Shown here one piece after another: positions 1 through 64,000 of a stretch of 64,000 bases of DNA. Position 1 is the first letter of the stretch, and every line of letters starts with the position of its first letter. Made by a program: the position numbers and the translations under genes. Below the pieces are notes generated by a model. The model did not search any database. It worked only from the letters and a program-made list of their open reading frames with translations, and was not told the origin of the DNA. This stretch comes from Flavobacteriales bacterium (lineage in GTDB: Bacteria > Bacteroidota > Bacteroidia > Flavobacteriales > CAJXXR01): contig JAOAQX010000034.1 in the NCBI GenBank assembly GCA_025210805.1, forward strand, positions 1 to 64,000, in the 5' to 3' direction.

Positions 1-36
1 CGCAGGGGGTCGCGGGTTCGAGTCCCGTCCAGACCG
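1..36 (+). tRNA. tRNA-Asp, 3' part only (cut by window edge)
   Basis: The sequence starts inside the 3' side of the anticodon stem (CGCAGG), followed by a variable loop, a canonical T arm (GCGGG TTCGAGT CCCGT) and the 3' acceptor strand CCAGACC with discriminator G at 36. This acceptor and T arm match the Asp tRNA typical of Bacteroidota, but the anticodon lies outside the window, so Asp identity is inferred. No CCA is encoded. A strong terminator follows 14 bases downstream. Confidence 0.8.
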
Positions 37-96
37 CTTTTTTAAAGCACAAAAAACCTTAGTATATTCCTATACTGAGGTTTTTTTATGTTTTTA
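8..96 (+). repeat. Direct repeat copy 1 (tRNA-Asp 3' half plus terminator)
   Basis: These 89 bases recur identically at 150..238, covering the T arm, acceptor strand and the whole terminator. The 142-base period indicates a tandem duplication of one tRNA gene with its terminator. Confidence 0.9.
51..87 (+). terminator. Rho-independent terminator after tRNA-Asp
   Basis: A-run, 16-bp stem (ACCTTAGTATA / TATACTGAGGT core with one G-T pair), TTCC loop, then seven T. The same hairpin recurs after the degenerate tRNA copy. Confidence 0.85.
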
Positions 97-102
97 AATT
101 TC

Positions 103-178
103 ATACTGGTAGTTCAGTTGGTTAGAATATCCCGATTATCATCGGGAGTGGTCGCGGGTTCGAGTCCCGTCCAGACCG
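103..178 (+). pseudogene. Degenerate tRNA-Asp copy
   Basis: The D arm (GTTCAGTTGGTTAGAAT) and everything from the T arm to the discriminator match tRNA-Asp. The first three acceptor bases (ATA) do not pair with the 3' strand (ACC). The anticodon arm is replaced by a palindrome CCCGAT-TATC-ATCGGG, which does not form a 5-bp stem with a 7-base loop. It is therefore probably a non-functional tRNA, although it keeps its own terminator. An unusual functional tRNA reading ATC in the anticodon cannot be excluded but fits the stem poorly. Confidence 0.7.
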
Positions 179-238
179 CTTTTTTAAAGCACAAAAAACC
201 TTAGTATATTCCTATACTGAGGTTTTTTTATGTTTTTA
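150..238 (+). repeat. Direct repeat copy 2 (tRNA-Asp 3' half plus terminator)
   Basis: Identical to 8..96. Divergence begins precisely in the anticodon arm on the left and just after the terminator on the right. Confidence 0.9.
193..229 (+). terminator. Terminator after degenerate tRNA copy
   Basis: Same hairpin and T7 tail as at 51..87; it is part of the duplicated unit. Confidence 0.85.
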
Positions 239-259
239 TAATTTTCAAAATATTTGATT

Positions 260-504
<245 letters not shown>

Positions 505-507
<3 letters not shown>

Positions 508-645
508 TACCATTTAAGGTGTAAATATACCCATAAATTTTAGCCTCTTTTTCGAGTGCATTTACTTGGTGTAACATCCCCCTTTCCCCCTTCAAAGGGG
601 GGGAAACAGTGAATAAATTAACACCGTAAATGATATAATACCTCC
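505..645. repeat. MITE-like palindromic element, copy 1
   Basis: The left end TAATACCATTTAAGGTGT is imperfectly complementary to the right end ACACCGTAAATGATATAATA. The interior carries TTTTAGCCTCTTTTTCGAGTGC and a CCCCTTTC/AAAGGGGG hairpin, and aligns with the copy at 21309..21461. There is no coding capacity. 646-816 contains nothing else that I recognise. Confidence 0.65.
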
Positions 646-816
646 TTGTCGAATATCAAACGGCACAATTAAAACCCTTAAAAAAAGACTTGGATAGCTC
701 ACAGAAAGTATTTTGATAAAAATGTCCATTCAAATGAATAATCTGTCTATTCTATATAGGATTATTGGAATATAAATTTGTAAAGTCAATAATGACATAA
801 CTTTAAAAGAAATAAA

Positions 817-1347
817 ATGACAAATTTTAACGTTCCCAAAAAAGAAGAAGTTTCAGAAACTAATCAGATAATTTTTGATAACCTCAATAAAACATTAGGC
901 TTTGTACCTAATTTATACGCAGCAATGGCACATTCTGAGAATGGCTTAAAAAAGTATTTAGAATTTCAGAATACAAAGAGCTCTTTCTCTAATAAAGAAA
1001 AAGAAGTAATTAACCTGGTCGTTAGTCAGATAAACGAATGTAAATATTGTCAAAGTGCGCATACTGTTTTAGGAAAAATGAACGGTTTCAGTGATGAAGA
1101 GATAATAGGGTTCAGATTAGCTAAAAGTAGCAATACGAAGCTCCAATCATTAGTAGAAATAACAAGTGCAATCACCAGACAAAAAGGAAAAATTGACCAT
1201 CAATTGGTTGAATCATTCTATACACAAGGATATACTAAAGAAAATTTAGTAGATTTAATTTTGCAAATTAGTGATAAAATTGCAATGAATTATTTACATA
1301 ATTTGACTCAAGTTGAAATTGATTTTCCGTTAGCAAAAGAATTGTAA
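817..1347 (+). CDS. Carboxymuconolactone decarboxylase/AhpD-like family protein
   Basis: This 176-residue cytoplasmic protein carries the alkylhydroperoxidase-type redox motif C75-x-x-C78-x-x-x-H82 (ECKYCQSAH), preceded by an F-V-P-N-L-Y segment typical of the peroxidase-related branch of this all-helical family. These proteins reduce peroxides or act as CMD-type decarboxylases; the intact CxxC favours a redox role. The AraC-type regulator lies downstream in the same direction after 113 bases that hold a palindromic repeat fragment, so the two may be functionally linked, but co-transcription is not shown. The exact substrate cannot be told from sequence. Confidence 0.85.
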   Translation: MTNFNVPKKEEVSETNQIIFDNLNKTLGFVPNLYAAMAHSENGLKKYLEFQNTKSSFSNKEKEVINLVVSQINECKYCQSAHTVLGKMNGFSDEEIIGFRLAKSSNTKLQSLVEITSAITRQKGKIDHQLVESFYTQGYTKENLVDLILQISDKIAMNYLHNLTQVEIDFPLAKEL

Positions 1348-1377
1348 AATATGGACAATTATAGTTCAACAAATATG

Positions 1378-1438
1378 ATGTAATGCATAGAATCATACTA
1401 ATGAGTTAATTAACATCATAAATGGTATTATATACCAA
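1378..1438. repeat. MITE-like palindromic element, short copy
   Basis: It contains GAGTTAATTAACATCATAAA followed by TGGTATTATATACC, matching the right terminal inverted repeat of the elements at 505 and 21309. Most of the interior is missing. Confidence 0.5.
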
Positions 1439-1460
1439 TTGAAGAAAGAGACAGAAGATT

Positions 1461-2339
1461 ATGATTGATCAAGAAACTTACACCTTAGTAAATTCTCAAA
1501 CTGGCGAGCTTGCTTTCAAACTTTATAAATTTGAAAGCATTCGCCATTTAGACCATATTCAAAGATTAAATTATTATTCCCTAATATGGATAAAATCAGG
1601 CGAAGGAAATGCGCTCATAGAAGACAAAGAATATAGTTATAAAAAAAATGATTTATTCTCTTTTTCACCCTACCAACCTTTTATGTTTAAAAGCTTAAAA
1701 AAAACTTCGGGAATAATAATTAACTTCCATTCTGATTTCTTTTGTATTTACAAACACCATAAAGAAATTGCTTGTGATGGTGTTTTATTCAATAATATAT
1801 ATGATACACCTATTATAAAAATAAATGACTCCTATTTTAAGAAGTTAGACTGGATAGTACAAGAAATTATTGAAGATATACAGCAAAATAATTTGGCGTA
1901 TAATGAAGCTATTATTTCGCATCTAAAAATATTTTTAATTAACATTTCTAGACTCAAGAAAGAACAAAATCCTATTATCACAACAGATGAATTGAGTGAA
2001 GATCGATTTATTACACAAAAATTAAAAAATTATATTGAGCAATATTATAAAAAGAAACATCAGCCGAAAGAATATGCAGAATTACTTCATCTCACTCCAA
2101 ATTCACTCGCAAAAATCACAAAGAAATACTTTAATAAAACATTATCGACTTTAATTGCTGAACGCATCATTATTGAGGCGAAGAGAGAACTATACCTATC
2201 TTCCAAATCGGTAGAAGAAATAGCATTTGAACTTGGATATGAAGATCCTTTCTATTTTAGTAGATTTTTTAAGAAACACACAGAAATAGCCCCAAGTGTT
2301 TACAGAAAAACTGTGGGATTTGACAAAGCTAATTACTGA
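1461..2339 (+). CDS. AraC-family transcriptional regulator
   Basis: A 292-residue protein with an N-terminal cupin-like sensing half (about residues 20-160) and a C-terminal AraC/XylS DNA-binding half. The latter has two helix-turn-helix units: LLHLTPNSLAKITKKYF and the signature SVEEIAFELGYEDPFYFSRF with the closing P-S-x-Y-R. It probably senses a small ligand and controls nearby genes such as the upstream AhpD-like gene or the downstream hydrolase/peptidase pair; the target is inference. The ATG follows GAAGAAAGAGACAGAAG. Confidence 0.9.
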   Translation: MIDQETYTLVNSQTGELAFKLYKFESIRHLDHIQRLNYYSLIWIKSGEGNALIEDKEYSYKKNDLFSFSPYQPFMFKSLKKTSGIIINFHSDFFCIYKHHKEIACDGVLFNNIYDTPIIKINDSYFKKLDWIVQEIIEDIQQNNLAYNEAIISHLKIFLINISRLKKEQNPIITTDELSEDRFITQKLKNYIEQYYKKKHQPKEYAELLHLTPNSLAKITKKYFNKTLSTLIAERIIIEAKRELYLSSKSVEEIAFELGYEDPFYFSRFFKKHTEIAPSVYRKTVGFDKANY

Positions 2340-2468
2340 ATAAAAACACTAATGACACCTATGTATTGAAGAGCCACAAAGAATTAATAAAGTGCGTAAT
2401 TTTAACGTATCGATTGATTCTTCAAATTCGAATCAGATCCCATTGTTGATTATCAGAAAAAAATATAA

Positions 2469-3122
2469 ATGAAACTATATGGAATTAGTGGACTAGGAGC
2501 GGATAAAAGGGTTTTTGAATTTCTAACTCTAGAATATACTCTTTTTCCAATTGAATGGATTGAGCCTTTAAAAAACGAAACAATAGAAGATTACTCGCTA
2601 AGGTTTTCAAAACTTATTAATACGGAAGAGAATTTTGGTATTCTGGGGGTGAGTTTTGGAGGTTTAATTGCCGTTGAAATCAGCAAAATACTTAAACCGA
2701 AATTGACGATTCTGATTTCTTCAGTTGAAACAAAAAAAGAATTAAGGAAAATATATCGAATTATCGGAAAGACAAAAATATTCAAAATTATACCTGAATC
2801 TCTTTTTGACCCGCCACGCATTGTTGCAAATTGGGTATTCGGTGCAAAAAATAGAAGTTTACTGAATCAGATTTTAAACGATACTGATCAAAGTTTTGCA
2901 AAATGGGCAATAAATGAATTGATGAATTGGAAGAATGACGAAAAAATATCAACTCCAGTTCTTAAAATTGGAGGAACAAATGATCTATTACTTCCTTCTC
3001 ATAAAGGTGAAAATCAAGAACTCATCAACAAAGGAACACATTTTATGATTGTAGATAAAGCGGATGAAATTAGCCAGATCATAAATCGTGAAATAAAAAT
3101 CTTAACTGCTAAAACAAAATGA
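2469..3122 (+). CDS. Alpha/beta hydrolase
   Basis: 217 residues without a signal peptide. The nucleophile elbow is G-V-S62-F-G-G. A late acid loop (GGTNDLLLP) and a C-terminal histidine (GTHFMI) complete a plausible Ser-Asp-His triad. The N-terminus has the GISGLGADKRVF oxyanion-loop region common in small esterase/thioesterase-like members. Its stop overlaps the start of the next gene (ATGA), so the two are translationally coupled. The substrate is unknown. Confidence 0.8.
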   Translation: MKLYGISGLGADKRVFEFLTLEYTLFPIEWIEPLKNETIEDYSLRFSKLINTEENFGILGVSFGGLIAVEISKILKPKLTILISSVETKKELRKIYRIIGKTKIFKIIPESLFDPPRIVANWVFGAKNRSLLNQILNDTDQSFAKWAINELMNWKNDEKISTPVLKIGGTNDLLLPSHKGENQELINKGTHFMIVDKADEISQIINREIKILTAKTK

Positions 3123-3799
3123 AAAAAATACTCTTTACAATTCTTGCCATCAGCTTCCTTATTTTTTTTGGTTACCAAGCAAATATTACATCCCTCCTTT
3201 CTACAGGTTCAAAAGGTGAAACCGCCTCATTTTCTTCTTTGGAATTAGAAAAAACAATAAAGAATGGTGATCTCATTTTTCAAACCTCTCTGTCTAATCA
3301 AAGTAAGGCAATACAATTGGCTACAAATTCAAAGTATAGTCACATGGGGATTATTTTCATGAAAAAGGGACGCTTTTATGTTTATGAAGCTGTTCAGCCT
3401 GTGAAGCTTACACCCATCCAAAAGTGGATTAAACGTGGAAAAAACAAACACTTTGTAATAAAAAGACTCAAAAATGCCGATCGAGCATTAAGTCCTAAGG
3501 TGTTAGGTAAGATGAAAAAAATTGGTGAAAAATTTCTTGGAAAGCCTTATGATATCTATTTTGAATGGTCGGATAAGAAAATTTATTGCTCAGAGCTTGT
3601 TTGGAAAATTTATAAAGAAGCCACAGATATTGAAATTGGACAACTTGAAAAACTCTCCGATTTTGATTTAAGCCATAAGACCGTAAAAAAGTTGATGAAA
3701 AAAAGATATGGCAATAATCTACCCTTAAACGAAAAAGTGATTTCACCCGTGGCGATGTTTCAATCCAATAAACTAGAAACTGTTTTGGCCAATGAATAA
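3119..3799 (+). CDS. YiiX/YebB-like permuted NlpC/P60 cysteine peptidase
   Basis: This 226-residue protein opens with a single hydrophobic segment (residues 4-20, signal anchor or signal peptide). It then shows the circularly permuted papain-like order: GDLIFQ, then H75 (YSHMGIIF), then C157 (YCSELVW). This is the hallmark of the YiiX/lecithin-retinol-acyltransferase-like group. Family members cleave peptide or lipid amide bonds in the envelope. Coupling to the upstream alpha/beta hydrolase (4-base overlap) suggests the two act on the same envelope substrate, which is inference. Confidence 0.8.
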   Translation: MKKILFTILAISFLIFFGYQANITSLLSTGSKGETASFSSLELEKTIKNGDLIFQTSLSNQSKAIQLATNSKYSHMGIIFMKKGRFYVYEAVQPVKLTPIQKWIKRGKNKHFVIKRLKNADRALSPKVLGKMKKIGEKFLGKPYDIYFEWSDKKIYCSELVWKIYKEATDIEIGQLEKLSDFDLSHKTVKKLMKKRYGNNLPLNEKVISPVAMFQSNKLETVLANE

Positions 3800-3904
3800 T
3801 TCTTGTGCATTTATTTTTTAGTAAGAAAGCACTTTAGGAAATTCACCTTGCCTGATTCAAAAAAATAAGCAAGAAAAATACTCCCATAAATAGTTTGCCA
3901 AACC

Positions 3905-3937
3905 TTGATTCTCCTTGCTCATATTTCCTTATCTTTG
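3905..3937 (+). promoter_or_regulatory. Bacteroidota-type promoter upstream of 3980
   Basis: TTG (3905) and TATCTTTG (3930..3937, matching TAnnTTTG) are separated by 22 bases, 43 bases before the start codon. Confidence 0.45.
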
Positions 3938-3979
3938 AGTATATCATCAGCCTTTGTCTCACCTATAAAATTCACATAA

Positions 3980-4636
3980 ATGGAATCCAATTATCCTATT
4001 TTTAGAAAGTATCAAAAGTTAGAATATGCTTTAGAGACAAAAAAACTACTTGAGGATCATAAAATACTCTGTGAAATGGCAGACAATGCTCCTATAGTTG
4101 ATGTTACTTTTGCGGGAAATACTATTCAAAACTTAATTGAAATTAGGATTCCACAAGAAGATTTTGAAAAAGCGGAAAAACTATTAGAAAACGAAGCCAA
4201 TAGGCTTATAGAACAAGTAGATAAGAACCATTATCTGTATCAGTTTTCTGAGGGCGAATTATATGAAATTCTTCTCAAAAAAGACGAATGGAGTGCTTTT
4301 GATTACCAATTAGCCCAAAAAATCCTGAAAGAAAAGGGAAAAACGATTGACGAACATTTATTGGCTCAACTGAATAAGCAAAGAATGGAAGATTTAGCAA
4401 AACCTGAGAGTAGCCAAAAACCATGGGTAATTGCTGGGTATTTTTTAGCCTTTTTAGGAGGAGCTTTTGGGATCATTACAGGCTATTTTCTTTGGACTTC
4501 AAAAAAAACTTTACCCAACGGAACACGAATATTTTCCTACCAAGAAAATGACCGAAAACACGGAAAAATTATTTTCTTCCTAGGCTTAGTCATTCTAATC
4601 ACTTCTCTAATTGTCAGATGGATACAATTTTTCTAA
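3980..4636 (+). CDS. DUF2007-like membrane protein
   Basis: 218 residues. The N-terminal 70 residues resemble the DUF2007 'putative signal transducing' fold (ALETKKLLEDHKI followed by IRIPQEDFEKAEKLL). A helical middle follows, then two C-terminal membrane segments (about 148-170 and 196-214) separated by a basic loop. The gene overlaps the convergent oxidoreductase by 23 bases at the 3' end. The function of the family is not established. Confidence 0.65.
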   Translation: MESNYPIFRKYQKLEYALETKKLLEDHKILCEMADNAPIVDVTFAGNTIQNLIEIRIPQEDFEKAEKLLENEANRLIEQVDKNHYLYQFSEGELYEILLKKDEWSAFDYQLAQKILKEKGKTIDEHLLAQLNKQRMEDLAKPESSQKPWVIAGYFLAFLGGAFGIITGYFLWTSKKTLPNGTRIFSYQENDRKHGKIIFFLGLVILITSLIVRWIQFF

Positions 4637-5261
4637 TCTCTTGACCAGAAATCACTTGAAAAGGTTTTGAAGCCTTTTTGCATACGGTAATCATAGCTTC
4701 AGCCAAAACCTTAGTATCTAGTGGTCTTTGACTATTCCACAATCCTATTGAATTTAAAAAACGAATTACTTTTGCGGCTATAAGCTCCCCTTTTCTATCA
4801 CTACCTTTCCTCAAAAGCATCGGTGGACGAAAAATAGTTGTATTCTCAAATCTTAACGCTATAACCGCTTCTTCCAATTGTCCTTTCATTCTAGGATAAT
4901 AAAATCTTGCATTTGCAGAAGCGTGTGCCGAAGAAACAAGAATATAATGAGTGACCTTATTCTCCTTTGCCAACTGAGCAAATTCGTACTGATAATCATA
5001 ATCTACAATCCATTGTTTCTCTTTACTTCCTGCCGTTTTTAGAGTGGTTCCTAGACAGGAGAAAAATACAGCTCCTGAAATCATTTCCTTATAAGAAGAA
5101 ATCTGATCATAATCAATAATATATTCTTGAAGCTTTGAATGTTCAAATCCTGATTTTCTACGTACAAAAATGACTACTTCTGAAAAAAAATCGTCTTTTA
5201 ACAATTTTTTTATCAAATCGGATCCAGTTGCTCCTGTTGCTCCTATAACGACTGCTTTCAT
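4614..5261 (-). CDS. NAD(P)-binding Rossmann oxidoreductase (NmrA/HTATIP2-like)
   Basis: I start at the internal methionine at 5261 because the glycine-rich dinucleotide motif GATGATGSD then falls at residues 7-15, the normal position. An upstream extension of 21 residues is open but lacks family features. Also visible are the SSAHASA active-site-like strand with a downstream YYPRMKGQLE (Y-x-x-x-K), typical of atypical short-chain dehydrogenases. The protein is 215 residues. Its 3' end overlaps the convergent membrane protein gene by 23 bases. The substrate is unknown. Confidence 0.8.
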   Translation of the reverse strand: MKAVVIGATGATGSDLIKKLLKDDFFSEVVIFVRRKSGFEHSKLQEYIIDYDQISSYKEMISGAVFFSCLGTTLKTAGSKEKQWIVDYDYQYEFAQLAKENKVTHYILVSSAHASANARFYYPRMKGQLEEAVIALRFENTTIFRPPMLLRKGSDRKGELIAAKVIRFLNSIGLWNSQRPLDTKVLAEAMITVCKKASKPFQVISGQEIRKIVSI

Positions 5262-5362
5262 TGAATTTCTATTGAAAGTTAGACTCAAATTTATAAGAAA
5301 ATTGTCCTGTTTTTCACGATTCACCCAAATAATTTATTTGCTCAAATCAAAATTTATCATTT

Positions 5363-5379
5363 ACTTTGTAACTCAAAGT
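5363..5379. promoter_or_regulatory. Palindromic operator/promoter element, copy 1
   Basis: ACTTTGTAACTCAAAGT has perfect 6-bp arms around a 5-base centre. It ends 8 bases before the ATG at 5388 and overlaps a TACTTTG promoter-like box. The same palindrome stands behind the regulator gene at 6317. This suggests autorepression by the neighbouring winged-helix protein. Confidence 0.6.
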
Positions 5380-5387
5380 TCTTTCTT

Positions 5388-6008
5388 ATGACAAAAAATC
5401 AACATTTAGAAAACTTATCCGAAATTAGAAATATCATGGAACGCTCCTCAAAATTCATCTCTTTGAGTGGATTATCGGGCGTTTCGGCAGGTGTCATTGC
5501 ACTTTTAGGTGCGGGATATGCCTATAATATTCTTAATAATACATCGAGAAATACAGGAAAATTGCTCCTTACTATGACCGAAGAGAGCAAGCATGAGCTT
5601 TTTTGGTTAGCCCTAGTCATTTTGATTTTAGCCATCTCTTTTGGAGGACTTTTTACCTGGTTAAAAACAAAAAAAACTCAAGGAATGGTATGGAATAACA
5701 CTTCAAAGAAGCTGTTAATCAATATGCTCATTCCGTTGATTGTTGGAGGAATTTTCTGTTTATTACTCATGTATCACGGTGCTTTGGTTTGGGTAGCCCC
5801 TGCTACATTGGTTTTCTATGGCTTAGCCTGTATAAATGCCAGTCATCACACACTTTCAGATATTCGCTATCTAGGAATTAGTCAATTAGTTTTGGGCTTA
5901 TTGAATTCCTATTTTTTGGGATATGGCTTACTTTTTTGGGCACTTGGTTTTGGGATTCTTCATATTATTTATGGCGGGTTGATGTATTATAAATACGACA
6001 GAAACTAG
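5388..6008 (+). CDS. Multi-pass membrane protein paired with winged-helix regulator
   Basis: 206 residues with about five to six hydrophobic segments (near 26-46, 70-90, 107-125, 127-147, 158-180 and 183-200). A short polar N-terminus reads HLENLSEIRNIMERSSKF. I do not recognise an enzymatic motif. It is separated by one base from the downstream DNA-binding gene. Such two-gene units (small integral membrane protein plus HTH_34-type regulator) recur in Flavobacteriia. A role in sensing membrane state is a guess. Confidence 0.75.
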   Translation: MTKNQHLENLSEIRNIMERSSKFISLSGLSGVSAGVIALLGAGYAYNILNNTSRNTGKLLLTMTEESKHELFWLALVILILAISFGGLFTWLKTKKTQGMVWNNTSKKLLINMLIPLIVGGIFCLLLMYHGALVWVAPATLVFYGLACINASHHTLSDIRYLGISQLVLGLLNSYFLGYGLLFWALGFGILHIIYGGLMYYKYDRN

Positions 6009-6009
6009 T

Positions 6010-6300
6010 ATGATTGAAGGCTTAAACAAACATTTCGAAAACAGAGTCAGACTTGGGGTGATGTCCGTTTTGATGGTGAATGAAAAAGTTGATTTCAAAA
6101 CCTTAAAACAGACACTTAATGTAACCGATGGAAATTTGGCAAGTCATATTACGGCTTTAGAAAAAAATAAATACCTCATTGTTATGAAACAATTTATCGG
6201 GAAAAAACCGAATACCACTTATCAGGCTACTGTTATAGGAAAAGAAGCGTTTACAAAACATTTAGATGCACTAGAAAACTTACTAAATCTACGTTCTTAA
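6010..6300 (+). CDS. Winged-helix transcriptional regulator (HTH_34/MarR-ArsR-like)
   Basis: 96 residues. Helix-turn-helix around 28-52 (DFKTLKQTLNVTDGNLASHI) with recognition helix and the wing (FIGKKPNTTYQAT), then a final helix. This is the stand-alone winged-helix domain architecture of PF13601-type proteins. It is the last gene of a two-gene unit with the membrane protein. It is flanked on both sides by the ACTTTG-N5-CAAAGT palindrome, the obvious candidate binding site. Confidence 0.85.
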   Translation: MIEGLNKHFENRVRLGVMSVLMVNEKVDFKTLKQTLNVTDGNLASHITALEKNKYLIVMKQFIGKKPNTTYQATVIGKEAFTKHLDALENLLNLRS

Positions 6301-6316
6301 TTTTTTTTACCAACTT

Positions 6317-6333
6317 ACTTTGTAATTCAAAGT
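6317..6333. promoter_or_regulatory. Palindromic operator/promoter element, copy 2
   Basis: ACTTTGTAATTCAAAGT differs from copy 1 by one base in the centre. It lies 16 bases after the regulator stop and about 19 bases before the first open codons of the Coq4-like gene, so it probably brings that gene under the same regulator. Confidence 0.6.
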
Positions 6334-6351
6334 ACTTTTAAATAATTAGAG

Positions 6352-6867
6352 ATAAAAATAGCAAAAAGAAGAAAAATAGCCATTTGGCTACAAAAAAACA
6401 TCCAACCGTTATATGACAAATACAGTAATAAAAAGAAGGAGAAATGGCAAATTTCGAAACAATATCTGTTGAACCTTCCGACAGAAAGTTTAGGAAAAAA
6501 ACTAGGAATATTCCTTCACACCAACAATTATAAAATGATTCCTTACCATGAAACACACGATATCTTTCATGTCCTCTTTAATGTTGGAACCAGTTCTGAA
6601 CAAGAAGGTACGCTTCAATTTATCCTACTGGGAAATGGCAAAATCACACTCTATAGTTTTGGAACTGCAATGATGAGTATCATCCTATTTCCAGAATATA
6701 TAAAAACTTATTTAAAAGCATTCAGGATTGGTAAGAGATGCCGTGCTTTTTATCATCTCCCCTATCAAAAACTCTTAGAAACACATTTTCAAACAGTCGT
6801 AAAAGCTATCGGAATTCCTACTTCCATTCATCATCGCAATACATTTTGGAACCATAAAACTTTATAA
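6352..6867 (+). CDS. Coq4-like protein without a canonical start codon
   Basis: The frame is open from 6346 to the stop at 6865-6867. It reads an N-terminus expected for Bacteroidota Coq4-like proteins (AKRRKIAIWLQKNIQPLYDK), then THDIFHVLFNVGTSSEQEG, which fits the Coq4 metal motif HDxxH...E. No ATG, GTG or TTG occurs between 6346 and the TTG at 6469, and starting at 6469 would remove about 39 conserved-looking residues. I therefore place the start provisionally at the ATA at 6352; a lost start codon is the alternative. The product is probably a peripheral membrane, lipid-quinone-associated protein. It follows a palindromic operator and precedes the VIT/exosortase pair. Confidence 0.55.
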   Translation: MKIAKRRKIAIWLQKNIQPLYDKYSNKKKEKWQISKQYLLNLPTESLGKKLGIFLHTNNYKMIPYHETHDIFHVLFNVGTSSEQEGTLQFILLGNGKITLYSFGTAMMSIILFPEYIKTYLKAFRIGKRCRAFYHLPYQKLLETHFQTVVKAIGIPTSIHHRNTFWNHKTL

Positions 6868-6886
6868 ATCTTAAAACTTCAGTATC

Positions 6887-9367
6887 ATGAACACACAATC
6901 ATCATCACCCATATTTACACGTATCGGTTATTTTTTAAACCTCTTGTTTATTTTTTGGATTCTTGCTTTTAGACTCAATTGGATTAGCGATTCACAAAAC
7001 GGAGAAGGAGCGTTTGCAATACATTTAATCGTATTAGCCTATTGTTTACCAAGTTTACTCGTAAAAAGTTATCGAAAGGATAAAACAATCTGGATTCTTT
7101 CAAGCTTAGCATTTTTCCAATCTGCTTATATTCTGAATGGCTATATTACGGTTTTTGAAGCATTTGATACTTGGTATATCCTTCAAATATTTCTGCTTCA
7201 TATTTTGTATCTCTCTTGGATATTTATTGACAAAACCTCCAAAACAATCCAAAGAATTCACCAATTTTTCATCGGTTTTTTAAGTATAAACCTCATTATT
7301 CAAATAATTTACCTCATTCCTATCCTTCCTTATTCTGCCATTGGACTTATTTTAATTGGTTTAGGAATTTATGCTTTTTCTCCTATCATTTATCTGGCAT
7401 TATTATTAAAAGAGTTGGCAGCACACAATAGAAAAAAACAGATTTCTTTGTGGTGGTTTGGAAGTGGTTTAGCACTCTCTTCTCTAATTATGATTGTGAT
7501 TATGAGTATTTGGAGTTTTAAACTCAATGCAATACATAAAACTTTTACCGAAACCACTTTACACGAAACAGAGCTTCCTCAGTGGGTACTTCTAGGGCAA
7601 ACTTGGGGGCAAGATTGGATCTCTGAACGAATCCTGCTAACTGATTTAGAGTTTACAAGTCCTATCAATGGCTTCAATAATATCGGGAACAATTCTTTTA
7701 GAGAAAAAAGACGCTTTGACCCTTTTGCTTTTCTAGGTCAGGTTCTTTTTGAAGACATCCAGCTAGATGCCCAAACCAAAATGAAAATTCTCAACGCCAA
7801 TTTTGATAAAAGACATAAAAGCTATACTAAACTTTGGACGGGAAAAGATCTTTCCACTTCTCAAATTATCAGCAATATAAAAGTCTATCCTGAATATCGA
7901 TTAGCTTATGTAGAAAAAACAATTGAGATAAAAAATAATTTTAAAAGATGGGGACGCAATCAACAAGAAGCTCTTTATACTTTTTATCTACCTGAAGGAG
8001 GCTTGGCAACTTCGCTATCACTTTGGGTAAACGGCGTAGAAGAAAAATCGAGACTTACCACCAAGAAAAAGGCAAGCCAGGCTTATAATCAAATTGTGGG
8101 GGTTCAAAGGCGTGATCCTGCCCTACTACATTGGCAAGAAGGAAATAAAATAACGGTCACGGTTTTTCCTTGTACACCAGAAGAAAATAGACAATTTAAA
8201 ATTGGCTTCACGATTCCATTACAATCAAATAATGAGGAAATTTTATTAGAAGACATCCCTATTCTTGGTCCCGATTTTTCTAAAACTCGAGAAACAAAAC
8301 ATATTCAAATTGCGTCTAATAATCCTATTTATGAAAATTTAAATCTCACAGGATTTGATTTAGTAGGCCCTCAAAAATTTCAACAAACTGCGGGTTATTT
8401 TCAGTTTGAAACTCTTAGTATTCCAAAAGTTCCTTTAGGGAAAAAGCCTTTTATTTTCAATAAGAAAGCTTATATCCTTCAAAATCCAACAGAAATCAAT
8501 CATCCAATTTCTGCAACATTAATCTACCTCGATTTAAATAAAAATTGGCACCAAAAAGAAGTGGAACAATTGCTCTCCAAGTTTCCAGAGAAAAAATTCT
8601 ATGTTTACCAAAATGGATGGATAAAATTACAAGAGCATAAGCTAGATCAAATAATGGAAAATGCCCAAAAAAAGGCTTATAGTATTTTTCCTTTTCATCA
8701 TATTTATAAACCAAAAAATAGCTTGGTTATTAGTAAATCCACTGTTTGGACTCCAAATATTGGGGAACTTAAAAAAACTAAATTTGGACAAAATTTTAGA
8801 AGCTTTTTGGATCAAAATAAAGATCCAATAAAAGTGATTGAATTAAATACAGAAAGCTCAAATTATTTATCAGGTCTAAGCCAGTTTGGTGCTATTGATT
8901 TAAAAAAAACAACTTTTGAAGAAGTTGAAACACTACTCAAAAAAGGGCTTTGGAGTCAACCAAAATTAGATTCAAATGCCATTTACCTACCAGTTTCTAA
9001 ACTTATAATAACCGAGGAAAACACCCACGAAAACACGCCGTCTGTTGCACCCGACCACCTCATGAGACTCCATCACTATAACTTGATTATGAAAACTATT
9101 GGAGCGGATTTTTACCGCAGTGATTCCTATGAATTTGGACCATTGATTGATTTGGCAAACAACGCCTATGTTGCCAGCCCTATCTCAAGTATGATTGTTT
9201 TAGAAACCATCAAAGACTATAAAAGGTTTGATATTAAGAAGAATAAAAACAGCCTTAAAAATGCCAAAATGAATCAATCTGGTGCTGTACCTGAGCCACA
9301 TGAATGGGCTTTAATAATTATTTCATTAATAAGTATTCTTATTATGAAAATAAAAAGATTGTTTTAA
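6887..9367 (+). CDS. XrtN-system VIT domain protein with PEP-CTERM-like sorting tail
   Basis: 826 residues. About seven membrane segments occupy residues 10-220. A large extracytoplasmic part contains a VIT-like beta domain (roughly 330-480, around YTFYLPEGGLATSLSLWVNG). The C-terminus has VPEPHEW (801-807), a hydrophobic helix and the basic end MKIKRLF, which is a PEP-CTERM-type sorting signal. It overlaps the exosortase gene by one base (TAATG), making a dedicated enzyme-substrate pair. In the exosortase N families known to me the VIT protein is the single target. Function beyond this is not established. Confidence 0.85.
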   Translation: MNTQSSSPIFTRIGYFLNLLFIFWILAFRLNWISDSQNGEGAFAIHLIVLAYCLPSLLVKSYRKDKTIWILSSLAFFQSAYILNGYITVFEAFDTWYILQIFLLHILYLSWIFIDKTSKTIQRIHQFFIGFLSINLIIQIIYLIPILPYSAIGLILIGLGIYAFSPIIYLALLLKELAAHNRKKQISLWWFGSGLALSSLIMIVIMSIWSFKLNAIHKTFTETTLHETELPQWVLLGQTWGQDWISERILLTDLEFTSPINGFNNIGNNSFREKRRFDPFAFLGQVLFEDIQLDAQTKMKILNANFDKRHKSYTKLWTGKDLSTSQIISNIKVYPEYRLAYVEKTIEIKNNFKRWGRNQQEALYTFYLPEGGLATSLSLWVNGVEEKSRLTTKKKASQAYNQIVGVQRRDPALLHWQEGNKITVTVFPCTPEENRQFKIGFTIPLQSNNEEILLEDIPILGPDFSKTRETKHIQIASNNPIYENLNLTGFDLVGPQKFQQTAGYFQFETLSIPKVPLGKKPFIFNKKAYILQNPTEINHPISATLIYLDLNKNWHQKEVEQLLSKFPEKKFYVYQNGWIKLQEHKLDQIMENAQKKAYSIFPFHHIYKPKNSLVISKSTVWTPNIGELKKTKFGQNFRSFLDQNKDPIKVIELNTESSNYLSGLSQFGAIDLKKTTFEEVETLLKKGLWSQPKLDSNAIYLPVSKLIITEENTHENTPSVAPDHLMRLHHYNLIMKTIGADFYRSDSYEFGPLIDLANNAYVASPISSMIVLETIKDYKRFDIKKNKNSLKNAKMNQSGAVPEPHEWALIIISLISILIMKIKRLF

Positions 9368-10674
9368 TGAAGAGTTTATTGAAATCCAAAATCAGCATTT
9401 ATTCCTTAGCAAGTATCATTTTTATTTTGTTTCTCTTAAAAATAAGAAGCTTTATATATCATGATAGTTTCATCAGTGCTTTAGTTTTTCTTCCATTTAT
9501 TTTTCGATACAAAAAAATGGAAAAAACAAATTATATTACCCTCTTTATTTTGGTAGTGAGCATTGCTGCTTCGTGGTATTTTCAAAGAAGATCTTTAGTG
9601 TATTTATCACTGTTTTCTTGGCTGATTTTTGGATTCAATACATTCCGTTTACAAATCAATAAGCTTACTTGGTTTTGGATTCTTTTCTCCTCACCTGCCT
9701 TTTTATATGGAAGTAAAATATTTAGTTTTCCACTAAGACTAAAATTAACCGAAATGGCTGGAAATGTTTTTCAAAATCTAGGCATGAATGTCTTAGTAGA
9801 TGGAAATGAAATCCAGATTAATGGAAACGCTTTTTTGGTAGATCCTGCCTGTGCGGGCTTACATTTTTGGACAATAGGATTTATGGTTTTATTGGCGTTG
9901 CTTTCTTGGAAAGAAAAAAAGAACAATCAAGAATATAACTTATGGAAAATCATTTTTTTTGTGGGGATTACAGCTATTCTTTCGGTTTTTTCAAATTTTT
10001 TCAGAATTCTTAGTCTTGTAATCACACAATATCCCGAAAACAGTTTTGGTCATGAAGCTGTGGGTTTGGCTTCTTTTCTTATTTATCTGGTCATTCCACT
10101 AGCGTTTATCATTTCTAAAATAAAAGTGAATCATCAAGAAATTCTCAAGAAACAGACCTTTCAAATTCCAAAAAAACTAAGTCTGAAAATGATCTTTACT
10201 GTAGCGTTCTTTGGTGGGATTATTTATAGTTTGCCTGTTTATTTTGAGGAAAAAAACCCTTTAACCAAGGAAACCATACCTATACAGCTAGATCGTTACA
10301 AGTTTGTAAACGAGAAAAACATGGTCTTCCAATTTCAAAACGAAAGTAGTTTATTATATATAAAACCTTGTTTAAGTGCTTTTGGAAGTTGTCATAATCC
10401 TACTATTTGTTGGAAAGGTTCGGGATATCAGTTTTCTAATGAAAAAGTGCATCAACTTGAAGATCATCGATCTATTTATTGGGCAAAACTCATCAAAGAA
10501 AAAGAACAACTTTATACGGCATGGTGGTACACAGATGGTGTTTATCATACTGTAGATCAATTTGGGTGGAGAAGTCGTGGAGTGCAATCAGAAAAACCTT
10601 TCATGCTGGTAAATATCACAGCAGAAAGTAAAGAAGAACTCTTTCAACAAATTCGTGTTTTGCGATATCAATAA
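9367..10674 (+). CDS. xrtN: Exosortase N (XrtN)
   Basis: 435 residues from the ATG overlapping the previous stop. Eight or so membrane segments. The exosortase catalytic set is present: C162 (DPACAGLHFW), R213 (SNFFRI) and H229 (GHEAVGLASF). After the last membrane helix, near 300-435, comes an EpsI-like soluble domain (SCHNPTICWKGSG...). This fusion distinguishes it from minimal exosortases. It cleaves the PEP motif of sorting substrates at the inner membrane; the upstream VIT protein is the evident substrate. Confidence 0.9.
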   Translation: MKSLLKSKISIYSLASIIFILFLLKIRSFIYHDSFISALVFLPFIFRYKKMEKTNYITLFILVVSIAASWYFQRRSLVYLSLFSWLIFGFNTFRLQINKLTWFWILFSSPAFLYGSKIFSFPLRLKLTEMAGNVFQNLGMNVLVDGNEIQINGNAFLVDPACAGLHFWTIGFMVLLALLSWKEKKNNQEYNLWKIIFFVGITAILSVFSNFFRILSLVITQYPENSFGHEAVGLASFLIYLVIPLAFIISKIKVNHQEILKKQTFQIPKKLSLKMIFTVAFFGGIIYSLPVYFEEKNPLTKETIPIQLDRYKFVNEKNMVFQFQNESSLLYIKPCLSAFGSCHNPTICWKGSGYQFSNEKVHQLEDHRSIYWAKLIKEKEQLYTAWWYTDGVYHTVDQFGWRSRGVQSEKPFMLVNITAESKEELFQQIRVLRYQ

Positions 10675-10702
10675 TAGAAAAAAGAAATCAAAAGAAAGGA
10701 TG

Positions 10703-10816
10703 CTATTTTGTCTCCTTCTTCTTATTCATTTTATATATAATGTATCCAAAAGCTCCAAGAAGATGAACAATTGCAATGATAAAAAGTGTGTAAGCCCAGA
10801 AATTTGATTCTCCCAT
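10703..10816 (-). CDS. 37-residue single-pass membrane protein
   Basis: A short frame starting ATG at 10816 encodes MGESNFWAYTLFIIAIVH, a glycine-containing hydrophobic helix (about 7-29), then a basic tail KMNKKKETK. The size, the orderly N-out/positive-inside pattern and the clean helix argue for a real small protein. It lies convergent to xrtN and behind the gcvP terminator. The function is unknown. Confidence 0.55.
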   Translation of the reverse strand: MGESNFWAYTLFIIAIVHLLGAFGYIIYKMNKKKETK

Positions 10817-10881
10817 AATCGATTTTTAAAGAATTCAAATTTCGACTTTTTGAAATTAAATAAAGTATCATAAAACACAAA

Positions 10882-10915
10882 AAAGCCTTTTCTGTATTTA
10901 CTCAGAAAAGGCTTT
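10882..10915 (-). terminator. Terminator of gcvP
   Basis: Perfect 13-bp stem (AAAGCCTTTTCTG / CAGAAAAGGCTTT) with an 8-base loop. On the minus strand it is followed by a T-run (complement of the A-run at 10879-10884), 24 bases after the gcvP stop. Confidence 0.85.
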
Positions 10916-10938
10916 AATTCTTATAAGTACTTAGAATA

Positions 10939-13815
10939 CTATTCTATAGTTTCATATTCTTCAATGGAAGGACAAGCACACATCAAGTTTCTATCACCAA
11001 ATGCTTCATCTACCCTTCTTACTGAAGGCCAGAACTTATTCTCATGCAAATAAGGCAATGGATAAGCAGCTTGTTGACGAGAATAATCTAAACTCCAGTC
11101 ATTTGCAGTAAGCAAATTAAGTGTATGTGGAGCATTAATCAATGGATTATTATCTTTTGGATATTTGCCATCTACAATTTCTTGTACTTCTTTACGAATA
11201 CTCACCATTGCAGAGATAAAACGATCGAGTTCTGCCTTGCTTTCACTTTCTGTTGGTTCTATCATCAAAGTTCCTGCTACTGGGAAAGAAACCGTTGGAG
11301 CATGGTATCCATAATCCATCAAACGCTTGGCTATATCAGTACTTGTAACACCCGATTCTTCTTTGAAATCTCTACATTCTAAGATCATTTCGTGAGCTAC
11401 AGTTCCTTTATTCCCTGTATAAAGAATTTCATAATGCTTTTCTAACTGACTCTTAATATAGTTTGCGTTAAGCATAGCTACTTTTGTAGAGTCTGTCAAT
11501 CCATTTGTACCAAGCATTTTTATATAACCATAAGAAATCAAAAGAATAAATGCGGAACCATAAGGTGCAGCAGAAACTGTATTCAAATGAATTCTTTCAG
11601 GGTCTATGGTAGTTATTGGATGATCTGGAAGATGCGGAACTAGTTTTTCAACCACTCCGATAGGTCCCATTCCTGGTCCTCCTCCTCCATGAGGAATTGC
11701 AAAGGTTTTATGTAGATTTAGGTGACAAACATCTGCTCCGATAATTCCAGGACTTGTGAGTCCTACCTGAGCATTCATGTTTGCTCCATCCATATAAACC
11801 AATCCACCATTTTGATGAATAATATCTGTAATATCTTTTATTCCTTCTTCATAAGTTCCATGAGTAGAAGGATACGTAACCATTAAACATGATAGTTTTT
11901 CGGCGTGTTTTTCTGCTTTTTCTCTTAGATCCTGAATATCAATGGTTCCATCATCATTAGACTTTACCACTACTATTTTCATTCCACACATTGAGGCTGA
12001 AGCAGGATTTGTTCCGTGTGCCGATGCAGGAATCAATGCGATATTTCTTTCGTGATTTCCTTGTGCTTCATGATAAGATTTTATACAAAGTAAACCTGCG
12101 TATTCTCCTTGTGCACCAGAGTTTGGCTGGAAAGACATTTTAGCAAAACCTGTGATATCACTTAAATATTCATCTAGCTCATTAATAATAAACTCATACC
12201 CCTCTGCTTGATCTTTTGGAGCAAATGGATGAATTCCAGCAAAAGCTGATTCATTCAAAGGAATCATTTCTGATGCTGCATTTAATTTCATGGTACAAGA
12301 ACCTAGTGCAATCATTGAATGATTTAGTGATAAATCTTTTCGCTCTAGTTTTTTAATATAACGCATCATTTCTGTTTCAGAATGATACTTATGGAAAACT
12401 TCGTGAGTGAGAATCTCAGATTTTCTTGCTAAGTCTGCAGGAATTGCCATTTCGTTTGAAAGCTCAGTAATAATCACTGCATCTTTCTTTTTGGCAGCTG
12501 CTAATACCATTACGATATCATTTAGATCCTGAAGTGTTGTCCCTTCATTGATACTAATAGCAATAGTAGTTGGGTCAATATACAAGAAATTCATTCCAGC
12601 TTCTAATGCCAAATGATTAATGACTTCTGCAAGTTCTTCTTGTAGATCGATATATAAGGTATCAAAGAAGTGATTATTCACTTGAGAATACCCCATTTTC
12701 TCGATATTTTGAGATAATGACACGGCTTTCTGATGAATATCAGATGCAATCGCTTTTAGTCCTTCTGGTCCGTGATAAACAGCATACATTCCTGCCATTA
12801 CTGCAAGAAGTACTTGAGAAGTACAAATATTTGAAGTTGCTTTATCTCTCTTGATATGTTGCTCTCTTGTTTGAAGAGCCATTCTTAAAGCTTGATTCCC
12901 TTCAACATCTTTTGAAACTCCAATAATTCGCCCTGGAATCTGTCTTTTATATTTCTCTGAAGTTGCAAAATAAGCTGCATGAGGCCCTCCATATCCTAAT
13001 GGAATTCCAAAACGTTGAGTAGAACCTACTACAACATCAGCACCTATAGTTGCTGGATTTTCCAAAAGCACTAGCGCCATAATATCTGCTGCAAAAACCA
13101 CTTGAGCATCAAGACTGTGGAATAAGTCACAATATGATCTATAATCCTCTATTGAACCTGTAGTAGTTGGGTATTGAAAAATTCCTCCAAAGAAAGAATC
13201 ATCAATGTCGCAATCTTCTACTTCTCCTATAACAAGTTCTATTTCAAACGGAAGTGCTCTTGTTTCCAAAACTGCCATTGTTTGTGGCAATACCTCATCG
13301 GAAACATAGAATTTGTTTGCATTTGCTTTTTTCTTTGATCTTGATCTTGCTGCAAAAAGCATCAACATCGCCTCTGAGGCAGCAGTAGATTCATCTAACA
13401 AAGAAGCATTTGCAAGATCCATTCCTGTAAGGTCACAAATAGCCGTTTGGAAATTTAACAAAGCTTCTAATCTTCCTTGTGCAATTTCTGCTTGGTAAGG
13501 AGTATAAGCTGTGTACCATCCTGGATTTTCCAAAATATTTCTTTGGATCACACTTGGGGTAATACTGGTATGATATCCCAAACCAATATACGTTTTATAC
13601 AACTTGTTTTTTTGTGCTACTTCACGGATATGAGCCAAGTATTCAGCCTCTGAAAGAGACTCTCCTACTTTTAGTGGTTCTTGAGACAAAATTCCATCAG
13701 GAATAATGTCGTTCATAAGCTCCTCCATAGAGCTTACACCAATACTGGCGAGCATCTCTTGTTGCTCTTGTGCATTGGGTCCTATATGTCTTTTTGAAAA
13801 CTGATTATAACGCAT
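10939..13815 (-). CDS. gcvP: Glycine dehydrogenase (aminomethyl-transferring), P protein
   Basis: 958 residues, the full single-chain length of bacterial GcvP. Both halves of the P1/P2 fold are present. The PLP lysine is in LNLHKTFAIPHGGGGPG of the C-terminal half, and the N-terminal half has GPHAAYFAT. With H, T and L proteins it decarboxylates glycine and loads the aminomethyl group on lipoyl-H protein in the cytoplasm. It is transcribed from its own promoter (13835..13863). No gcvH or gcvT gene is in the window, as is usual in this phylum. Confidence 0.98.
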   Translation of the reverse strand: MRYNQFSKRHIGPNAQEQQEMLASIGVSSMEELMNDIIPDGILSQEPLKVGESLSEAEYLAHIREVAQKNKLYKTYIGLGYHTSITPSVIQRNILENPGWYTAYTPYQAEIAQGRLEALLNFQTAICDLTGMDLANASLLDESTAASEAMLMLFAARSRSKKKANANKFYVSDEVLPQTMAVLETRALPFEIELVIGEVEDCDIDDSFFGGIFQYPTTTGSIEDYRSYCDLFHSLDAQVVFAADIMALVLLENPATIGADVVVGSTQRFGIPLGYGGPHAAYFATSEKYKRQIPGRIIGVSKDVEGNQALRMALQTREQHIKRDKATSNICTSQVLLAVMAGMYAVYHGPEGLKAIASDIHQKAVSLSQNIEKMGYSQVNNHFFDTLYIDLQEELAEVINHLALEAGMNFLYIDPTTIAISINEGTTLQDLNDIVMVLAAAKKKDAVIITELSNEMAIPADLARKSEILTHEVFHKYHSETEMMRYIKKLERKDLSLNHSMIALGSCTMKLNAASEMIPLNESAFAGIHPFAPKDQAEGYEFIINELDEYLSDITGFAKMSFQPNSGAQGEYAGLLCIKSYHEAQGNHERNIALIPASAHGTNPASASMCGMKIVVVKSNDDGTIDIQDLREKAEKHAEKLSCLMVTYPSTHGTYEEGIKDITDIIHQNGGLVYMDGANMNAQVGLTSPGIIGADVCHLNLHKTFAIPHGGGGPGMGPIGVVEKLVPHLPDHPITTIDPERIHLNTVSAAPYGSAFILLISYGYIKMLGTNGLTDSTKVAMLNANYIKSQLEKHYEILYTGNKGTVAHEMILECRDFKEESGVTSTDIAKRLMDYGYHAPTVSFPVAGTLMIEPTESESKAELDRFISAMVSIRKEVQEIVDGKYPKDNNPLINAPHTLNLLTANDWSLDYSRQQAAYPLPYLHENKFWPSVRRVDEAFGDRNLMCACPSIEEYETIE

Positions 13816-13834
13816 TTTTCTATGAAAATTTGAA

Positions 13835-13863
13835 CAAAAATACGTCTAAATTTCATTTCAAAA
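13835..13863 (-). promoter_or_regulatory. gcvP promoter
   Basis: On the minus strand TTTTG and TATTTTTG (TAnnTTTG type) are separated by 16 bases, about 20 bases before the ATG. Confidence 0.6.
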
Positions 13864-13924
13864 CGCCGTTTATACCTAAAAAATGGTGTTTATAATCAAA
13901 CAATTTTATGTATTTATGTTAAAA

Positions 13925-14569
13925 TCAATAATCGCAGATTATTAAACCTGACGAAGTCCCAATTCTATCGACCCCTAAATCGAGATACTTTTGTGCAGTT
14001 TCTAAATCTCTAATTCCTCCTGATGCTTTTATTTTCAAAGAATTACCAATAGCTTTACGAATATTTTCGATATCTGCCAATGAAGCTCCTCTTGTTCCAA
14101 AACCTGTGGAAGTTTTTACATAGTCTGCTTGAGCATTTTTACAAACCAAAGCTGCTTTTTGAATTTCTTCTGGTGTTAGATAACAAGTTTCGATGATCAC
14201 TTTTAGAACACGCTTTTGGCAAATCATCTTTAAGAGGGAAATTTCATGGGCTATTTGTTCCCAATTTGCTTCTTTTACCCAAGAATTATTAATTACCATA
14301 TCAATTTCTGTTGCTCCATTTTCTATGGCATTTTGTGTCTCAAAAATTTTAGCCTCGGTAGTATTTTGTCCTAAAGGAAAACCTACAACTGTAACACATT
14401 CCACAGCACTCCCTTTTAATTCCTTGGCTACTAAACTCACCCAATGCGGATGCACACAGACACCTGCAAATTTTGATTCCTTTGCTTCCTTGCATAATTT
14501 CAAAATATCCTTTTTTTGAGCTTGAGGATTTAAGTTCGTATGGTCGATCGTTTGGTTGATGTTTTTCAT
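13925..14569 (-). CDS. deoC: Deoxyribose-phosphate aldolase
   Basis: 214 residues, class I DERA. The start DHTNLNPQA, the phosphate/substrate region CVHPHWVSLV, the proton-relay lysine in KVIIETCYL and the Schiff-base lysine in YVKTSTGFG are all seen, as is KASGGIRD. It cleaves 2-deoxyribose-5-phosphate to glyceraldehyde-3-phosphate and acetaldehyde. It ends the minus-strand run coming from dnaX, 30 bases after the permease gene, and may be co-transcribed with it. Confidence 0.97.
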   Translation of the reverse strand: MKNINQTIDHTNLNPQAQKKDILKLCKEAKESKFAGVCVHPHWVSLVAKELKGSAVECVTVVGFPLGQNTTEAKIFETQNAIENGATEIDMVINNSWVKEANWEQIAHEISLLKMICQKRVLKVIIETCYLTPEEIQKAALVCKNAQADYVKTSTGFGTRGASLADIENIRKAIGNSLKIKASGGIRDLETAQKYLDLGVDRIGTSSGLIICDY

Positions 14570-14599
14570 AATAATTTGTTTTTATAAACTATTCTAAAA

Positions 14600-15604
14600 T
14601 TAGCTAATTGCTCTTCTTTTCCATATTAACCATATTACCATAGGTGCTCCCAAAATTGAAGCAATGGTGTTCAGCGGTATTGGCTGATTTCCAAATGGAT
14701 TTTGAGAAAATATATCAAATAATATAGCCAAAATAACCCCTACTACACTGGATTGCAATATGAGATAATGGTGCTTAGAATTCTTAAAAATCATACGAGT
14801 AATATGGGGTACTGCCATGCCTAAAAAGGCAATTGGTCCGCAAAAGGCCGTTACGCCAGCCACAAGTAATGCAACTGCCAAAAAACTTCTATTTCTAACC
14901 AATTTTATTGAAACCCCTAATGTTTGAACTTCAAAATCAGATAAATAATATGCATCTAATCTATTCCTTAGGTTCCAAGCTAAAAACCAACCTGCCAATA
15001 CTAGGGCTAAAAAATATGGGATTTGTGCCGAGTGTACTGCTGTAAAAGATCCCATTCCCCACACAACAAACTGTTTTACCAATTCTGGAGGTGCAATACT
15101 TTGCAAAAAAGTAACTAATGCAGAAATAAGATAGGAAAACATGAGACCAATAATCAAAATTGACACATTATTTTTAAATCTTAAACTAAATAAGCCGATA
15201 AGCAACATCACAGAAAAAGCACCGATAAATGCAAAAGAAACCAGTCCCCAACTTGAAATAATTAACCAAGAAAAGAAAAATGAACCCAAAGTATAAATCG
15301 CTACCCCGAAACTTGCTCCTGCTCCTATTCCCAAAACATAAGGCCCTGCTAATGGATTTCTAAAATAAGTTTGCATGAGCAAACCGCCAATTGAAAGTCC
15401 TATCCCAGATAAAATTGCAGAAAATACTCTGGGTAATCTAAATTCCAACAATATAGATCGGTGTATTTCGTTATCTGCGTGAGGATTCCATAAACTTTCA
15501 ATCATCTCAGAAAATTTAATAGATTCTGCACCTACTGTTAGGTCAAAAAGTACCAATACAATAGCTAAACAGATTAAAATAAAATACCGAAAACTGTGTT
15601 TCAT
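14600..15604 (-). CDS. FecCD/BtuC-family ABC transporter permease
   Basis: 334 residues with about nine to ten membrane helices. Family motifs include LEFRLPRVFSAILSGIGLSIGG, shown in part here as FRLPRVFSA, then QTYFRNPLAGPYVLGIGAG and the coupling-helix region GPIAFLGMAVPHITRM. It moves a cobamide or siderophore across the inner membrane together with an ATPase that is not in this window. It directly abuts the binding-protein gene (0-base gap). Cobamide is favoured only because of the propeller lipoprotein two genes upstream. Confidence 0.9.
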   Translation of the reverse strand: MKHSFRYFILICLAIVLVLFDLTVGAESIKFSEMIESLWNPHADNEIHRSILLEFRLPRVFSAILSGIGLSIGGLLMQTYFRNPLAGPYVLGIGAGASFGVAIYTLGSFFFSWLIISSWGLVSFAFIGAFSVMLLIGLFSLRFKNNVSILIIGLMFSYLISALVTFLQSIAPPELVKQFVVWGMGSFTAVHSAQIPYFLALVLAGWFLAWNLRNRLDAYYLSDFEVQTLGVSIKLVRNRSFLAVALLVAGVTAFCGPIAFLGMAVPHITRMIFKNSKHHYLILQSSVVGVILAILFDIFSQNPFGNQPIPLNTIASILGAPMVIWLIWKRRAIS

Positions 15605-16693
15605 TTAAAGTTTCTTAAAAAAGTATAGAGTGTCAAATTTTTCTAATCGGATATTTTGTAAATCCTTCAAAACCTTATCAGGACGAAGATAACCCATTTC
15701 AAAATAATCATTTCCTCCATTCTGCGTTACGCTTCCAAAGCAAGAAAATACTTTTTTATTTGAGAAAGATTTCAATTTATCAACTCTTGACTCACTGTTT
15801 TTTAATGCTTCTAAGCTAGTAAACATTCCAGGATTGATCCAAAAAGGTGCATCAGAAAAATGAATAAATATTTCTTCAAGAGTGAAAGATGAAACCGTTT
15901 GATTTGCTTTCTTATTTGGAAAAAAGAATCCCGCATCTTTCATCAAAATCTCCATATAACTGCCTTTGTTAGGAATATGCCAAGAACCTAAATACGGCCC
16001 GTTTATCAAAGTCTTTTTTGCTGTTATTTTCTGATTTTCGAAATTCTTTTTTTGATCAAGATAGGCTTTTTCTACAGCCTTAAAGTAGTTTACAGATTTT
16101 TCCCATTCACCAGTAAGCAATCCTATTACCTTTATCCACTCTGCACGTCCTAAAGGATGAGTTTCATCAAATGAAAAGTTATAGAGAATATTAATTCCTA
16201 ATTTTTCCAATTTTTGATACTGAGGACTATTATAATTAAATCCCGAAGCAATAAAAATATCTGGCTTCTTTGCAAATAGCTTTTCGGGAATAATAGATAC
16301 ACCATCACTCACTTCTGTGATTATACCTTGTGAAACTTTTTTTCTTATTGCGTTAGAAAAATGATACTTAGAGAAATCAATTAACTGCAATTTTTCCAAT
16401 TGACCCAAAACTTCAAAAGCAATAGAATATTCACAAGAACCTGAACCTATTTTTTGTAATGGAAGTACCATCTTATTGGAGTTTTCGTGACCAAAACTCC
16501 ATTCTTGAATAAGTTTTTTCTGGTAAAATAATTTCAAGACAACTTCATCACCCTTTTCAATTATTTGAAAGTTCTTTGCCCAATTTATTTCAAAAGTGTT
16601 ACTTTCTTGGTTTTGATAAATTTTGGTCTCTTTGGGCTGATTACATGAAATTAATAAAAAAACCAGACAGAAATTTAAAAATATACGAATCAT
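15605..16693 (-). CDS. ABC transporter substrate-binding lipoprotein (BtuF/FecB-like)
   Basis: 362 residues with a lipoprotein signal (FLLISC, cysteine at about 17). The two-lobed type III binding-protein fold is visible: the KPDIFIASGF strand with a long connecting helix. The TROSPA-like end is absent. It hands the ligand to the permease encoded directly downstream. Its start overlaps the stop of the propeller lipoprotein by four bases. Confidence 0.85.
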   Translation of the reverse strand: MIRIFLNFCLVFLLISCNQPKETKIYQNQESNTFEINWAKNFQIIEKGDEVVLKLFYQKKLIQEWSFGHENSNKMVLPLQKIGSGSCEYSIAFEVLGQLEKLQLIDFSKYHFSNAIRKKVSQGIITEVSDGVSIIPEKLFAKKPDIFIASGFNYNSPQYQKLEKLGINILYNFSFDETHPLGRAEWIKVIGLLTGEWEKSVNYFKAVEKAYLDQKKNFENQKITAKKTLINGPYLGSWHIPNKGSYMEILMKDAGFFFPNKKANQTVSSFTLEEIFIHFSDAPFWINPGMFTSLEALKNSESRVDKLKSFSNKKVFSCFGSVTQNGGNDYFEMGYLRPDKVLKDLQNIRLEKFDTLYFFKKL

Positions 16694-17697
16694 TTCTTAT
16701 AAAGTTGCGAAGGAATTAATCCAGTTTCTAATGAATCCAATACAAGTCCTTTTTGATTATATATCAACAAATTACCTTTTCTAACATAATCTTTGGCATC
16801 AGACAAATAAATTTGTTCATTCTCTACCAAAAATCCATAAGTTACTTTATTAACATTAAACAAAAAATCTACCTTTTGATTACTTTTATTCCATTTTCCC
16901 ACAGTTTTTCCGCCTGCGAGATACAAATTATTATCAGAAAAAGATAAGAAAGAATAATTTCCTTGAAGTTCAAAGGATTCTTTTTTATTATTCTGAACAT
17001 TCACTTTTTCTAAAAAAGTTTGAGAATCATTGCTAACTAAAACATAAAGTTCATTATTCTTTACAAGAAAATCTTTGATATTTTTCTCCATCAAATATTC
17101 ACTTATTAAAGCTCCTTGCTTATTTAGTTTTAAAATTTTGTTATTTGGAGAATTTTGAAATCCAATTTGCTTTTGTGCAACAAAAATTTCATTTTCAATA
17201 GCGTATATTTTTTCTGTCCATGCATCGGCATCATAAAACTTTTGTATCGAACCATATTGAATATTCACTTTGTAAATAATATTCCCTTTAAGGCTCGTTA
17301 CCAGACAATTTTTATCATCTATAGGTAAAATATACCTTGGCGTTTCCAGACCGTTGATCGTTTTGAGGAAATTCATATCCTGATCACAAACAATCAATTG
17401 GTTTCCATTGTTGATAGACAGAACCCACTGATCTCCCACTTGCGCCATAGACTGAAAAACATCTCCCAAAGGACGATTATTTTGTGCCTTAAACACATAG
17501 TTTGCTATTTTTTTTTCTTGCAGATTATAGAAAGACAAGGATGCATTTCCCTGATTAAAATTACCTTCATTTACTAACCAAAAACCATTTTCTAAAGGCA
17601 CCTGCCCAGAACCATCAACATATTGAGGACCAATTTCTTTATCACAAGAAACCAGCACAAACACACAACAGATAATTATACTAAACCATTTCATCAA
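16690..17697 (-). CDS. Beta-propeller lipoprotein (DUF5074/BtuG-like)
   Basis: 335 residues with a lipobox (FVLVSCDKE). Repeated blades of the YncE/DUF5074 type follow: LENGFWLVNEGNFNQGNASL near 36-55, then recurrent short strands with NNGNQLIVCD and YNQKGLVLDSL. In Bacteroides the surface lipoprotein BtuG is a propeller that captures cobalamin; the linkage here with a BtuF/BtuC-like pair makes the same role plausible. No TonB receptor is adjacent. The start overlaps the end of bioA by 17 bases. Confidence 0.7.
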   Translation of the reverse strand: MMKWFSIIICCVFVLVSCDKEIGPQYVDGSGQVPLENGFWLVNEGNFNQGNASLSFYNLQEKKIANYVFKAQNNRPLGDVFQSMAQVGDQWVLSINNGNQLIVCDQDMNFLKTINGLETPRYILPIDDKNCLVTSLKGNIIYKVNIQYGSIQKFYDADAWTEKIYAIENEIFVAQKQIGFQNSPNNKILKLNKQGALISEYLMEKNIKDFLVKNNELYVLVSNDSQTFLEKVNVQNNKKESFELQGNYSFLSFSDNNLYLAGGKTVGKWNKSNQKVDFLFNVNKVTYGFLVENEQIYLSDAKDYVRKGNLLIYNQKGLVLDSLETGLIPSQLYKK

Positions 17698-18949
17698 TTA
17701 ACTCTTTTAGACTGTTATAAATGATTTCTAATTCTTTTTCACTAATGGTATAGGGTGGCAAAATGTATAATGTATTTCCCAAAGGACGAAGATAAACTCC
17801 TCGTTTCATCAAAAATTGAAACATTTTATCACGCTGATTTCCATATCGTTCCCAACTCACATTGAGTTCAAAAGCGAGAATCACTCCTAAAACCCTTGTG
17901 TTTTTAACCTTTGGATTTTGTTTTAAACAAATTGCAAAGTCTAAATGGTTTTGATGGATATTTTGGATATTTTGCTGAATTTCTTTGGATTCCAAAAGTT
18001 CTATACCAGCAATAGCCGCTGTGCATGCCAAAGGATTTGCAGAGTAAGTATGACCATGAAAAAAGCCATCTGCTATTTGGTCTGAATAAAAAGCTTGATA
18101 AATTTCTTCGGAACAACTGGTAAGAGCCATTGGCATCAGCCCTGCCGTGAGTGCTTTTGACATACAAATAATATCTGCCTGATTCTCTAGATATTCTGTG
18201 GCAAAGTTTTTTCCAGTTTTTCCAAAACCTGTCATGACCTCATCGGCAATACAAAGGGTTCCGTTTTTTTGGGCAATATGAATCATTTCATCCAAAAATT
18301 TTGCAGGATACATTTTCATTGCAGCCGCACCCTGAACTAGAGGTTCAAAGATAAAGCAGGCAAATTCTTTGCTTTCCATTTTCTTTTTGAAATCTGCCAA
18401 AATTTCTTCCCAATGTTTATCATTAGGAACTGAAATATCTTCCACTTCCATGACAAAATCAGCAAAAGGTCCGTTATAAACCGATAAACCCGAAACTGCC
18501 ATTGCCCCAAAAGTGTCTCCGTGAAATGCTTCTTGAAAACACAAGATTTTTTTACGTGCTTCTCCTTTGTTAAAATGGTATTGTATTGCCATTTTTAGGG
18601 CAATATCTACGGAAGTAGAACCATTATCCGAAAAGAAAATTTTACTTTGATTTTTAGGTAAAATTTTCATTACCTTCTCCCCAAGTTCTACCGCAGGTTT
18701 ATGCGTAAATCCAGCAAAAACTACTTGATCCAATTGAGACATTTGCTGTGCAACTTTTGCTGTAATATAGGCATTACAATGTCCGTACATAGCGGTGTAC
18801 CACGAGGCTATTCCATCTATATATGTATTCCCATTTTCATCCCAAAGTGTACAATTTTGAGCCTTAATGATCGGAATATTTTCTTTTTGAATTTTATGTT
18901 GAGTAAGCGGATGCCAAAGAAATTTTTGATCCTTTTCTTTTAATGTCAT
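17681..18949 (-). CDS. bioA: Adenosylmethionine-8-amino-7-oxononanoate aminotransferase
   Basis: 422 residues, class III PLP aminotransferase. The BioA signature LWHPLTQ is at about 10-16, with GIASWYTAMYGH, the DNGSTSVDIALKMA cofactor region and the PLP lysine in CMSKALTAG. It converts KAPA to DAPA with SAM as amino donor in biotin synthesis. It lies 6 bases after dnaX and overlaps the propeller lipoprotein gene, so it is in the middle of one transcription unit. No other bio gene is present. Confidence 0.95.
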   Translation of the reverse strand: MTLKEKDQKFLWHPLTQHKIQKENIPIIKAQNCTLWDENGNTYIDGIASWYTAMYGHCNAYITAKVAQQMSQLDQVVFAGFTHKPAVELGEKVMKILPKNQSKIFFSDNGSTSVDIALKMAIQYHFNKGEARKKILCFQEAFHGDTFGAMAVSGLSVYNGPFADFVMEVEDISVPNDKHWEEILADFKKKMESKEFACFIFEPLVQGAAAMKMYPAKFLDEMIHIAQKNGTLCIADEVMTGFGKTGKNFATEYLENQADIICMSKALTAGLMPMALTSCSEEIYQAFYSDQIADGFFHGHTYSANPLACTAAIAGIELLESKEIQQNIQNIHQNHLDFAICLKQNPKVKNTRVLGVILAFELNVSWERYGNQRDKMFQFLMKRGVYLRPLGNTLYILPPYTISEKELEIIYNSLKELIDEMV

Positions 18950-18955
18950 GAAATA

Positions 18956-20745
18956 CTATCTGATTTCTAGTTTAAATAGTTGGTTGAGTTTTTCAATACT
19001 GGTATTCTCATTTCTCAATTTTTTCCATAATTCTATCTCAGATAGGTGCGCTTTTTTTAGCTCCATTTCCTCGATTTTATGTTTTACAATAAGAAAATAG
19101 TTCCCCAATTTTTGGCGAAGAAAATTGGTGAGATTTACCCTGATTTGACTAAAACTATCGACTTGTGCTTGAGAGGAAAAAACTATTTCAATAGTTTCCT
19201 CTTCTACTAAGCTTGGCAAATTAGCTTCCAGCATTTTGGCTGCTACTTTTTTACCATTTTTTTCAAGATCCTTTGCATACTCTTGCCAGTATTTCACCAC
19301 TTGGCTTTGCATAATAGAATTTCTCTCTGTTCCACTGAGAAAATCTTCTTGTTCTTCTTTATTCTCTTTTAGGCTAAAGCCTTTTAGAGTGAGTTTATTT
19401 TTTCTAGATTTAAGCTTATCTAACTTAGAAGATTTAGATTTTTTTGATCTCTGAACTAAAGGAATTTCCTCTTTTTTAGGAGATTGATAGGAAGAAGAAG
19501 GCTCTTGAACCTTTTCTTGATTATGAGCGTCTTTTTGAGCAAGATTTGTGGGTTTCTCCTTAGGTGTTCTTTCCCTTTTTATCTCCTCTAAATAAGCCGA
19601 AAATTTCTGTAAAATTTCGGGATGAGGAATTATCCTAAAGGGCTTTTTTTTTTAATACTTTCTAAAGAAGATAATTGCATTAAAGCCAACTCAACAAGCA
19701 TTCTTTTATTTTTACTGGTACGATATTGGACATCGCATTGGTTACAGATGTCTAAACCTTGAATAATAAAAGTAATATTCGCTTTTTTAGATTGTTCTAA
19801 GTATTGTTTTTGGGCTTTTTCTCCTACTTCCAAAAGCTTTACAGTAGCTTCATCTTTACAAACCAAAAGATCTCTAAGATGTTCTGCTAAGCCTGTTATA
19901 AAAATATGAGGATCAAAACCTTTATGAAGAATTTCATTAAATGTGAGTAATACTTTCGGGATATTACTATCTAAAATATCCTCCACAATCTGGAAATAAT
20001 AATCGTAGTCTAAAACATTGAGATGCTCTGCCGTAATTTGATAACTAATATCTTGGGTAAAACTTGCCATTTTATCAAAAATAGACAAGGCGTCACGCAT
20101 CGCTCCATCGGCTTTTTTTGCAATCAGCAAACTGGCTTCAGATTCTAACTTAACACCTTCTTGGTCTGCAATAAAATGTAATTGTTTTTGGATATCTTTT
20201 ATCTCAATTCTATTGAAATCAAACACCTGACAACGAGAAAGAATCGTGGGTAAAATTTTATGTTTTTCTGTTGTGGCTAAAATAAAAATAGCGTGTTTTG
20301 GAGGTTCCTCCAAGGTTTTTAAGAAAGCATTAAAAGCTGACTGAGAAAGCATGTGAACCTCATCAATAATGTACACAGACTTATTCCCTACTTGGGGTGG
20401 AATTCTCACTTGATCCACTAATGAACGAATATCATCTACAGAGTTATTTGAAGCGGCATCAAGTTCATGAATATTGAAAGAATGTTGCTCATTAAACGCG
20501 GTACAAGATTCACATTTTTCGCAAGGTTCTGCTCGGTCATCTTTTTCCAAACAATTGATCGTTTTTGCAAGAATACGTGCACTAGACGTTTTTCCTACCC
20601 CACGTGGACCACAGAAAAGAAAAGCTTGCCCCAAATGATTATTCAATATGGCACTTTTGAGTGTTTCCTTAATACTGCTTTGACCAACTACGGTGTCAAA
20701 CGAATGGGGACGGTATTTTCTTGCTGCTACAATATAGTCTTTCAT
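18956..20745 (-). CDS. dnaX: DNA polymerase III gamma/tau, tau made by -1 frameshift at A10
   Basis: The zero frame gives 371 residues (stop at 19630): Walker A GPRGVGKTSS at 46-55, four-cysteine zinc site, Walker B YIIDEVHML and the clamp-loader domain III. Just before that stop lies a run of ten A (minus strand, 19653-19644). A -1 shift there continues in an open frame for 229 more residues with a basic linker and a tau-like C-terminal domain, giving about 596 residues. The short product would be gamma, the long one tau. Thermus thermophilus makes both by transcriptional slippage at a similar A-run. A fixed indel or sequencing error is the alternative. Confidence 0.85.
19644..19653 (-). other. 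A10 slippage site in dnaX
   Basis: Ten consecutive A residues (read on the minus strand) in the context ATT-A10-GCCC. The zero frame stops four codons later; the -1 frame enters the tau extension. No strong stem-loop stands at the 5-9 base spacing used by ribosomal frameshift stimulators, so polymerase slippage is the more natural mechanism. Confidence 0.75.
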
Positions 20746-20765
20746 CCAAGTTTTGTTTGGTGTTT

Positions 20766-20773
20766 CAAAGATA
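20766..20773 (-). promoter_or_regulatory. dnaX promoter -7 box
   Basis: TATCTTTG on the minus strand, 20 bases before the dnaX ATG; it matches TAnnTTTG. Confidence 0.55.
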
Positions 20774-20853
20774 GTAAATGATTATCGAAAATGGTTTTTT
20801 AGCCTTTATTTCCTGAATGATTTTTCTTTTTTAAAAAATATATTGGGCAAATT

Positions 20854-21282
20854 TTACTCGTTTCTCACAACCATTTCTTCATACACCACTTCAAGATATT
20901 CCATAACAGGTTCATTTGATACTGCTTTTAAATCTGACCATGATAATTTTACAGGAAAAGCATTTTTCAGTAACCACATCATGACCATTTCATGATTTTC
21001 ATCCAAGAGTTTGATAAATAAGTCTCTTTTCTCCACTTTATCAAATTTTACGGTTGAAAGCCAATTGTAGTATTCATTGTCGCCTTTTATCACACCCCTT
21101 TTAAGCGTGATTCTATTGGGCTTTGTAAGACCTGGCATAAGTGATTTTGTTGTAGTAGGCATGGCTCCATCTCTATATTCCACCACATCTATTTCTTTTG
21201 TAAGTCCCACTACTTCTGTAGCAGATAATCGAGATCCACCCCAGTCTATTTGGAAATGGAACTTGCATAATGGGTAACTCAT
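20854..21282 (-). CDS. T4 gp19-type phage/contractile-system tail tube protein, orphan
   Basis: 142 residues, the usual length for PF06841-like tube proteins. The family pattern is clear: F-x-I near the start, EVVGLTKEIDVVEYRDG, KSLMPGLTKPNRITLKRGV, a WL pair, and the ending AFPVKLSWSDLKA...EYLEVVYEEM. Such proteins form the inner tube of contractile tails and extracellular contractile injection systems. No sheath, spike, baseplate or ATPase gene lies nearby; the neighbours are dnaX and an exonuclease. It may be a domesticated or remote component. Confidence 0.8.
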   Translation of the reverse strand: MSYPLCKFHFQIDWGGSRLSATEVVGLTKEIDVVEYRDGAMPTTTKSLMPGLTKPNRITLKRGVIKGDNEYYNWLSTVKFDKVEKRDLFIKLLDENHEMVMMWLLKNAFPVKLSWSDLKAVSNEPVMEYLEVVYEEMVVRNE

Positions 21283-21308
21283 CTTTTTTTTTGTTTTCTA
21301 TTGCTAAT

Positions 21309-21461
21309 AATACTGTTTATGGTGTTAATTTACTTGTACATTTTAGCTTCTTTTTCGGGTGCGTTTATTTGGTAAACATCACCTTTCCCTTCCCGAAAAA
21401 TCGGGACAAGCTCTTCAAAGGGAGCTTAAACAGTGAGTAAATTAACACCGTAACTGGTATA
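21309..21461. repeat. MITE-like palindromic element, best copy
   Basis: The ends GGTGTTAATTTAC (21321..21333) and GTAAATTAACACC (21437..21449) are perfect inverted repeats of 13 bp, extendable to about 25 bp with mismatches. Inside are CCCGAAAAATCGGG and CCTTTCCC/AAAGGGAG stems. The interior aligns with 505..645. It has no coding capacity. The rest of the gap to 21625 holds nothing I recognise. Confidence 0.75.
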
Positions 21462-21625
21462 AAACGATAAGACTGTTTTAATTTACCGATATATTGCTAA
21501 AGATATTATTTTTTAGAGACTTGAAAAGGATTTTTCAATTTTTCAATGAAATCCTTGATATTTCAGAATATTTGGCTTCTTAATATGTTAATTATTGAAG
21601 TACTAATTGTGTAGCTCAAGGTTCT

Positions 21626-22336
21626 TTATTGTAATGAAAACAAAACCTCATGAGGTTCAAGCAAGGCTTCCCCTTGCCATTTAAGCATGAGTTGAGCAGT
21701 AGTAAGGACATCTTTTTCACAATAAATAGCAATTCTTTTAGGATCATTTTCTTCCCAATAGACTCGCCCTACTTCTGAGCCATCAATATCATCCTTTGGG
21801 CTTGGGATTCCAAAAATTTTGGCAAGGAGTTTTAGTGAGGTAAAATGCTTAAAATCGCCAAATTTCCATAGTTCCATAGTATCTACATGGGTGATTTCCC
21901 AAGGCTTTTTACCGGCAATCTGTAAAGAATTGGGTAATTCTAGACCATTGATTAGATACCGTCTACAGAGATAAGGTAAATCAAACTCTTTGATATTATG
22001 TCCACAAAATGAATAAAAAGGAAAAGCCGAAATGACCTCAGAAAATTCTTGAAGGATATTTTTTTCATCATGCCCAAAAAAGGATTTGAGTTTCAAAACT
22101 CTTTTACCACCTTTTTTTGAAAGGTAAGCTATTGAAATACATACTATTTTACCAAACTCCGCCCAAATACCTGCTCGATCATAGAATTCTTCGGCTGTGA
22201 AATTATCTTTTCTTTGATAAGAAGTTTTTTTCTCAAAAAGCTCTTGATATTCTGTATCAAGTTCATCAAAACGTGAATATTCACTTACAGTTTCTATATC
22301 AATATAAAGGAGTTTTTGGATATTAATATGTTTCAT
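21626..22336 (-). CDS. Predicted 3'-5' exonuclease (PolB-like DEDD, PF10108 type)
   Basis: 236 residues. The DEDD acidic residues are seen in LYIDIETVS (ExoI), GHNIKEFDLPYL (ExoII) and YCEKDVLTT (ExoIII, DEDDy with Y). The insert with HVDTMELWKFGDF matches stand-alone PolB-like exonucleases in Bacteroidota. It degrades or proofreads 3' ends of DNA or RNA; the partner polymerase is not known. It precedes, by three bases on the other side, the ctp gene of the same strand. Confidence 0.85.
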   Translation of the reverse strand: MKHINIQKLLYIDIETVSEYSRFDELDTEYQELFEKKTSYQRKDNFTAEEFYDRAGIWAEFGKIVCISIAYLSKKGGKRVLKLKSFFGHDEKNILQEFSEVISAFPFYSFCGHNIKEFDLPYLCRRYLINGLELPNSLQIAGKKPWEITHVDTMELWKFGDFKHFTSLKLLAKIFGIPSPKDDIDGSEVGRVYWEENDPKRIAIYCEKDVLTTAQLMLKWQGEALLEPHEVLFSLQ

Positions 22337-22339
22337 ATT

Positions 22340-23932
22340 TTACTTTTTTTCGAAGACTTCTTGTGCCTTCAAAATCATTGGATCATCAGTATTCCTTATT
22401 CTTTGAAAACCTTTTGAAGACCATAATTTATTGGCTAAATTGAGTTTGATATTTTTCTTTAAGAATTTTATATCCTTCTCATTAAAGCTAAAATCCTTGG
22501 GTACTACACGCATTTTTTTAGCTTTGTTTTCGATCCATTTTATCAGTTTACTGGGAATCTCAAAGTTTTCTTGATATTTTTCAATATTGGTTACTTTTAA
22601 TTCATCCAGATGCCTATCCCAATAGTTAAAAACTGCTTCGTTTACGATATTGTGTGCATAAATGAGTTCAAAATAATGAGAAAATTGGTTGCTATCTTGA
22701 GGAATAAAGAAGTCAGGATAAATTCCACCACCACCATAAACAGTTCGACCAGCTTTTGTTTTAAACACCAATGAATCTATTTTCGGAATAGAGTCTTCAT
22801 TTAAAAGTTCGCCACTTTCTAGTCTTTTATAGAAATCTTGGTAATAATCTTTTTTACCTTTTGAATAATCTCTCTGAATACTTCTTCCAGAGGGTGTGTA
22901 GTATCGAGCGGTAGTCATTCTACTTGCAGAACCATCTTTATAAATAAATTGTTCTTGAACAAGTCCTTTACCGAAAGATCTTCTACCTATGATAGTTCCT
23001 CGATCATTATCTTGTATAGCTCCAGCAACAATTTCACTAGCAGAAGCAGAGTTTTCATTAATCAAAACACAAAGCTTGGCATTTCTAAAAAAACCATTTC
23101 GATCCGAAAAATATTTTTCTTCTGGTCGGTTTCGTCCTTGGGTATAAACGATTAAATCACCTTTTGAAAGAAAGTACTCAGACAAATCTACTGCTGCATG
23201 AAGGTAACCTCCCGGATTTGATCGTAAATCAACAATGATATTAGGGGTTCTGCTTTCTTTAATTTTCCTCATTACATGCCCCACTTCTTCAATGGTACTC
23301 CCTGCAAAACGGTTTATTTTCACATAATAAGTGTTTTCATCCATTTGATAGGCAACCTCCACGCTTTTTAGCGGAATTGTACCTCTTGTAATTTCAAAAG
23401 AAAGAGAATCTGTTTTTCTTTTTACCGAAACGTTTACTTTACTTCCAGAAGCCCCTTTAATTTTAGAGGTAATTTCGGAAGTCAATAAATCTTTTCCTGC
23501 GATATTAAAACTATCTACATAAGTTATTCTATCTCCAGCCTCTAGCCCAGCCTGTGCACTTGGACCGCCGTCTATTGCTCTTAAAACGATTAAAGTATCT
23601 TCATGCATTTGAAATTCTATTCCTATTCCATCGAAATTTCCTTTCATATTTTCTTTCACAGAAACCATTTTATCAGCAGAAATATAGTTGGAGTGCGGAT
23701 CTAATTTATCCATAATTTCTGCCATACTCATTTCTACGATACTATCTACATTTACATCATCTACATAGTCTTTTTCAATAGTTCTTACTAGTTTATTGAG
23801 TTTACCATTTGAAGAAGAAAATAGACTCGATCCATTTTCTGTATGACCGCCTAATTTTGACCCTATAAAAAGCCCAAAAAAGAGCACCAATGCAAAATAG
23901 ATTGGATAATATGTTCTTTTGTTTCTGTTCAT
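22340..23932 (-). CDS. S41-family C-terminal processing peptidase
   Basis: 530 residues. An N-terminal membrane anchor lies at about 8-24. A PDZ domain (about 85-180, with AQAGLEAGDRI) and the tail-specific protease domain follow. The catalytic serine is in ENSASASEIVAG and the lysine in GRRSFGKGLVQ, the Ser-Lys dyad of CtpA/Prc. It works in the periplasm trimming C-termini. It lies directly after the dCMP deaminase gene (0-base gap), and the gene order trpS-elbB-dcd-ctp-exonuclease is closely packed. Confidence 0.93.
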   Translation of the reverse strand: MNRNKRTYYPIYFALVLFFGLFIGSKLGGHTENGSSLFSSSNGKLNKLVRTIEKDYVDDVNVDSIVEMSMAEIMDKLDPHSNYISADKMVSVKENMKGNFDGIGIEFQMHEDTLIVLRAIDGGPSAQAGLEAGDRITYVDSFNIAGKDLLTSEITSKIKGASGSKVNVSVKRKTDSLSFEITRGTIPLKSVEVAYQMDENTYYVKINRFAGSTIEEVGHVMRKIKESRTPNIIVDLRSNPGGYLHAAVDLSEYFLSKGDLIVYTQGRNRPEEKYFSDRNGFFRNAKLCVLINENSASASEIVAGAIQDNDRGTIIGRRSFGKGLVQEQFIYKDGSASRMTTARYYTPSGRSIQRDYSKGKKDYYQDFYKRLESGELLNEDSIPKIDSLVFKTKAGRTVYGGGGIYPDFFIPQDSNQFSHYFELIYAHNIVNEAVFNYWDRHLDELKVTNIEKYQENFEIPSKLIKWIENKAKKMRVVPKDFSFNEKDIKFLKKNIKLNLANKLWSSKGFQRIRNTDDPMILKAQEVFEKK

Positions 23933-24358
23933 TTAAAAATGTCCTGTATCCAGTTTTATGATGTCGATATCCGATTTTCTTAATAAATCTACACCTGAAA
24001 CATCGCTATATTCATGAAGATATACTACTCTTTTTATTCCTGCTTGTAAGATTAGTTTACTACAGTCTTTACAAGGGGAAAGTGTAATATATAATGTTGA
24101 ACCTTCTGAGCTTTGGGTGGACTTTGCCACCTTTGTCAAAGCATTTGCTTCTGCATGAAGAACATACCAATGTGTTGTATTTTCTTCATCTTCACAGCAA
24201 TTTTCAAAACCTGAAGGTGTTCCGTTATAACCATCGGAAATAATCATTTTATCCTTTACGATTAGAGCACCCACTTGTTTTCTTTTACAGTAGGATAATT
24301 TTGCCCATTCTAGTGCCATTTTCATATAGGCAATATCGTATTTGGTTTGCTTTTCCAT
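23933..24358 (-). CDS. dCMP deaminase (ComEB-like)
   Basis: 141 residues with the zinc deaminase motifs HAEANAL and PCKDC, plus the GYNGTPSGFENC substrate loop typical of deoxycytidylate deaminases. It converts dCMP to dUMP for thymidylate synthesis. It abuts the ctp gene without a gap. Confidence 0.93.
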   Translation of the reverse strand: MEKQTKYDIAYMKMALEWAKLSYCKRKQVGALIVKDKMIISDGYNGTPSGFENCCEDEENTTHWYVLHAEANALTKVAKSTQSSEGSTLYITLSPCKDCSKLILQAGIKRVVYLHEYSDVSGVDLLRKSDIDIIKLDTGHF

Positions 24359-24359
24359 C

Positions 24360-25031
24360 TTATTTTAGGGCTTTTACTCCTTGAAGAATATTTTGATAAA
24401 CCTCCACCATATTTGCCTCCATCATATATGCAGGAACCGAAATGATGTTGAGTTCTTTATCAATCGCTATTTCTGTCTTTGTTTTATTAGTTGTTCGGGC
24501 TCCAATAGATCTCATTCCCTCATGGATGGCTTCTATTTCATAGGGAGATGCTTCTTGAGCATGCCCAACACTCAACTCTGGATGATATTTTGATCCTTCC
24601 AAAGCTTTGGCAACAACTGTGGGTCCCATACACATGGCTAAAATTTGCTTCTTTTTATCTAAAGTTTGAAGAATCTTCGTTTGAACCATTTGATCCATTG
24701 CTCCATCTTTTCCTTGCAAAGCCCATTCATTAATATTCTTAGCAGCTCCGAAACCTCCAACAATCACTAAACCATCAAAATCATTTTCTTGATAGTCTGC
24801 AAAATCTTTTATATTTCCTCTAGCAATTCTTGCAGACTCAACCAGACAGTTTCTTGTTTCGTTCATTTCTTCACCTGTAAGGTGATTCACTACATGGTAT
24901 TGCTTTTTATCGGGTGCAAAACATTGATAAATCATTCCTTCTTGCTCTAATGCTAAAAGGGTAAAAATAGCTTCTTGAATTTCAGATCCATCATAAACAC
25001 CAGATCCTGATAATAAAACGGCTAATTTCAT
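24360..25031 (-). CDS. elbB: ElbB-like DJ-1/PfpI family protein (glyoxalase)
   Basis: 223 residues, class I glutamine-amidotransferase-like fold. LLSGSGVYDGSEIQEA at the start and the nucleophile in LAMCMGPTVVAKAL are characteristic of ElbB (isoprenoid biosynthesis protein with amidotransferase-like domain). E. coli ElbB has weak glyoxalase activity; the true role is uncertain. One base separates it from the deaminase gene. Confidence 0.9.
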   Translation of the reverse strand: MKLAVLLSGSGVYDGSEIQEAIFTLLALEQEGMIYQCFAPDKKQYHVVNHLTGEEMNETRNCLVESARIARGNIKDFADYQENDFDGLVIVGGFGAAKNINEWALQGKDGAMDQMVQTKILQTLDKKKQILAMCMGPTVVAKALEGSKYHPELSVGHAQEASPYEIEAIHEGMRSIGARTTNKTKTEIAIDKELNIISVPAYMMEANMVEVYQNILQGVKALK

Positions 25032-25043
25032 TTTTAAAATATT

Positions 25044-26018
25044 TTAATAATTAAAATGTAGTTTTTCTCTAACTCTTTTTAATACTTCCGAAGAAATTTC
25101 ACGTGCTTTCTCTGCACCTTTTTTGAGCTCTTGATCAATCACTTTTTTGTCTGCCATCAGCTCATTAAACTTAGCTCTTGGTTCCGCAAATTTCTCACAA
25201 ACTAATTCAAAGAGTTCTTTTTTTGCATGTCCATAACCATAATTACCTCCTTGGTAGTTGGCTCTCATCTGTGCTATTTGTTCTTCATTTGCCAAAAGCT
25301 TATAAATCGAGAATACATTACAAGCATCTGGGTCCTTTGGATCTTCTAAAGGAGTATCGTCTGTAACAATTTTCATTATTTGCTTTTTGAGCGGCTTATT
25401 TCCTTGGAATATATTGATAAAATTCCCATAAGATTTACTCATTTTCCTTCCGTCAATTCCTGGAACAGTCATCACGCTTTCATCTATTTTAGACTCAGGA
25501 ATCACAAAAGTTTCTCCATACTGACGGTTAAAAGCTCCAGCCATATCTCTGGTCATTTCAAGATGTTGTTTTTGATCTTTCCCTACGGGAACAATTTCTG
25601 CATCATACAATAATATATCCGCTGCCATAAGAACAGGATAAGTAAAAAGTCCTGCATTTACATCAGAAAGATTTGCAGATTTGTCTTTAAACGAATGTGC
25701 ATTTGCCAACATGGGAAAGGGTGTAAAACAGTTCAAATACCACATAAGTTCTGTAACTTCGGGGATATCAGACTGTCTATAAAGGATATTTTTTTGAGTA
25801 TCGAAACCAAAAGCAAGCCAAGCTGCGGCAGTGGCATAGGTATCTTCCATCACTTGTTCGCTATCTTTTTTAGAAGTCAGCGAATGTAGATTAGCAATAA
25901 AGAATAAACTTTGGTTTTCAGATTTTTTTGATAATTCGATTGCGGGGATAATCGCCCCCAAAATATTTCCTAGATGGGGAATTCCACTACTTTGAACTCC
26001 AGTAAGGACTCTTGACAT
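25044..26018 (-). CDS. trpS: Tryptophanyl-tRNA synthetase
   Basis: I take the ATG at 26018 (MSRVLTGVQSSGIPHLGN), preceded by GGAAGA, rather than an upstream extension, because class Ic TrpRS starts immediately before this strand. 324 residues. The HIGH equivalent is PHLGN and the KMSKS motif is RKMSKSYGN. It charges tRNA-Trp in the cytoplasm. It is the first gene of the packed minus-strand group that follows. Confidence 0.97.
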   Translation of the reverse strand: MSRVLTGVQSSGIPHLGNILGAIIPAIELSKKSENQSLFFIANLHSLTSKKDSEQVMEDTYATAAAWLAFGFDTQKNILYRQSDIPEVTELMWYLNCFTPFPMLANAHSFKDKSANLSDVNAGLFTYPVLMAADILLYDAEIVPVGKDQKQHLEMTRDMAGAFNRQYGETFVIPESKIDESVMTVPGIDGRKMSKSYGNFINIFQGNKPLKKQIMKIVTDDTPLEDPKDPDACNVFSIYKLLANEEQIAQMRANYQGGNYGYGHAKKELFELVCEKFAEPRAKFNELMADKKVIDQELKKGAEKAREISSEVLKRVREKLHFNY

Positions 26019-26107
26019 ATTCTTCCGGTATTTTATTGCTAATATAAGCAACTTTACACGGAGCGTAAAGAAAGATAGTGACTATTTTGGTAATGACGGA
26101 TTTTTGA

Positions 26108-26488
26108 TTAATTATCGAGGTATCTAATTTCTACTTTCAATTCATTTGTGGGCAAAGAATACTCTGCATACCAAGTGTTCTTTTTATTATTTCCTGTTTT
26201 TATCCAGTTATCACCTTCTTGGTAAAAGTTATTTACTGTTAAATAATTATGTACATCTATTTCTTTTGTATCAAACTGGAATTTATGAATCTTTTTGTTT
26301 TCCATTAACACACAATCTTGGTTTATGGTTGTAGGAATATCTAAACCTGTTCTTAGTTCGACATGGTCAATAACGAACTTATTACAGTCCTTACAGTCAA
26401 ATATAAAACTGAGAAAAGACTTAAAACCAATAAAAACAACTGCTCCAACTATCAATAGTATCCCTAAACTAAATCTTCCCTTTTTCAT
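26108..26488 (-). CDS. Small membrane-anchored protein, unknown
   Basis: 126 residues with an N-terminal hydrophobic segment (about 7-30) and an extracytoplasmic remainder with CKDC. I do not recognise the family. It is preceded by a 580-base gap shared with the divergent M16 peptidase gene. Confidence 0.6.
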   Translation of the reverse strand: MKKGRFSLGILLIVGAVVFIGFKSFLSFIFDCKDCNKFVIDHVELRTGLDIPTTINQDCVLMENKKIHKFQFDTKEIDVHNYLTVNNFYQEGDNWIKTGNNKKNTWYAEYSLPTNELKVEIRYLDN

Positions 26489-27072
26489 CGCTTTCTTTTA
26501 ATTTTAATTATCAATTTTGTTTTGTTTATGCGTTACATAAAACAATAAATTAATAACAACAATAATTTTGCCAAAAATCACTAATGAACATTACTCTTGA
26601 GAAAAATTGAGATTAATTTTATTTTAAAACTTTTCTTTTAAATTTATAAAAAATATTCACAACATTCAGGATCATTTTTCACAAATATCTAGAGTAATCT
26701 CTCATGAACAAAAATACTTCTTTCCCTTTGTCAGTGTTAGGTATTACTGAAACTAGGTACAGAATCGTCCACAATACTCCTAGCTAAAATTAGGTATATC
26801 AACCTGCTAAAAAAAATGTACAAAAAGGGGATATTTATCTACTTTTTCGTCCACTCTATAATCGATATATACACGTTTTCAGTCGAGTAATCCACTTAAA
26901 GTAACGACAAGTAGAAGAAAGAATGCATATACAATTAATAAAATGACCTAAGTGTACTTTTAGGAATCATTCTTCTCAAAACCTTTTTTAACAAGCTGTT
27001 TTTGATAATTGTTTTCATTTTTCTCATTATAGATTATCTTTACTACTTTATTAAAAACTAATAAACCACTAT
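26489..27072. other. Long divergent intergenic region
   Basis: A 584-base non-coding stretch between divergent genes. I see one small hairpin (TGTTTATGCGTTACATAAAACA, near 26523) and a TATCTTTA box near 27035 that could be the M16 promoter, but no RNA gene, riboswitch or repeat that I can name. Confidence 0.5.
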
Positions 27073-30033
27073 ATGAAATCAATGAAAGTCCTAGCAAGTG
27101 CTATATTGGTTGCCTCTTTAGTTGCATGTAATGACTCTGGAGACAACAATACAAGCCAAGCTAAAAAGGAAACTCCTGTAATGGAACACAAAGACCAATC
27201 AGGCTTTTCTTATGAAACCTACGCAAATGATCCTACAGGATTGAGACTCTATACCCTTAAAAATGGATTTAAGGTATATTTGAGTCAAAATTTTGATGAA
27301 CCTAAAATACAAACCTATATTGCGGTAAGAGCAGGATCAAACTACGATCCAAAAGAATCTACGGGTCTTGCACACTACTTAGAACACATGGTTTTTAAAG
27401 GAACCTCAAATATTGGAACAGTAAACTGGGAAGAGGAAAAAGTGCTTTTAAAGCAAATTTCTGATCTATATGAAAAGCATAAAGCAACTTCTGATCCAAA
27501 AGAAAAAGAAAAAATTTACAAAGAGATTGATAAAATTTCTTTAAAAGCATCGCACCATTCTGTTGCGAATGAATATGATAAAATGGTGAGTTCATTAGGA
27601 GCTACTGGAACTAATGCTCATACTTGGTTTGAAGAAACTATTTATAAGAATAAAATACCTGCAAATGAACTTAAAAAATGGCTTCATCTTGAAAAAGAAA
27701 GATTTAGTGAATTGGTTCTCCGTCTGTTCCATACAGAATTAGAGGCTGTTTATGAAGAATTTAACCGTGGACAAGATAACGACTGGAGAAAGAGTTATGC
27801 TGCCATGCTTGAAGGTCTTTTCCCAAAACACCCTTATGGTCAACAAACAACTATAGGTACTAGTGAGCATCTAAAAAACCCATCAATGGTGGCTATTCAT
27901 AATTATTTTAACAAATATTATGTGCCAAACAATATGGCAATGGTTTTAGTTGGTGATTTCAATTTTGATGAAACAATTAAAGAAATCGATGCAACTTTTG
28001 GAGCTTTGAAGTCTAAAAAAGTGGAGCATCCTGTTCTTCCAAAAGAAGATCCAATTACAGAACCAATCATAAAAGAGGTTTACGGTCCTACTGCAGAAAA
28101 CATTACAATTGCCTTTCGTTCTGAGGGAATCGGTTCTGCTGACGAAAAATTACTAACAATGGCTGATATGATCCTTGCAAATGGACAAGCTGGTTTGATT
28201 GATCTAAACCTGAATCAACAACAAGCCGTTTTAAATGCTGGATGCTCCCCTACTTTCTTAAATGATTATGGATATCATTCTTTTAGAGGTTCTCCTAAAC
28301 AAGGACAAAGTCTTGACGAAGTAAAAGAACTGTTGATGGCTCAAATAGAAAAACTTAAAAAAGGAGAATTTGAGGATTGGATGATGGGTGCTGTAATCAA
28401 CGATCTAAAATTATCTGAAACAAGACAATACGAGAAATCAACTCCAAGAGCTTCGGCATATTACAATGCTTTTATTCACCGTGAAAACTGGGCAGATAAA
28501 GTAAAATTTATTGATGATTTGAAAAAAATCACTAAGGAAGAATTGGTTGCTTTTGCTAATAAATTTTATGGAAACAACTATGTAGTTACTTATAAAAGAA
28601 AAGGTGAAGATAAAACAGTAGCAAAAGTTAAGAACCCAGGAATTACCCCTGTAAAACTTAATAGAGATAAAAAATCTAATTTCCTAGGGAATTTCAATAA
28701 AATGGAATCTGGAAGTATTCAGCCTAAATTCATCGATTTTGAAAAAGAATTGAAAACTTTCAAAAAGGATGGACTAGAGATTACTCATATAGAAAACAAA
28801 CTCAATGATCTTTGCGATTTGTATTTCATCTTCGATTTTGGAAAAGAAAACAATAAAAAACTTTCTTTAGCTGCCAATTATATGGACTATTTAGGAACGG
28901 ATAAATTGTCTTCAGAAGATTTGAAAAAAGAATTCTACAAGATTGGTATGAGCCCTTATATTTACGCTAGTGAAGACCGTGTAATTATGGGACTTACAGG
29001 TTTAAAAGATAATATTGCGAAAGGTGTTGAGCTTATGGAAAACCTTTGGACAAATGCAAAAGCAGACCAAACAGCTTATAATAAAATGATTGCTGCAACC
29101 GCAAAATCTAGAGAAAACACAAAGTCTAGTAAAGGGGCAATCTTAAGAAATGGACTGTATTCTTACGCAATGTATGGAAAAAGCTCTCCTTTAAGAGATA
29201 TTTATTCAATAGAAGAACTAGGATCTATTAAACCTCAAGAGCTGATAGACATTATCAAAGAGCTAAAGATTTACAAACATCGTGTTTTCTATTATGGAAA
29301 AGACATCAACAATGTAAAAAATGCGATTGCTCAATATCATAAAATACCTAGTGATCTAAAAGATTATACTCCTGCTAAAAAATATGAAAAACAAGAAACA
29401 GGAAATCAGGTGTACTTTGTAGATTACGATATGGTACAAGCTGAAATGATGTTTTTAGCAAAAAGCAAACCTTTTGATGTGAATAATATGGCAAAAGCTT
29501 ATTTATTCAACACTTACTTTGGTTCTGGACTTTCGTCTATAATCTTCCAAGAGATTAGAGAATCTAAATCATTGGCTTATTCTGCTTATGCAAGATATTC
29601 TTCTGCTCGTGAAAAAGAAGAACCTAATTATGTTCATGCATATATCGGGACTCAAGCGAATAAGCTAGAGCAAGCTGTAAATGCAATGATGGAATTGATG
29701 AATGATATGCCAATGGCTCAAGAACAATTTGATGCTGCCAAAAACTCAGCCTTAAAGAAAATTGCTGCCGAAAGAATTACTAAGACAAATATTTTCTGGA
29801 ATTATGAAGGACTCAAAAAAAGAGGACTTAAACACGATATTAGAAAAGATATGTATGAGACCATCAAGAATATGAGTATTGATGATTTAAAAGTATTTTT
29901 TGACAACAATATCAAAGGAGAATCTTATAATGTAATGCTTCTTGGAAATAAAAAAGACCTAGACATGAAAGCAATTTCTAAACTAGGAAAAGTAACTGAA
30001 CTAAATGTTGATCATTTGTTTAATTATAACTAA
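27073..30033 (+). CDS. M16-family zinc metallopeptidase, lipoprotein
   Basis: 986 residues with a lipoprotein signal (cysteine 19, LVAC). The inverted zinc motif H101-x-x-E104-H105 (HYLEHMVFKG) and the distal glutamate in LEAVYEEFNRG are in the N-terminal half; a second, inactive M16 half follows, as in pitrilysin/insulinase. It degrades peptides at or beyond the outer membrane. It is convergent with the M13 peptidase gene, sharing a bidirectional terminator. Confidence 0.93.
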   Translation: MKSMKVLASAILVASLVACNDSGDNNTSQAKKETPVMEHKDQSGFSYETYANDPTGLRLYTLKNGFKVYLSQNFDEPKIQTYIAVRAGSNYDPKESTGLAHYLEHMVFKGTSNIGTVNWEEEKVLLKQISDLYEKHKATSDPKEKEKIYKEIDKISLKASHHSVANEYDKMVSSLGATGTNAHTWFEETIYKNKIPANELKKWLHLEKERFSELVLRLFHTELEAVYEEFNRGQDNDWRKSYAAMLEGLFPKHPYGQQTTIGTSEHLKNPSMVAIHNYFNKYYVPNNMAMVLVGDFNFDETIKEIDATFGALKSKKVEHPVLPKEDPITEPIIKEVYGPTAENITIAFRSEGIGSADEKLLTMADMILANGQAGLIDLNLNQQQAVLNAGCSPTFLNDYGYHSFRGSPKQGQSLDEVKELLMAQIEKLKKGEFEDWMMGAVINDLKLSETRQYEKSTPRASAYYNAFIHRENWADKVKFIDDLKKITKEELVAFANKFYGNNYVVTYKRKGEDKTVAKVKNPGITPVKLNRDKKSNFLGNFNKMESGSIQPKFIDFEKELKTFKKDGLEITHIENKLNDLCDLYFIFDFGKENNKKLSLAANYMDYLGTDKLSSEDLKKEFYKIGMSPYIYASEDRVIMGLTGLKDNIAKGVELMENLWTNAKADQTAYNKMIAATAKSRENTKSSKGAILRNGLYSYAMYGKSSPLRDIYSIEELGSIKPQELIDIIKELKIYKHRVFYYGKDINNVKNAIAQYHKIPSDLKDYTPAKKYEKQETGNQVYFVDYDMVQAEMMFLAKSKPFDVNNMAKAYLFNTYFGSGLSSIIFQEIRESKSLAYSAYARYSSAREKEEPNYVHAYIGTQANKLEQAVNAMMELMNDMPMAQEQFDAAKNSALKKIAAERITKTNIFWNYEGLKKRGLKHDIRKDMYETIKNMSIDDLKVFFDNNIKGESYNVMLLGNKKDLDMKAISKLGKVTELNVDHLFNYN

Positions 30034-30072
30034 TTATCCAAATCAAAAGGTTACTTCTCTTTTGACAACCAT

Positions 30073-30110
30073 AAAAAAACCTCAAATCTTTATTGATTTG
30101 AGGTTTTTTT
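30073..30110. terminator. Bidirectional terminator
   Basis: A perfect 16-bp stem (A7-CCTCAAATC / GATTTGAGG-T7) with a 6-base loop lies between the convergent M16 and M13 genes; the flanking A- and T-runs serve both strands. Confidence 0.9.
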
Positions 30111-30141
30111 TATACCAATTAATAATAAACATCAAAAATGT

Positions 30142-32208
30142 TTACCAAATTTTGGCAGGTTCTTCTTGGATCATTTCATCCCCTTCTTTACATCCAAAAG
30201 CTTCTTGGAATTCTGGCATATTACTAACCGTTCCGTTTACTCTAAACTCCCCTGGAGAATGTGTATCATTTTGGATTCTATTTCTCAGATTTTCTTCGGT
30301 GATATTGTTTTTCCAAACATTTGCCCACCCTAAAAATATTCTTTGTTTATAAGTAAAACCATCGATATCTGCTGGTTTCTCTTTACCTTCAAGAGATTTT
30401 TCCAATGCATGATACGCCAAGGTTAAACCACCCAAATCGGCAATATTCTCTCCAAGTGTCAACTTTCCGTTGATATGAAGACCTTCTAACACTTCATAAG
30501 AATCAAACTGATTTGAGAGTACTGTTGCTCTTTCATCAAATTGGCTTTTATCCTTTTCTGTCCACCAATTATTTAGATTTCCTATGTGGTTATATTTACA
30601 ACCTTGGTCATCAAAACCATGAGTAAATTCATGCCCAATTACGGCACCAATAGCTCCATAGTTAATTGCATCATCAGCATTTGCATTATAAAATGGAGGT
30701 TGGAGAATAGCTGCAGGAAATACTACTTCATTATACACAGGATAATAATATGCATTTATGGTTTGAGGGTTCATTAGCCATTTAGTCTTATCAACAGGTT
30801 GCCCATAGTCCTCAAGCATTTTTTCAAATCCGAATTTCTTTAAGTTCAATAAATTCTGAAATAAATTATTCGCCTCAATCTTTACTGATGAATAATCTTC
30901 CCAGTTGTCTGGATATCCTATTTTATAAGTAAAAGAATTCAGTTTTTTCAGTGCTTGTAATTTTGTCTCCTGAGACATCCACTTTAGGTCATTAATTCTT
31001 ACTCTAAAGGCAGAACGTAGATTTTCTATTAAAGCTCCTACTCGTTTTTTTGATTCCTCACTAAAATGTTTTTCAACATAAATTTTCCCTAAAGCTTCTC
31101 CTAGATATCCGTTTACCACACCTTGTGCTCGCTTCCATCTTGGTTGCATTTCTTTAGTTCCTCGTAAAGTTGTTGAATAAAAAGCAAAACGCTCTTTTTC
31201 TAAAGCTTCAGTTAAAGATGAAGATGCCATATTTACTCGATCCCAAATAAAATAGTTTTTCCAATCTTCTAAAGCAATCTCTTTAAAAAATTTGTCGAAA
31301 GACTTAATAAACTCAGGCTGACTTACCACTACTTCTGATACAGCTTTGAGTCCTAAATTATTTAAGAAATTTGTATAGCTAAAATTCTTCCCAGCTGTCT
31401 CTAACTGTTGAGATGTCCAAAGATTATAAGTCAAATCTGGGTTTCTTCTTGAAACTCGATCCATGGATATTTTTGCCAATTTAGCTTCAATTTCATAAGC
31501 TGATTGAGCAATTGAACCAGCCTCCTTTTCAGAATAATTAGCCAGTTGTAACAATCTCTTCATAAAAGCTTGATATTCCTTTCTGATTTTCACCATACTT
31601 TCTTGATCAGAAAGATAATAATCACGATCTGGAAGGTTCAACCCACTTTGAGAAAAATAAACAGCATGTTCATCAGATTTTTTTGAATTTATGGTAATAT
31701 AAAATCCAAAAGGAGAACCACCAACACCAGATTTTACGGAGCTTGTTATATAGTCTTGTAATTCTTGTTTAGAGGAAATACTATTGATCTCTGCCAACAA
31801 ATTTTCCAATGGTTTAATCCCAATTTGTTCTCTGGTAGCAGAATCTAAGGAAGACAAATACAAATCTCTTACTTGTTGCTTCTCTCCTGCTTGTAGATTT
31901 TTAGCCTCTAGCAGTTCTTCCATTATGGTTTTAATCTGTTTTTTATTCTCTTCAGACAAAAACTCAAAACTCCCCCATCTACTCTCGGTTGAAGGAATTG
32001 GGTTATCCTTTAACCAGGTTCCTACAGCATATTGATAAAAATCAGAACAAGGAGCAATATCCTTTCTCATCATGCTTGTATCAAATGCTTTTACTTCTAC
32101 TTTTTTCTTTTCAATATTAGTAGTCTTTTTTTCTGAAGTGGTGTTGTTTCCACAAGAATAAAGTCCTGCCACTAAAAGAAAAGCTAAAGAAGGCTTTGTT
32201 AATTTCAT
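30142..32208 (-). CDS. M13-family metallopeptidase (neprilysin/PepO-like), lipoprotein
   Basis: 688 residues with a lipobox (GLYSCGNN). The gluzincin motif is HEFTHGFDD and the third ligand region ENIADLGGL, both in the C-terminal third; NAYYYPVYNEVVFPAAI is the family's substrate-binding strand. The family's C-terminal C-x-x-W is only partly kept (ends AKIW). It cleaves small peptides outside the cytoplasm. Confidence 0.95.
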   Translation of the reverse strand: MKLTKPSLAFLLVAGLYSCGNNTTSEKKTTNIEKKKVEVKAFDTSMMRKDIAPCSDFYQYAVGTWLKDNPIPSTESRWGSFEFLSEENKKQIKTIMEELLEAKNLQAGEKQQVRDLYLSSLDSATREQIGIKPLENLLAEINSISSKQELQDYITSSVKSGVGGSPFGFYITINSKKSDEHAVYFSQSGLNLPDRDYYLSDQESMVKIRKEYQAFMKRLLQLANYSEKEAGSIAQSAYEIEAKLAKISMDRVSRRNPDLTYNLWTSQQLETAGKNFSYTNFLNNLGLKAVSEVVVSQPEFIKSFDKFFKEIALEDWKNYFIWDRVNMASSSLTEALEKERFAFYSTTLRGTKEMQPRWKRAQGVVNGYLGEALGKIYVEKHFSEESKKRVGALIENLRSAFRVRINDLKWMSQETKLQALKKLNSFTYKIGYPDNWEDYSSVKIEANNLFQNLLNLKKFGFEKMLEDYGQPVDKTKWLMNPQTINAYYYPVYNEVVFPAAILQPPFYNANADDAINYGAIGAVIGHEFTHGFDDQGCKYNHIGNLNNWWTEKDKSQFDERATVLSNQFDSYEVLEGLHINGKLTLGENIADLGGLTLAYHALEKSLEGKEKPADIDGFTYKQRIFLGWANVWKNNITEENLRNRIQNDTHSPGEFRVNGTVSNMPEFQEAFGCKEGDEMIQEEPAKIW

Positions 32209-32413
32209 TTTAATAGTGTTTTGGTTTGATTACGATGTGGAATTTACTTATTTTCTTTCAAACTCACTCCGATATCTCTTTTGATTTTAATACCCATAAA
32301 TTTCAAAAGAAATGACAAATTTGATTTTCGAATCTCATAACATTCTCCTATTGCATAATAAAAATCCATTAAAACAGTTATCTCTCCTAAATATCAAAGC
32401 ATTTGTTTTTTAG

Positions 32414-32421
32414 TATTTTTG
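32414..32421 (+). promoter_or_regulatory. Promoter -7 box of Crp-like gene
   Basis: TATTTTTG ends only four bases before the ATG at 32426, so the transcript would be leaderless or nearly so. Confidence 0.5.
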
Positions 32422-32425
32422 TAAA

Positions 32426-32989
32426 ATGATTTTACTGAGTGATTATATTAGGGAAAACTACAATAAATCTTTTAAGGATGATGATTATTCCTTTGAACTC
32501 GTTTCAAAAAAAGTAAAAAAGGGCACCATCATTTACCCATATCATAGAATAGGAAAAAATATCTATTTTCTGAATTCAGGAATCGTTGAAACAACTATCA
32601 GTTTTGGAGAAATTGAAAAAACATTAAGCTTTATTTTCGAAGGCAACTTCTTCTGTGCATTTGCTTCATTACTCACTCAAAGCCCATCTGAAATACAAGG
32701 TACAGCACTCACAGACTGTGAGTTTCAAGTAATACCATACGTGGAATATAAAAAACTTTGCGAAAGCGTTCTATTAGTGAATCAAATAGGGCGTCAAGAA
32801 GTTGAAAATTATTATCTCAATAAATACCTAAGAGAACGGGATTTACTTACAAAAACTAAAGAAGAAATGTATTTGGACTTATTAAAAACAAATCCACATA
32901 TTGTTAAAAATATTCCATTGAAAAAAATTGCTAATTACTTTGGAATTCTTCCTGAAACACTCAGCAGAATTCGTAAAAAAATAAAATAG
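32426..32989 (+). CDS. Crp/Fnr-family transcriptional regulator
   Basis: 187 residues. A cyclic-nucleotide-binding-like beta roll (about 25-110) without the residues needed for cAMP is followed by a dimer helix and a C-terminal helix-turn-helix (PLKKIANYFGILPETLSRI). This is the short Bacteroidota version of the family. It sits upstream of the outer-membrane/lipoprotein genes, which it may control. Confidence 0.88.
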   Translation: MILLSDYIRENYNKSFKDDDYSFELVSKKVKKGTIIYPYHRIGKNIYFLNSGIVETTISFGEIEKTLSFIFEGNFFCAFASLLTQSPSEIQGTALTDCEFQVIPYVEYKKLCESVLLVNQIGRQEVENYYLNKYLRERDLLTKTKEEMYLDLLKTNPHIVKNIPLKKIANYFGILPETLSRIRKKIK

Positions 32990-33073
32990 TATGATTTTCT
33001 TGACTTTTGGTCAAGTTTTTAAAGAAAAGCTTTCTGTTCCTTTGCACAAAAATCTATAAAGCGATTTTGAAAA

Positions 33074-33673
33074 ATGGATCAAAAAAAAATTATTTGCTGT
33101 TTATTTCTTTTTCTAGGCCTCAAACAGCTTTCTGCTCAAATATCTGAATCTTTTAGACTTGGTGTTGATTTTGGCGTAGTTCAAGCTTCTTCTAGTACCG
33201 ATGTGGTAGTGGGATCAGATTTAAGATACTTTTTATCTCCCAGAATAAACATAGGATTTCGTTTAGAAGGTGCTGCGATCGCCAGAAAAATTGAATCTTC
33301 TGTAAAATCAAAAACTAAAGGACAATCAAGACTGAATTTAGCATACCTTCTTGTCATGGATTATTATCTGCCAAGTAATAAGAAAATAGCCCCCTTTCTT
33401 TCTGGAGGAATAGGTTATTATCAACTTGCAGACATCTCTTCTGACATTAGCCCTACATGGTCACCCATTGAACTTAGTTCAAAAGTTGGTTTAATGCTAA
33501 AAGCAGGAATAGAAATAGACAAAATTCGAATTACTGCGGGTGGAAATTTAGTACCCAGTTCAAAAATTTCTATTAGCACTTCAAATCAACAGAAATTCAC
33601 CAATAGCTATTTCACATTTTCTCTAGGGTTTTATGTAGGAAGAAATAGCAGAAATAGCTCAGAAAAAAAATAA
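33074..33673 (+). CDS. Outer-membrane beta-barrel protein
   Basis: 199 residues with a signal peptide ending at LSAQ. Alternating strands follow (RYFLSPRINIGFRLEGAA, FLSGGIGYYQLAD, SYFTFSLGFYVG), giving an OmpX/OmpW-like small barrel. It is three bases before the next gene and so in one unit with it. Confidence 0.7.
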   Translation: MDQKKIICCLFLFLGLKQLSAQISESFRLGVDFGVVQASSSTDVVVGSDLRYFLSPRINIGFRLEGAAIARKIESSVKSKTKGQSRLNLAYLLVMDYYLPSNKKIAPFLSGGIGYYQLADISSDISPTWSPIELSSKVGLMLKAGIEIDKIRITAGGNLVPSSKISISTSNQQKFTNSYFTFSLGFYVGRNSRNSSEKK

Positions 33674-33676
33674 GTT

Positions 33677-34399
33677 ATGGAATTTAGATCATACATTTAC
33701 CAAGCAATGTTCATATTGCTTCTGTTCACACTTAATACTCAAGACACATGTGGACAACAATCTTCTCCAAACAGTTCTATCTTTGAACCTTCTACAGAAT
33801 GGCCAGAAATTCCAGGTTTGCATCATGGAGGACCTATCACCTTAACAAATGAAAAGATATTTATACGGGTTGCAAGTGCCGCAGCACTTTCCTATATTAT
33901 TGCCAAATATGTGGTAAAACCAAAATCTACTGAAGATTATTATCAATTCAGAACCAGTTTAACTGTAGGTGAATACAAAACTGTTTTGAGACAACATATT
34001 GGTGTTGAAAGACGAATAGCCCCTTGGTTTGCTGTGGCTTTAGAATTTAGTCTGCAACAATGGTTTGATGAAAGAAAGAATTTGGAATCAAAAAATAAAT
34101 TCGGAATGGGAATAGGTCTTCAACCCTATTTTAGATGGCATATTTTAGGCTCGAAAAAATGGAGTCCTTTTTTAGAATACGGAACAGGTTTTTTTCAGGG
34201 ATTTGAAAAATTCCCACATACAGGTACGCATTTTACATTTTCTCATTCTAGCCATATAGGAATAGAATATACTAACAAAAAAGGGAGTAAATTCCGATTA
34301 AGTTACGGGCAGTTTCATTACTCAAACAATGATTGGTGGGAAGTAAACCCTAGCTACAATGGAAACGGTCTGAACTTTACATATGCTTGGAAATTGTAA
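33677..34399 (+). CDS. PagL-like/acyloxyacyl-hydrolase-type outer-membrane protein
   Basis: 240 residues, with a signal peptide. The second half shows a barrel with RLSYGQFHYSN followed by NPSYNGNGLNFTYAW, resembling the H-S...N-P-G-x-N end of PagL lipid A deacylases. If active it would remove an acyl chain from lipid A. The likeness is from motif memory only, and a plain barrel is the alternative. Confidence 0.5.
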   Translation: MEFRSYIYQAMFILLLFTLNTQDTCGQQSSPNSSIFEPSTEWPEIPGLHHGGPITLTNEKIFIRVASAAALSYIIAKYVVKPKSTEDYYQFRTSLTVGEYKTVLRQHIGVERRIAPWFAVALEFSLQQWFDERKNLESKNKFGMGIGLQPYFRWHILGSKKWSPFLEYGTGFFQGFEKFPHTGTHFTFSHSSHIGIEYTNKKGSKFRLSYGQFHYSNNDWWEVNPSYNGNGLNFTYAWKL

Positions 34400-34445
34400 G
34401 AAAAATATTAGGTACGCTTCTTGGTTAATCTGAACAAAAAACAAT

Positions 34446-35450
34446 ATGAAAACAATTATCTACTCCACCGTATTCTGCTTATTACTTTTTGGAATCATGT
34501 CTTGTAAATCTAATAAAGCTCGAACTGTAGAAACGGATAAAAAAATGACATTTTGGGTTCTTAATATTCAAAATGAAATGGATGGTCAAACATTAACGCT
34601 AAAGAACGAAAAGGGCGAGAAATTCACCACCATCATAAGTCCCGCAAATGGAAATTATATTGAATTGAAAAAGGGTGACAAAATATCTGCTTTGGTGACA
34701 TCCTATCTCAAGAATACAGAACCTTTGCAACTAGTTACCAAAAATATAAAAATGATTGAGGGAAATATGACTACTAAAAATCAAGAAAAAACTTGGTGGA
34801 TACATTCAAGAAAAACAAAGAGTAACGATCAGTTTGGAAGCTCCATTACTTGTCTCCAATACCAAGAAAACGACATCCTAAATCAAAATGGTGAATGGAA
34901 AGTACTCTGTGATCCTATCAAATATTTTCAATTTATTGAAGGGTATTACTATAAAGTGAAAATTACACAAAAACTCCTTAAAGACTCTGAATTACTTGTG
35001 GATCGTTCTGCTACAGAACAAGAATTAATTACCGTTATTGAAAGAGTAAAAGATACAGAATATATCAACCCAATAAAAACCTCCATTAAAACTGATAAAG
35101 AGAATTATCTCCAAGGAGAAAACATCAAACTTACAATGGAAATTACCAATACTGGAAAAGAAGCTTATACTTTTCTACCTTGGGGAACCCCACTAGAAGG
35201 TAATTTTACAGGAAGTAGCCTTTTGATTCTCAAAGATGGAAAACGTATACCTTACTCGGGAATAATGGTGAAACGAATGCCTCCTAAAAAATCAGATTAT
35301 AAAACACTAGTAGAAAATCAATCTTTTCAAGGCAGCGTAAATTTAGCTGATGGATATCAACTATTAGAATCAGGAACTTACACAATACAATTTGAAGAAA
35401 CTTATGCTGGCTTACCAGCATCAAACACAATAAACGTTTCGATACAATGA
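34446..35450 (+). CDS. Lipoprotein with M35-peptidase-associated Ig-like domain
   Basis: 334 residues with lipobox (FGIMSCKS). The C-terminal 120 residues read ITNTGKEAYTFLPWGTPLEG, a 'GKRIPYSGIMVKRMPP' segment and a closing GTYTIQFE. This is the pattern of the beta domain that precedes the catalytic part of peptidyl-Lys metalloendopeptidases (M35). No zinc-binding HExxH is present, so it is a lone accessory or binding domain. It overlaps the next gene by four bases. Confidence 0.6.
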   Translation: MKTIIYSTVFCLLLFGIMSCKSNKARTVETDKKMTFWVLNIQNEMDGQTLTLKNEKGEKFTTIISPANGNYIELKKGDKISALVTSYLKNTEPLQLVTKNIKMIEGNMTTKNQEKTWWIHSRKTKSNDQFGSSITCLQYQENDILNQNGEWKVLCDPIKYFQFIEGYYYKVKITQKLLKDSELLVDRSATEQELITVIERVKDTEYINPIKTSIKTDKENYLQGENIKLTMEITNTGKEAYTFLPWGTPLEGNFTGSSLLILKDGKRIPYSGIMVKRMPPKKSDYKTLVENQSFQGSVNLADGYQLLESGTYTIQFEETYAGLPASNTINVSIQ

Positions 35451-36301
35451 GAGCTATAATATTTTTCGCTTTGAGCACTTTTTTACTAGGTTGTCATAAA
35501 AATAATGTTTTGAACGCACCACAAAACTCTGAGCTTTCTATCATGTCCTTTAATCTAAGATATGACAACTCTGAAGATGGGACTCATCAATGGACAAATA
35601 GAAAAAATGCATGCGTAAAAATGCTTGATGAAATCAAACCTGATATCTTAGGTATCCAAGAAGGCTTAGAGCATCAGGTAGGTTTCTTAAAATCGAAATT
35701 CCCAAACTATAATGTTGTGGGAGAAATAAATGAAAATGGACCTTATGGAGAATACAAAAGTATTTTCTTTAAAAAAGAACGATTTATTTTACTGAAAAGT
35801 GAAACGTTTTGGCTTAGTGAAACTCCTGAAGTTCCCTCAAAAGGTTGGGATGCAAATAACACAAGAATTGTAAGCTGGGTTAAACTAAAAGATCAAAAAA
35901 ACAAGCAAAACATCTATGTGTTTAATACACACTTTGACCATATCGGAAAAATATCTCAATTAAACTCCAGTAAACTCTTACATAAAAAAATAAAAAACAT
36001 TGTAAAAGATCATGCTCCAGTTTTTATCACGGGTGATTTTAATATGTTGTTTGGCAATAAGAGAATGAAAGCCTTAACGAACAACTATAATGTTGCCCAC
36101 AAAAACTCTGAAAGAACTGATGGACACGCCTCGTTTAATGGATTTGGTAAATGGGGAGGAATTCTTTCAAGGAATATAGATTTCATTTTTTTTCTAAATG
36201 CAAAATCCCTCCAATACCAAACAATTAATAAGAAATATGGCGTTCCATATATCTCAGATCACTACCCCATTCTAGCTAGATTCAAATATAAAAGTCTCTA
36301 G
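35447..36301 (+). CDS. Endonuclease/exonuclease/phosphatase-family lipoprotein
   Basis: 284 residues with lipobox (FLLGCHKN). The EEP-fold residues are in SFNLRYDN, LGIQEG, TGDFNM and SDHYPI, the last giving the catalytic D-H. These secreted proteins hydrolyse phosphodiesters, often sphingomyelin-like lipids or DNA. Its start overlaps the upstream lipoprotein stop (ATGA). Confidence 0.9.
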   Translation: MRAIIFFALSTFLLGCHKNNVLNAPQNSELSIMSFNLRYDNSEDGTHQWTNRKNACVKMLDEIKPDILGIQEGLEHQVGFLKSKFPNYNVVGEINENGPYGEYKSIFFKKERFILLKSETFWLSETPEVPSKGWDANNTRIVSWVKLKDQKNKQNIYVFNTHFDHIGKISQLNSSKLLHKKIKNIVKDHAPVFITGDFNMLFGNKRMKALTNNYNVAHKNSERTDGHASFNGFGKWGGILSRNIDFIFFLNAKSLQYQTINKKYGVPYISDHYPILARFKYKSL

Positions 36302-36360
36302 TATCTTAAAAAAAGCATTGAGATTTTTAACATTTCACTACCTAAATACTATAAAAAAAC

Positions 36361-36385
36361 AAACAAGATTATCACAATCTTGTTT
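36361..36385 (+). terminator. Weak terminator hairpin
   Basis: 10-bp stem AAACAAGATT / AATCTTGTTT with 5-base loop, then an AT-rich tail without a full T-run. Confidence 0.5.
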
Positions 36386-36521
36386 ATTTATAAACAAAAG
36401 GGTTTATTTATTTAATAATATTACCTTACCTGTTATTTTTAAAATTACTCTTTGATTTTTTGGCACAGTATTCTCAATAAGGTAAACAAGACGTTTATGT
36501 TTAACTTAAATACTTGTAATT

Positions 36522-37073
36522 ATGAAAACACTTAGATTACTTACCCTGGGAATGATAATGGTAGCAGCACCATTAATGACAAAAGCGAACACACCTGCGA
36601 AAAAAGACAATCTCAAGTCAAAAAAAATTATTGGAAAACACACCAATGATAATATACAAGATTTAAGATTCCTAAAACGCGAACTCAGACAAATGCTCCG
36701 AAGAAACAGAATAAGAGCAGCAGAAAGAGTAAAGGTGGACATCATGAGAACGATGAAAGCAGATTTGAGGCGAGATAGAAGAAAAGTCCAACGACTCAAA
36801 GACAAATTGGATTATCTTAATTTTCATCATAGCTACAGAAAAAAGCAAAGGATAAGAAGAAAAATTCAAAGATTAAGAACGCAAATAAATAGACAGAAAA
36901 GTATCCTAAGACAAATGAGAAGACTGGATATCTGTCATCGTTATGACAAACAAAGAGTAATGAGATTAGTTAATAACTACATAGATCTACATGATCAAAG
37001 TTATAGAAATGACTACCGTCATAGAGATTATGATTATGACACATATCATAGACCAAGAAGTGACAGATTCTAA
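36522..37073 (+). CDS. Arg/Lys-rich secreted coiled-coil protein
   Basis: 183 residues. A signal peptide (cleavage near TKA-NT) is followed by an almost continuous basic helix with heptad-like spacing (about 45-150) and a tail rich in Y, R and D. I do not recognise a family. The high positive charge suggests binding to nucleic acid, LPS or another acidic polymer in the periplasm. A strong terminator follows. Confidence 0.65.
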   Translation: MKTLRLLTLGMIMVAAPLMTKANTPAKKDNLKSKKIIGKHTNDNIQDLRFLKRELRQMLRRNRIRAAERVKVDIMRTMKADLRRDRRKVQRLKDKLDYLNFHHSYRKKQRIRRKIQRLRTQINRQKSILRQMRRLDICHRYDKQRVMRLVNNYIDLHDQSYRNDYRHRDYDYDTYHRPRSDRF

Positions 37074-37100
37074 TTTCTATACCAATCGATCATTTACTTT

Positions 37101-37144
37101 TAAACAAAGAAAGGGCAGAGAATTTTCTGCCCTTTCTTTGTTTA
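37101..37144. terminator. Bidirectional terminator
   Basis: A perfect 19-bp stem (TAAACAAAGAAAGGGCAGA and its complement) with a 6-base loop between the convergent basic protein and TonB receptor genes. Confidence 0.85.
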
Positions 37145-37175
37145 AAAATTTTTATATCCACTTCCCTTGGCTCTT

Positions 37176-40100
37176 TTAAAATTCCAGAGAAACACCAAGT
37201 TGAACTCGCCATCTAGAATTAAAATTATCAATGATCCAAGGTTTTCCGTTTGGCTTTTTGAACTGGTAAACAGGCTTATTATCTTCAATTCCTTTAAAAT
37301 CCAGTAAACGATAACTAGAGTTTACTACGTTAGGTACATAAACGAGTTTCCCCCAATTTTTATTGAGCAGATTTGCTACATTAAAGATATCTGCGGATAA
37401 TTTTAATCGTTTTGTTTTCCATACAGAGAAATCATAAGACAAAGAGAGATTAATTTCCTGATTCCAAGGGGTTCTTGCACCATTTCGCTTAGCGTAAGTT
37501 CCTCTATTTTCTGTTAAATAATCTATAGAGTTAATATACTCGTCAAGATCTTTCCATTGCTGTTCTTTAGTAATTAAAGCTCCCTGTTCATTTGTATATT
37601 CTTGAAATTGAATTTCTGTAGAATTTTGCGGAATGTAAATTAAATCATTTTTTGAAGATCCATCTTTATTCACATCACCAGAATAGATAAACGAATAAGG
37701 ACTTCCAGACCTCAAAGTATAAAACAACCCTAGGTTCAAATTACCCTTCTTAAAAGGAATAGAATAGGTATGGAAAGAAACAAATTTATGCCTTAAATCA
37801 AAATTTGAATAAGATAATTGAGGCTCATTCCCTTGGATCGTTTGATTCCATTCAAAGTTTGCTGCATGGGAATTTCGCACAGTGCTCGAAAGATCCTTAC
37901 TCACTCCATAAGTATAGCCCAAACTTGCTTCATAATTTTTTATCTTCGTTTGGATATTTGCGCTCAATTGATAACGATAACCTTTATTCGTATTTTTTAG
38001 CAAAAATACATTAGTGAAATTCTTATTGATCTTTTGTTCCTCTTTTGGTAAAGAAAAATATGCTCTATTATCAGCTCCATCGTAGTTTTTTTGAACATTT
38101 TTTCTATTAATTGATTGAAAATAAATACCATCTATCACTTTATGATACATTCCTTCGAAACTGAATCTCCAATTTTCTGCTAATGGAACCTGAATACCCA
38201 ATTGGCTTTTCCACTCTCTGGGTAGTTTGAAATCATTATTGATCAAATTTATTTCAGTGAGTCCCGATTGCTGATTCGCTAAATCTGATAAATCTTCGGT
38301 AAGTTTTATGGAGTTTTGAGGTCTTATATCTACATTAAAGTATTCTGTTCCCGAAATATATTCAGCATAAGCAAACCACAAATTTGGAATTCTACCCGAG
38401 TAAAAACCTGTTCCCCCACTAAGTGTTATAGGACGTTCATTCTTAGATTGATATTCAAAAGAAAAACGTGGATTAATTCTTGGTTTTGTAGAAAGAGTGT
38501 TTTCAAAATGAGCAAATTCTGGAGTATTCTTTATCTCTTGGCTTACGGGTAGTTTTTCATCCAGCAAGACACCATCCATTCTTAATCCAAATTGAAATTT
38601 CAAGCGATCATGGTAACGATATTCATCTTGTAAAAACGCATTCCACATAAGAATACCAAAAGCAGCCGACGGCTTCATTCTATTGTGTTCATAATCATTA
38701 TTCAAACTATTATAAACCCCTCTAATTCTCGATGGGCGATCGTTTAAAAAATCATTTACTGATCCGTATTCCCATCTTCCATTCCAAGCCGACAAAAATC
38801 GGTATTCAATTTTACTAAACTCTCCTCCAAAACCACCAGAAAAAGTGTGTTTGTCTTTAGAAAACTCAATCTTCTCTTGCAATTGCCAAGTGTTTTGGGT
38901 ATTTCCAAAAACAGATGCTTCTCGATAGGAACCTGCAAATATTGTATTTGCTGCACCTTCATCTATCTGAATATGAGGAAATACACGCCCTTGATAATCT
39001 CTATCCTCGTTCACATAATTATACCCAATAGAGAATTTATTATGCGTATTTTCGTCAAAAAAGCTGCTCAGTTCTACTATTGATGAATTGGCAACACTCT
39101 GATGCTGAAATCCCTGATTCCCAAAATTGAAAAAATTCGCATTCCACTCCAATTGGTCAGATTCACTAAAAATCAAATTATTTCTAAATACTAAGGTATG
39201 CTTTGGTGAAATATTATAATCTAAACGACCAAAAACTTTCGTGCTTTCACGCTTTAGGTCGGCATTTTCGAATGTACCAGGATCGTAGTTATATTGATCT
39301 TTTAGATGATTTGCAATTTTTTTAACTGAAGCTAAGCTTATCCTACTTCCAGAAGAACCAGGCGCATTCATCACGTTTTCCTTGCGTTTCGTTTGCTCTA
39401 CATTAAAAAACACAAATGCTTTATCTTTTTTGATAGGTCCACCAAAACTCAAACCATATTGAGCGTCGTAAAAATCTCCTTTTTCCTGCATAACTCCATT
39501 GGAATAATTTCCTAATAGATTTTGATTATGTCCAAACAAATAAGCATTTCCAGACCAACGATTCGTTCCATTTTTGGTAATTAAATTGATATTTGCTCCT
39601 GTAAAATTCCCCACTGAAACATCAAAAGGGCTCAGTTTAACCGATAATTCTTTGATTGCGCCAAAACCAATGGGTTGTGTTTGAGCCAAAGCACCAGGAG
39701 AACCTGTGGCAGTACTTCCAGAAGCTCCGCTAGCGGGTTCTTGAAAACCAATTACATCATTATTAACCATCCCATCTATATTGAGATTGTTGAATCTATT
39801 ACTCGCCCCTGCAAAAGAATTAAGATTTGCAGAGCTCATCGTGTTGGTTAAATCTTGAATTCCTCTATTTATCGTCGGGATTTTATCTTTTTTTTCCTGA
39901 TTAATCAAAAAATCGGCCTGATTGTTCGTCGCTTTTTCAGACTCATCGCTCAATACGATTTCTTCAAGAGCATTATTTTCCTCGTTCAAAAGGAAATTCA
40001 ATTTGGTAGTTTGTCCCAAAAGTATCGCGATATTTTGCCTTTTTTCGGTTTGATAACCAATAAAACTTATTTCTAGCTGATAATTTTTAGAAGTTGCTAC

Positions 40101-40310
40101 ATGATTAAAAGAATAATAGCCATCAGAGCGAGAACTGGTTCCATATTTCTTTCCCGTTTCTGTGTCGAATAATAAAATATTAACTCCTGGCAGTGCTTCC
40201 TTGCTTACTCCAGACTTAATATATCCTTCTAATTTTCCACTTGTTACCTGTGCATTTAGAAAATTCCCGATAAATAACAAGAGAATTATAATGTTTTTTT
40301 GCATTCCCAA
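37176..40310 (-). CDS. Oar-like TonB-dependent outer-membrane receptor
   Basis: 1044 residues with signal peptide. An N-terminal carboxypeptidase-regulatory-like beta sandwich (about 25-110; SGVSKEALPGVNILL), a plug domain containing NLNIDGMVNNDVIGFQEP, and a long beta-barrel follow, ending in a C-terminal F. This is the Oar/OmpA-related branch rather than SusC. It probably exports or imports proteins or peptides; no SusD partner is adjacent. Two methionines (M1 and M3) could start it. Confidence 0.92.
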   Translation of the reverse strand: MGMQKNIIILLLFIGNFLNAQVTSGKLEGYIKSGVSKEALPGVNILLFDTETGKKYGTSSRSDGYYSFNHVATSKNYQLEISFIGYQTEKRQNIAILLGQTTKLNFLLNEENNALEEIVLSDESEKATNNQADFLINQEKKDKIPTINRGIQDLTNTMSSANLNSFAGASNRFNNLNIDGMVNNDVIGFQEPASGASGSTATGSPGALAQTQPIGFGAIKELSVKLSPFDVSVGNFTGANINLITKNGTNRWSGNAYLFGHNQNLLGNYSNGVMQEKGDFYDAQYGLSFGGPIKKDKAFVFFNVEQTKRKENVMNAPGSSGSRISLASVKKIANHLKDQYNYDPGTFENADLKRESTKVFGRLDYNISPKHTLVFRNNLIFSESDQLEWNANFFNFGNQGFQHQSVANSSIVELSSFFDENTHNKFSIGYNYVNEDRDYQGRVFPHIQIDEGAANTIFAGSYREASVFGNTQNTWQLQEKIEFSKDKHTFSGGFGGEFSKIEYRFLSAWNGRWEYGSVNDFLNDRPSRIRGVYNSLNNDYEHNRMKPSAAFGILMWNAFLQDEYRYHDRLKFQFGLRMDGVLLDEKLPVSQEIKNTPEFAHFENTLSTKPRINPRFSFEYQSKNERPITLSGGTGFYSGRIPNLWFAYAEYISGTEYFNVDIRPQNSIKLTEDLSDLANQQSGLTEINLINNDFKLPREWKSQLGIQVPLAENWRFSFEGMYHKVIDGIYFQSINRKNVQKNYDGADNRAYFSLPKEEQKINKNFTNVFLLKNTNKGYRYQLSANIQTKIKNYEASLGYTYGVSKDLSSTVRNSHAANFEWNQTIQGNEPQLSYSNFDLRHKFVSFHTYSIPFKKGNLNLGLFYTLRSGSPYSFIYSGDVNKDGSSKNDLIYIPQNSTEIQFQEYTNEQGALITKEQQWKDLDEYINSIDYLTENRGTYAKRNGARTPWNQEINLSLSYDFSVWKTKRLKLSADIFNVANLLNKNWGKLVYVPNVVNSSYRLLDFKGIEDNKPVYQFKKPNGKPWIIDNFNSRWRVQLGVSLEF

Positions 40311-40465
40311 TTATGATTTTATAATTGAGGGTTTAGTATTCATTCTTTGCAAAACATTACAATTTATTTTCATCAATTTTAAATTAATAAAATATTGATT
40401 TTGCTACATTTTTTTAAAACACATAAGGCATGATAAAAAAAAGGTATGTATTTCTAATATCTATA

Positions 40466-41473
40466 TCAAAACATTTGTACCTCAGGCTCTAGATCAATCT
40501 CAAATTCTTCTTTTACATTTCTAATAATCTTTTTTGCCAATTCTTGAATCTCTTCTCCCCTTGCGGAACCATAATTCACAAGAACCAAGGCTTGTTTATC
40601 ATAAACTCCAAAATCATCAAACTTTTTTCCTTTCCACCCTAAACGATCAAGCATCCATCCTGCGGGAATTTTAATCATTCCATTTTCAAGCGGATAATGC
40701 TTTGCATCTGGATATTTTTTTAGGATTTTCTCCCAATGTTGTTTCGTAATTACAGGATTCTTAAAAAAACTACCTGCATTTCCAATTTCTTGTGGGTTCG
40801 GTAATTTTGAATTTCGTATTTCCACAACGGCATTAAAAATATCTATTGGCTGAGGATTCTGGATTCCATTTTTATTTAACACATTTTGAATAGCACCATA
40901 AGATGCGTCTATAACGGGTTCTTTATGTAATTTGAATCTAACTTTAGAAACCAAATATTTGCCTAAATTTTTCTTAAAGAATGAATTTCGATATTCAAAC
41001 TCACAATCTGAATGAGTAAAATCTTCCCATTTGTTTGAAACTAAATTAAAAGCTCGTACAGAAACCACAAAATCTTTTGCCTCTTTTCCATAAGCTCCTA
41101 CATTTTGAACAGGTGAAGCACCTACCGTTCCAGGAATTAAAGCCATATTTTCTAACCCAAAACACTGATGATCAAGGCTCCATTTTACAAATTCATGCCA
41201 GTTTTTTCCTGCCTCAACGGTGATCCAAACATTTTTATCATCTTGCCTTTCTATCTGTACTCCTTCTTGTTTCTGATGAATAATGATTCCCTCAAAATCT
41301 TTGGTAAAAAGAAGATTACTCCCTTGCCCGATCACCAAATATTCCTTTCCTTCAATCATTTCTGAAATTTGAGGAATTTCATCTTCATGTTCAATCTCAA
41401 TGAGCGTTTTTGCCTTTTGCTCTATTCCAAAAGTATGATAGTTTTTTAGCGAAATATTATGATAGATTTGCAT
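40466..41473 (-). CDS. murB: UDP-N-acetylenolpyruvoylglucosamine reductase
   Basis: 335 residues, type I MurB. FAD site GQGSNLLFT, then GTVGASPVQNVGAYG, the substrate tyrosine in YRNSFFK, serine in NAGSFFKNP and a C-terminal glutamate (LEPEVQMF). It makes UDP-MurNAc for peptidoglycan. A TATTTTTG box at 41497..41504 serves its promoter; the divergent glycosyltransferase starts 37 bases away. Confidence 0.97.
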   Translation of the reverse strand: MQIYHNISLKNYHTFGIEQKAKTLIEIEHEDEIPQISEMIEGKEYLVIGQGSNLLFTKDFEGIIIHQKQEGVQIERQDDKNVWITVEAGKNWHEFVKWSLDHQCFGLENMALIPGTVGASPVQNVGAYGKEAKDFVVSVRAFNLVSNKWEDFTHSDCEFEYRNSFFKKNLGKYLVSKVRFKLHKEPVIDASYGAIQNVLNKNGIQNPQPIDIFNAVVEIRNSKLPNPQEIGNAGSFFKNPVITKQHWEKILKKYPDAKHYPLENGMIKIPAGWMLDRLGWKGKKFDDFGVYDKQALVLVNYGSARGEEIQELAKKIIRNVKEEFEIDLEPEVQMF

Positions 41474-41496
41474 AAAAGATTTTGTTTATATTGCAA

Positions 41497-41504
41497 CAAA
41501 AATA
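41497..41504 (-). promoter_or_regulatory. murB promoter -7 box
   Basis: TATTTTTG on the minus strand, 23 bases before the murB ATG, within the 37-base gap to the divergent gene. Confidence 0.55.
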
Positions 41505-41510
41505 AGGAAT

Positions 41511-42623
41511 TTGACTAGGGAAAAACCAATAAAGAAAATAATTTTGTGCGTCTCCAATGATTTGACCACAGACCAAAGACTTCATAAAGTCTGTACTTCT
41601 TTATTACACCATGGATATGAACCCAAATTGGTAGGAAGGAAACTCTCAAACTCGTTACCAATTAAGAAAAAATACGAAACCCATCGACTTCATATTCTTT
41701 TTAATAAAGGATTTCTTTTTTATGCATTTTTGAATATTCAATTATTCTTTTGGCTCTTATTCCAACGAGCAGATTTTTTTGTTGCCAATGATTTAGACAC
41801 GCTTCCTGCCGTAAAAATAGCTTCTTGGATTAAACGTAAGAACTATTTAATTGATCTTCATGAACTTTTTCCCGAAGTTCCAGAAATACAAAGCAAACCG
41901 AAAGTAAAGAAATTTTGGCTTTGGGTGGAGGCAACTTTTTTACCCAAAAGTCCTAGGGTAATCACTGTTTGCAAAAGCATTGCCGATTATTTGATGGCAA
42001 AATATGATGTCAATATTTCGGTAGTAAGAAATATTCCTTTAAAACAAGATAAATCCCAGGAACCGAAAAAGGAAAGCATTCCTAAAATACTCCTTTACCA
42101 AGGTGCCGTAAATTTAGGAAGAGGAATCAATTTGATGATTGATACTTTGGAATTCCTTCCAGATTTTGAGCTTTGGATTATCGGAAACGGAGACGAATAT
42201 GATACACTAAAGAAATACACTTCTACAAAAGAATATACCCAAAACGTTCAATTTCTTGGTAGAAAAACTCCCGAAGAGCTCAAAAAAATAAGTCCTAAAG
42301 CTGGCTTGGGTTTATCTTGGGAAGAAAACCTGGGGCTCAATTATTATTTTGCACTTCCCAATAAGTTGTTTGATTATATTCAAGCCGAAATCCCTGTGCT
42401 CACAAGTGATTTCCCAGAAATGAAAAACATTGTTGAAACTTACCTTATAGGCGAAACCATTCACAAAAGAACTCCTGAAGAAATTGCCCAACAAATTAGA
42501 AAAATCATCGAAAGTAGGGAATACTACCAATCACTTGTAGAAAATTGTAGAAAAGCTCAAGAGCATCTTACATGGGAAATGGAATTTAAGAACTATTTAG
42601 CCCTGCTCCCACCATGTCGATAA
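41511..42623 (+). CDS. Glycosyltransferase family 4-like
   Basis: 370 residues from a TTG, since no nearer ATG preserves the first strand KKIILCVSNDLTTDQR. GT-B fold: the N-terminal acceptor half and the C-terminal donor half with LYQGAVNLGRGINLMIDTL, IIGNGDEYD and a family E-x7-E-like region (LPNKLFDYIQAEIPVL). It transfers a sugar to an envelope or surface glycan. It overlaps the DTW gene by 10 bases. Confidence 0.88.
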   Translation: MTREKPIKKIILCVSNDLTTDQRLHKVCTSLLHHGYEPKLVGRKLSNSLPIKKKYETHRLHILFNKGFLFYAFLNIQLFFWLLFQRADFFVANDLDTLPAVKIASWIKRKNYLIDLHELFPEVPEIQSKPKVKKFWLWVEATFLPKSPRVITVCKSIADYLMAKYDVNISVVRNIPLKQDKSQEPKKESIPKILLYQGAVNLGRGINLMIDTLEFLPDFELWIIGNGDEYDTLKKYTSTKEYTQNVQFLGRKTPEELKKISPKAGLGLSWEENLGLNYYFALPNKLFDYIQAEIPVLTSDFPEMKNIVETYLIGETIHKRTPEEIAQQIRKIIESREYYQSLVENCRKAQEHLTWEMEFKNYLALLPPCR

Positions 42624-43417
42624 AAGATTTAAGACCTCAAAAAGAGCTTCAGAAAAAACAGGAAACTACAGAAGCTAGAGCATTTTGTTTCAACTGCCGA
42701 AGAGCAAAAAAAGTATGTATTTGTAAAATGATTGTTCCACAAAAAAACCAAGTGAGAATAGGAATTTTACAACATCCCAATGAAAAGAAAAAAGCCTTTA
42801 GTACGGCATTAGCTTCCCATTTGTCTTTAGAAAACAGTTTTTTGATCAATAGTTTAGAATTTGATGATCAAACAATGCTTCATAATGAATTAGAAAAATT
42901 TGAACACAACGAAATTGGCTTACTTTTCCCATCAAAAGAAGCAAAAAACCTTGAGATCGCCCCAAAAAACTTAAAACTTCTTCTAATGATTGATGGAACT
43001 TGGAGTGAAGCTAAAAAAATGATTCAACACTCCGAAACATTAAAAACAATTCCTCAATACCAATTAATTCCCAAGGAAAAATCACGCTTTGTACTCAGAA
43101 AAGAACCCGATGCACAGTTTCTCTGTACTCTGGAGGCTATTGTTTATAGTTTAAGAATTGTAGAAAATGATTCTAAAGCATACGAAAAGCTTCTTGAAAT
43201 GCTTGATCAAATGCAAGATTTTCAAGCATCTTTTCAAAATGAAAATCCTCGTCATAAAAAACACTTCGAAAATAAAAAAGTGATGGCAAGAATCAAAGAA
43301 CTTAGAAAATTATTATACTCTCAAAATCTAGAAGGCATCGATTTTTCGGAATGGAAAAAGGAATTAGAAGAATTAGAAAAAAACTTGAAATCTCTTCAAA
43401 AGAATCAGCCTAAATAA
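42614..43417 (+). CDS. tRNA-uridine aminocarboxypropyltransferase (DTW domain)
   Basis: 267 residues. N-terminal zinc-like cysteines (FNCRRAKKVCIC), QHPNEKKKAFSTA, and the DTW signature in the variant form IDGTWSEAKKM. SAM-dependent 3-amino-3-carboxypropyl transfer to U47 of tRNA (TapT/YfiP-type). It ends with a coiled-coil tail rich in E and K. Confidence 0.9.
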   Translation: MSIKDLRPQKELQKKQETTEARAFCFNCRRAKKVCICKMIVPQKNQVRIGILQHPNEKKKAFSTALASHLSLENSFLINSLEFDDQTMLHNELEKFEHNEIGLLFPSKEAKNLEIAPKNLKLLLMIDGTWSEAKKMIQHSETLKTIPQYQLIPKEKSRFVLRKEPDAQFLCTLEAIVYSLRIVENDSKAYEKLLEMLDQMQDFQASFQNENPRHKKHFENKKVMARIKELRKLLYSQNLEGIDFSEWKKELEELEKNLKSLQKNQPK

Positions 43418-43755
43418 ATTAAAGCTGATCCAAAAAATAAATCAGCTTTAAGATGAAAAAAACAACCCTTATTTTATTCCTTTAATTCAAATTAATTTTA
43501 AGATTTACAAGTTCTAGATGTATCATAAAATACATTCCGTTCATATCAGTTTTTTTGAACTTAAAGCATAAGTACAAAAAAACTAGTTATCTCAACAAAA
43601 AAACACCATCAAAGATACGAAGTGTCGAAATTATGTTACGAATGGGAATCAGTTGTTGAATAATTGCTATTTTGGAATCCTCGCCAGTTAAAAACAACAA
43701 ATAGAAATGTCTTAATATTTTTGTAATTTTAGCTTCTGAAAAAAGCAACAATTAT
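43418..43755. other. Intergenic region before the DPP-IV gene
   Basis: 338 bases. An 11-bp stem (TTAAAGCTGAT / ATCAGCTTTAA, 43419..43451) follows the DTW gene without a T-run, a weak terminator. A TATTTTTG box lies at 43716. Nothing else is recognised. Confidence 0.55.
43716..43723 (+). promoter_or_regulatory. DPP-IV promoter -7 box
   Basis: TATTTTTG, 32 bases before the ATG at 43756. Confidence 0.5.
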
Positions 43756-45858
43756 ATGCGCAAAATTATTTTATTGGCTTCTAGCCTATGCCTTTTTAGT
43801 TTTACAGGATTGGCTCAGCAAGAATTAACATTAGAAAACGCTGTATTAAAACAATACAGAGACTATTATCCAGAAAGAATCTATCAATTTCGTTGGCTTC
43901 CAGAAGGAGGATATTCCATGGTAGAAAGCAATGAATTAATCATTACATTACCCAATAACGAAATCAAAAAAGTACGACTTTCTGACTTTAAAGGAGAAAA
44001 ACTGAAATATTTTCCACCAGTAAAATGGCTAAGTCAATCAGAATTTCTTATTCATTATAAAGACAAAGCATATCGATATAATATAAAGGAAAACAGCTTT
44101 ACCGAAAAAACTTACAAAAGCAAAGGAGCAGAAGAACTTTATGTATCCCCAAACCATGAGTACACCGCTTATGTTAAGGAAAAAGACCTTTACTTAAAAG
44201 GACCTAAAAAAGATAAAAGAGTTGCCAATTCTAAAGAAGACTTTATCACTTACGGAAAAGTGGTTCACCGTCATGAATTTGGAGTAGAAACAGGAGCATT
44301 TTGGTCACCAAAGTCCAATTATCTTGCCTATTATAGAAACAACGAATGCTGTGTAGCCGATTATCCATTGGTACACACAAACACCAGAATAGCCAGCCTA
44401 GAGAACATTAAATACCCTATGGCAGGAGAAAGTTCTGAGCAAGTAACAGTGGAAATTCTCAATGTAGCCAAAAGAAAATCCACCAAAGTGAGAACAGGGA
44501 AACCAAAAGATCAATATTTAACCAATATTACCTTCGGACCCGATGAAAAGTACCTGTATATTGGTGTACTCAACAGAGATCAGAATCACCTAAAAATGAA
44601 CCAATATGACGTAAAGAACGGAAAATTTATCAAAACCCTCTTTGAAGAAAAATCCGACAAATACGTTCAACCAGTTCATGCCATGAAATTTATCCCAGGA
44701 CACAAAAATGAGTTCCTATGGAGAAGTCGTAGAGATGGGTACAACTATATCTACCGCTATAATACCGACGGAGAATTACTCAACAAAGTAACCTCTTCTC
44801 ATGGTGACGTAAAAGACGTATTAGGATTCTACAAAGGAGACGTAGTTTACACAGCCTACACAAATAACGGAATGGAAGTTCAAGTTTTCCGAAGTGACTT
44901 TACCAACGAACAAACCCAACAAATAACTACCGAAAAAGGAATCCACAGAGCTAGTTTGAGCAAAAATGGAGCAATCTATGATGTGTATTCAAACCTAAAT
45001 ACTCCGCATATAAGCAGAATCATAGACCTTAACGGAAAAATTACCAAAGAACTCCTAAAATCAAAAAATCCTTTAGAGAATATAGCCATTGCACAAACCA
45101 AACTATCAAAAATAACCGCTGCAGATGGATCTACCATTCTAAATACCAGAATGATTCTCCCAAAAGATTTCGATGAAAACAAAAAATATCCTGCACTAGT
45201 CTATGTCTATAACGGACCAAATGTACAACTGATCACCAACTCATGGTTAGCAGGAGCCAGCCTCTGGATGCACTATATGGCAAACAAAGGATATATCGTA
45301 TATACTGTGGACGGACGAGGATCTGGAAATAGAGGACGCCATTTTGAGCAAGCCACCTTCCGTAATTTAGGTTTCGAAGAAATGAAAGACCAAATAAAAG
45401 GAGTAGAATTCCTAAAATCTCAAAAATATATAGACGGAAACAGAATAGCCGTTCATGGATGGAGCTATGGAGGATTTATGACTACAGGATTACTCCTCAA
45501 CTACCCAGAACAATTCACCTGCGGAGTAGCAGGAGGTCCCGTAATGGATTGGTCACTCTATGAAGTAATGTACACAGAGCGTTATATGGATACCCCAAAA
45601 ACTAACAAAGAAGGATTCCAAAAAAACAACTGGAACAAGCAAGTAGAAAAACTACAAGATCCCCTACTACTCATTCACGGAGCTATAGACGACGTAGTAG
45701 TGTGGCAACACTCACTAGAATTCGTAAGAAACTGTGTCTCAAAAGGCGTTCAAGTAGACTACTTTGCCTACCCAGAACACAAACACAATGTTAGAGGGAA
45801 AGACCGAGTTCACCTCATGCAAAAAGTGTTAAACTATATTGAGAAAAACAATCAATAA
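43756..45858 (+). CDS. Dipeptidyl-peptidase IV-type S9 serine peptidase
   Basis: 700 residues with a signal peptide (TGLAQQ). The N-terminal beta-propeller includes the DPP-IV Glu motif region GVETGAFWSPKSNYLAYYR. The C-terminal alpha/beta hydrolase domain has S570 in GWSYGGF, an acid near D645 in HGAIDDVV and a histidine near 677 in EHKHNVRG. It removes X-Pro or X-Ala dipeptides in the periplasm. A terminator follows at 45881. Confidence 0.94.
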   Translation: MRKIILLASSLCLFSFTGLAQQELTLENAVLKQYRDYYPERIYQFRWLPEGGYSMVESNELIITLPNNEIKKVRLSDFKGEKLKYFPPVKWLSQSEFLIHYKDKAYRYNIKENSFTEKTYKSKGAEELYVSPNHEYTAYVKEKDLYLKGPKKDKRVANSKEDFITYGKVVHRHEFGVETGAFWSPKSNYLAYYRNNECCVADYPLVHTNTRIASLENIKYPMAGESSEQVTVEILNVAKRKSTKVRTGKPKDQYLTNITFGPDEKYLYIGVLNRDQNHLKMNQYDVKNGKFIKTLFEEKSDKYVQPVHAMKFIPGHKNEFLWRSRRDGYNYIYRYNTDGELLNKVTSSHGDVKDVLGFYKGDVVYTAYTNNGMEVQVFRSDFTNEQTQQITTEKGIHRASLSKNGAIYDVYSNLNTPHISRIIDLNGKITKELLKSKNPLENIAIAQTKLSKITAADGSTILNTRMILPKDFDENKKYPALVYVYNGPNVQLITNSWLAGASLWMHYMANKGYIVYTVDGRGSGNRGRHFEQATFRNLGFEEMKDQIKGVEFLKSQKYIDGNRIAVHGWSYGGFMTTGLLLNYPEQFTCGVAGGPVMDWSLYEVMYTERYMDTPKTNKEGFQKNNWNKQVEKLQDPLLLIHGAIDDVVVWQHSLEFVRNCVSKGVQVDYFAYPEHKHNVRGKDRVHLMQKVLNYIEKNNQ

Positions 45859-45880
45859 GCACCAGAACACATTTTGACCT

Positions 45881-45920
45881 AAATACCACTTTTTCATACA
45901 GAAGAAGTGGTATTTTTTTT
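45881..45920 (+). terminator. Terminator after DPP-IV gene
   Basis: 11-bp stem AAATACCACTT / AAGTGGTATTT with 13-base loop and eight T. Confidence 0.8.
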
Positions 45921-46000
45921 AGGAGCTATTTCCCGCTTTCGGCTTTATCTTTTGTTTTTCTTCAAAAAACAAAAGGATACCGCCTCTATCGGGGCTAAAA
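45921..46000. repeat. Flavobacterial REP-like intergenic element
   Basis: GAGCTATTTCCCGCTTTCGG near the left, CTTTTGTTTTTCTTC paired with AAACAAAAGGAT in the middle, and CGGGGCTA at the right. This composition is a familiar multi-copy intergenic repeat in Flavobacteriia genomes (recalled, not searched). To 46234 I see only an ATTATCCG/CGGATAAT hairpin near 46056..46079. Confidence 0.5.
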
Positions 46001-46234
46001 ACATTGTACAGAGAAATAAAAACCCAACAAAAACTAAAAACAATAGTCGCATATTATCCGAATAGTATACGGATAATTATTCGCTTATCTCTCCTTCATA
46101 AAATTGTTTTTTGTATCTTAGTCTTATGATATTCAAAAATATAAATAGTACCTCTAGATTCACTTCCAAAACCTGTTTTTACTGGGCTTTTTGTGTTTTT
46201 GATAATGACAGAAAAAGTATAAACGTATAAGGCG

Positions 46235-46285
46235 TATAAACACAACTATGTTATGCAAGGGTGTGTTTATATGGTTGTTATGCCC
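46235..46285 (+). other. attC-like site (upstream cassette junction)
   Basis: 10-bp perfect arms TATAAACACA (46235..46244) and TGTGTTTATA (46262..46271) are followed by TTGTTATGCCC (46275..46285). That 11-mer is exactly complementary to GGGCATAACAA at 47160..47170, on the other side of the gene. GTTATGC resembles an integron R' box. The geometry equals the R'/R'' relation of an integrated gene cassette. Confidence 0.5.
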
Positions 46286-46297
46286 AATTAGAAAAAA

Positions 46298-47155
46298 ATG
46301 AAAACAGTAATAATCATATTAACAATATTCCTTAGTCTAACGACAGTGAAGACATATGCTTGTGATTGTGAATCTCAAGGGGATTTCTACAAGGTATCTC
46401 CAAATTCTGATTTAGTTGCTTTAGTCAAAGTCAATAAATATCTGACATTTAAAGACATTTATGATAGTCCAACACCAATGTCAATGGAAGTTGAAGTGCT
46501 TGAAGTTTTCAAAGGGGTTGAGAATCGAAAAAAAGTGAAAGTATGGGGTGACTTTGGAAATTTATGCAGACCATACCTCAATCAGTTTTCAGTTGACAGC
46601 TTATATGTCATTGCCTTTCATAAGGGAGAAAAGGGAAATTTTGGTCATATAGATGAAACTGAAAGCGATTATTTTATATCAAATTGTGGTGAATATTGGT
46701 TACAAGCAAATTCAAAATCTGATAAGCTTATTAGTTCTGAATCGACAATTGAAATTAATAGGCTAAGAAATTTTTATGACAGAACTAAAGAATTATCACC
46801 AACTGACTTCAAAGAGATATTTCAAAAAGCTTTAGACTTTCCAGATTTGCAACAGTTTTATCATACAGACTTTGACTCTACTCGAAAACAAGTGATTATT
46901 AAGTATTTCGGAGAAGCTAACCATAATAACTTGCTTGGAGTATCAAAATTTGATAAGCAAATAATAATCAAAACGGAAGAAGAAATTAAAGAAGAAGGTA
47001 TTAAGCATTATTTTGGACTAGGTGATTGGGTTTGCGGAACAAATTCTGTGAGAATGCAACTATCTTATCCAATTGAAGGTGTAACACTTTCCCTTATGTT
47101 TAAGAAAATAAATAATGAGTGGAAGATAACGAATAACGCCTTATGGGAAGAATAA
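46298..47155 (+). CDS. Secreted TIMP/NTR-like protein, putative cassette gene
   Basis: 285 residues with signal peptide. After cleavage it starts ACDCE, the cysteine-led N-terminus of tissue-inhibitor-of-metalloproteinase (NTR) folds. It continues with VEVLEVFKG and further cysteines at CRPYL and SNCGEYW, as in bacterial TIMP-like domains. The C-terminal 130 residues are of unknown type. It is bounded by complementary 11-base sequences. Confidence 0.65.
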   Translation: MKTVIIILTIFLSLTTVKTYACDCESQGDFYKVSPNSDLVALVKVNKYLTFKDIYDSPTPMSMEVEVLEVFKGVENRKKVKVWGDFGNLCRPYLNQFSVDSLYVIAFHKGEKGNFGHIDETESDYFISNCGEYWLQANSKSDKLISSESTIEINRLRNFYDRTKELSPTDFKEIFQKALDFPDLQQFYHTDFDSTRKQVIIKYFGEANHNNLLGVSKFDKQIIIKTEEEIKEEGIKHYFGLGDWVCGTNSVRMQLSYPIEGVTLSLMFKKINNEWKITNNALWEE

Positions 47156-47159
47156 AAAA

Positions 47160-47292
47160 GGGCATAACAATGTATATAAAAAATAGGCGAGACAGTAATA
47201 TATTCAAGTATTTTGGCTCGTATCACAAACTTGTACTTAACGAAATTTTAATACCTCGAAATCGCCTACTTTTCATATACTAAACGTTGTGC
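47160..47292 (+). other. attC-like 133-base hairpin between cassette genes
   Basis: The left arm (47160..47190, starting GGGCATAAC and ending TAGGCGA) and right arm (47262..47292, starting TCGCCTA and ending GTTGTGC) pair over about 31 bases with mismatches and one gap. The outermost boxes GCATAAC and GTTGTGC correspond to R'' and R' of an integron attC. No integrase gene is nearby, and the central spacer of 71 bases is on the long side of attC sites. Confidence 0.5.
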
Positions 47293-47309
47293 TTCATTAA
47301 AAAAAACGA

Positions 47310-48302
47310 ATGGTTCATAAAAAACAAAGGGTAATACAGCATATTATGGAAGATGAGTCTTTTAAGATTATTAAAGACCATTTGCCAAAAGAATGGGTTG
47401 TTCGAGAATTTAATCATCCTGATTATGGGGTTGATTTAGTTATAGAATTATTTGAATCAATCAATGCAAAAGTTTCTGAGACCTTAGGCGAATATCTATA
47501 TGTTCAGGTTAAATCCGTTCAGGAATTAGAGATTAAAAAGGAGAAATTATATCCAGTTCAAAACGTTGCAAAAGGAAATTGGAAAGAAGACAAATCAGAA
47601 TATATTGAAGTTGAAGTTGTAAAGTTTGTATTAGACACAAATAGCATATATACAGTTCAATCATTAGGTTCAAGTATTTCATTTGTGTTGTTTGTCGTAG
47701 ATTTAAAAACCAAGGATGTATACTTTATATGCCTTAACGATTTCATTGACAAAATTCTACTACCACAAAATCCAAACTACACAGACCAAGGTTCTGTGAC
47801 AATTACAATTCCGACTTTAAATAAATTATCTGAGAAGATTATCAGCAGATTTGCATTGGAAATTTATGGTAAACGAGCGAAATTCTTATCTGCTTTTGCA
47901 AAATTTGCATATCAAAAGAATGAATTATCATATTTGTTAAAGTATAAAGATTTTCCAGTGGTAACTAAACGGGATGAAATTGAAAATGTTTTTGCCTCTG
48001 AAAGTGACATAAGACGACAGGTGTTGTTTTTTATTGAACAAATACAAGGTCTTGACATATGGGAATATAAGGCTTGGGAAGTATTATCTGCTGCCAAAAG
48101 TGAGTTAATGGATTTAAAGAAAAGATTAAATGACGGAGAGGATTTGAATTCCTTGATTGAGAAAATACTAATTACTTGGCATAGATTATCAAATCTTGTG
48201 AATATGTATGAAGAACTAACGAGAGAATGGTTCTTGCCTAAATTTTTGAGTTTTATGACTTCCTACCCTAATATGCCTGATGTAATAGTGGAAAAGAAAT
48301 AA
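47310..48302 (+). CDS. DUF4365-like protein (nuclease-fold candidate), cassette gene
   Basis: 330 residues without signal. The N-terminal half carries DYGVDLVIELFE and LYVQVKSV, the D...(Q)-x-K spacing of PD-(D/E)xK nuclease-like DUF4365 domains. A helical C-terminal half follows. A defence or DNA-processing role is inference. Flanked by TTGTGCTT (47287..47294) and AAGCACAA (48306..48313). Confidence 0.6.
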   Translation: MVHKKQRVIQHIMEDESFKIIKDHLPKEWVVREFNHPDYGVDLVIELFESINAKVSETLGEYLYVQVKSVQELEIKKEKLYPVQNVAKGNWKEDKSEYIEVEVVKFVLDTNSIYTVQSLGSSISFVLFVVDLKTKDVYFICLNDFIDKILLPQNPNYTDQGSVTITIPTLNKLSEKIISRFALEIYGKRAKFLSAFAKFAYQKNELSYLLKYKDFPVVTKRDEIENVFASESDIRRQVLFFIEQIQGLDIWEYKAWEVLSAAKSELMDLKKRLNDGEDLNSLIEKILITWHRLSNLVNMYEELTREWFLPKFLSFMTSYPNMPDVIVEKK

Positions 48303-48312
48303 CGAAAGCACA

Positions 48313-48444
48313 ATCGAGTAGACGGCTCCGCCAACTAAACTGACGGAGTTCGCCTCTCAAATAAGCGAAGCGATTCATGAAAACCTATAAAATTAAAACA
48401 ACTGAATACTCCACCGTACGTACGGGTCTCGTATACGGCGGTTC
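48313..48444 (-). mobile_element. Group II intron 3' end remnant (domains V and VI)
   Basis: Read on the minus strand, GAACCGCCGTATACG...CGTACGTACGGTGG (48411..48444) is a domain V: 8-bp lower stem, CG bulge, 4-bp upper stem. GAGAGGCGAACTCCG...CGGAGCCGTCTACTCGAT (48313..48358) is domain VI with the usual bacterial intron 3' terminus. About 52 extra bases separate the two. No intact reverse transcriptase precedes it; traces such as GFISLSNYYSK resemble the maturase C-terminus. The 3' end abuts the AAGCACAA box. Confidence 0.7.
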
Positions 48445-48804
48445 AGTAATGATACTTACTTAGAATAGTAATTTGATAGACTTATAAAACCTCGTTGTAC
48501 AAATCGTTTCGTACTGCTGCCCTACCCCTTTGGTAACTACCTTTCCACTTAGATTACTTAATGACGTTAATTCCTCAGATAAGGGACTTTAACTTATTAG
48601 AAATAGCATTTTTCTCTTCGAAAATGATTAATTTTACCATTCAAGGCACACACAGTGTATAAATGTTTATAGTAACTAAACACCATTAAAAACAGATAGT
48701 TAACCTTCATCAGAAAGAAAATACGTTGATTGAAAAATGTTTTTAACCTAAAGAATAAATTTAACAATTCAAGTAACGAAGAAGAAAAAATATACCAAAT
48801 AACA
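48445..48804. other. Degenerate stretch upstream of intron remnant
   Basis: About 360 bases with no convincing gene. The minus strand near 48460-48530 encodes interrupted traces of a group II maturase end; the remainder up to the lipoprotein gene shows nothing I can name. Confidence 0.4.
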
Positions 48805-49224
48805 ATGAAGATAATGTTTACAATAATAATTTCGATGTTTTTCCTGTCTTGTGACCCTGGACTTATTAACAATTATGTTGTTGAAAATAAATCAGATTAC
48901 TTAATTGAATCCAATATTAGATTAATAAACGGATTTCGAACACTCCAATCGGCTGACTCAATTCAAAGAATTCTAATAAAACCAAATTCTAATATTGAAA
49001 TTGCTAACTATGGAGAAATTAGAAATGCGCATGATAAAAACCAATACTTTTTAGAAGCGTTTGATTCAATCTCATTGCAGATAAATGAAATGAAAATATT
49101 AAAAAAGATTAAGAATAGGAATAGTTGGAATTACAGGGTGATAAATGAAGGATTACTGTCAATGGATGAAGTCGAATATAAATTGGTGATCGAAAATAGT
49201 GACTTGAAAAAATCAAATGAATAA
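48805..49224 (+). CDS. Small lipoprotein, unknown
   Basis: 139 residues from the ATG at 48805, chosen because it begins a lipoprotein signal (MKIMFTIIISMFFLSC); an in-frame TTG at 48730 would bury it. The body is mixed alpha/beta with no known motif. It is in the accessory island and is followed by trailer copy A. Confidence 0.6.
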   Translation: MKIMFTIIISMFFLSCDPGLINNYVVENKSDYLIESNIRLINGFRTLQSADSIQRILIKPNSNIEIANYGEIRNAHDKNQYFLEAFDSISLQINEMKILKKIKNRNSWNYRVINEGLLSMDEVEYKLVIENSDLKKSNE

Positions 49225-49260
49225 AAGAAGGCGAAAGGCTAAATAACTCAACCTTTTTCT

Positions 49261-49455
49261 AGCTTTCCGACAAGTTTTTCATGAAATTCAAGCTCATTTT
49301 ATTTACATAATTTGCTTGATAAACTCCCAAAAAACCAACCGAATTCATACGCATATAGCAAAAAATCAACTCATTGATTTGCTAAACACTTTGGATTCAT
49401 TAGATTTGGGTAAACAAAATATATAGGGAGTATAAACACATTTTTGCTATATAAT
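49261..49455 (+). repeat. Long trailer repeat, copy A
   Basis: Begins AGCTTTCCGACAAGTTTTTC and ends with TATAAACACATTTTTGC; it aligns over its length to 52035..52209. It carries about 30 additional bases with GCATATAGCAAAAAAT, which is complementary to the ATTTTTGCTATAT near the end and can form a hairpin of attC-like shape. Confidence 0.75.
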
Positions 49456-49492
49456 GGTGCATTTAAATAATTATTGTACAAAGATTTGAAAA

Positions 49493-50164
49493 ATGAAAGA
49501 ATTTGGACTAAGAAATACAGACCCAGAAGATATTGAAGACCTACTTGTTAAAGTTGAAGAGTCTTTTGGAATCGAATTTTTTGAAAATGAATTAGTCAAC
49601 ATTCAGACTTTTGGGGAATTGTGTGATTATATCAAAAACAAAATTCAACTTGACAAAAAAGATGATTGCACTAAACAACAAGCATATTATAAATTACGGA
49701 AAGCTATAACCTCTATACTAAAAGTTGACAAAGACAAAATACTACCCGACACTCAACTCACAGAACTTTTACCAAGACAAATAAGAAAAAGTAGAATCAA
49801 TCAAATTGAACAGAACTTGGGGTTTAAATTGTCTCTTTTGCGACCACCTCATTTTATTACAAATTTTCTATTCTTACTTCTAGTTGGCTCTTTTATTAGT
49901 CTATTTTTTAGTTGGCAACTAGGACTTATTGGAATAGGATTTTCTATCGGAGGACTCTGGCTTGCTTACAGATTAGGAAATGAGCTTGACTTAAAAACAG
50001 TAAGACAAGTTGCCGAAAAAATGACTCAAGAGCACTACCTAAAATCGAGACGAAACCCAAAGTCATATAACGAAAAGGAAATTGAAAAAGTCCTGATTGA
50101 TTGGTTTAGCAATGACTTATTAATTGACAAATCGAAATTGACAAGAGAAACGAGATTGATATAA
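49493..50164 (+). CDS. ACP-like domain membrane protein
   Basis: 223 residues. The first 50 residues (IEDLLVKVEESFGIEFFENE...FGELCDYI) resemble an acyl-carrier-protein fold without the phosphopantetheine serine. A second similar unit lies at 60-115. Two membrane segments (about 124-160) follow, and then the start of a third ACP-like unit that stops abruptly at TRETRLI, where the family would continue. It may be C-terminally truncated. The function is unknown. Confidence 0.55.
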   Translation: MKEFGLRNTDPEDIEDLLVKVEESFGIEFFENELVNIQTFGELCDYIKNKIQLDKKDDCTKQQAYYKLRKAITSILKVDKDKILPDTQLTELLPRQIRKSRINQIEQNLGFKLSLLRPPHFITNFLFLLLVGSFISLFFSWQLGLIGIGFSIGGLWLAYRLGNELDLKTVRQVAEKMTQEHYLKSRRNPKSYNEKEIEKVLIDWFSNDLLIDKSKLTRETRLI

Positions 50165-50254
50165 ATAGAATAATTAGAGGTTAAGGTTTGATTCATTAGA
50201 TTTGGAGCGACTAAACCTCTTTGTGCTTCATGTAGAAAAGAAAAGAGAATAGAA

Positions 50255-50719
50255 ATGAACGAATACCAAGGATATTTTGCCGATTGCTATGTTTTAACAA
50301 ATATCAGGACAGAATTGTTTGTAGAGGGATTTCTTGACCATTTTGTTCCAAACAGAAGAGAAACTGCTGATGAATTTGAAGTACCTCAATATGGAGATAA
50401 TCCAGTAGAAACATTTAAAACAGCACGAGAAGCAGTTAAGTTTTTAGTGGATAATAAACATGTTAAACATAGCTTGTATTGGGCAAACCCAGAAAAATCG
50501 GACTTAAGGGGTGCTGAGCTATTCTTCACAGATGATGCACACATAATCATGGGAATTTACTGTGAGACAAAATATCCTAACACGAAGATAGAAGACAAGA
50601 TTTTTAAAGAAATAAAAGAATTCTGCGGTAGTGACTTTGGCTATATTACGTATGAAGACACTCCTCCGCATAACAGTATAGAATTCAAAGAAATGATAAA
50701 AAGAACAAAATCACAATAA
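50255..50719 (+). CDS. Unrecognised 154-residue cytoplasmic protein (immunity-like size)
   Basis: No signal peptide or membrane segment. Acidic and aromatic residues are frequent (ADEFEVPQYGDNPVETF, HSLYWANPEKSDL). Upstream an AGAGGTT/AACCTCT inverted pair and TTGTGCTTCAT (50220..50230) match the cassette boundary at 47287. The size and composition suggest an immunity protein, which is a guess. Confidence 0.6.
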   Translation: MNEYQGYFADCYVLTNIRTELFVEGFLDHFVPNRRETADEFEVPQYGDNPVETFKTAREAVKFLVDNKHVKHSLYWANPEKSDLRGAELFFTDDAHIIMGIYCETKYPNTKIEDKIFKEIKEFCGSDFGYITYEDTPPHNSIEFKEMIKRTKSQ

Positions 50720-50773
50720 AACTATTACGCCATAGCCGAAACGTTATAAAACATTAAAAAAAAACACATAACA

Positions 50774-51903
50774 ATGAAAAAAATAACTTGTGTAATCATA
50801 ATAATACTTGTTAGTAATTTCAAAGTATTTGCGAATCGCGCTATGTATGTAAATGATTTTGCAAATATCTTGGGGAATGTTACAACTGAAAATGAACTAT
50901 TGACCTATGCTCAAAATAACGGAATAAAGACATTATTGCTTTACGATCTTCATATTATTAATAGCAATTATAATTTGCTAAATCCAGCAACTAATTTTAT
51001 TTTAGCAGATTTCATTTACAAAGCTAAGACAATCTATGGGGTATTAGATGTTGCTGCAATTGCTGAAAACGCTTTTTTTTCACTAACGTTATAGATGTTT
51101 TCAACAATAGCCGAAGCAACCCTTTGGAGAAATTTGATACTTATAATTTGGAATTTGAGTATTGGGATAACTCTACGACTAACCCTGGAGGATACTATTG
51201 CAATAATTACTTAACTCCTAATAATTTACCATGCACTGTAAATGGAGCCTTTCAGTTTTTCATTACTATTTTACAAGAAATGAAAACTCTTGCTAACAAC
51301 AATACTCATTCAATAAAGACAGAAGCTTATGTAGGATGGCCAACAGCTGCTCAGGCCGCTATAATAGGTGCTAATTTAGATAGACTACGATTACATGCCT
51401 ATGTAAGTAATCCGAATACATCTTTTAATTATTCTAAGGATAGACTTATAGATTTCGCTAATAGTACTCCTGGATTAAATATCTCAATTATTTTTTCATC
51501 AGAACCTAATTTTATGCAAAGTTGGCTAAATAACAATTCCATGGGTTCTGCTGAACACATTTATAAAGCTGATTACCTTAATGAGTCTTCTGTATGGGCT
51601 AACAACATTAACCTAGAAGGATTTACATATTTCGCTTATACCTACAACACTGGAATTACTCTTTCAACCAATCATCACACGCCTTACAAAGAGCTAATTA
51701 CCTTTCCTAATCTTGTACAAAATATCCTAACCATTGAAAACATTAAAAATCTAAAAAACATTAAAATCTATAACAATTCAGGTCAGTTAGTTACAGAAAC
51801 AAAAGTTACTAAAATTGATTTCACCAACCTATCAAAAGGAATTTACATATTGCAATTACATACAGACAACGACATTTTAACAAAAAAAATAATAAAGGAG
51901 TAA
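50774..51903 (+). pseudogene. T9SS-secreted TIM-barrel-like protein, frameshifted at T8
   Basis: The signal peptide (MKKITCVIIIILVSNFKVFA) begins one frame, which stops at 51092-51094 just after a T8 run (51073..51080). One added T would restore the frame: NAFFFTNVIDVFNN then the second part to 51903. The joined product would be about 376 residues, with repeated beta-alpha phrases (GIKTLLLYDLH, YGVLDVAAIAEN, LDRLRLHAYV) and a type A T9SS sorting domain (KIYNNSGQLV to LTKKIIKE). It is either a pseudogene or phase-variable. Confidence 0.7.
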
Positions 51904-52034
51904 AACATTTTACAATAACGAGGTCTTCAGATTGTTCGCAGAGCAAAACATAAACTCAGTAGCCTGCCCCAAAACATCGGGATTGACTAAGTCCCACAGC
52001 CTTGTACCGATTACTTACTTCAAAAAACATCTCA

Positions 52035-52209
52035 AGCTTTCCGACAAGTTTTTCATGAATTTAAGCTCATTTTATTTACATAATTTGCTTGATAAATTCC
52101 CAAAAAACCAACTTAATGATTTGATAAATCCTTTGGATTCATTAGATTTGGGTAAACAAAATATATAAGGCGTATAAACACATTTTTGCTATATAATTGT
52201 TGTTTAAAT
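52035..52209 (+). repeat. Long trailer repeat, copy B
   Basis: Second copy of 49261..49455, including CTTTGGATTCATTAGATTTG and AAGGCGTATAAACACAT. The latter string is also at 46230..46244. The upstream part (51904-52034) holds degenerate trailer sequence with no gene. Confidence 0.75.
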
Positions 52210-52232
52210 AACTCTTACACTTAATTAAACAA

Positions 52233-52859
52233 ATGAAAATTATATTAGACGAACATAGGGATTTATTACGAAAAATGATAGGTTGTTCTATTGAGTTTGG
52301 ACTTTTACCTAAATTAAGTGTTCAATCTGGAGGGTGTTTGCCAGATGGTAACTTTTATGATACGACGAAGAATTATGGGAGTTTTTACAGTTCCTATCTA
52401 CTTAATTTACGAATGCGTAGAAATGATAACGATCGATTTTGGATAACAATTTCACCTGGACCAGATTCTCCAATAAAACCTTGGTCTCCATTATGGATTT
52501 ACTCTAATCTCGGCTTTGATAATGGTAATGTAAAAAAAGATTATTCGTTTTATGAAGAAAGTATAGGTTCTGAACCTAAAGGTAATGAAACAGAAATTGC
52601 TTCTCAGGAAAATGACTTTTTAAAAAATCACCATTTTGATTTTGGTCTTAATCTGATGTCAAAATGGTTAAATAGTGAAAAAGTAACACAAATTGAACTT
52701 TATGATTGTTCCCCATATGCTGCATGTATTATCCAACATAATTCTGGCAAGAAATGGTGTCTATATGCAGAATATGATTTTGAATTTTGGATCAATTTCA
52801 GTGAAGATATGATAACAGGAATTCGAGAAAATTGTAAATTACAGGAAATTATAAAATAA
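52233..52859 (+). CDS. Unrecognised 208-residue protein
   Basis: No signal peptide. Rich in aromatic residues (RFWITISPGPDSPIKPWSPLW), with a possible beta sandwich. It directly follows trailer copy B. I cannot assign a family; an immunity or cassette-borne accessory protein is a guess from context. Confidence 0.6.
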   Translation: MKIILDEHRDLLRKMIGCSIEFGLLPKLSVQSGGCLPDGNFYDTTKNYGSFYSSYLLNLRMRRNDNDRFWITISPGPDSPIKPWSPLWIYSNLGFDNGNVKKDYSFYEESIGSEPKGNETEIASQENDFLKNHHFDFGLNLMSKWLNSEKVTQIELYDCSPYAACIIQHNSGKKWCLYAEYDFEFWINFSEDMITGIRENCKLQEIIK

Positions 52860-52894
52860 GCACTACCCTACTCCCATACGTTATACAACATTTG

Positions 52895-53431
52895 ATGAAG
52901 CAAAAAACGACATTACTAATAATCGGATTTTTTCTCTTGATTTCTTGCTCAGAAAAATCAGAATTTATGAATGACTGCAAATGTAAAAAGGTAGATTTAA
53001 CCAGTGGAATAATTGTAAATGGAAAAGACAATCGATATTCTGTAGTTTTGCCAGATAGCAGTTGGAAACCTGAAATTACAGCGACAGGAATAAGTGCAGG
53101 AACTTATGAAGAAAATGCTTTTAAGTATTTTGGAATTAATGAAATGAGGAAAGCACAACCTTGGATGACTCTTGAGGAACAACAAAAAAATGTGGAAAGT
53201 AAGTATAATGTAATTGAATCTGGAATAACAGACTTATTCGAAAAGAAATCAATATGGAATCTTGTTGAGGAAAAAGTTGACACAATTCCAATTATCACAT
53301 TATACATTATTGTTGAACATCCAAAAAATGAATTGTTCTATACCATTGATCTTTCAGTGTCACAAAACAAGTACAGAAAGAAAGAATTATGCGAATTAGA
53401 AAACATAATTAAGTCATTTAAAATGAATTAA
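52895..53431 (+). CDS. Lipoprotein, PsbP/DUF-like, unknown
   Basis: 178 residues from the ATG at 52895. Lipobox GFFLLISC, then a globular domain (YSVVLPDSSWKPEITATG and TIDLSVSQNKY) whose layout resembles PsbP/Mog1-like sheets, tentatively. It ends KMN at a stop codon that is the first base block of the short trailer repeat. Confidence 0.55.
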   Translation: MKQKTTLLIIGFFLLISCSEKSEFMNDCKCKKVDLTSGIIVNGKDNRYSVVLPDSSWKPEITATGISAGTYEENAFKYFGINEMRKAQPWMTLEEQQKNVESKYNVIESGITDLFEKKSIWNLVEEKVDTIPIITLYIIVEHPKNELFYTIDLSVSQNKYRKKELCELENIIKSFKMN

Positions 53432-53510
53432 AAAAAATGTTCAGTAACTAGGTATTCAACAGCTCAAAGAGCTATCTAAAAATCCACAAAACATCTGGAT
53501 TGACTAAAAA
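53423..53510 (+). repeat. Short trailer repeat, copy 1
   Basis: AATGAATTAAAAAAAATGTT followed by CAGTAACTAGGTATTCAACA and AGCTATCTAAAAATCCACAA; nearly identical to 54991..55078. The repeat starts inside the last codons of the lipoprotein gene. Confidence 0.85.
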
Positions 53511-53597
53511 CCATAGCGTTTCTTAAATTCGAAGAACATCTCAAGCACTACAACAACCACGCATCAAACCATCAAAAACCAACACATATAGCAAAAA

Positions 53598-53999
53598 ATG
53601 AATAAAGTCAAATTAGAAGTTTTTCATAAAAAAGAACAAGTAACAACTACACTTTATGTTGAGCAATTATCAAAAAACAAATTTCGAATGATTGACAATG
53701 ATCTCTGCAATCCTAAATTAACATTAGGGACGGAATTCGAAACTAAAATAAATGAAATGCGAAAACATGAGATAATAAAAATCATAAAAGAATCAGAATT
53801 CATTACTCGCAGGTTTGAGTTGACACCTAATCATAAAGAATCTGACTATCGAATGTTAGGAGAAGAATTGGCAAAAAGAGGTGGATTTTGGCAAGTTGAC
53901 TTTGATTGTTTAGCGACTATAAATATCCCAAAGGATTTCGAATTTGACATTGACCAAGTAATTAAAGAATTAGGCTTAAAATTAGTAGAGATAACTTAA
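53598..53999 (+). CDS. DUF4265-like protein
   Basis: 133 residues, cytoplasmic, compatible with the DUF4265 pattern (LYVEQLSKNKFRMIDND...LGTEFE, then SEFITRRFELTP and a closing IKELGLKLVEI). The function is unknown. It overlaps the following small frame in TAATG. Confidence 0.5.
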   Translation: MNKVKLEVFHKKEQVTTTLYVEQLSKNKFRMIDNDLCNPKLTLGTEFETKINEMRKHEIIKIIKESEFITRRFELTPNHKESDYRMLGEELAKRGGFWQVDFDCLATINIPKDFEFDIDQVIKELGLKLVEIT

Positions 54000-54106
54000 T
54001 GAAGTACTTTAAACGAAATTGGAAGGCTTGCCGACCAAATCTTGACCTAAGTAAATTTATGGAGTTCACCATTGAAAAAGAGGAATTTGAAAGTAAATGG
54101 AATTAA
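53999..54106 (+). CDS. 35-residue translationally coupled peptide
   Basis: Start ATG shares bases with the previous stop (TAATG). The product, MKYFKRNWKACRPNLDLSKF and a short acidic end, is not recognised. It could be a real coupled peptide or the remnant of a truncated gene. Confidence 0.3.
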   Translation: MKYFKRNWKACRPNLDLSKFMEFTIEKEEFESKWN

Positions 54107-54279
54107 AACCAATCTTACATAATTAAGCCTAAAAACTTGCACGCAGAACAATCTAAAAATCCACAAACATCGGTTTACAAAAAATTTAGTCTGGAAATTC
54201 AAGCCCTAAAACAGGAAATTTCAGATTATTTCGCAAAAAGTGAGTAATTTTAACTAGTAATCAGTTTAATATTTAGATA

Positions 54280-54582
54280 ATGAAAAAAAGAAATATCTTT
54301 AAGCATATTTTGTTTAGAACAATAATAATCATAGCACTTACTTTCGCTTCAATATTCATCGGATTATCTACATTAAATCCAGATAGAACATGTGGAACAG
54401 GAGATGTACTAGCAATTATTCCTTGGTTTTTAGCTTTCTATATACTTTGGTCTTTAGTTTTATTTTATGAAATATTTTATTTAGCTAAAAGAAAACAGAA
54501 ATTAAAGAGGAATGCTAATATAATTATGATTTTGTTATTACCTGTTATCATAATTTTATTTTTGCTTTTCAACAATGTGTAA
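54280..54582 (+). CDS. 100-residue membrane protein
   Basis: Three hydrophobic segments (about 12-30, 44-66, 80-98) with a basic loop RKQKLKRN. Unknown family; a cassette-island gene. 54107-54279 upstream has degenerate trailer sequence (CGCAGAACAATCTAAAAATC). Confidence 0.55.
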   Translation: MKKRNIFKHILFRTIIIIALTFASIFIGLSTLNPDRTCGTGDVLAIIPWFLAFYILWSLVLFYEIFYLAKRKQKLKRNANIIMILLLPVIIILFLLFNNV

Positions 54583-54656
54583 CGTATTTACAGAAATATC
54601 GACTATAGCTGAAGCTAATCTGTTACTTCGTAAAATAACAACAAAGACTATATAAA

Positions 54657-55000
54657 ATGGATCAAACATCATAACAGGTATTCTTATTGGAGGTACAAGT
54701 ATTTATCTCATTATTCTTCTAATAATTGCTCAGGTGAAATACGCTTCCTTTATCGACTATATAAAAAAAATCAAACCAGATTATAAAGAAGACCTTGGTG
54801 GTTTATGGGTAACGGATAAAGGTGGAGGCTGGGTTTCTGGTGAGTATTGGTTTAGAACACCTCTACCGATTGCAATTAAAACTAAAAACAAGAAGTTAAA
54901 AAAATTGGTTCAATCACATGATAAGACAATCAAACTTTTCTGGATCTCTGCGATTATCATTTTGCCCGCAATAATTGTTGTTTTGAATTTAATGAATTAA
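54657..55000 (+). pseudogene. Two-helix membrane protein, probable frameshift near its start
   Basis: The GTG at 54734 opens an 88-residue frame, but the same frame is open upstream and encodes a good membrane helix (ITGILIGGTSIYLIILLIIA) without a start codon. An ATG at 54657 (MDQT) would supply it if one base were gained or lost near 54668. I therefore read one gene of about 113 residues broken by an indel. A second helix ends the protein at LMN. Confidence 0.5.
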
Positions 55001-55078
55001 AAAAAATGTTCAGTAACTAGGTACTCAACAGCTCAAGAGCTATCTAAAAATCCACAAAACATCTGGATTGACTAAAAA
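54991..55078 (+). repeat. Short trailer repeat, copy 2
   Basis: Matches 53423..53510 except for one substitution (TATTC/TACTC) and one base missing in CTCAAAGAGC. It again begins in the last codons of an unrelated gene. Confidence 0.85.
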
Positions 55079-55235
55079 AACATACCTGATTAAATGTAAA
55101 AATTAAGTATTTTGTAATTCCAAAAAATTTAATAAAAACTACTCGTGGTGTGGGTATTTGGTCAACAATGTGTAAAAACATTCTAGAGGTTCGCTACGCT
55201 GCTGCCAATTGTTTTTATCATATAACAACATTAAT

Positions 55236-55871
55236 ATGAAACAAACATTTAACATTCTCCTGATTTTTTTCACCTTGGTCAGTTGTCAGACTAACAAGGC
55301 AGATAATACAGAAATTGGTATTTCAAATGAAGTTAAAACTAAAAAAAATGACGATTCAATATTTATTAAAGACAGTTCCGACTACTCAATTAGATTTTTG
55401 AACTCCATGATTGAATTAGGAATGAATAATGTATCTCTTGTTGATAGCTTTTTAATTCTATCATCAAGGGACACCGTAACGTTTCCTCAAATTCCAGAAA
55501 TCGGAAAAAAAACGATTTTGACTGCTAAAAAGGATGAATTCGCAATTGCATTAACAATCAAAAGAATCAATCAAACAACGATTGACTATAAAATTGAAAT
55601 GGTTGAAATTGGAAATACAAGTTACAATTATAAAGGGCAAGCTGATTTAATGCCTAGATTTTACTTAGGATCTGAGACTGATGAGAGCAGCTTAACTGGA
55701 ATATCGTACCTATCAACTGAGTTTAGCAATAACCACGATTCCTGCTATACATACATAAGACTTGGAAAAGAAGACTCAATGCCGTATCTATTGGGGAAAA
55801 TTATAAAAAACTGCAACGGGAAGATTAAAAATATTGGTATAGATAATTTTTCAACACTGGTGGAAAAATAA
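55236..55871 (+). CDS. Lipoprotein, unknown
   Basis: 211 residues from the ATG at 55236, chosen for the lipoprotein signal ILLIFFTLVSC; an in-frame TTG at 55209 precedes it. The body has no recognised motif. Upstream, TGTAAAAACATT and TTGTTTTTATCAT form another hairpin of the cassette-junction type (55170-55230). Confidence 0.6.
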   Translation: MKQTFNILLIFFTLVSCQTNKADNTEIGISNEVKTKKNDDSIFIKDSSDYSIRFLNSMIELGMNNVSLVDSFLILSSRDTVTFPQIPEIGKKTILTAKKDEFAIALTIKRINQTTIDYKIEMVEIGNTSYNYKGQADLMPRFYLGSETDESSLTGISYLSTEFSNNHDSCYTYIRLGKEDSMPYLLGKIIKNCNGKIKNIGIDNFSTLVEK

Positions 55872-55956
55872 AATCGCTCTTCAATATCCAAGTCTAAAAA
55901 CTTGCTCGCAGAGCAAAGTCGAAAATTCTGGGCTTTCTCAAAAAAACGGACATAAC

Positions 55957-55997
55957 AAAAAAGCTTCATCGATTTTTAAAATCAATGAAGCTTTTTT
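55957..55997 (-). terminator. Terminator of tRNA-Ser
   Basis: 13-bp stem AAAAAAGCTTCAT / ATGAAGCTTTTTT extended by GATT/AATC; serves the minus-strand tRNA and possibly the plus-strand lipoprotein. Confidence 0.85.
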
Positions 55998-56001
55998 CTT
56001 G

Positions 56002-56086
56002 CGGAGAGAGAGGGATTCGAACCCCCGGTCCTGTTACAGACAATGGTTTTCAAGACCACCGCATTCGACCACTCTGCCATCTCTCC
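56002..56086 (-). tRNA. tRNA-Ser (UGA)
   Basis: 85-base tRNA on the minus strand: acceptor GGAGAGA / TCTCTCC, anticodon loop CTTGAAA with anticodon TGA, a long class II variable arm (TGTCTGTAACAGGACC region) and T arm GGGGGTTCGAATCCC. It marks the end of the accessory island. Confidence 0.95.
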
Positions 56087-56243
56087 GATTCGGCGTATTC
56101 CCGTTGGAATCGCGGTTGCAATGTTATCATGTTTTTTTATAAAAACCAAGGTTAATCCTAAAAAAAATCACACTTTTTTAATAATCTTTTGATTATTAAC
56201 TCTTTGATTTTTTATAAAAAATGCCTTAAAAATTATTTTAATT

Positions 56244-56511
56244 GCTTATCCGTTTGTTTCCCCCAAACAGTTGCGAAATGAGCAGATGTCTTTTTGGTCA
56301 GTATAATATTTGATTTTCGTTAAAAATTTCCGAAGCCTTGGAGGAAATTTAGAAAATCAAATATGGTTTTTGATTTTTAATCAAAAAATACCTTCCAAAA
56401 AGTGCCCTTTTCTTTGTTTCGTTTCTTTTGGGCAAGCAAAAGAAATGAAAGTCCAAGCGACAGCGTCGAAGCTTGGGCAAGAAATCTTTTAGGGGAAACA
56501 AGCGGATAAGC
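56244..56511. repeat. 268-base inverted-repeat element (MITE-like)
   Basis: Terminal repeats GCTTATCCGTTTGTTTCCCC (56244..56263) and GGGGAAACAAGCGGATAAGC (56492..56511) match at 19 of 20 positions. The interior has nested hairpins (ATATTTGATTTTC / GAAAATCAAATAT; GGTTTTTGATTTTTAATC; CCAAGC / GCTTGG). No coding frame is supported. It ends four bases before the adjacent gene's stop. Confidence 0.75.
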
Positions 56512-56514
56512 ATA

Positions 56515-57282
56515 TTATTTTAACTGCAAAAACGGATTTTTATCAAGCCCCACCTCTACTAGAGAGAATCCTGCTTTAAGGTAAACCAACTCATAATTCT
56601 TTCCAAAATTCTTTTGATGCACGAGCGGGTACCAAAATCCTGTGCTAGATTTTTTCCAATTAGTCCATTGGGTTTCCAAGCCTCCGATGATAAATTGATT
56701 ATTCCACATTTTCCATTTTACAGGTCGGTAATTATCATCAAATTTATACACATATACCTCTTCTGATCGGTTATTATGATTTGATGGATATCTTACACAC
56801 AAACTTCTTTTAGAGTCGCCCTCCATCAATACCATGTCTTTACTAAGCTGGTATTCGTCTATCTGAAAAGGTGCCGAAAACCAATATGAATCGGTTGTAA
56901 AGTATTTTTTTGCAAGATGCAACAACTTCTCTTTTTTATGACCGTTGGTAATTTCTGTTTCGTTCACAAAAACCTTGGAAACAGCAGAAGACTGATGAAA
57001 AATAACGTTTTTACCTTTCCATTGGACTTGCACAAACCCATTTTGCTTATCCCAAATATAATGATGCCCAGAATTTGTCATCCAAGAAATATATTTCGTT
57101 TTATCCCAAGCGGGTTTATTCAAGGTTTTATGCATTTTACCCACCACTTTTTGAGCTTCTATAGGATCAGAACCCATTGGGATACTTTCATTCATAAACA
57201 CAAAAATAAAAATGGAAAGAGCAATCAAAGATCCCGCAAAAATGAGAAAGAATTTAAAGAGTTTTTGGTAAAGATTTTTCAT
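56515..57282 (-). CDS. Membrane-anchored protein, unknown
   Basis: 255 residues with an N-terminal hydrophobic segment (about 10-29) and an extracytoplasmic beta-rich part (HYIWDKQNGFVQVQWKGKN, EVYVYKFDDNYRPVKW). It is not recognised. It lies 10 bases after pfkA on the same strand. Confidence 0.65.
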   Translation of the reverse strand: MKNLYQKLFKFFLIFAGSLIALSIFIFVFMNESIPMGSDPIEAQKVVGKMHKTLNKPAWDKTKYISWMTNSGHHYIWDKQNGFVQVQWKGKNVIFHQSSAVSKVFVNETEITNGHKKEKLLHLAKKYFTTDSYWFSAPFQIDEYQLSKDMVLMEGDSKRSLCVRYPSNHNNRSEEVYVYKFDDNYRPVKWKMWNNQFIIGGLETQWTNWKKSSTGFWYPLVHQKNFGKNYELVYLKAGFSLVEVGLDKNPFLQLK

Positions 57283-57292
57283 AGTATTGAGT

Positions 57293-58294
57293 TTAATAAG
57301 TTAAGATATCTGAAAGCTTTATCACTTCATTTGAGGGTTTTGGATGTTTTTTTATAGAGTTTTCTAAGGGAATAAGAACGATCTGATTATTTTGAATAGC
57401 AGTCATACTAGGCGCTTTTTGTTTGATCAAACTTTCAATGGCTTTTTGGGCATATTTGGCTGCCAAAATTCGATCCAAACAAGAAGGTGCTCCTCCCCTT
57501 TGTAAATGCCCTAAAACCGTTACTCTAGATTTCATTTCTGGTCGTATTTGTCTCATCTTTTCAGCCAATTCATGAGCATTACCATTCTCATTTCCCTCTG
57601 CTACAATAATGAGGTTTGAAGCTTTTCCGCCCTTTTGTCTTTTCTCAATTTTTTCAATCAATTGTTCAATGCTCACCTGAGTCTCGGGAATCATTACGGC
57701 ACTTGCACCACTGGCAATCGCAGAATCTAAGGCAATAAAACCAGAATCTCTTCCCATAACCTCTACAAAGAATAATCTTTTATGTGAGTTTCCAGTATCA
57801 CGAATTTTATCTATTGCCTCCACTACGGTATTTCTTGCGGTGTCAAATCCTAAAGTAAAATCAGTTCCTGCTAAATCATTGTCAATTGTTCCGGGTATTC
57901 CCATACTTGGGATTCCAAATTCCTTGTAGAATACAGAAAGTCCTTTAAAAGTTCCATCTCCACCAATAGCCACTAAAGCATCTATTTTGTTTTCTTGACA
58001 ATTTTTATATGCTTTTTCTCGTCCTTCTTGAGTCCTAAAACGCGTAGATCGAGAAGACCTCAAAATGGTTCCTCCTCTATGTAAAATATTCCCAACATCT
58101 CTATTGGTAAGTTCTGAAAATTGATTATCAATAATCCCCTCATAACCATCATAGAACCCCAAAACTCGAATCTGATAATAACTTGCAATTCTTACTAAAG
58201 CACGAACTGCAGCATTCATTCCAGGGGCATCTCCTCCAGAGGTAAAAATTCCGATGGTCTTGATTTTATTTTCTGATAATGTTGATTTCTCCAT
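57293..58294 (-). CDS. pfkA: ATP-dependent 6-phosphofructokinase
   Basis: 333 residues. ATP-binding GGDAPGMNAA, IGGDGTF (the GGDG form used by ATP enzymes, not GGDD of PPi types), catalytic GTIDNDLAGTD, and substrate GHLQRGG. It phosphorylates fructose-6-phosphate in glycolysis. Its start overlaps the end of tsaC by 29 bases. Confidence 0.97.
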   Translation of the reverse strand: MEKSTLSENKIKTIGIFTSGGDAPGMNAAVRALVRIASYYQIRVLGFYDGYEGIIDNQFSELTNRDVGNILHRGGTILRSSRSTRFRTQEGREKAYKNCQENKIDALVAIGGDGTFKGLSVFYKEFGIPSMGIPGTIDNDLAGTDFTLGFDTARNTVVEAIDKIRDTGNSHKRLFFVEVMGRDSGFIALDSAIASGASAVMIPETQVSIEQLIEKIEKRQKGGKASNLIIVAEGNENGNAHELAEKMRQIRPEMKSRVTVLGHLQRGGAPSCLDRILAAKYAQKAIESLIKQKAPSMTAIQNNQIVLIPLENSIKKHPKPSNEVIKLSDILTY

Positions 58295-58844
58295 TTTTCA
58301 TCAATTTTATAATAGTAGATGCTTTACTTTTTTCTTTAAGATCTTGCTTGTGTGCTACTATATAATCTACCTGAGATTTTATTTTCTCATCAATACTATC
58401 AAAGTATTTCGGACTTGCATTTCCGCTCACATTTGCCGATGTAGAAAGAATGGGTTGTTTCAATTTCTGAATTAAAAACTGACAAAATTTATCCTTAACT
58501 AATCGAACAGCAACCGTATTGTCTTTTGCTACCAAGTGCGCAGGAATTCCTTTAGGACCTTCGAGGATCAGCGTAAGAGGCGTATCATAACAGTCCATAA
58601 GCTCCCAAGCCACTTCTGGTATTTCTTCAAAATGACGTTCTAGTTGTATTTCACTAAAAAATAACAAAATACATTTTTTATCTAAATCTCTGCTTTTAAT
58701 TTGGTAAAGTTTTTCGAAAGCTTTTGTACTTTCCATAGCACAACCTAATCCCCAAATGGTATCTGTTGGGTATAAAATAACTCCGTCTTCTTGACAGGTT
58801 TTTACGGCTTTCGCCAAATCTTCTTTTTCAAATCTTCTCTCCAT
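58266..58844 (-). CDS. tsaC: Threonylcarbamoyl-AMP synthase (TsaC/YrdC)
   Basis: 192 residues. The YrdC motif ILYPTDTIWGLGC, KSRDLDKKC and the serine-rich PILSTSANVSG are present. It makes threonylcarbamoyl-AMP for t6A37 of tRNA. It overlaps aroK upstream by 17 bases and pfkA downstream by 29, a tight three-gene operon. Confidence 0.94.
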   Translation of the reverse strand: MERRFEKEDLAKAVKTCQEDGVILYPTDTIWGLGCAMESTKAFEKLYQIKSRDLDKKCILLFFSEIQLERHFEEIPEVAWELMDCYDTPLTLILEGPKGIPAHLVAKDNTVAVRLVKDKFCQFLIQKLKQPILSTSANVSGNASPKYFDSIDEKIKSQVDYIVAHKQDLKEKSKASTIIKLMKNGEINIIRK

Positions 58845-59355
58845 TCAGTATTATTTCCAATAAAGGTTCTACTTCCCATCCATCGGATTTCCAATGAATC
58901 TTTGCTTGTTGATATTGTTCTTTTCTCGAACACAATAGTTTTCTGGCTCCTGCCCAAACCTTTTCTATATCATTTGATAATAAAGGACGACTTGCGTGGA
59001 TTTTAGACACTTGCTTTTCTAAAAAATCTTCACTTCTATCTAGATAAACCGTGGTAATTTCATCCTTTAAAAGTGATTTCTGATTTTCTTCAAAACAAAA
59101 AGTTCCTCCTCCTAAAGCCAAAACACAGTGCTCTTTTTGCGCTAAAACATGAGTTAAATAAGCTGTTTCAAGTGCCCGAAAATAATGCTCGCTATCTTGA
59201 ATGAGAAGTGAGATTGGCTTTCCTTCATACTCTTCTATAATCTCATCTAGATCTATAAAAAGAACCTCAAGTTTTTCAGCCAAAGCTTTCCCCAGAGTGG
59301 TTTTTCCCGCACCCATAAATCCTACCAGCACTATTTTTTTTAAATTCCTCATCAT
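58828..59355 (-). CDS. aroK: Shikimate kinase
   Basis: 175 residues with Walker A GFMGAGKTT, the shikimate-binding D-E region (FIDLDEIIEE), and GGGTF. It phosphorylates shikimate at O3. M1 and M2 are both possible starts. First gene of the aroK-tsaC-pfkA unit. Confidence 0.95.
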   Translation of the reverse strand: MMRNLKKIVLVGFMGAGKTTLGKALAEKLEVLFIDLDEIIEEYEGKPISLLIQDSEHYFRALETAYLTHVLAQKEHCVLALGGGTFCFEENQKSLLKDEITTVYLDRSEDFLEKQVSKIHASRPLLSNDIEKVWAGARKLLCSRKEQYQQAKIHWKSDGWEVEPLLEIILNGEKI

Positions 59356-59363
59356 TTCTTTAA

Positions 59364-59371
59364 CAAAAGTA
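59364..59371 (-). promoter_or_regulatory. aroK operon promoter -7 box
   Basis: TACTTTTG on the minus strand, 8 bases before the first possible ATG, implying a very short leader. Confidence 0.5.
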
Positions 59372-59566
59372 CGTTTTTAATAACGAAATATCACAGAGTA
59401 AACTGATCATTCCGTTTACTTACTAATCACTTATTTGCAATGATATTTAGTAAACCATACATTCACTTTCAATACCATTTTTTTCCTTTGCTCATCAAAA
59501 AAAATACAAGAACTGACAAAGAGAGACAAATCATCGAAAGGAAAAACAATTTCAAAATGAATAAAA

Positions 59567-59574
59567 TATATTTG
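59567..59574 (+). promoter_or_regulatory. Promoter -7 box of glutamate synthase family gene
   Basis: TATATTTG ends 17 bases before the ATG at 59592; matches TAnnTTTG. Confidence 0.5.
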
Positions 59575-59591
59575 TAAAAAATTTGAAACCG

Positions 59592-61127
59592 ATGAGAAAA
59601 ACCATTTTATCTGTAGTTACATTTTTTGTAATCGTTTCTTCCATTATTCTTTATTTTCATTTTAATGCTGTAAGTGTAATTTTCTTTGCTGTGAGTATCA
59701 TTGTGGCTATAATGGCTTATTATGATGCATTTCAGAAAAAACATTCTCTTTTACGTACTTACCCTCTCATGGCAAGGCTACGCTGGGTTTTTGAAGCAGA
59801 AAGAGATAAAATAAAGCAATATTTTATTGAATCAGACTTAGATGGAACACCTATAAATAGAGAAAAAAGATCTATTGTTTATCAACGTTCTAAACAGCAA
59901 TTAGAAACAGTTCCTTTTGGGACTCAGCATGATGTTTATTCCAAAGGATACGAATTTGTAGAGCATTCATTATTCCCAAAAAATCATCATGATATAAAAG
60001 GTCAGCGAGTGAAATTTGGCTCAGATAAATGCACACAGCCTTATGAGGCATCTATTATGAATATTTCTGCCATGTCCTTTGGTTCGCTAAGCAAAAACGC
60101 TATTATGGCACTCAACCAAGGAGCTAAAATGGGAAGTTTTGCACACAACACGGGAGAAGGAGGAATTTCCCCTTACCATCTTCAAGGTGGAGATCTTATT
60201 TTTCAGATCGGAACAGGATATTTTGGGGCAGGAAAAACGGTGGATGAAAAACGTGTTTTTGACGAAGAAATATTTGCTAAAAATGCACAGAAACCAGAAG
60301 TAAAAATGATAGAAATTAAGCTATCACAAGGTGCAAAACCAGGACATGGAGGAATTCTTCCTGCCAAGAAAAACACGGAGGAAATAGCGCATATTCGTTC
60401 TGTTAAACCATTTACTCGTGTAGATTCTCCCCCTTGTCATTCATCTTTTGAAGATTTTGATTCGATGATTGCCTTTATAGAGAAGGTGAGATCTTTGAGT
60501 AATGGAAAACCCGTTGGGATTAAATTTTGTGTAGGAAATCATGAGGAAATTGAAGAGATGATACAGTATTTTGCTCAACAGCAGAGTTACCCAGACTTTA
60601 TCAGCGTAGATGGTGCAGAAGGAGGAACAGGTTCTGCCCCAATGGAATTCTCTAACTATGTGGGTACACCTCTTTTGGATGGATTAACCATGGTGGTTTC
60701 TACTTTAAAAAAATATGGTTTAAAAGATCAAATAAAAATTATTGCAGCAGGTAAAGCAGTAGATGCGTTTGATGTGGTAAAACTCCTCGCCCTAGGTGCC
60801 GATACGGTAAATATGGCAAGAAGTTTTATGCTTTCTCTTGGTTGTATTCAAGCTCGTGAATGCAATAGAGATACTTGCCCAGTGGGAGTTGCCACACAGG
60901 ATGATAATCTCGTTAAGGCTCTTGTGGTAGAACGTAAAAATATTAGAGTAAAAAACTATCATCATAAAACCCTCTTTGCTATTGAAGAAATGGTAGCAGC
61001 AATGGGACTTTCCGATATCTCTTCTCTCCAACCGAAATACATTAAAAGAAGAACCAAAAAAGGGGAAATTGTCTCTTTAGATCAGGTTTATTTTGAAAAT
61101 CATCAGAGAGTTTTAGTGGAATCTTAG
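59592..61127 (+). CDS. FMN-binding glutamate synthase family protein
   Basis: 511 residues from the ATG at 59592 (a TTG nine bases upstream is less likely). Two N-terminal membrane helices (about 5-45), then a GltB-type FMN barrel: MSFGSLSKNAIMAL, AHNTGEGG, SQGAKPGHGG, VDGAEGGTGSAP and the Fe-S-like cysteines CNRDTCPVG. The amidotransferase domain of true glutamate synthase is absent. Its natural reaction is not known. Confidence 0.92.
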   Translation: MRKTILSVVTFFVIVSSIILYFHFNAVSVIFFAVSIIVAIMAYYDAFQKKHSLLRTYPLMARLRWVFEAERDKIKQYFIESDLDGTPINREKRSIVYQRSKQQLETVPFGTQHDVYSKGYEFVEHSLFPKNHHDIKGQRVKFGSDKCTQPYEASIMNISAMSFGSLSKNAIMALNQGAKMGSFAHNTGEGGISPYHLQGGDLIFQIGTGYFGAGKTVDEKRVFDEEIFAKNAQKPEVKMIEIKLSQGAKPGHGGILPAKKNTEEIAHIRSVKPFTRVDSPPCHSSFEDFDSMIAFIEKVRSLSNGKPVGIKFCVGNHEEIEEMIQYFAQQQSYPDFISVDGAEGGTGSAPMEFSNYVGTPLLDGLTMVVSTLKKYGLKDQIKIIAAGKAVDAFDVVKLLALGADTVNMARSFMLSLGCIQARECNRDTCPVGVATQDDNLVKALVVERKNIRVKNYHHKTLFAIEEMVAAMGLSDISSLQPKYIKRRTKKGEIVSLDQVYFENHQRVLVES

Positions 61128-61183
61128 GGAGAATCTACCTTGATATTTTCAGAGAAAGAAGAATGAAATTCTTAGAATATTTG

Positions 61184-61232
61184 GGAACTGAAAAACTGTT
61201 TACTTTTTGTTTTTCAGTTCCTTTTTTTTTTT
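61184..61232 (+). terminator. Terminator of glutamate synthase family gene
   Basis: 13-bp perfect stem GGAACTGAAAAAC / GTTTTTCAGTTCC, 12-base loop and eleven T. Confidence 0.9.
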
Positions 61233-61257
61233 AATCCTTTGAAATATCCCATTGATA

Positions 61258-61360
61258 CCGATACACTCATTACATCAATAATACCCATTTATCAGTGAGT
61301 AAATATCAAGAAAAAGAAATAAAAACCTATGGGTGAATTAACATCGTAAATAGTATAATC
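61258..61360. repeat. MITE-like element, degenerate copy
   Basis: TGAATTAACATCGTAAATAG and TATAATC at the right and AATACCCATTTAT on the left match the ends of 505..645 and 21309..21461; the interior differs. Confidence 0.5.
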
Positions 61361-61387
61361 ATTCTTCAATTAACGCAAGAAAAAACC

Positions 61388-62302
61388 TTACAAACAAAAA
61401 TTATATCCTAAATAAGATTCTGATAATTCATTGGTAACAATAGAGGTAAAACGGAATTTTACGATGACATCTCTATTAGCAAATACAAAAAAACGGAGTA
61501 TTTCCTTGGTGAGTTCCTGAAAAAGTGCAATTTCTTCAAATTCTTTTGAATCCTCAAAAAGCAAAGTCACTTCAAGGTCTTCAAACTCACTATAAAGATT
61601 CCCTGTTAAACCAAGATTGATTCCTAAGATACCTTCATTAATTGCTCCAAAAATAGAACCATCCAATTCTTTGCGAGTATATTTTATCTCACAATTAACA
61701 CCCAAAATTGATTGAACCAGTTTTTCTAACTCTGGAAGATTTTCTTTTAATTCCTCAGAATTACATAGATTTAGAAAGAGTTTATAGTATTGTTCTTTAC
61801 TAAACCTTATTCTGTTTTGAATAAGAGTTCTGGCAATTCTAAAGATATTTCTTGTGGCGTCTTTATTGGTAAAAAGGTGAAGAAAACGATTTGTATATTT
61901 TACTTTTTCTTGAAACAAAAAGGTATCAAAAGGGATAAAAAACGCTAGATTTTGTTCTTCCAATTCCCTATTTTTTTTGATTGCCTCTACCACCTCTTTA
62001 TTACTCATTGTGGGATCACTGATAACCAAGGGGTGAAAAAATATTTCGGGTAGCTGATGATATAGACTATTTCTACTCAACTCTATCAACACATCTTCCT
62101 TTAATTGATCTCCCGCTATAAAAGGAAAAGAACTATCAATAACATCTTGGGAAAAACTACGACTATTCATTCCACAGCATTGAATCCAAAATTGGTGATG
62201 CTCTCCTTCTTTTCCTAATAAATCTTGAAGTTCTTCATAATACACTTCTCCAATAAAATGAGGAAGTTTACTGGATTTTATTTCTTCTATTATTTCTTCC
62301 AT
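61388..62302 (-). CDS. TssG-like type VI secretion baseplate protein
   Basis: 304 residues, no signal. The C-terminus SYLGYNFCL matches the L-G-(Y/W)-x-x-x-L ending of TssG proteins, and the middle VNCEIKYTRKELDGSIFG...GINLGLTG fits the TssG core. It overlaps the ATPase gene by one base (TAATG). In Bacteroidota T6SS (subtype iii), TssG and TssH are part of one locus. The assignment rests on motif and context only. Confidence 0.55.
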   Translation of the reverse strand: MEEIIEEIKSSKLPHFIGEVYYEELQDLLGKEGEHHQFWIQCCGMNSRSFSQDVIDSSFPFIAGDQLKEDVLIELSRNSLYHQLPEIFFHPLVISDPTMSNKEVVEAIKKNRELEEQNLAFFIPFDTFLFQEKVKYTNRFLHLFTNKDATRNIFRIARTLIQNRIRFSKEQYYKLFLNLCNSEELKENLPELEKLVQSILGVNCEIKYTRKELDGSIFGAINEGILGINLGLTGNLYSEFEDLEVTLLFEDSKEFEEIALFQELTKEILRFFVFANRDVIVKFRFTSIVTNELSESYLGYNFCL

Positions 62303-64000
62303 TAGTTCGTCTTTTCCCAGATTAAACTATCCTGATCATAATGCAACAGCACCTCGTCGTTTTCTACAATATTCTGTGCAACAATCATTCTCGAAATCGC
62401 TTTTTTGATATAAGTTCTCACAACTCCAGCAATGGGTCTTGCTCCATATTTTTTAGAATATCCTTTGTCCGCCAAATAGGTAATTGCTTCGGGACTCAAG
62501 GATAGTTTGATGTCTTTTTCTTTTTCTAGCTGCTCCTGAAGTCTCGCAACATGCAATTTAAAAATCATCTCAGACACTGCTTTATTGATGGGTGCAAAAG
62601 GAACTACTTCTGTCAATCTTCCTAAAAATTCTGGTCGGAAATAAGGACTCATAATCTCTATTAACTGACTTGACTCTGGCTGTTTTCCTTTTTCAAATTC
62701 TTCTGCTATCCACTCACTACCAATATTGGAGGTGAAAATGATAATTGAATTCGAAAAATCCCCTTCTCTGTTTAATTTATCATGAATTTTCCCTTCATCC
62801 ATTATTTGTAAAAAAACATCGTACACAGAACTATGTGCTTTTTCTATTTCATCAAAAAGAACTACCGAAAATGGTTTTTGGCGAATCTTGTTCACCAGCA
62901 TTCCTCCTTCTTCATACCCAACATATCCTGGAGGAGCTCCGTAAAGTAAAGCAGCAGAATGCTCTTCTTTAAATTCCGACATATCAAAACGAATCATGGC
63001 ATTTTCATCATCAAAAAGTAATTCGGCTAGGGATTTTGTGAGTTCTGTTTTCCCTGTTCCCGTTGGTCCCAAAAAGAAGAAAGATCCTATAGGTTGGTTG
63101 GGATTACTCAATCCACTTCTTGACTCAATAATTGCATCGGCTAAGGTAGCTATAGCATGATTTTGTCCTTTTACTCGCTCTTTTAAATGTTCTTCTATAT
63201 GCAGAAGCTTATCTTTTTCTTCTGCCTGAATTTTTCCTATTGGAATTCCTGTAGTTTCTGCAACTATTGTGGCAATATCATTTTCGTTTATTTTTTTGAT
63301 TGGGCTCAGATGATGTTCCTTTATTTCCGTCAATAAATGCTCTGTATTTTCTAGAATATCCTCGGCGTTTTCAAGTTCTTCTAATTCTTTCTTAGATTGA
63401 ATTTTTGCCAGAATTACAGGGCTAATTTTATCTTTTATTTGATGATGAAGATATCGCAATGTTATATTCGCATCGATTTTTTTAAGATCTACTTTTTCCA
63501 ATTCTTTTTCAAGGCTTTCTATCGTCTGAGAGAGTTGTCTATTACTTCTGCTGATGGAAGCCAAAGTTTGATCTAATAGGCTAATGGCTGTATTGGGAAG
63601 TTTTTGTTCTTTAAAATACCTCTTGGAAAAATGTACAGCTTGCTCTATGGCATTCTTCTCAATACCTATTTGATAATAAGCGGTCAGTTTTATTCGCTGA
63701 TTTTCCATGCATTGACTAAGATACAAAGGTGATAATTCTGCAATTTGTATAGGAAGTATTTTATTCTGAATGCTATGATTTTCTATTTGTTGTCGATAGT
63801 AATCGGTACCTGTGATTGCTAAGAGTCTAACTTTTCCGAGCCTTAATTGGGCGGAAAGAAGATTGATAATGGCTTTACTATTTTGAATTCCTTCTGTAAG
63901 AATAGGTAAATCATCTATTACCAAAAGACAATTCTCAAGCTTAGAAACTTTATCAAAAATAGCACTCAGTTTTTTAGACAATTCAGCACTATTACCACTA
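62302..64000 (-). CDS. ClpV/TssH-like AAA+ ATPase, N-terminus outside window
   Basis: 566 residues are visible, continuing beyond the edge. It holds the end of nucleotide-binding domain 1, a shortened middle domain (about 95 residues, RQLSQTIESLEKELEKV), and full domain 2: GPTGTGKTE, VVLFDEIEKAH, GAPPGYVGYEEGG and sensor FTSNIGS. In domain 1 the ClpB-like GATTLDEYR...ERRF block is replaced by AITGTDYYR...QNKIL, so the arginine finger is missing. ClpV disassembles contracted sheath; ClpB is the alternative. Confidence 0.7.
   Translation of the reverse strand, partial: SGNSAELSKKLSAIFDKVSKLENCLLVIDDLPILTEGIQNSKAIINLLSAQLRLGKVRLLAITGTDYYRQQIENHSIQNKILPIQIAELSPLYLSQCMENQRIKLTAYYQIGIEKNAIEQAVHFSKRYFKEQKLPNTAISLLDQTLASISRSNRQLSQTIESLEKELEKVDLKKIDANITLRYLHHQIKDKISPVILAKIQSKKELEELENAEDILENTEHLLTEIKEHHLSPIKKINENDIATIVAETTGIPIGKIQAEEKDKLLHIEEHLKERVKGQNHAIATLADAIIESRSGLSNPNQPIGSFFFLGPTGTGKTELTKSLAELLFDDENAMIRFDMSEFKEEHSAALLYGAPPGYVGYEEGGMLVNKIRQKPFSVVLFDEIEKAHSSVYDVFLQIMDEGKIHDKLNREGDFSNSIIIFTSNIGSEWIAEEFEKGKQPESSQLIEIMSPYFRPEFLGRLTEVVPFAPINKAVSEMIFKLHVARLQEQLEKEKDIKLSLSPEAITYLADKGYSKKYGARPIAGVVRTYIKKAISRMIVAQNIVENDEVLLHYDQDSLIWEKTN

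Follow-up and report, generated by a model that had tools for sequence, protein, structure and literature searches.

Integrons built around an IntI integrase, from class 1 elements to the sedentary chromosomal integrons of Vibrio, recombine an attI site with the attC sites of gene cassettes. The crossover falls at G/TT (the slash marking the point of exchange), an R'' sequence within each cassette is complementary to that cassette's own start (R'), the cassette genes point in one direction, and the attC hairpin is more stable on its bottom strand. The IntI-specific additional domain is held to be required for activity, according to Messier and Roy (2001) as cited in PMC9668308, and IntegronFinder demands it (PMC9668308). 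How the domain arose has been described as a chicken-and-egg paradox, the domain and attC each being senseless without the other (PMC4792948). A survey from 2022 lists one complete integron in Bacteroidetes (PMC9024848), and in the spirochaete Treponema the integron integrase is described as intI. Outside integrons, the related XerA, XerC and XerD recombinases are encoded by a lone chromosome-resolution gene.

The window analysed here is a stretch of 64,000 nucleotides from a Flavobacteriales bacterium (GCA_025210805.1, contig JAOAQX010000034.1, positions 1 to 64,000 of the forward strand). Judging from sequence comparisons, positions 46231–47294 are probably (at roughly 0.86) what remains of an integron-type platform. 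It would comprise an attI-like site, one cassette and an attC recombining at G/TT, and would once have been served by a Xer-like, non-IntI integrase that has been lost from this genome. An integrase lacking the IntI insert and associated with cassette arrays in Bacteroidota was not described in the literature searched; subscription papers and preprints lay outside that search, so an earlier description is possible.

An attC-type junction and its cassette

The first-pass annotation of 46235–48314 described two consecutive genes with complementary flanks, separated by a hairpin with a 31-base arm, and interpreted them as an integrase-less, CALIN-like array of cassettes. The flanks of the first gene are as claimed: TTGTTATGCCC at 46275–46285 has its exact complement, GGGCATAACAA, at 47160–47170. 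Those of the second gene, TTGTGCTT at 47287–47294 and AAGCACAA at 48306–48313, are both present over 8 bases. Among random window stretches of similar length, with the same flank sizes, a match of at least 11 bases turned up in 0.16% of draws and one of at least 8 bases in 5.8%, so only the first pair is significant by itself. The hairpin at the junction is real, and its supposed arm consists of a 19-bp unbroken stem with interrupted outer R pairs in the predicted bottom-strand fold of 47159–47294 (-14.2 kcal/mol, z -2.2); with regard to extrahelical bases, the predicted fold of this one site is unbroken over those 19 bp.

The annotation had named a lack of attC-model matches among the things that would refute it, and the outcome was the opposite. 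Twenty-three sites, all from other species, went into covariance model R1, which contains no sequence of the source genome and matched the junction at 55.3 bits. Thus an attC-type junction and the cassette rule are retained for the first gene, while the second has an R''-like end with no R1 match and no intact attC behind it. Chance complementarity, with ordinary genes separated by hairpins of repeats or terminators, could be suspected in AT-rich sequence, in a region full of other repeats and with a second pair as weak as 8 bases; it is hardly credible beside a cross-species R1 match of E=5e-12, a rule that extends over 32 cassettes and the lack of any upstream R1 match in the relatives described below, and for 47159–47294 it is already refuted unless the R1 match is an artefact. 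The coordinates of the putative relic platform and its surroundings are given in Table 1.

Table 1. Features of the window around the putative relic platform.
Feature	Position	Strand	Basis or remark
Flavo-1 RNA, antiparallel, just upstream of platform	45925..46000	-	Rfam RF01705, 68.3 bits
Conserved platform leader, possible promoter/5' region	46105..46230	+	~19 genome copies; not codon-constrained
attI-like palindrome ending ..GGTTG; crossover 46277 (G) / 46278 (T)	46231..46277	+	similarity of copies stops there; same layout behind intact integrases elsewhere
Cassette 1	46278..47286	+	own start GTTATGCCC complementary to GGGCATAAC at 47160
Cassette gene, 285 aa, without Pfam match	46298..47155	+	
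attC of cassette 1, crossover G47286/T47287	47159..47294	+	R1 E=5e-12; predicted fold
Cassette 2 gene, DUF4365 protein	47310..48302	+	
R''-like end of cassette 2, attC not intact	48306..48313	+	8-base match; without R1 match
Integrase gene 3'-end remnant (ending HIAKNQLIDLLNTLDSLDLGKQNI, stop)	49345..49426	+	
Degenerate attI-like copy	49427..49475	+	
Second integrase gene 3'-end remnant	52108..52168	+	
Degenerate attI-like copy	52169..52220	+	

Leader-attI platforms in the source genome

The first cassette is preceded by a palindrome, GGCGTATAAACACAACTATGTTATGCAAGGGTGTGTTTATATGGTTG/TTATGCCC, that had escaped the first-pass annotation and that occurs together with a leader of ~120 bp in about 19 copies in the source genome. 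Among full copies, similarity stops directly after GGTTGTT, at G/TT, and an unrelated gene follows, the start after the platform usually taking the form TTRnnnnnCAWTnAAAA. Two further good palindrome copies (C34:97.8 kb and C23:157.6 kb) lack the leader and directly follow the 3' end of a tyrosine-integrase gene, and the window contains two degenerate copies of this arrangement of integrase remnant plus attI (49345–49475 and 52108–52220). A DNA search of 396 genomes of the order found the leader-attI module only in the source genome, which leaves no close relative among them for a comparison of gain and loss; in G325, the one genome checked of another species with its own attI, a single attI copy is present. 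The leader may act as a promoter. A coding leader peptide was also considered and rejected: the leader has a mini-ORF, but changes fall evenly on all codon positions and the frame is broken in several copies.

About 15 of the 19 platforms have no intact attC behind their gene, and their cassettes have therefore either decayed or entered by another route. A search for R'' by simple matching behind 21 platforms returned few good matches (the window, C22 and C23:171826), the rest appearing decayed.

Several other elements accompany these platforms. Flavo-1 RNA (RF01705) lies antiparallel ~100–200 bp upstream of attI platforms, in the window and at L137:15306–15381, L141:11672–11747 and L143:8586–8664, and every match to it in the scanned stretches adjoins a platform. 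In many cassettes of the source genome the usual attC is replaced at the end by an R''-like stretch and, after it, a conserved TAACTAAGTCTTCGGATTGCTCGCAGAGCAAAATCTGAAGA hairpin (C23:185.7 kb, 79.8 kb and 77.9 kb; window 51925; L182), and these ends may represent a lineage-specific attC variant or a product of decay. Direct repeats, AACTAGGTATTCAACAGCTC...GGATTGACTAAAAA, stand behind cassette-like genes at 53446–53510 and 55008–55080 of the window and are apparently related to this hairpin. A tRNA-Ser gene (56001–56086, minus strand) ends the variable, one-directional region of 46.2–55.9 kb.

An integrase family without the IntI insert

The source genome, in an assembly rated 99.9% complete, contains no intact integrase of the family, only fragments, among them the two remnants of Table 1 and one at C34:97520–97750. 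The label integrase-less is thus accurate for intact genes and had overlooked these remnants. Since integrase survives only as 3' fragments, the ~19 platforms and their cassettes probably stay in place unless an integrase is supplied in trans. The nearest relatives of the 77-aa remnant are intact integrases of ~380 aa in Gillisia, Flavivirga, Psychroflexus, Aquimarina, Winogradskyella, Zunongwangia, Marivirga and others, and at that length the family assignment rests on 69–72% identity together with the attI context. Of 396 sampled Flavobacteriales genomes, about 16 (~4%) encode a strong member (over 490 bits); for the class, sampled with 395 genomes, members at E<=1e-110 are present in 34, spanning 30 genera.

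Three comparisons separate these proteins from IntI. First, seven Bacteroidota integrases score 175–206 bits against the integron integrase model TIGR02249, for which only the cut-off of 265 is informative because matches occur in every control genome; a true IntI (L068) scores 448. Second, the alignment of the seven to this model falls into two blocks that skip positions ~180–241, and the insert of VchIntIA (2a3v, residues ~179–245) has no counterpart in them, so that none of the seven examined possesses the IntI-specific additional domain. Third, the Bacteroidota integrases form their own clade in a tree, separate from IntI, but its deep branches are weakly supported. The lack of the IntI insert also sets them against the Treponema integrons, a contrast drawn on the integrase. 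The best family score instead comes from the XerA-like model NF040815, where three of the seven exceed the cut-off and the rest fall just under it, and the catalytic part has a fold like those of XerA, VchIntIA and XerH, the closest being XerA/XerC/XerD (PDB 5hxy, 4a8e). Unlike those recombinases, the Bacteroidota integrases go with attI and cassette arrays and carry an additional N-terminal domain.

Sequence searches with this N-terminal domain gave no Pfam or PDB match. A structural model of it fits best to archaeal XPB N-terminal domains (Z 6.1–6.4, about 2 Å over 54–57 residues), which are damage-recognition domains, and less well to the HARP domain of SMARCAL1 (4o66, Z 4.0). Z scores under 8 are weak and make the likeness a lead only; the corresponding Foldseek E-values, about 0.17 and 1.2, are not significant, and the shared feature may be only a common small fold.

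Layout and cassette rule in relatives with intact integrases

Where the integrase is intact, the integrase gene, palindrome, G/TT, cassettes and attC follow one another in a single direction. The palindrome in most relatives comes shortly after the integrase stop codon and is followed by nnTTG/TTR or ACG/TTR and then by a same-strand gene. This layout of integrase, palindrome and G/TT recurs in dozens of loci, placing an attI with insertion at G/TT beside the integrase gene in the relatives and beside integrase remnants in the source genome. The order-level layout statistic left out loci without a visible attI (L162, L165, L169, L172 and L174) as well as loci short of downstream sequence and is therefore biased upward; the unbiased test is a set of ten further genomes from the class, picked on integrase score and nothing else, and all ten exhibit the attI layout.

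Downstream of the intact integrases, array sites of the form R''-AACAACGTGTATA...CATACACnAAnCG/TTR separate same-strand genes. Sites were picked by their inner motifs, and the seven free R'' bases of each were then set against the first bases of their own cassette. The mean agreement is 6.22 of 7, with 21 of 32 cassettes perfect, against 2.51 for permuted pairs (p<5e-5). Within one junction, R'' and R' come from different cassettes and are only partly complementary, which is expected for integrons and not decisive. Two further comparisons bear on the crossover and on mobility: between Zunongwangia pacifica (L072) and a relative (L147), identity is 96% across the 150 bp that end at G/TT and 52% beyond it, and near-identical attC sites (92–95% over 130–190 bp) are found in different genera, as would be expected of travelling cassettes.

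The ten further genomes contain 28 R1 matches in ~66 kb downstream of the integrase genes, of which 27 share the strand of the integrase, and 0 matches in the 99 kb upstream of the same genes. This distribution bears on whether host XerCD or another resident recombinase moves cassettes with attC-like ends, the linked integrase being a passenger. The source genome does have platforms with no linked integrase, and XerC/XerD-like genes are present in it; that explanation is nevertheless very improbable, as elsewhere the integrase adjoins attI and the attC sites lie downstream on its strand.

It is likewise improbable that the locus is a classical CALIN, formed of cassettes from an IntI-type integron after loss of intI or through off-target insertion by IntI. 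The attC rule, the G/TT crossover, the bottom-strand folding and the cassette content are all integron-like and would suit such an origin. However, the search for IntI that the first-pass annotation had suggested found none above the cut-off in the source genome, and the matches of the remnants next to attI are to the insert-less family, whose members are also accompanied by this attC type in the ten further genomes. Moreover, a CALIN takes at least 2 clustered attC sites with no integrase close by, and the 3.1-Mb source genome has four significant R1 matches, which are dispersed, with one in the window. The CALIN-like label is therefore not upheld, and the relic platform of a non-IntI integrase remains the preferred reading.

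Strand preference and a possible mechanism

The bottom strand is predicted to fold better in 33 of 35 attC sites, by a mean of 2.6 kcal/mol with DNA energy parameters, and arm mismatches on the top strand comprise 89 A.C against 9 G.T, equivalent to T.G wobbles on the bottom strand; the p-values of this asymmetry overstate it, as the sites are related. Its direction agrees with the bottom-strand recombination of known integrons (PMC2727003). IntI integrons differ in the placement of the asymmetry, which in Bacteroidota sits in T.G wobbles, in their attI, which here is a short palindrome right after the integrase stop codon, and in their integrase, which here has an extra N-terminal domain and no IntI-specific insert. 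Since the integrase lacks the defining IntI feature, the system is filed as working like an integron and not as an IntI integron.

It is plausible that the bottom strand of attC folds, the T.G wobbles favouring that strand, and that the integrase would then exchange one strand with a double-stranded attI at G/TT. The cassette would enter behind the leader and may be expressed from it. Even odds can be given to a broader proposal, namely that Bacteroidota hold a separate integron lineage whose Xer-like integrase, devoid of the IntI domain, acts on folded single-stranded attC with T.G-aided choice of strand, perhaps through an XPB/HARP-like, fork-binding N-terminal domain, and that the leader-attI was multiplied to ~19 stations in the source genome. 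Arrays that obey integron anatomy without the IntI domain make the paradox of its origin testable: the domain would be either dispensable or replaced in its function by another. They also carry a practical consequence. With IntegronFinder demanding the IntI-specific domain, an IntI search would miss the Bacteroidota family, and detection tools of this kind cannot class its members as integron integrases (PMC9668308).

Cassette contents

Padloc and Pfam searches of the window cassette genes returned nothing of note beyond DUF4365 and a type IX sorting domain. The source genome has three other significant attC sites. The site on C29 is beside a ParDE-like toxin-antitoxin pair, named by inspection. 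The site at C34:100042 follows a PtuAB (Septu) pair that is itself downstream of an integrase remnant and attI; within C34:97520–100165 (L001, L183), this anti-phage pair (PtuA 416 aa, PtuB 215 aa) lies between the remnant with its attI and the attC. A Septu system in this position means that a pool of mobile defence genes may go unseen. The site at C22:14280 closes a 5.4-kb cassette with its own R'' matching at 10 of 10 bases. This cassette (L143:8952–14249), bounded by a platform and the attC, is very long for its kind and carries a single gene, for a STAND-like NTPase of 1765 aa. Other platform genes, on C23, encode an NB-ARC/STAND NTPase (L137:12327–14987) and an OLD/GajA-like ATPase (L025:5680–7389), hinting that the platforms hold defence genes.
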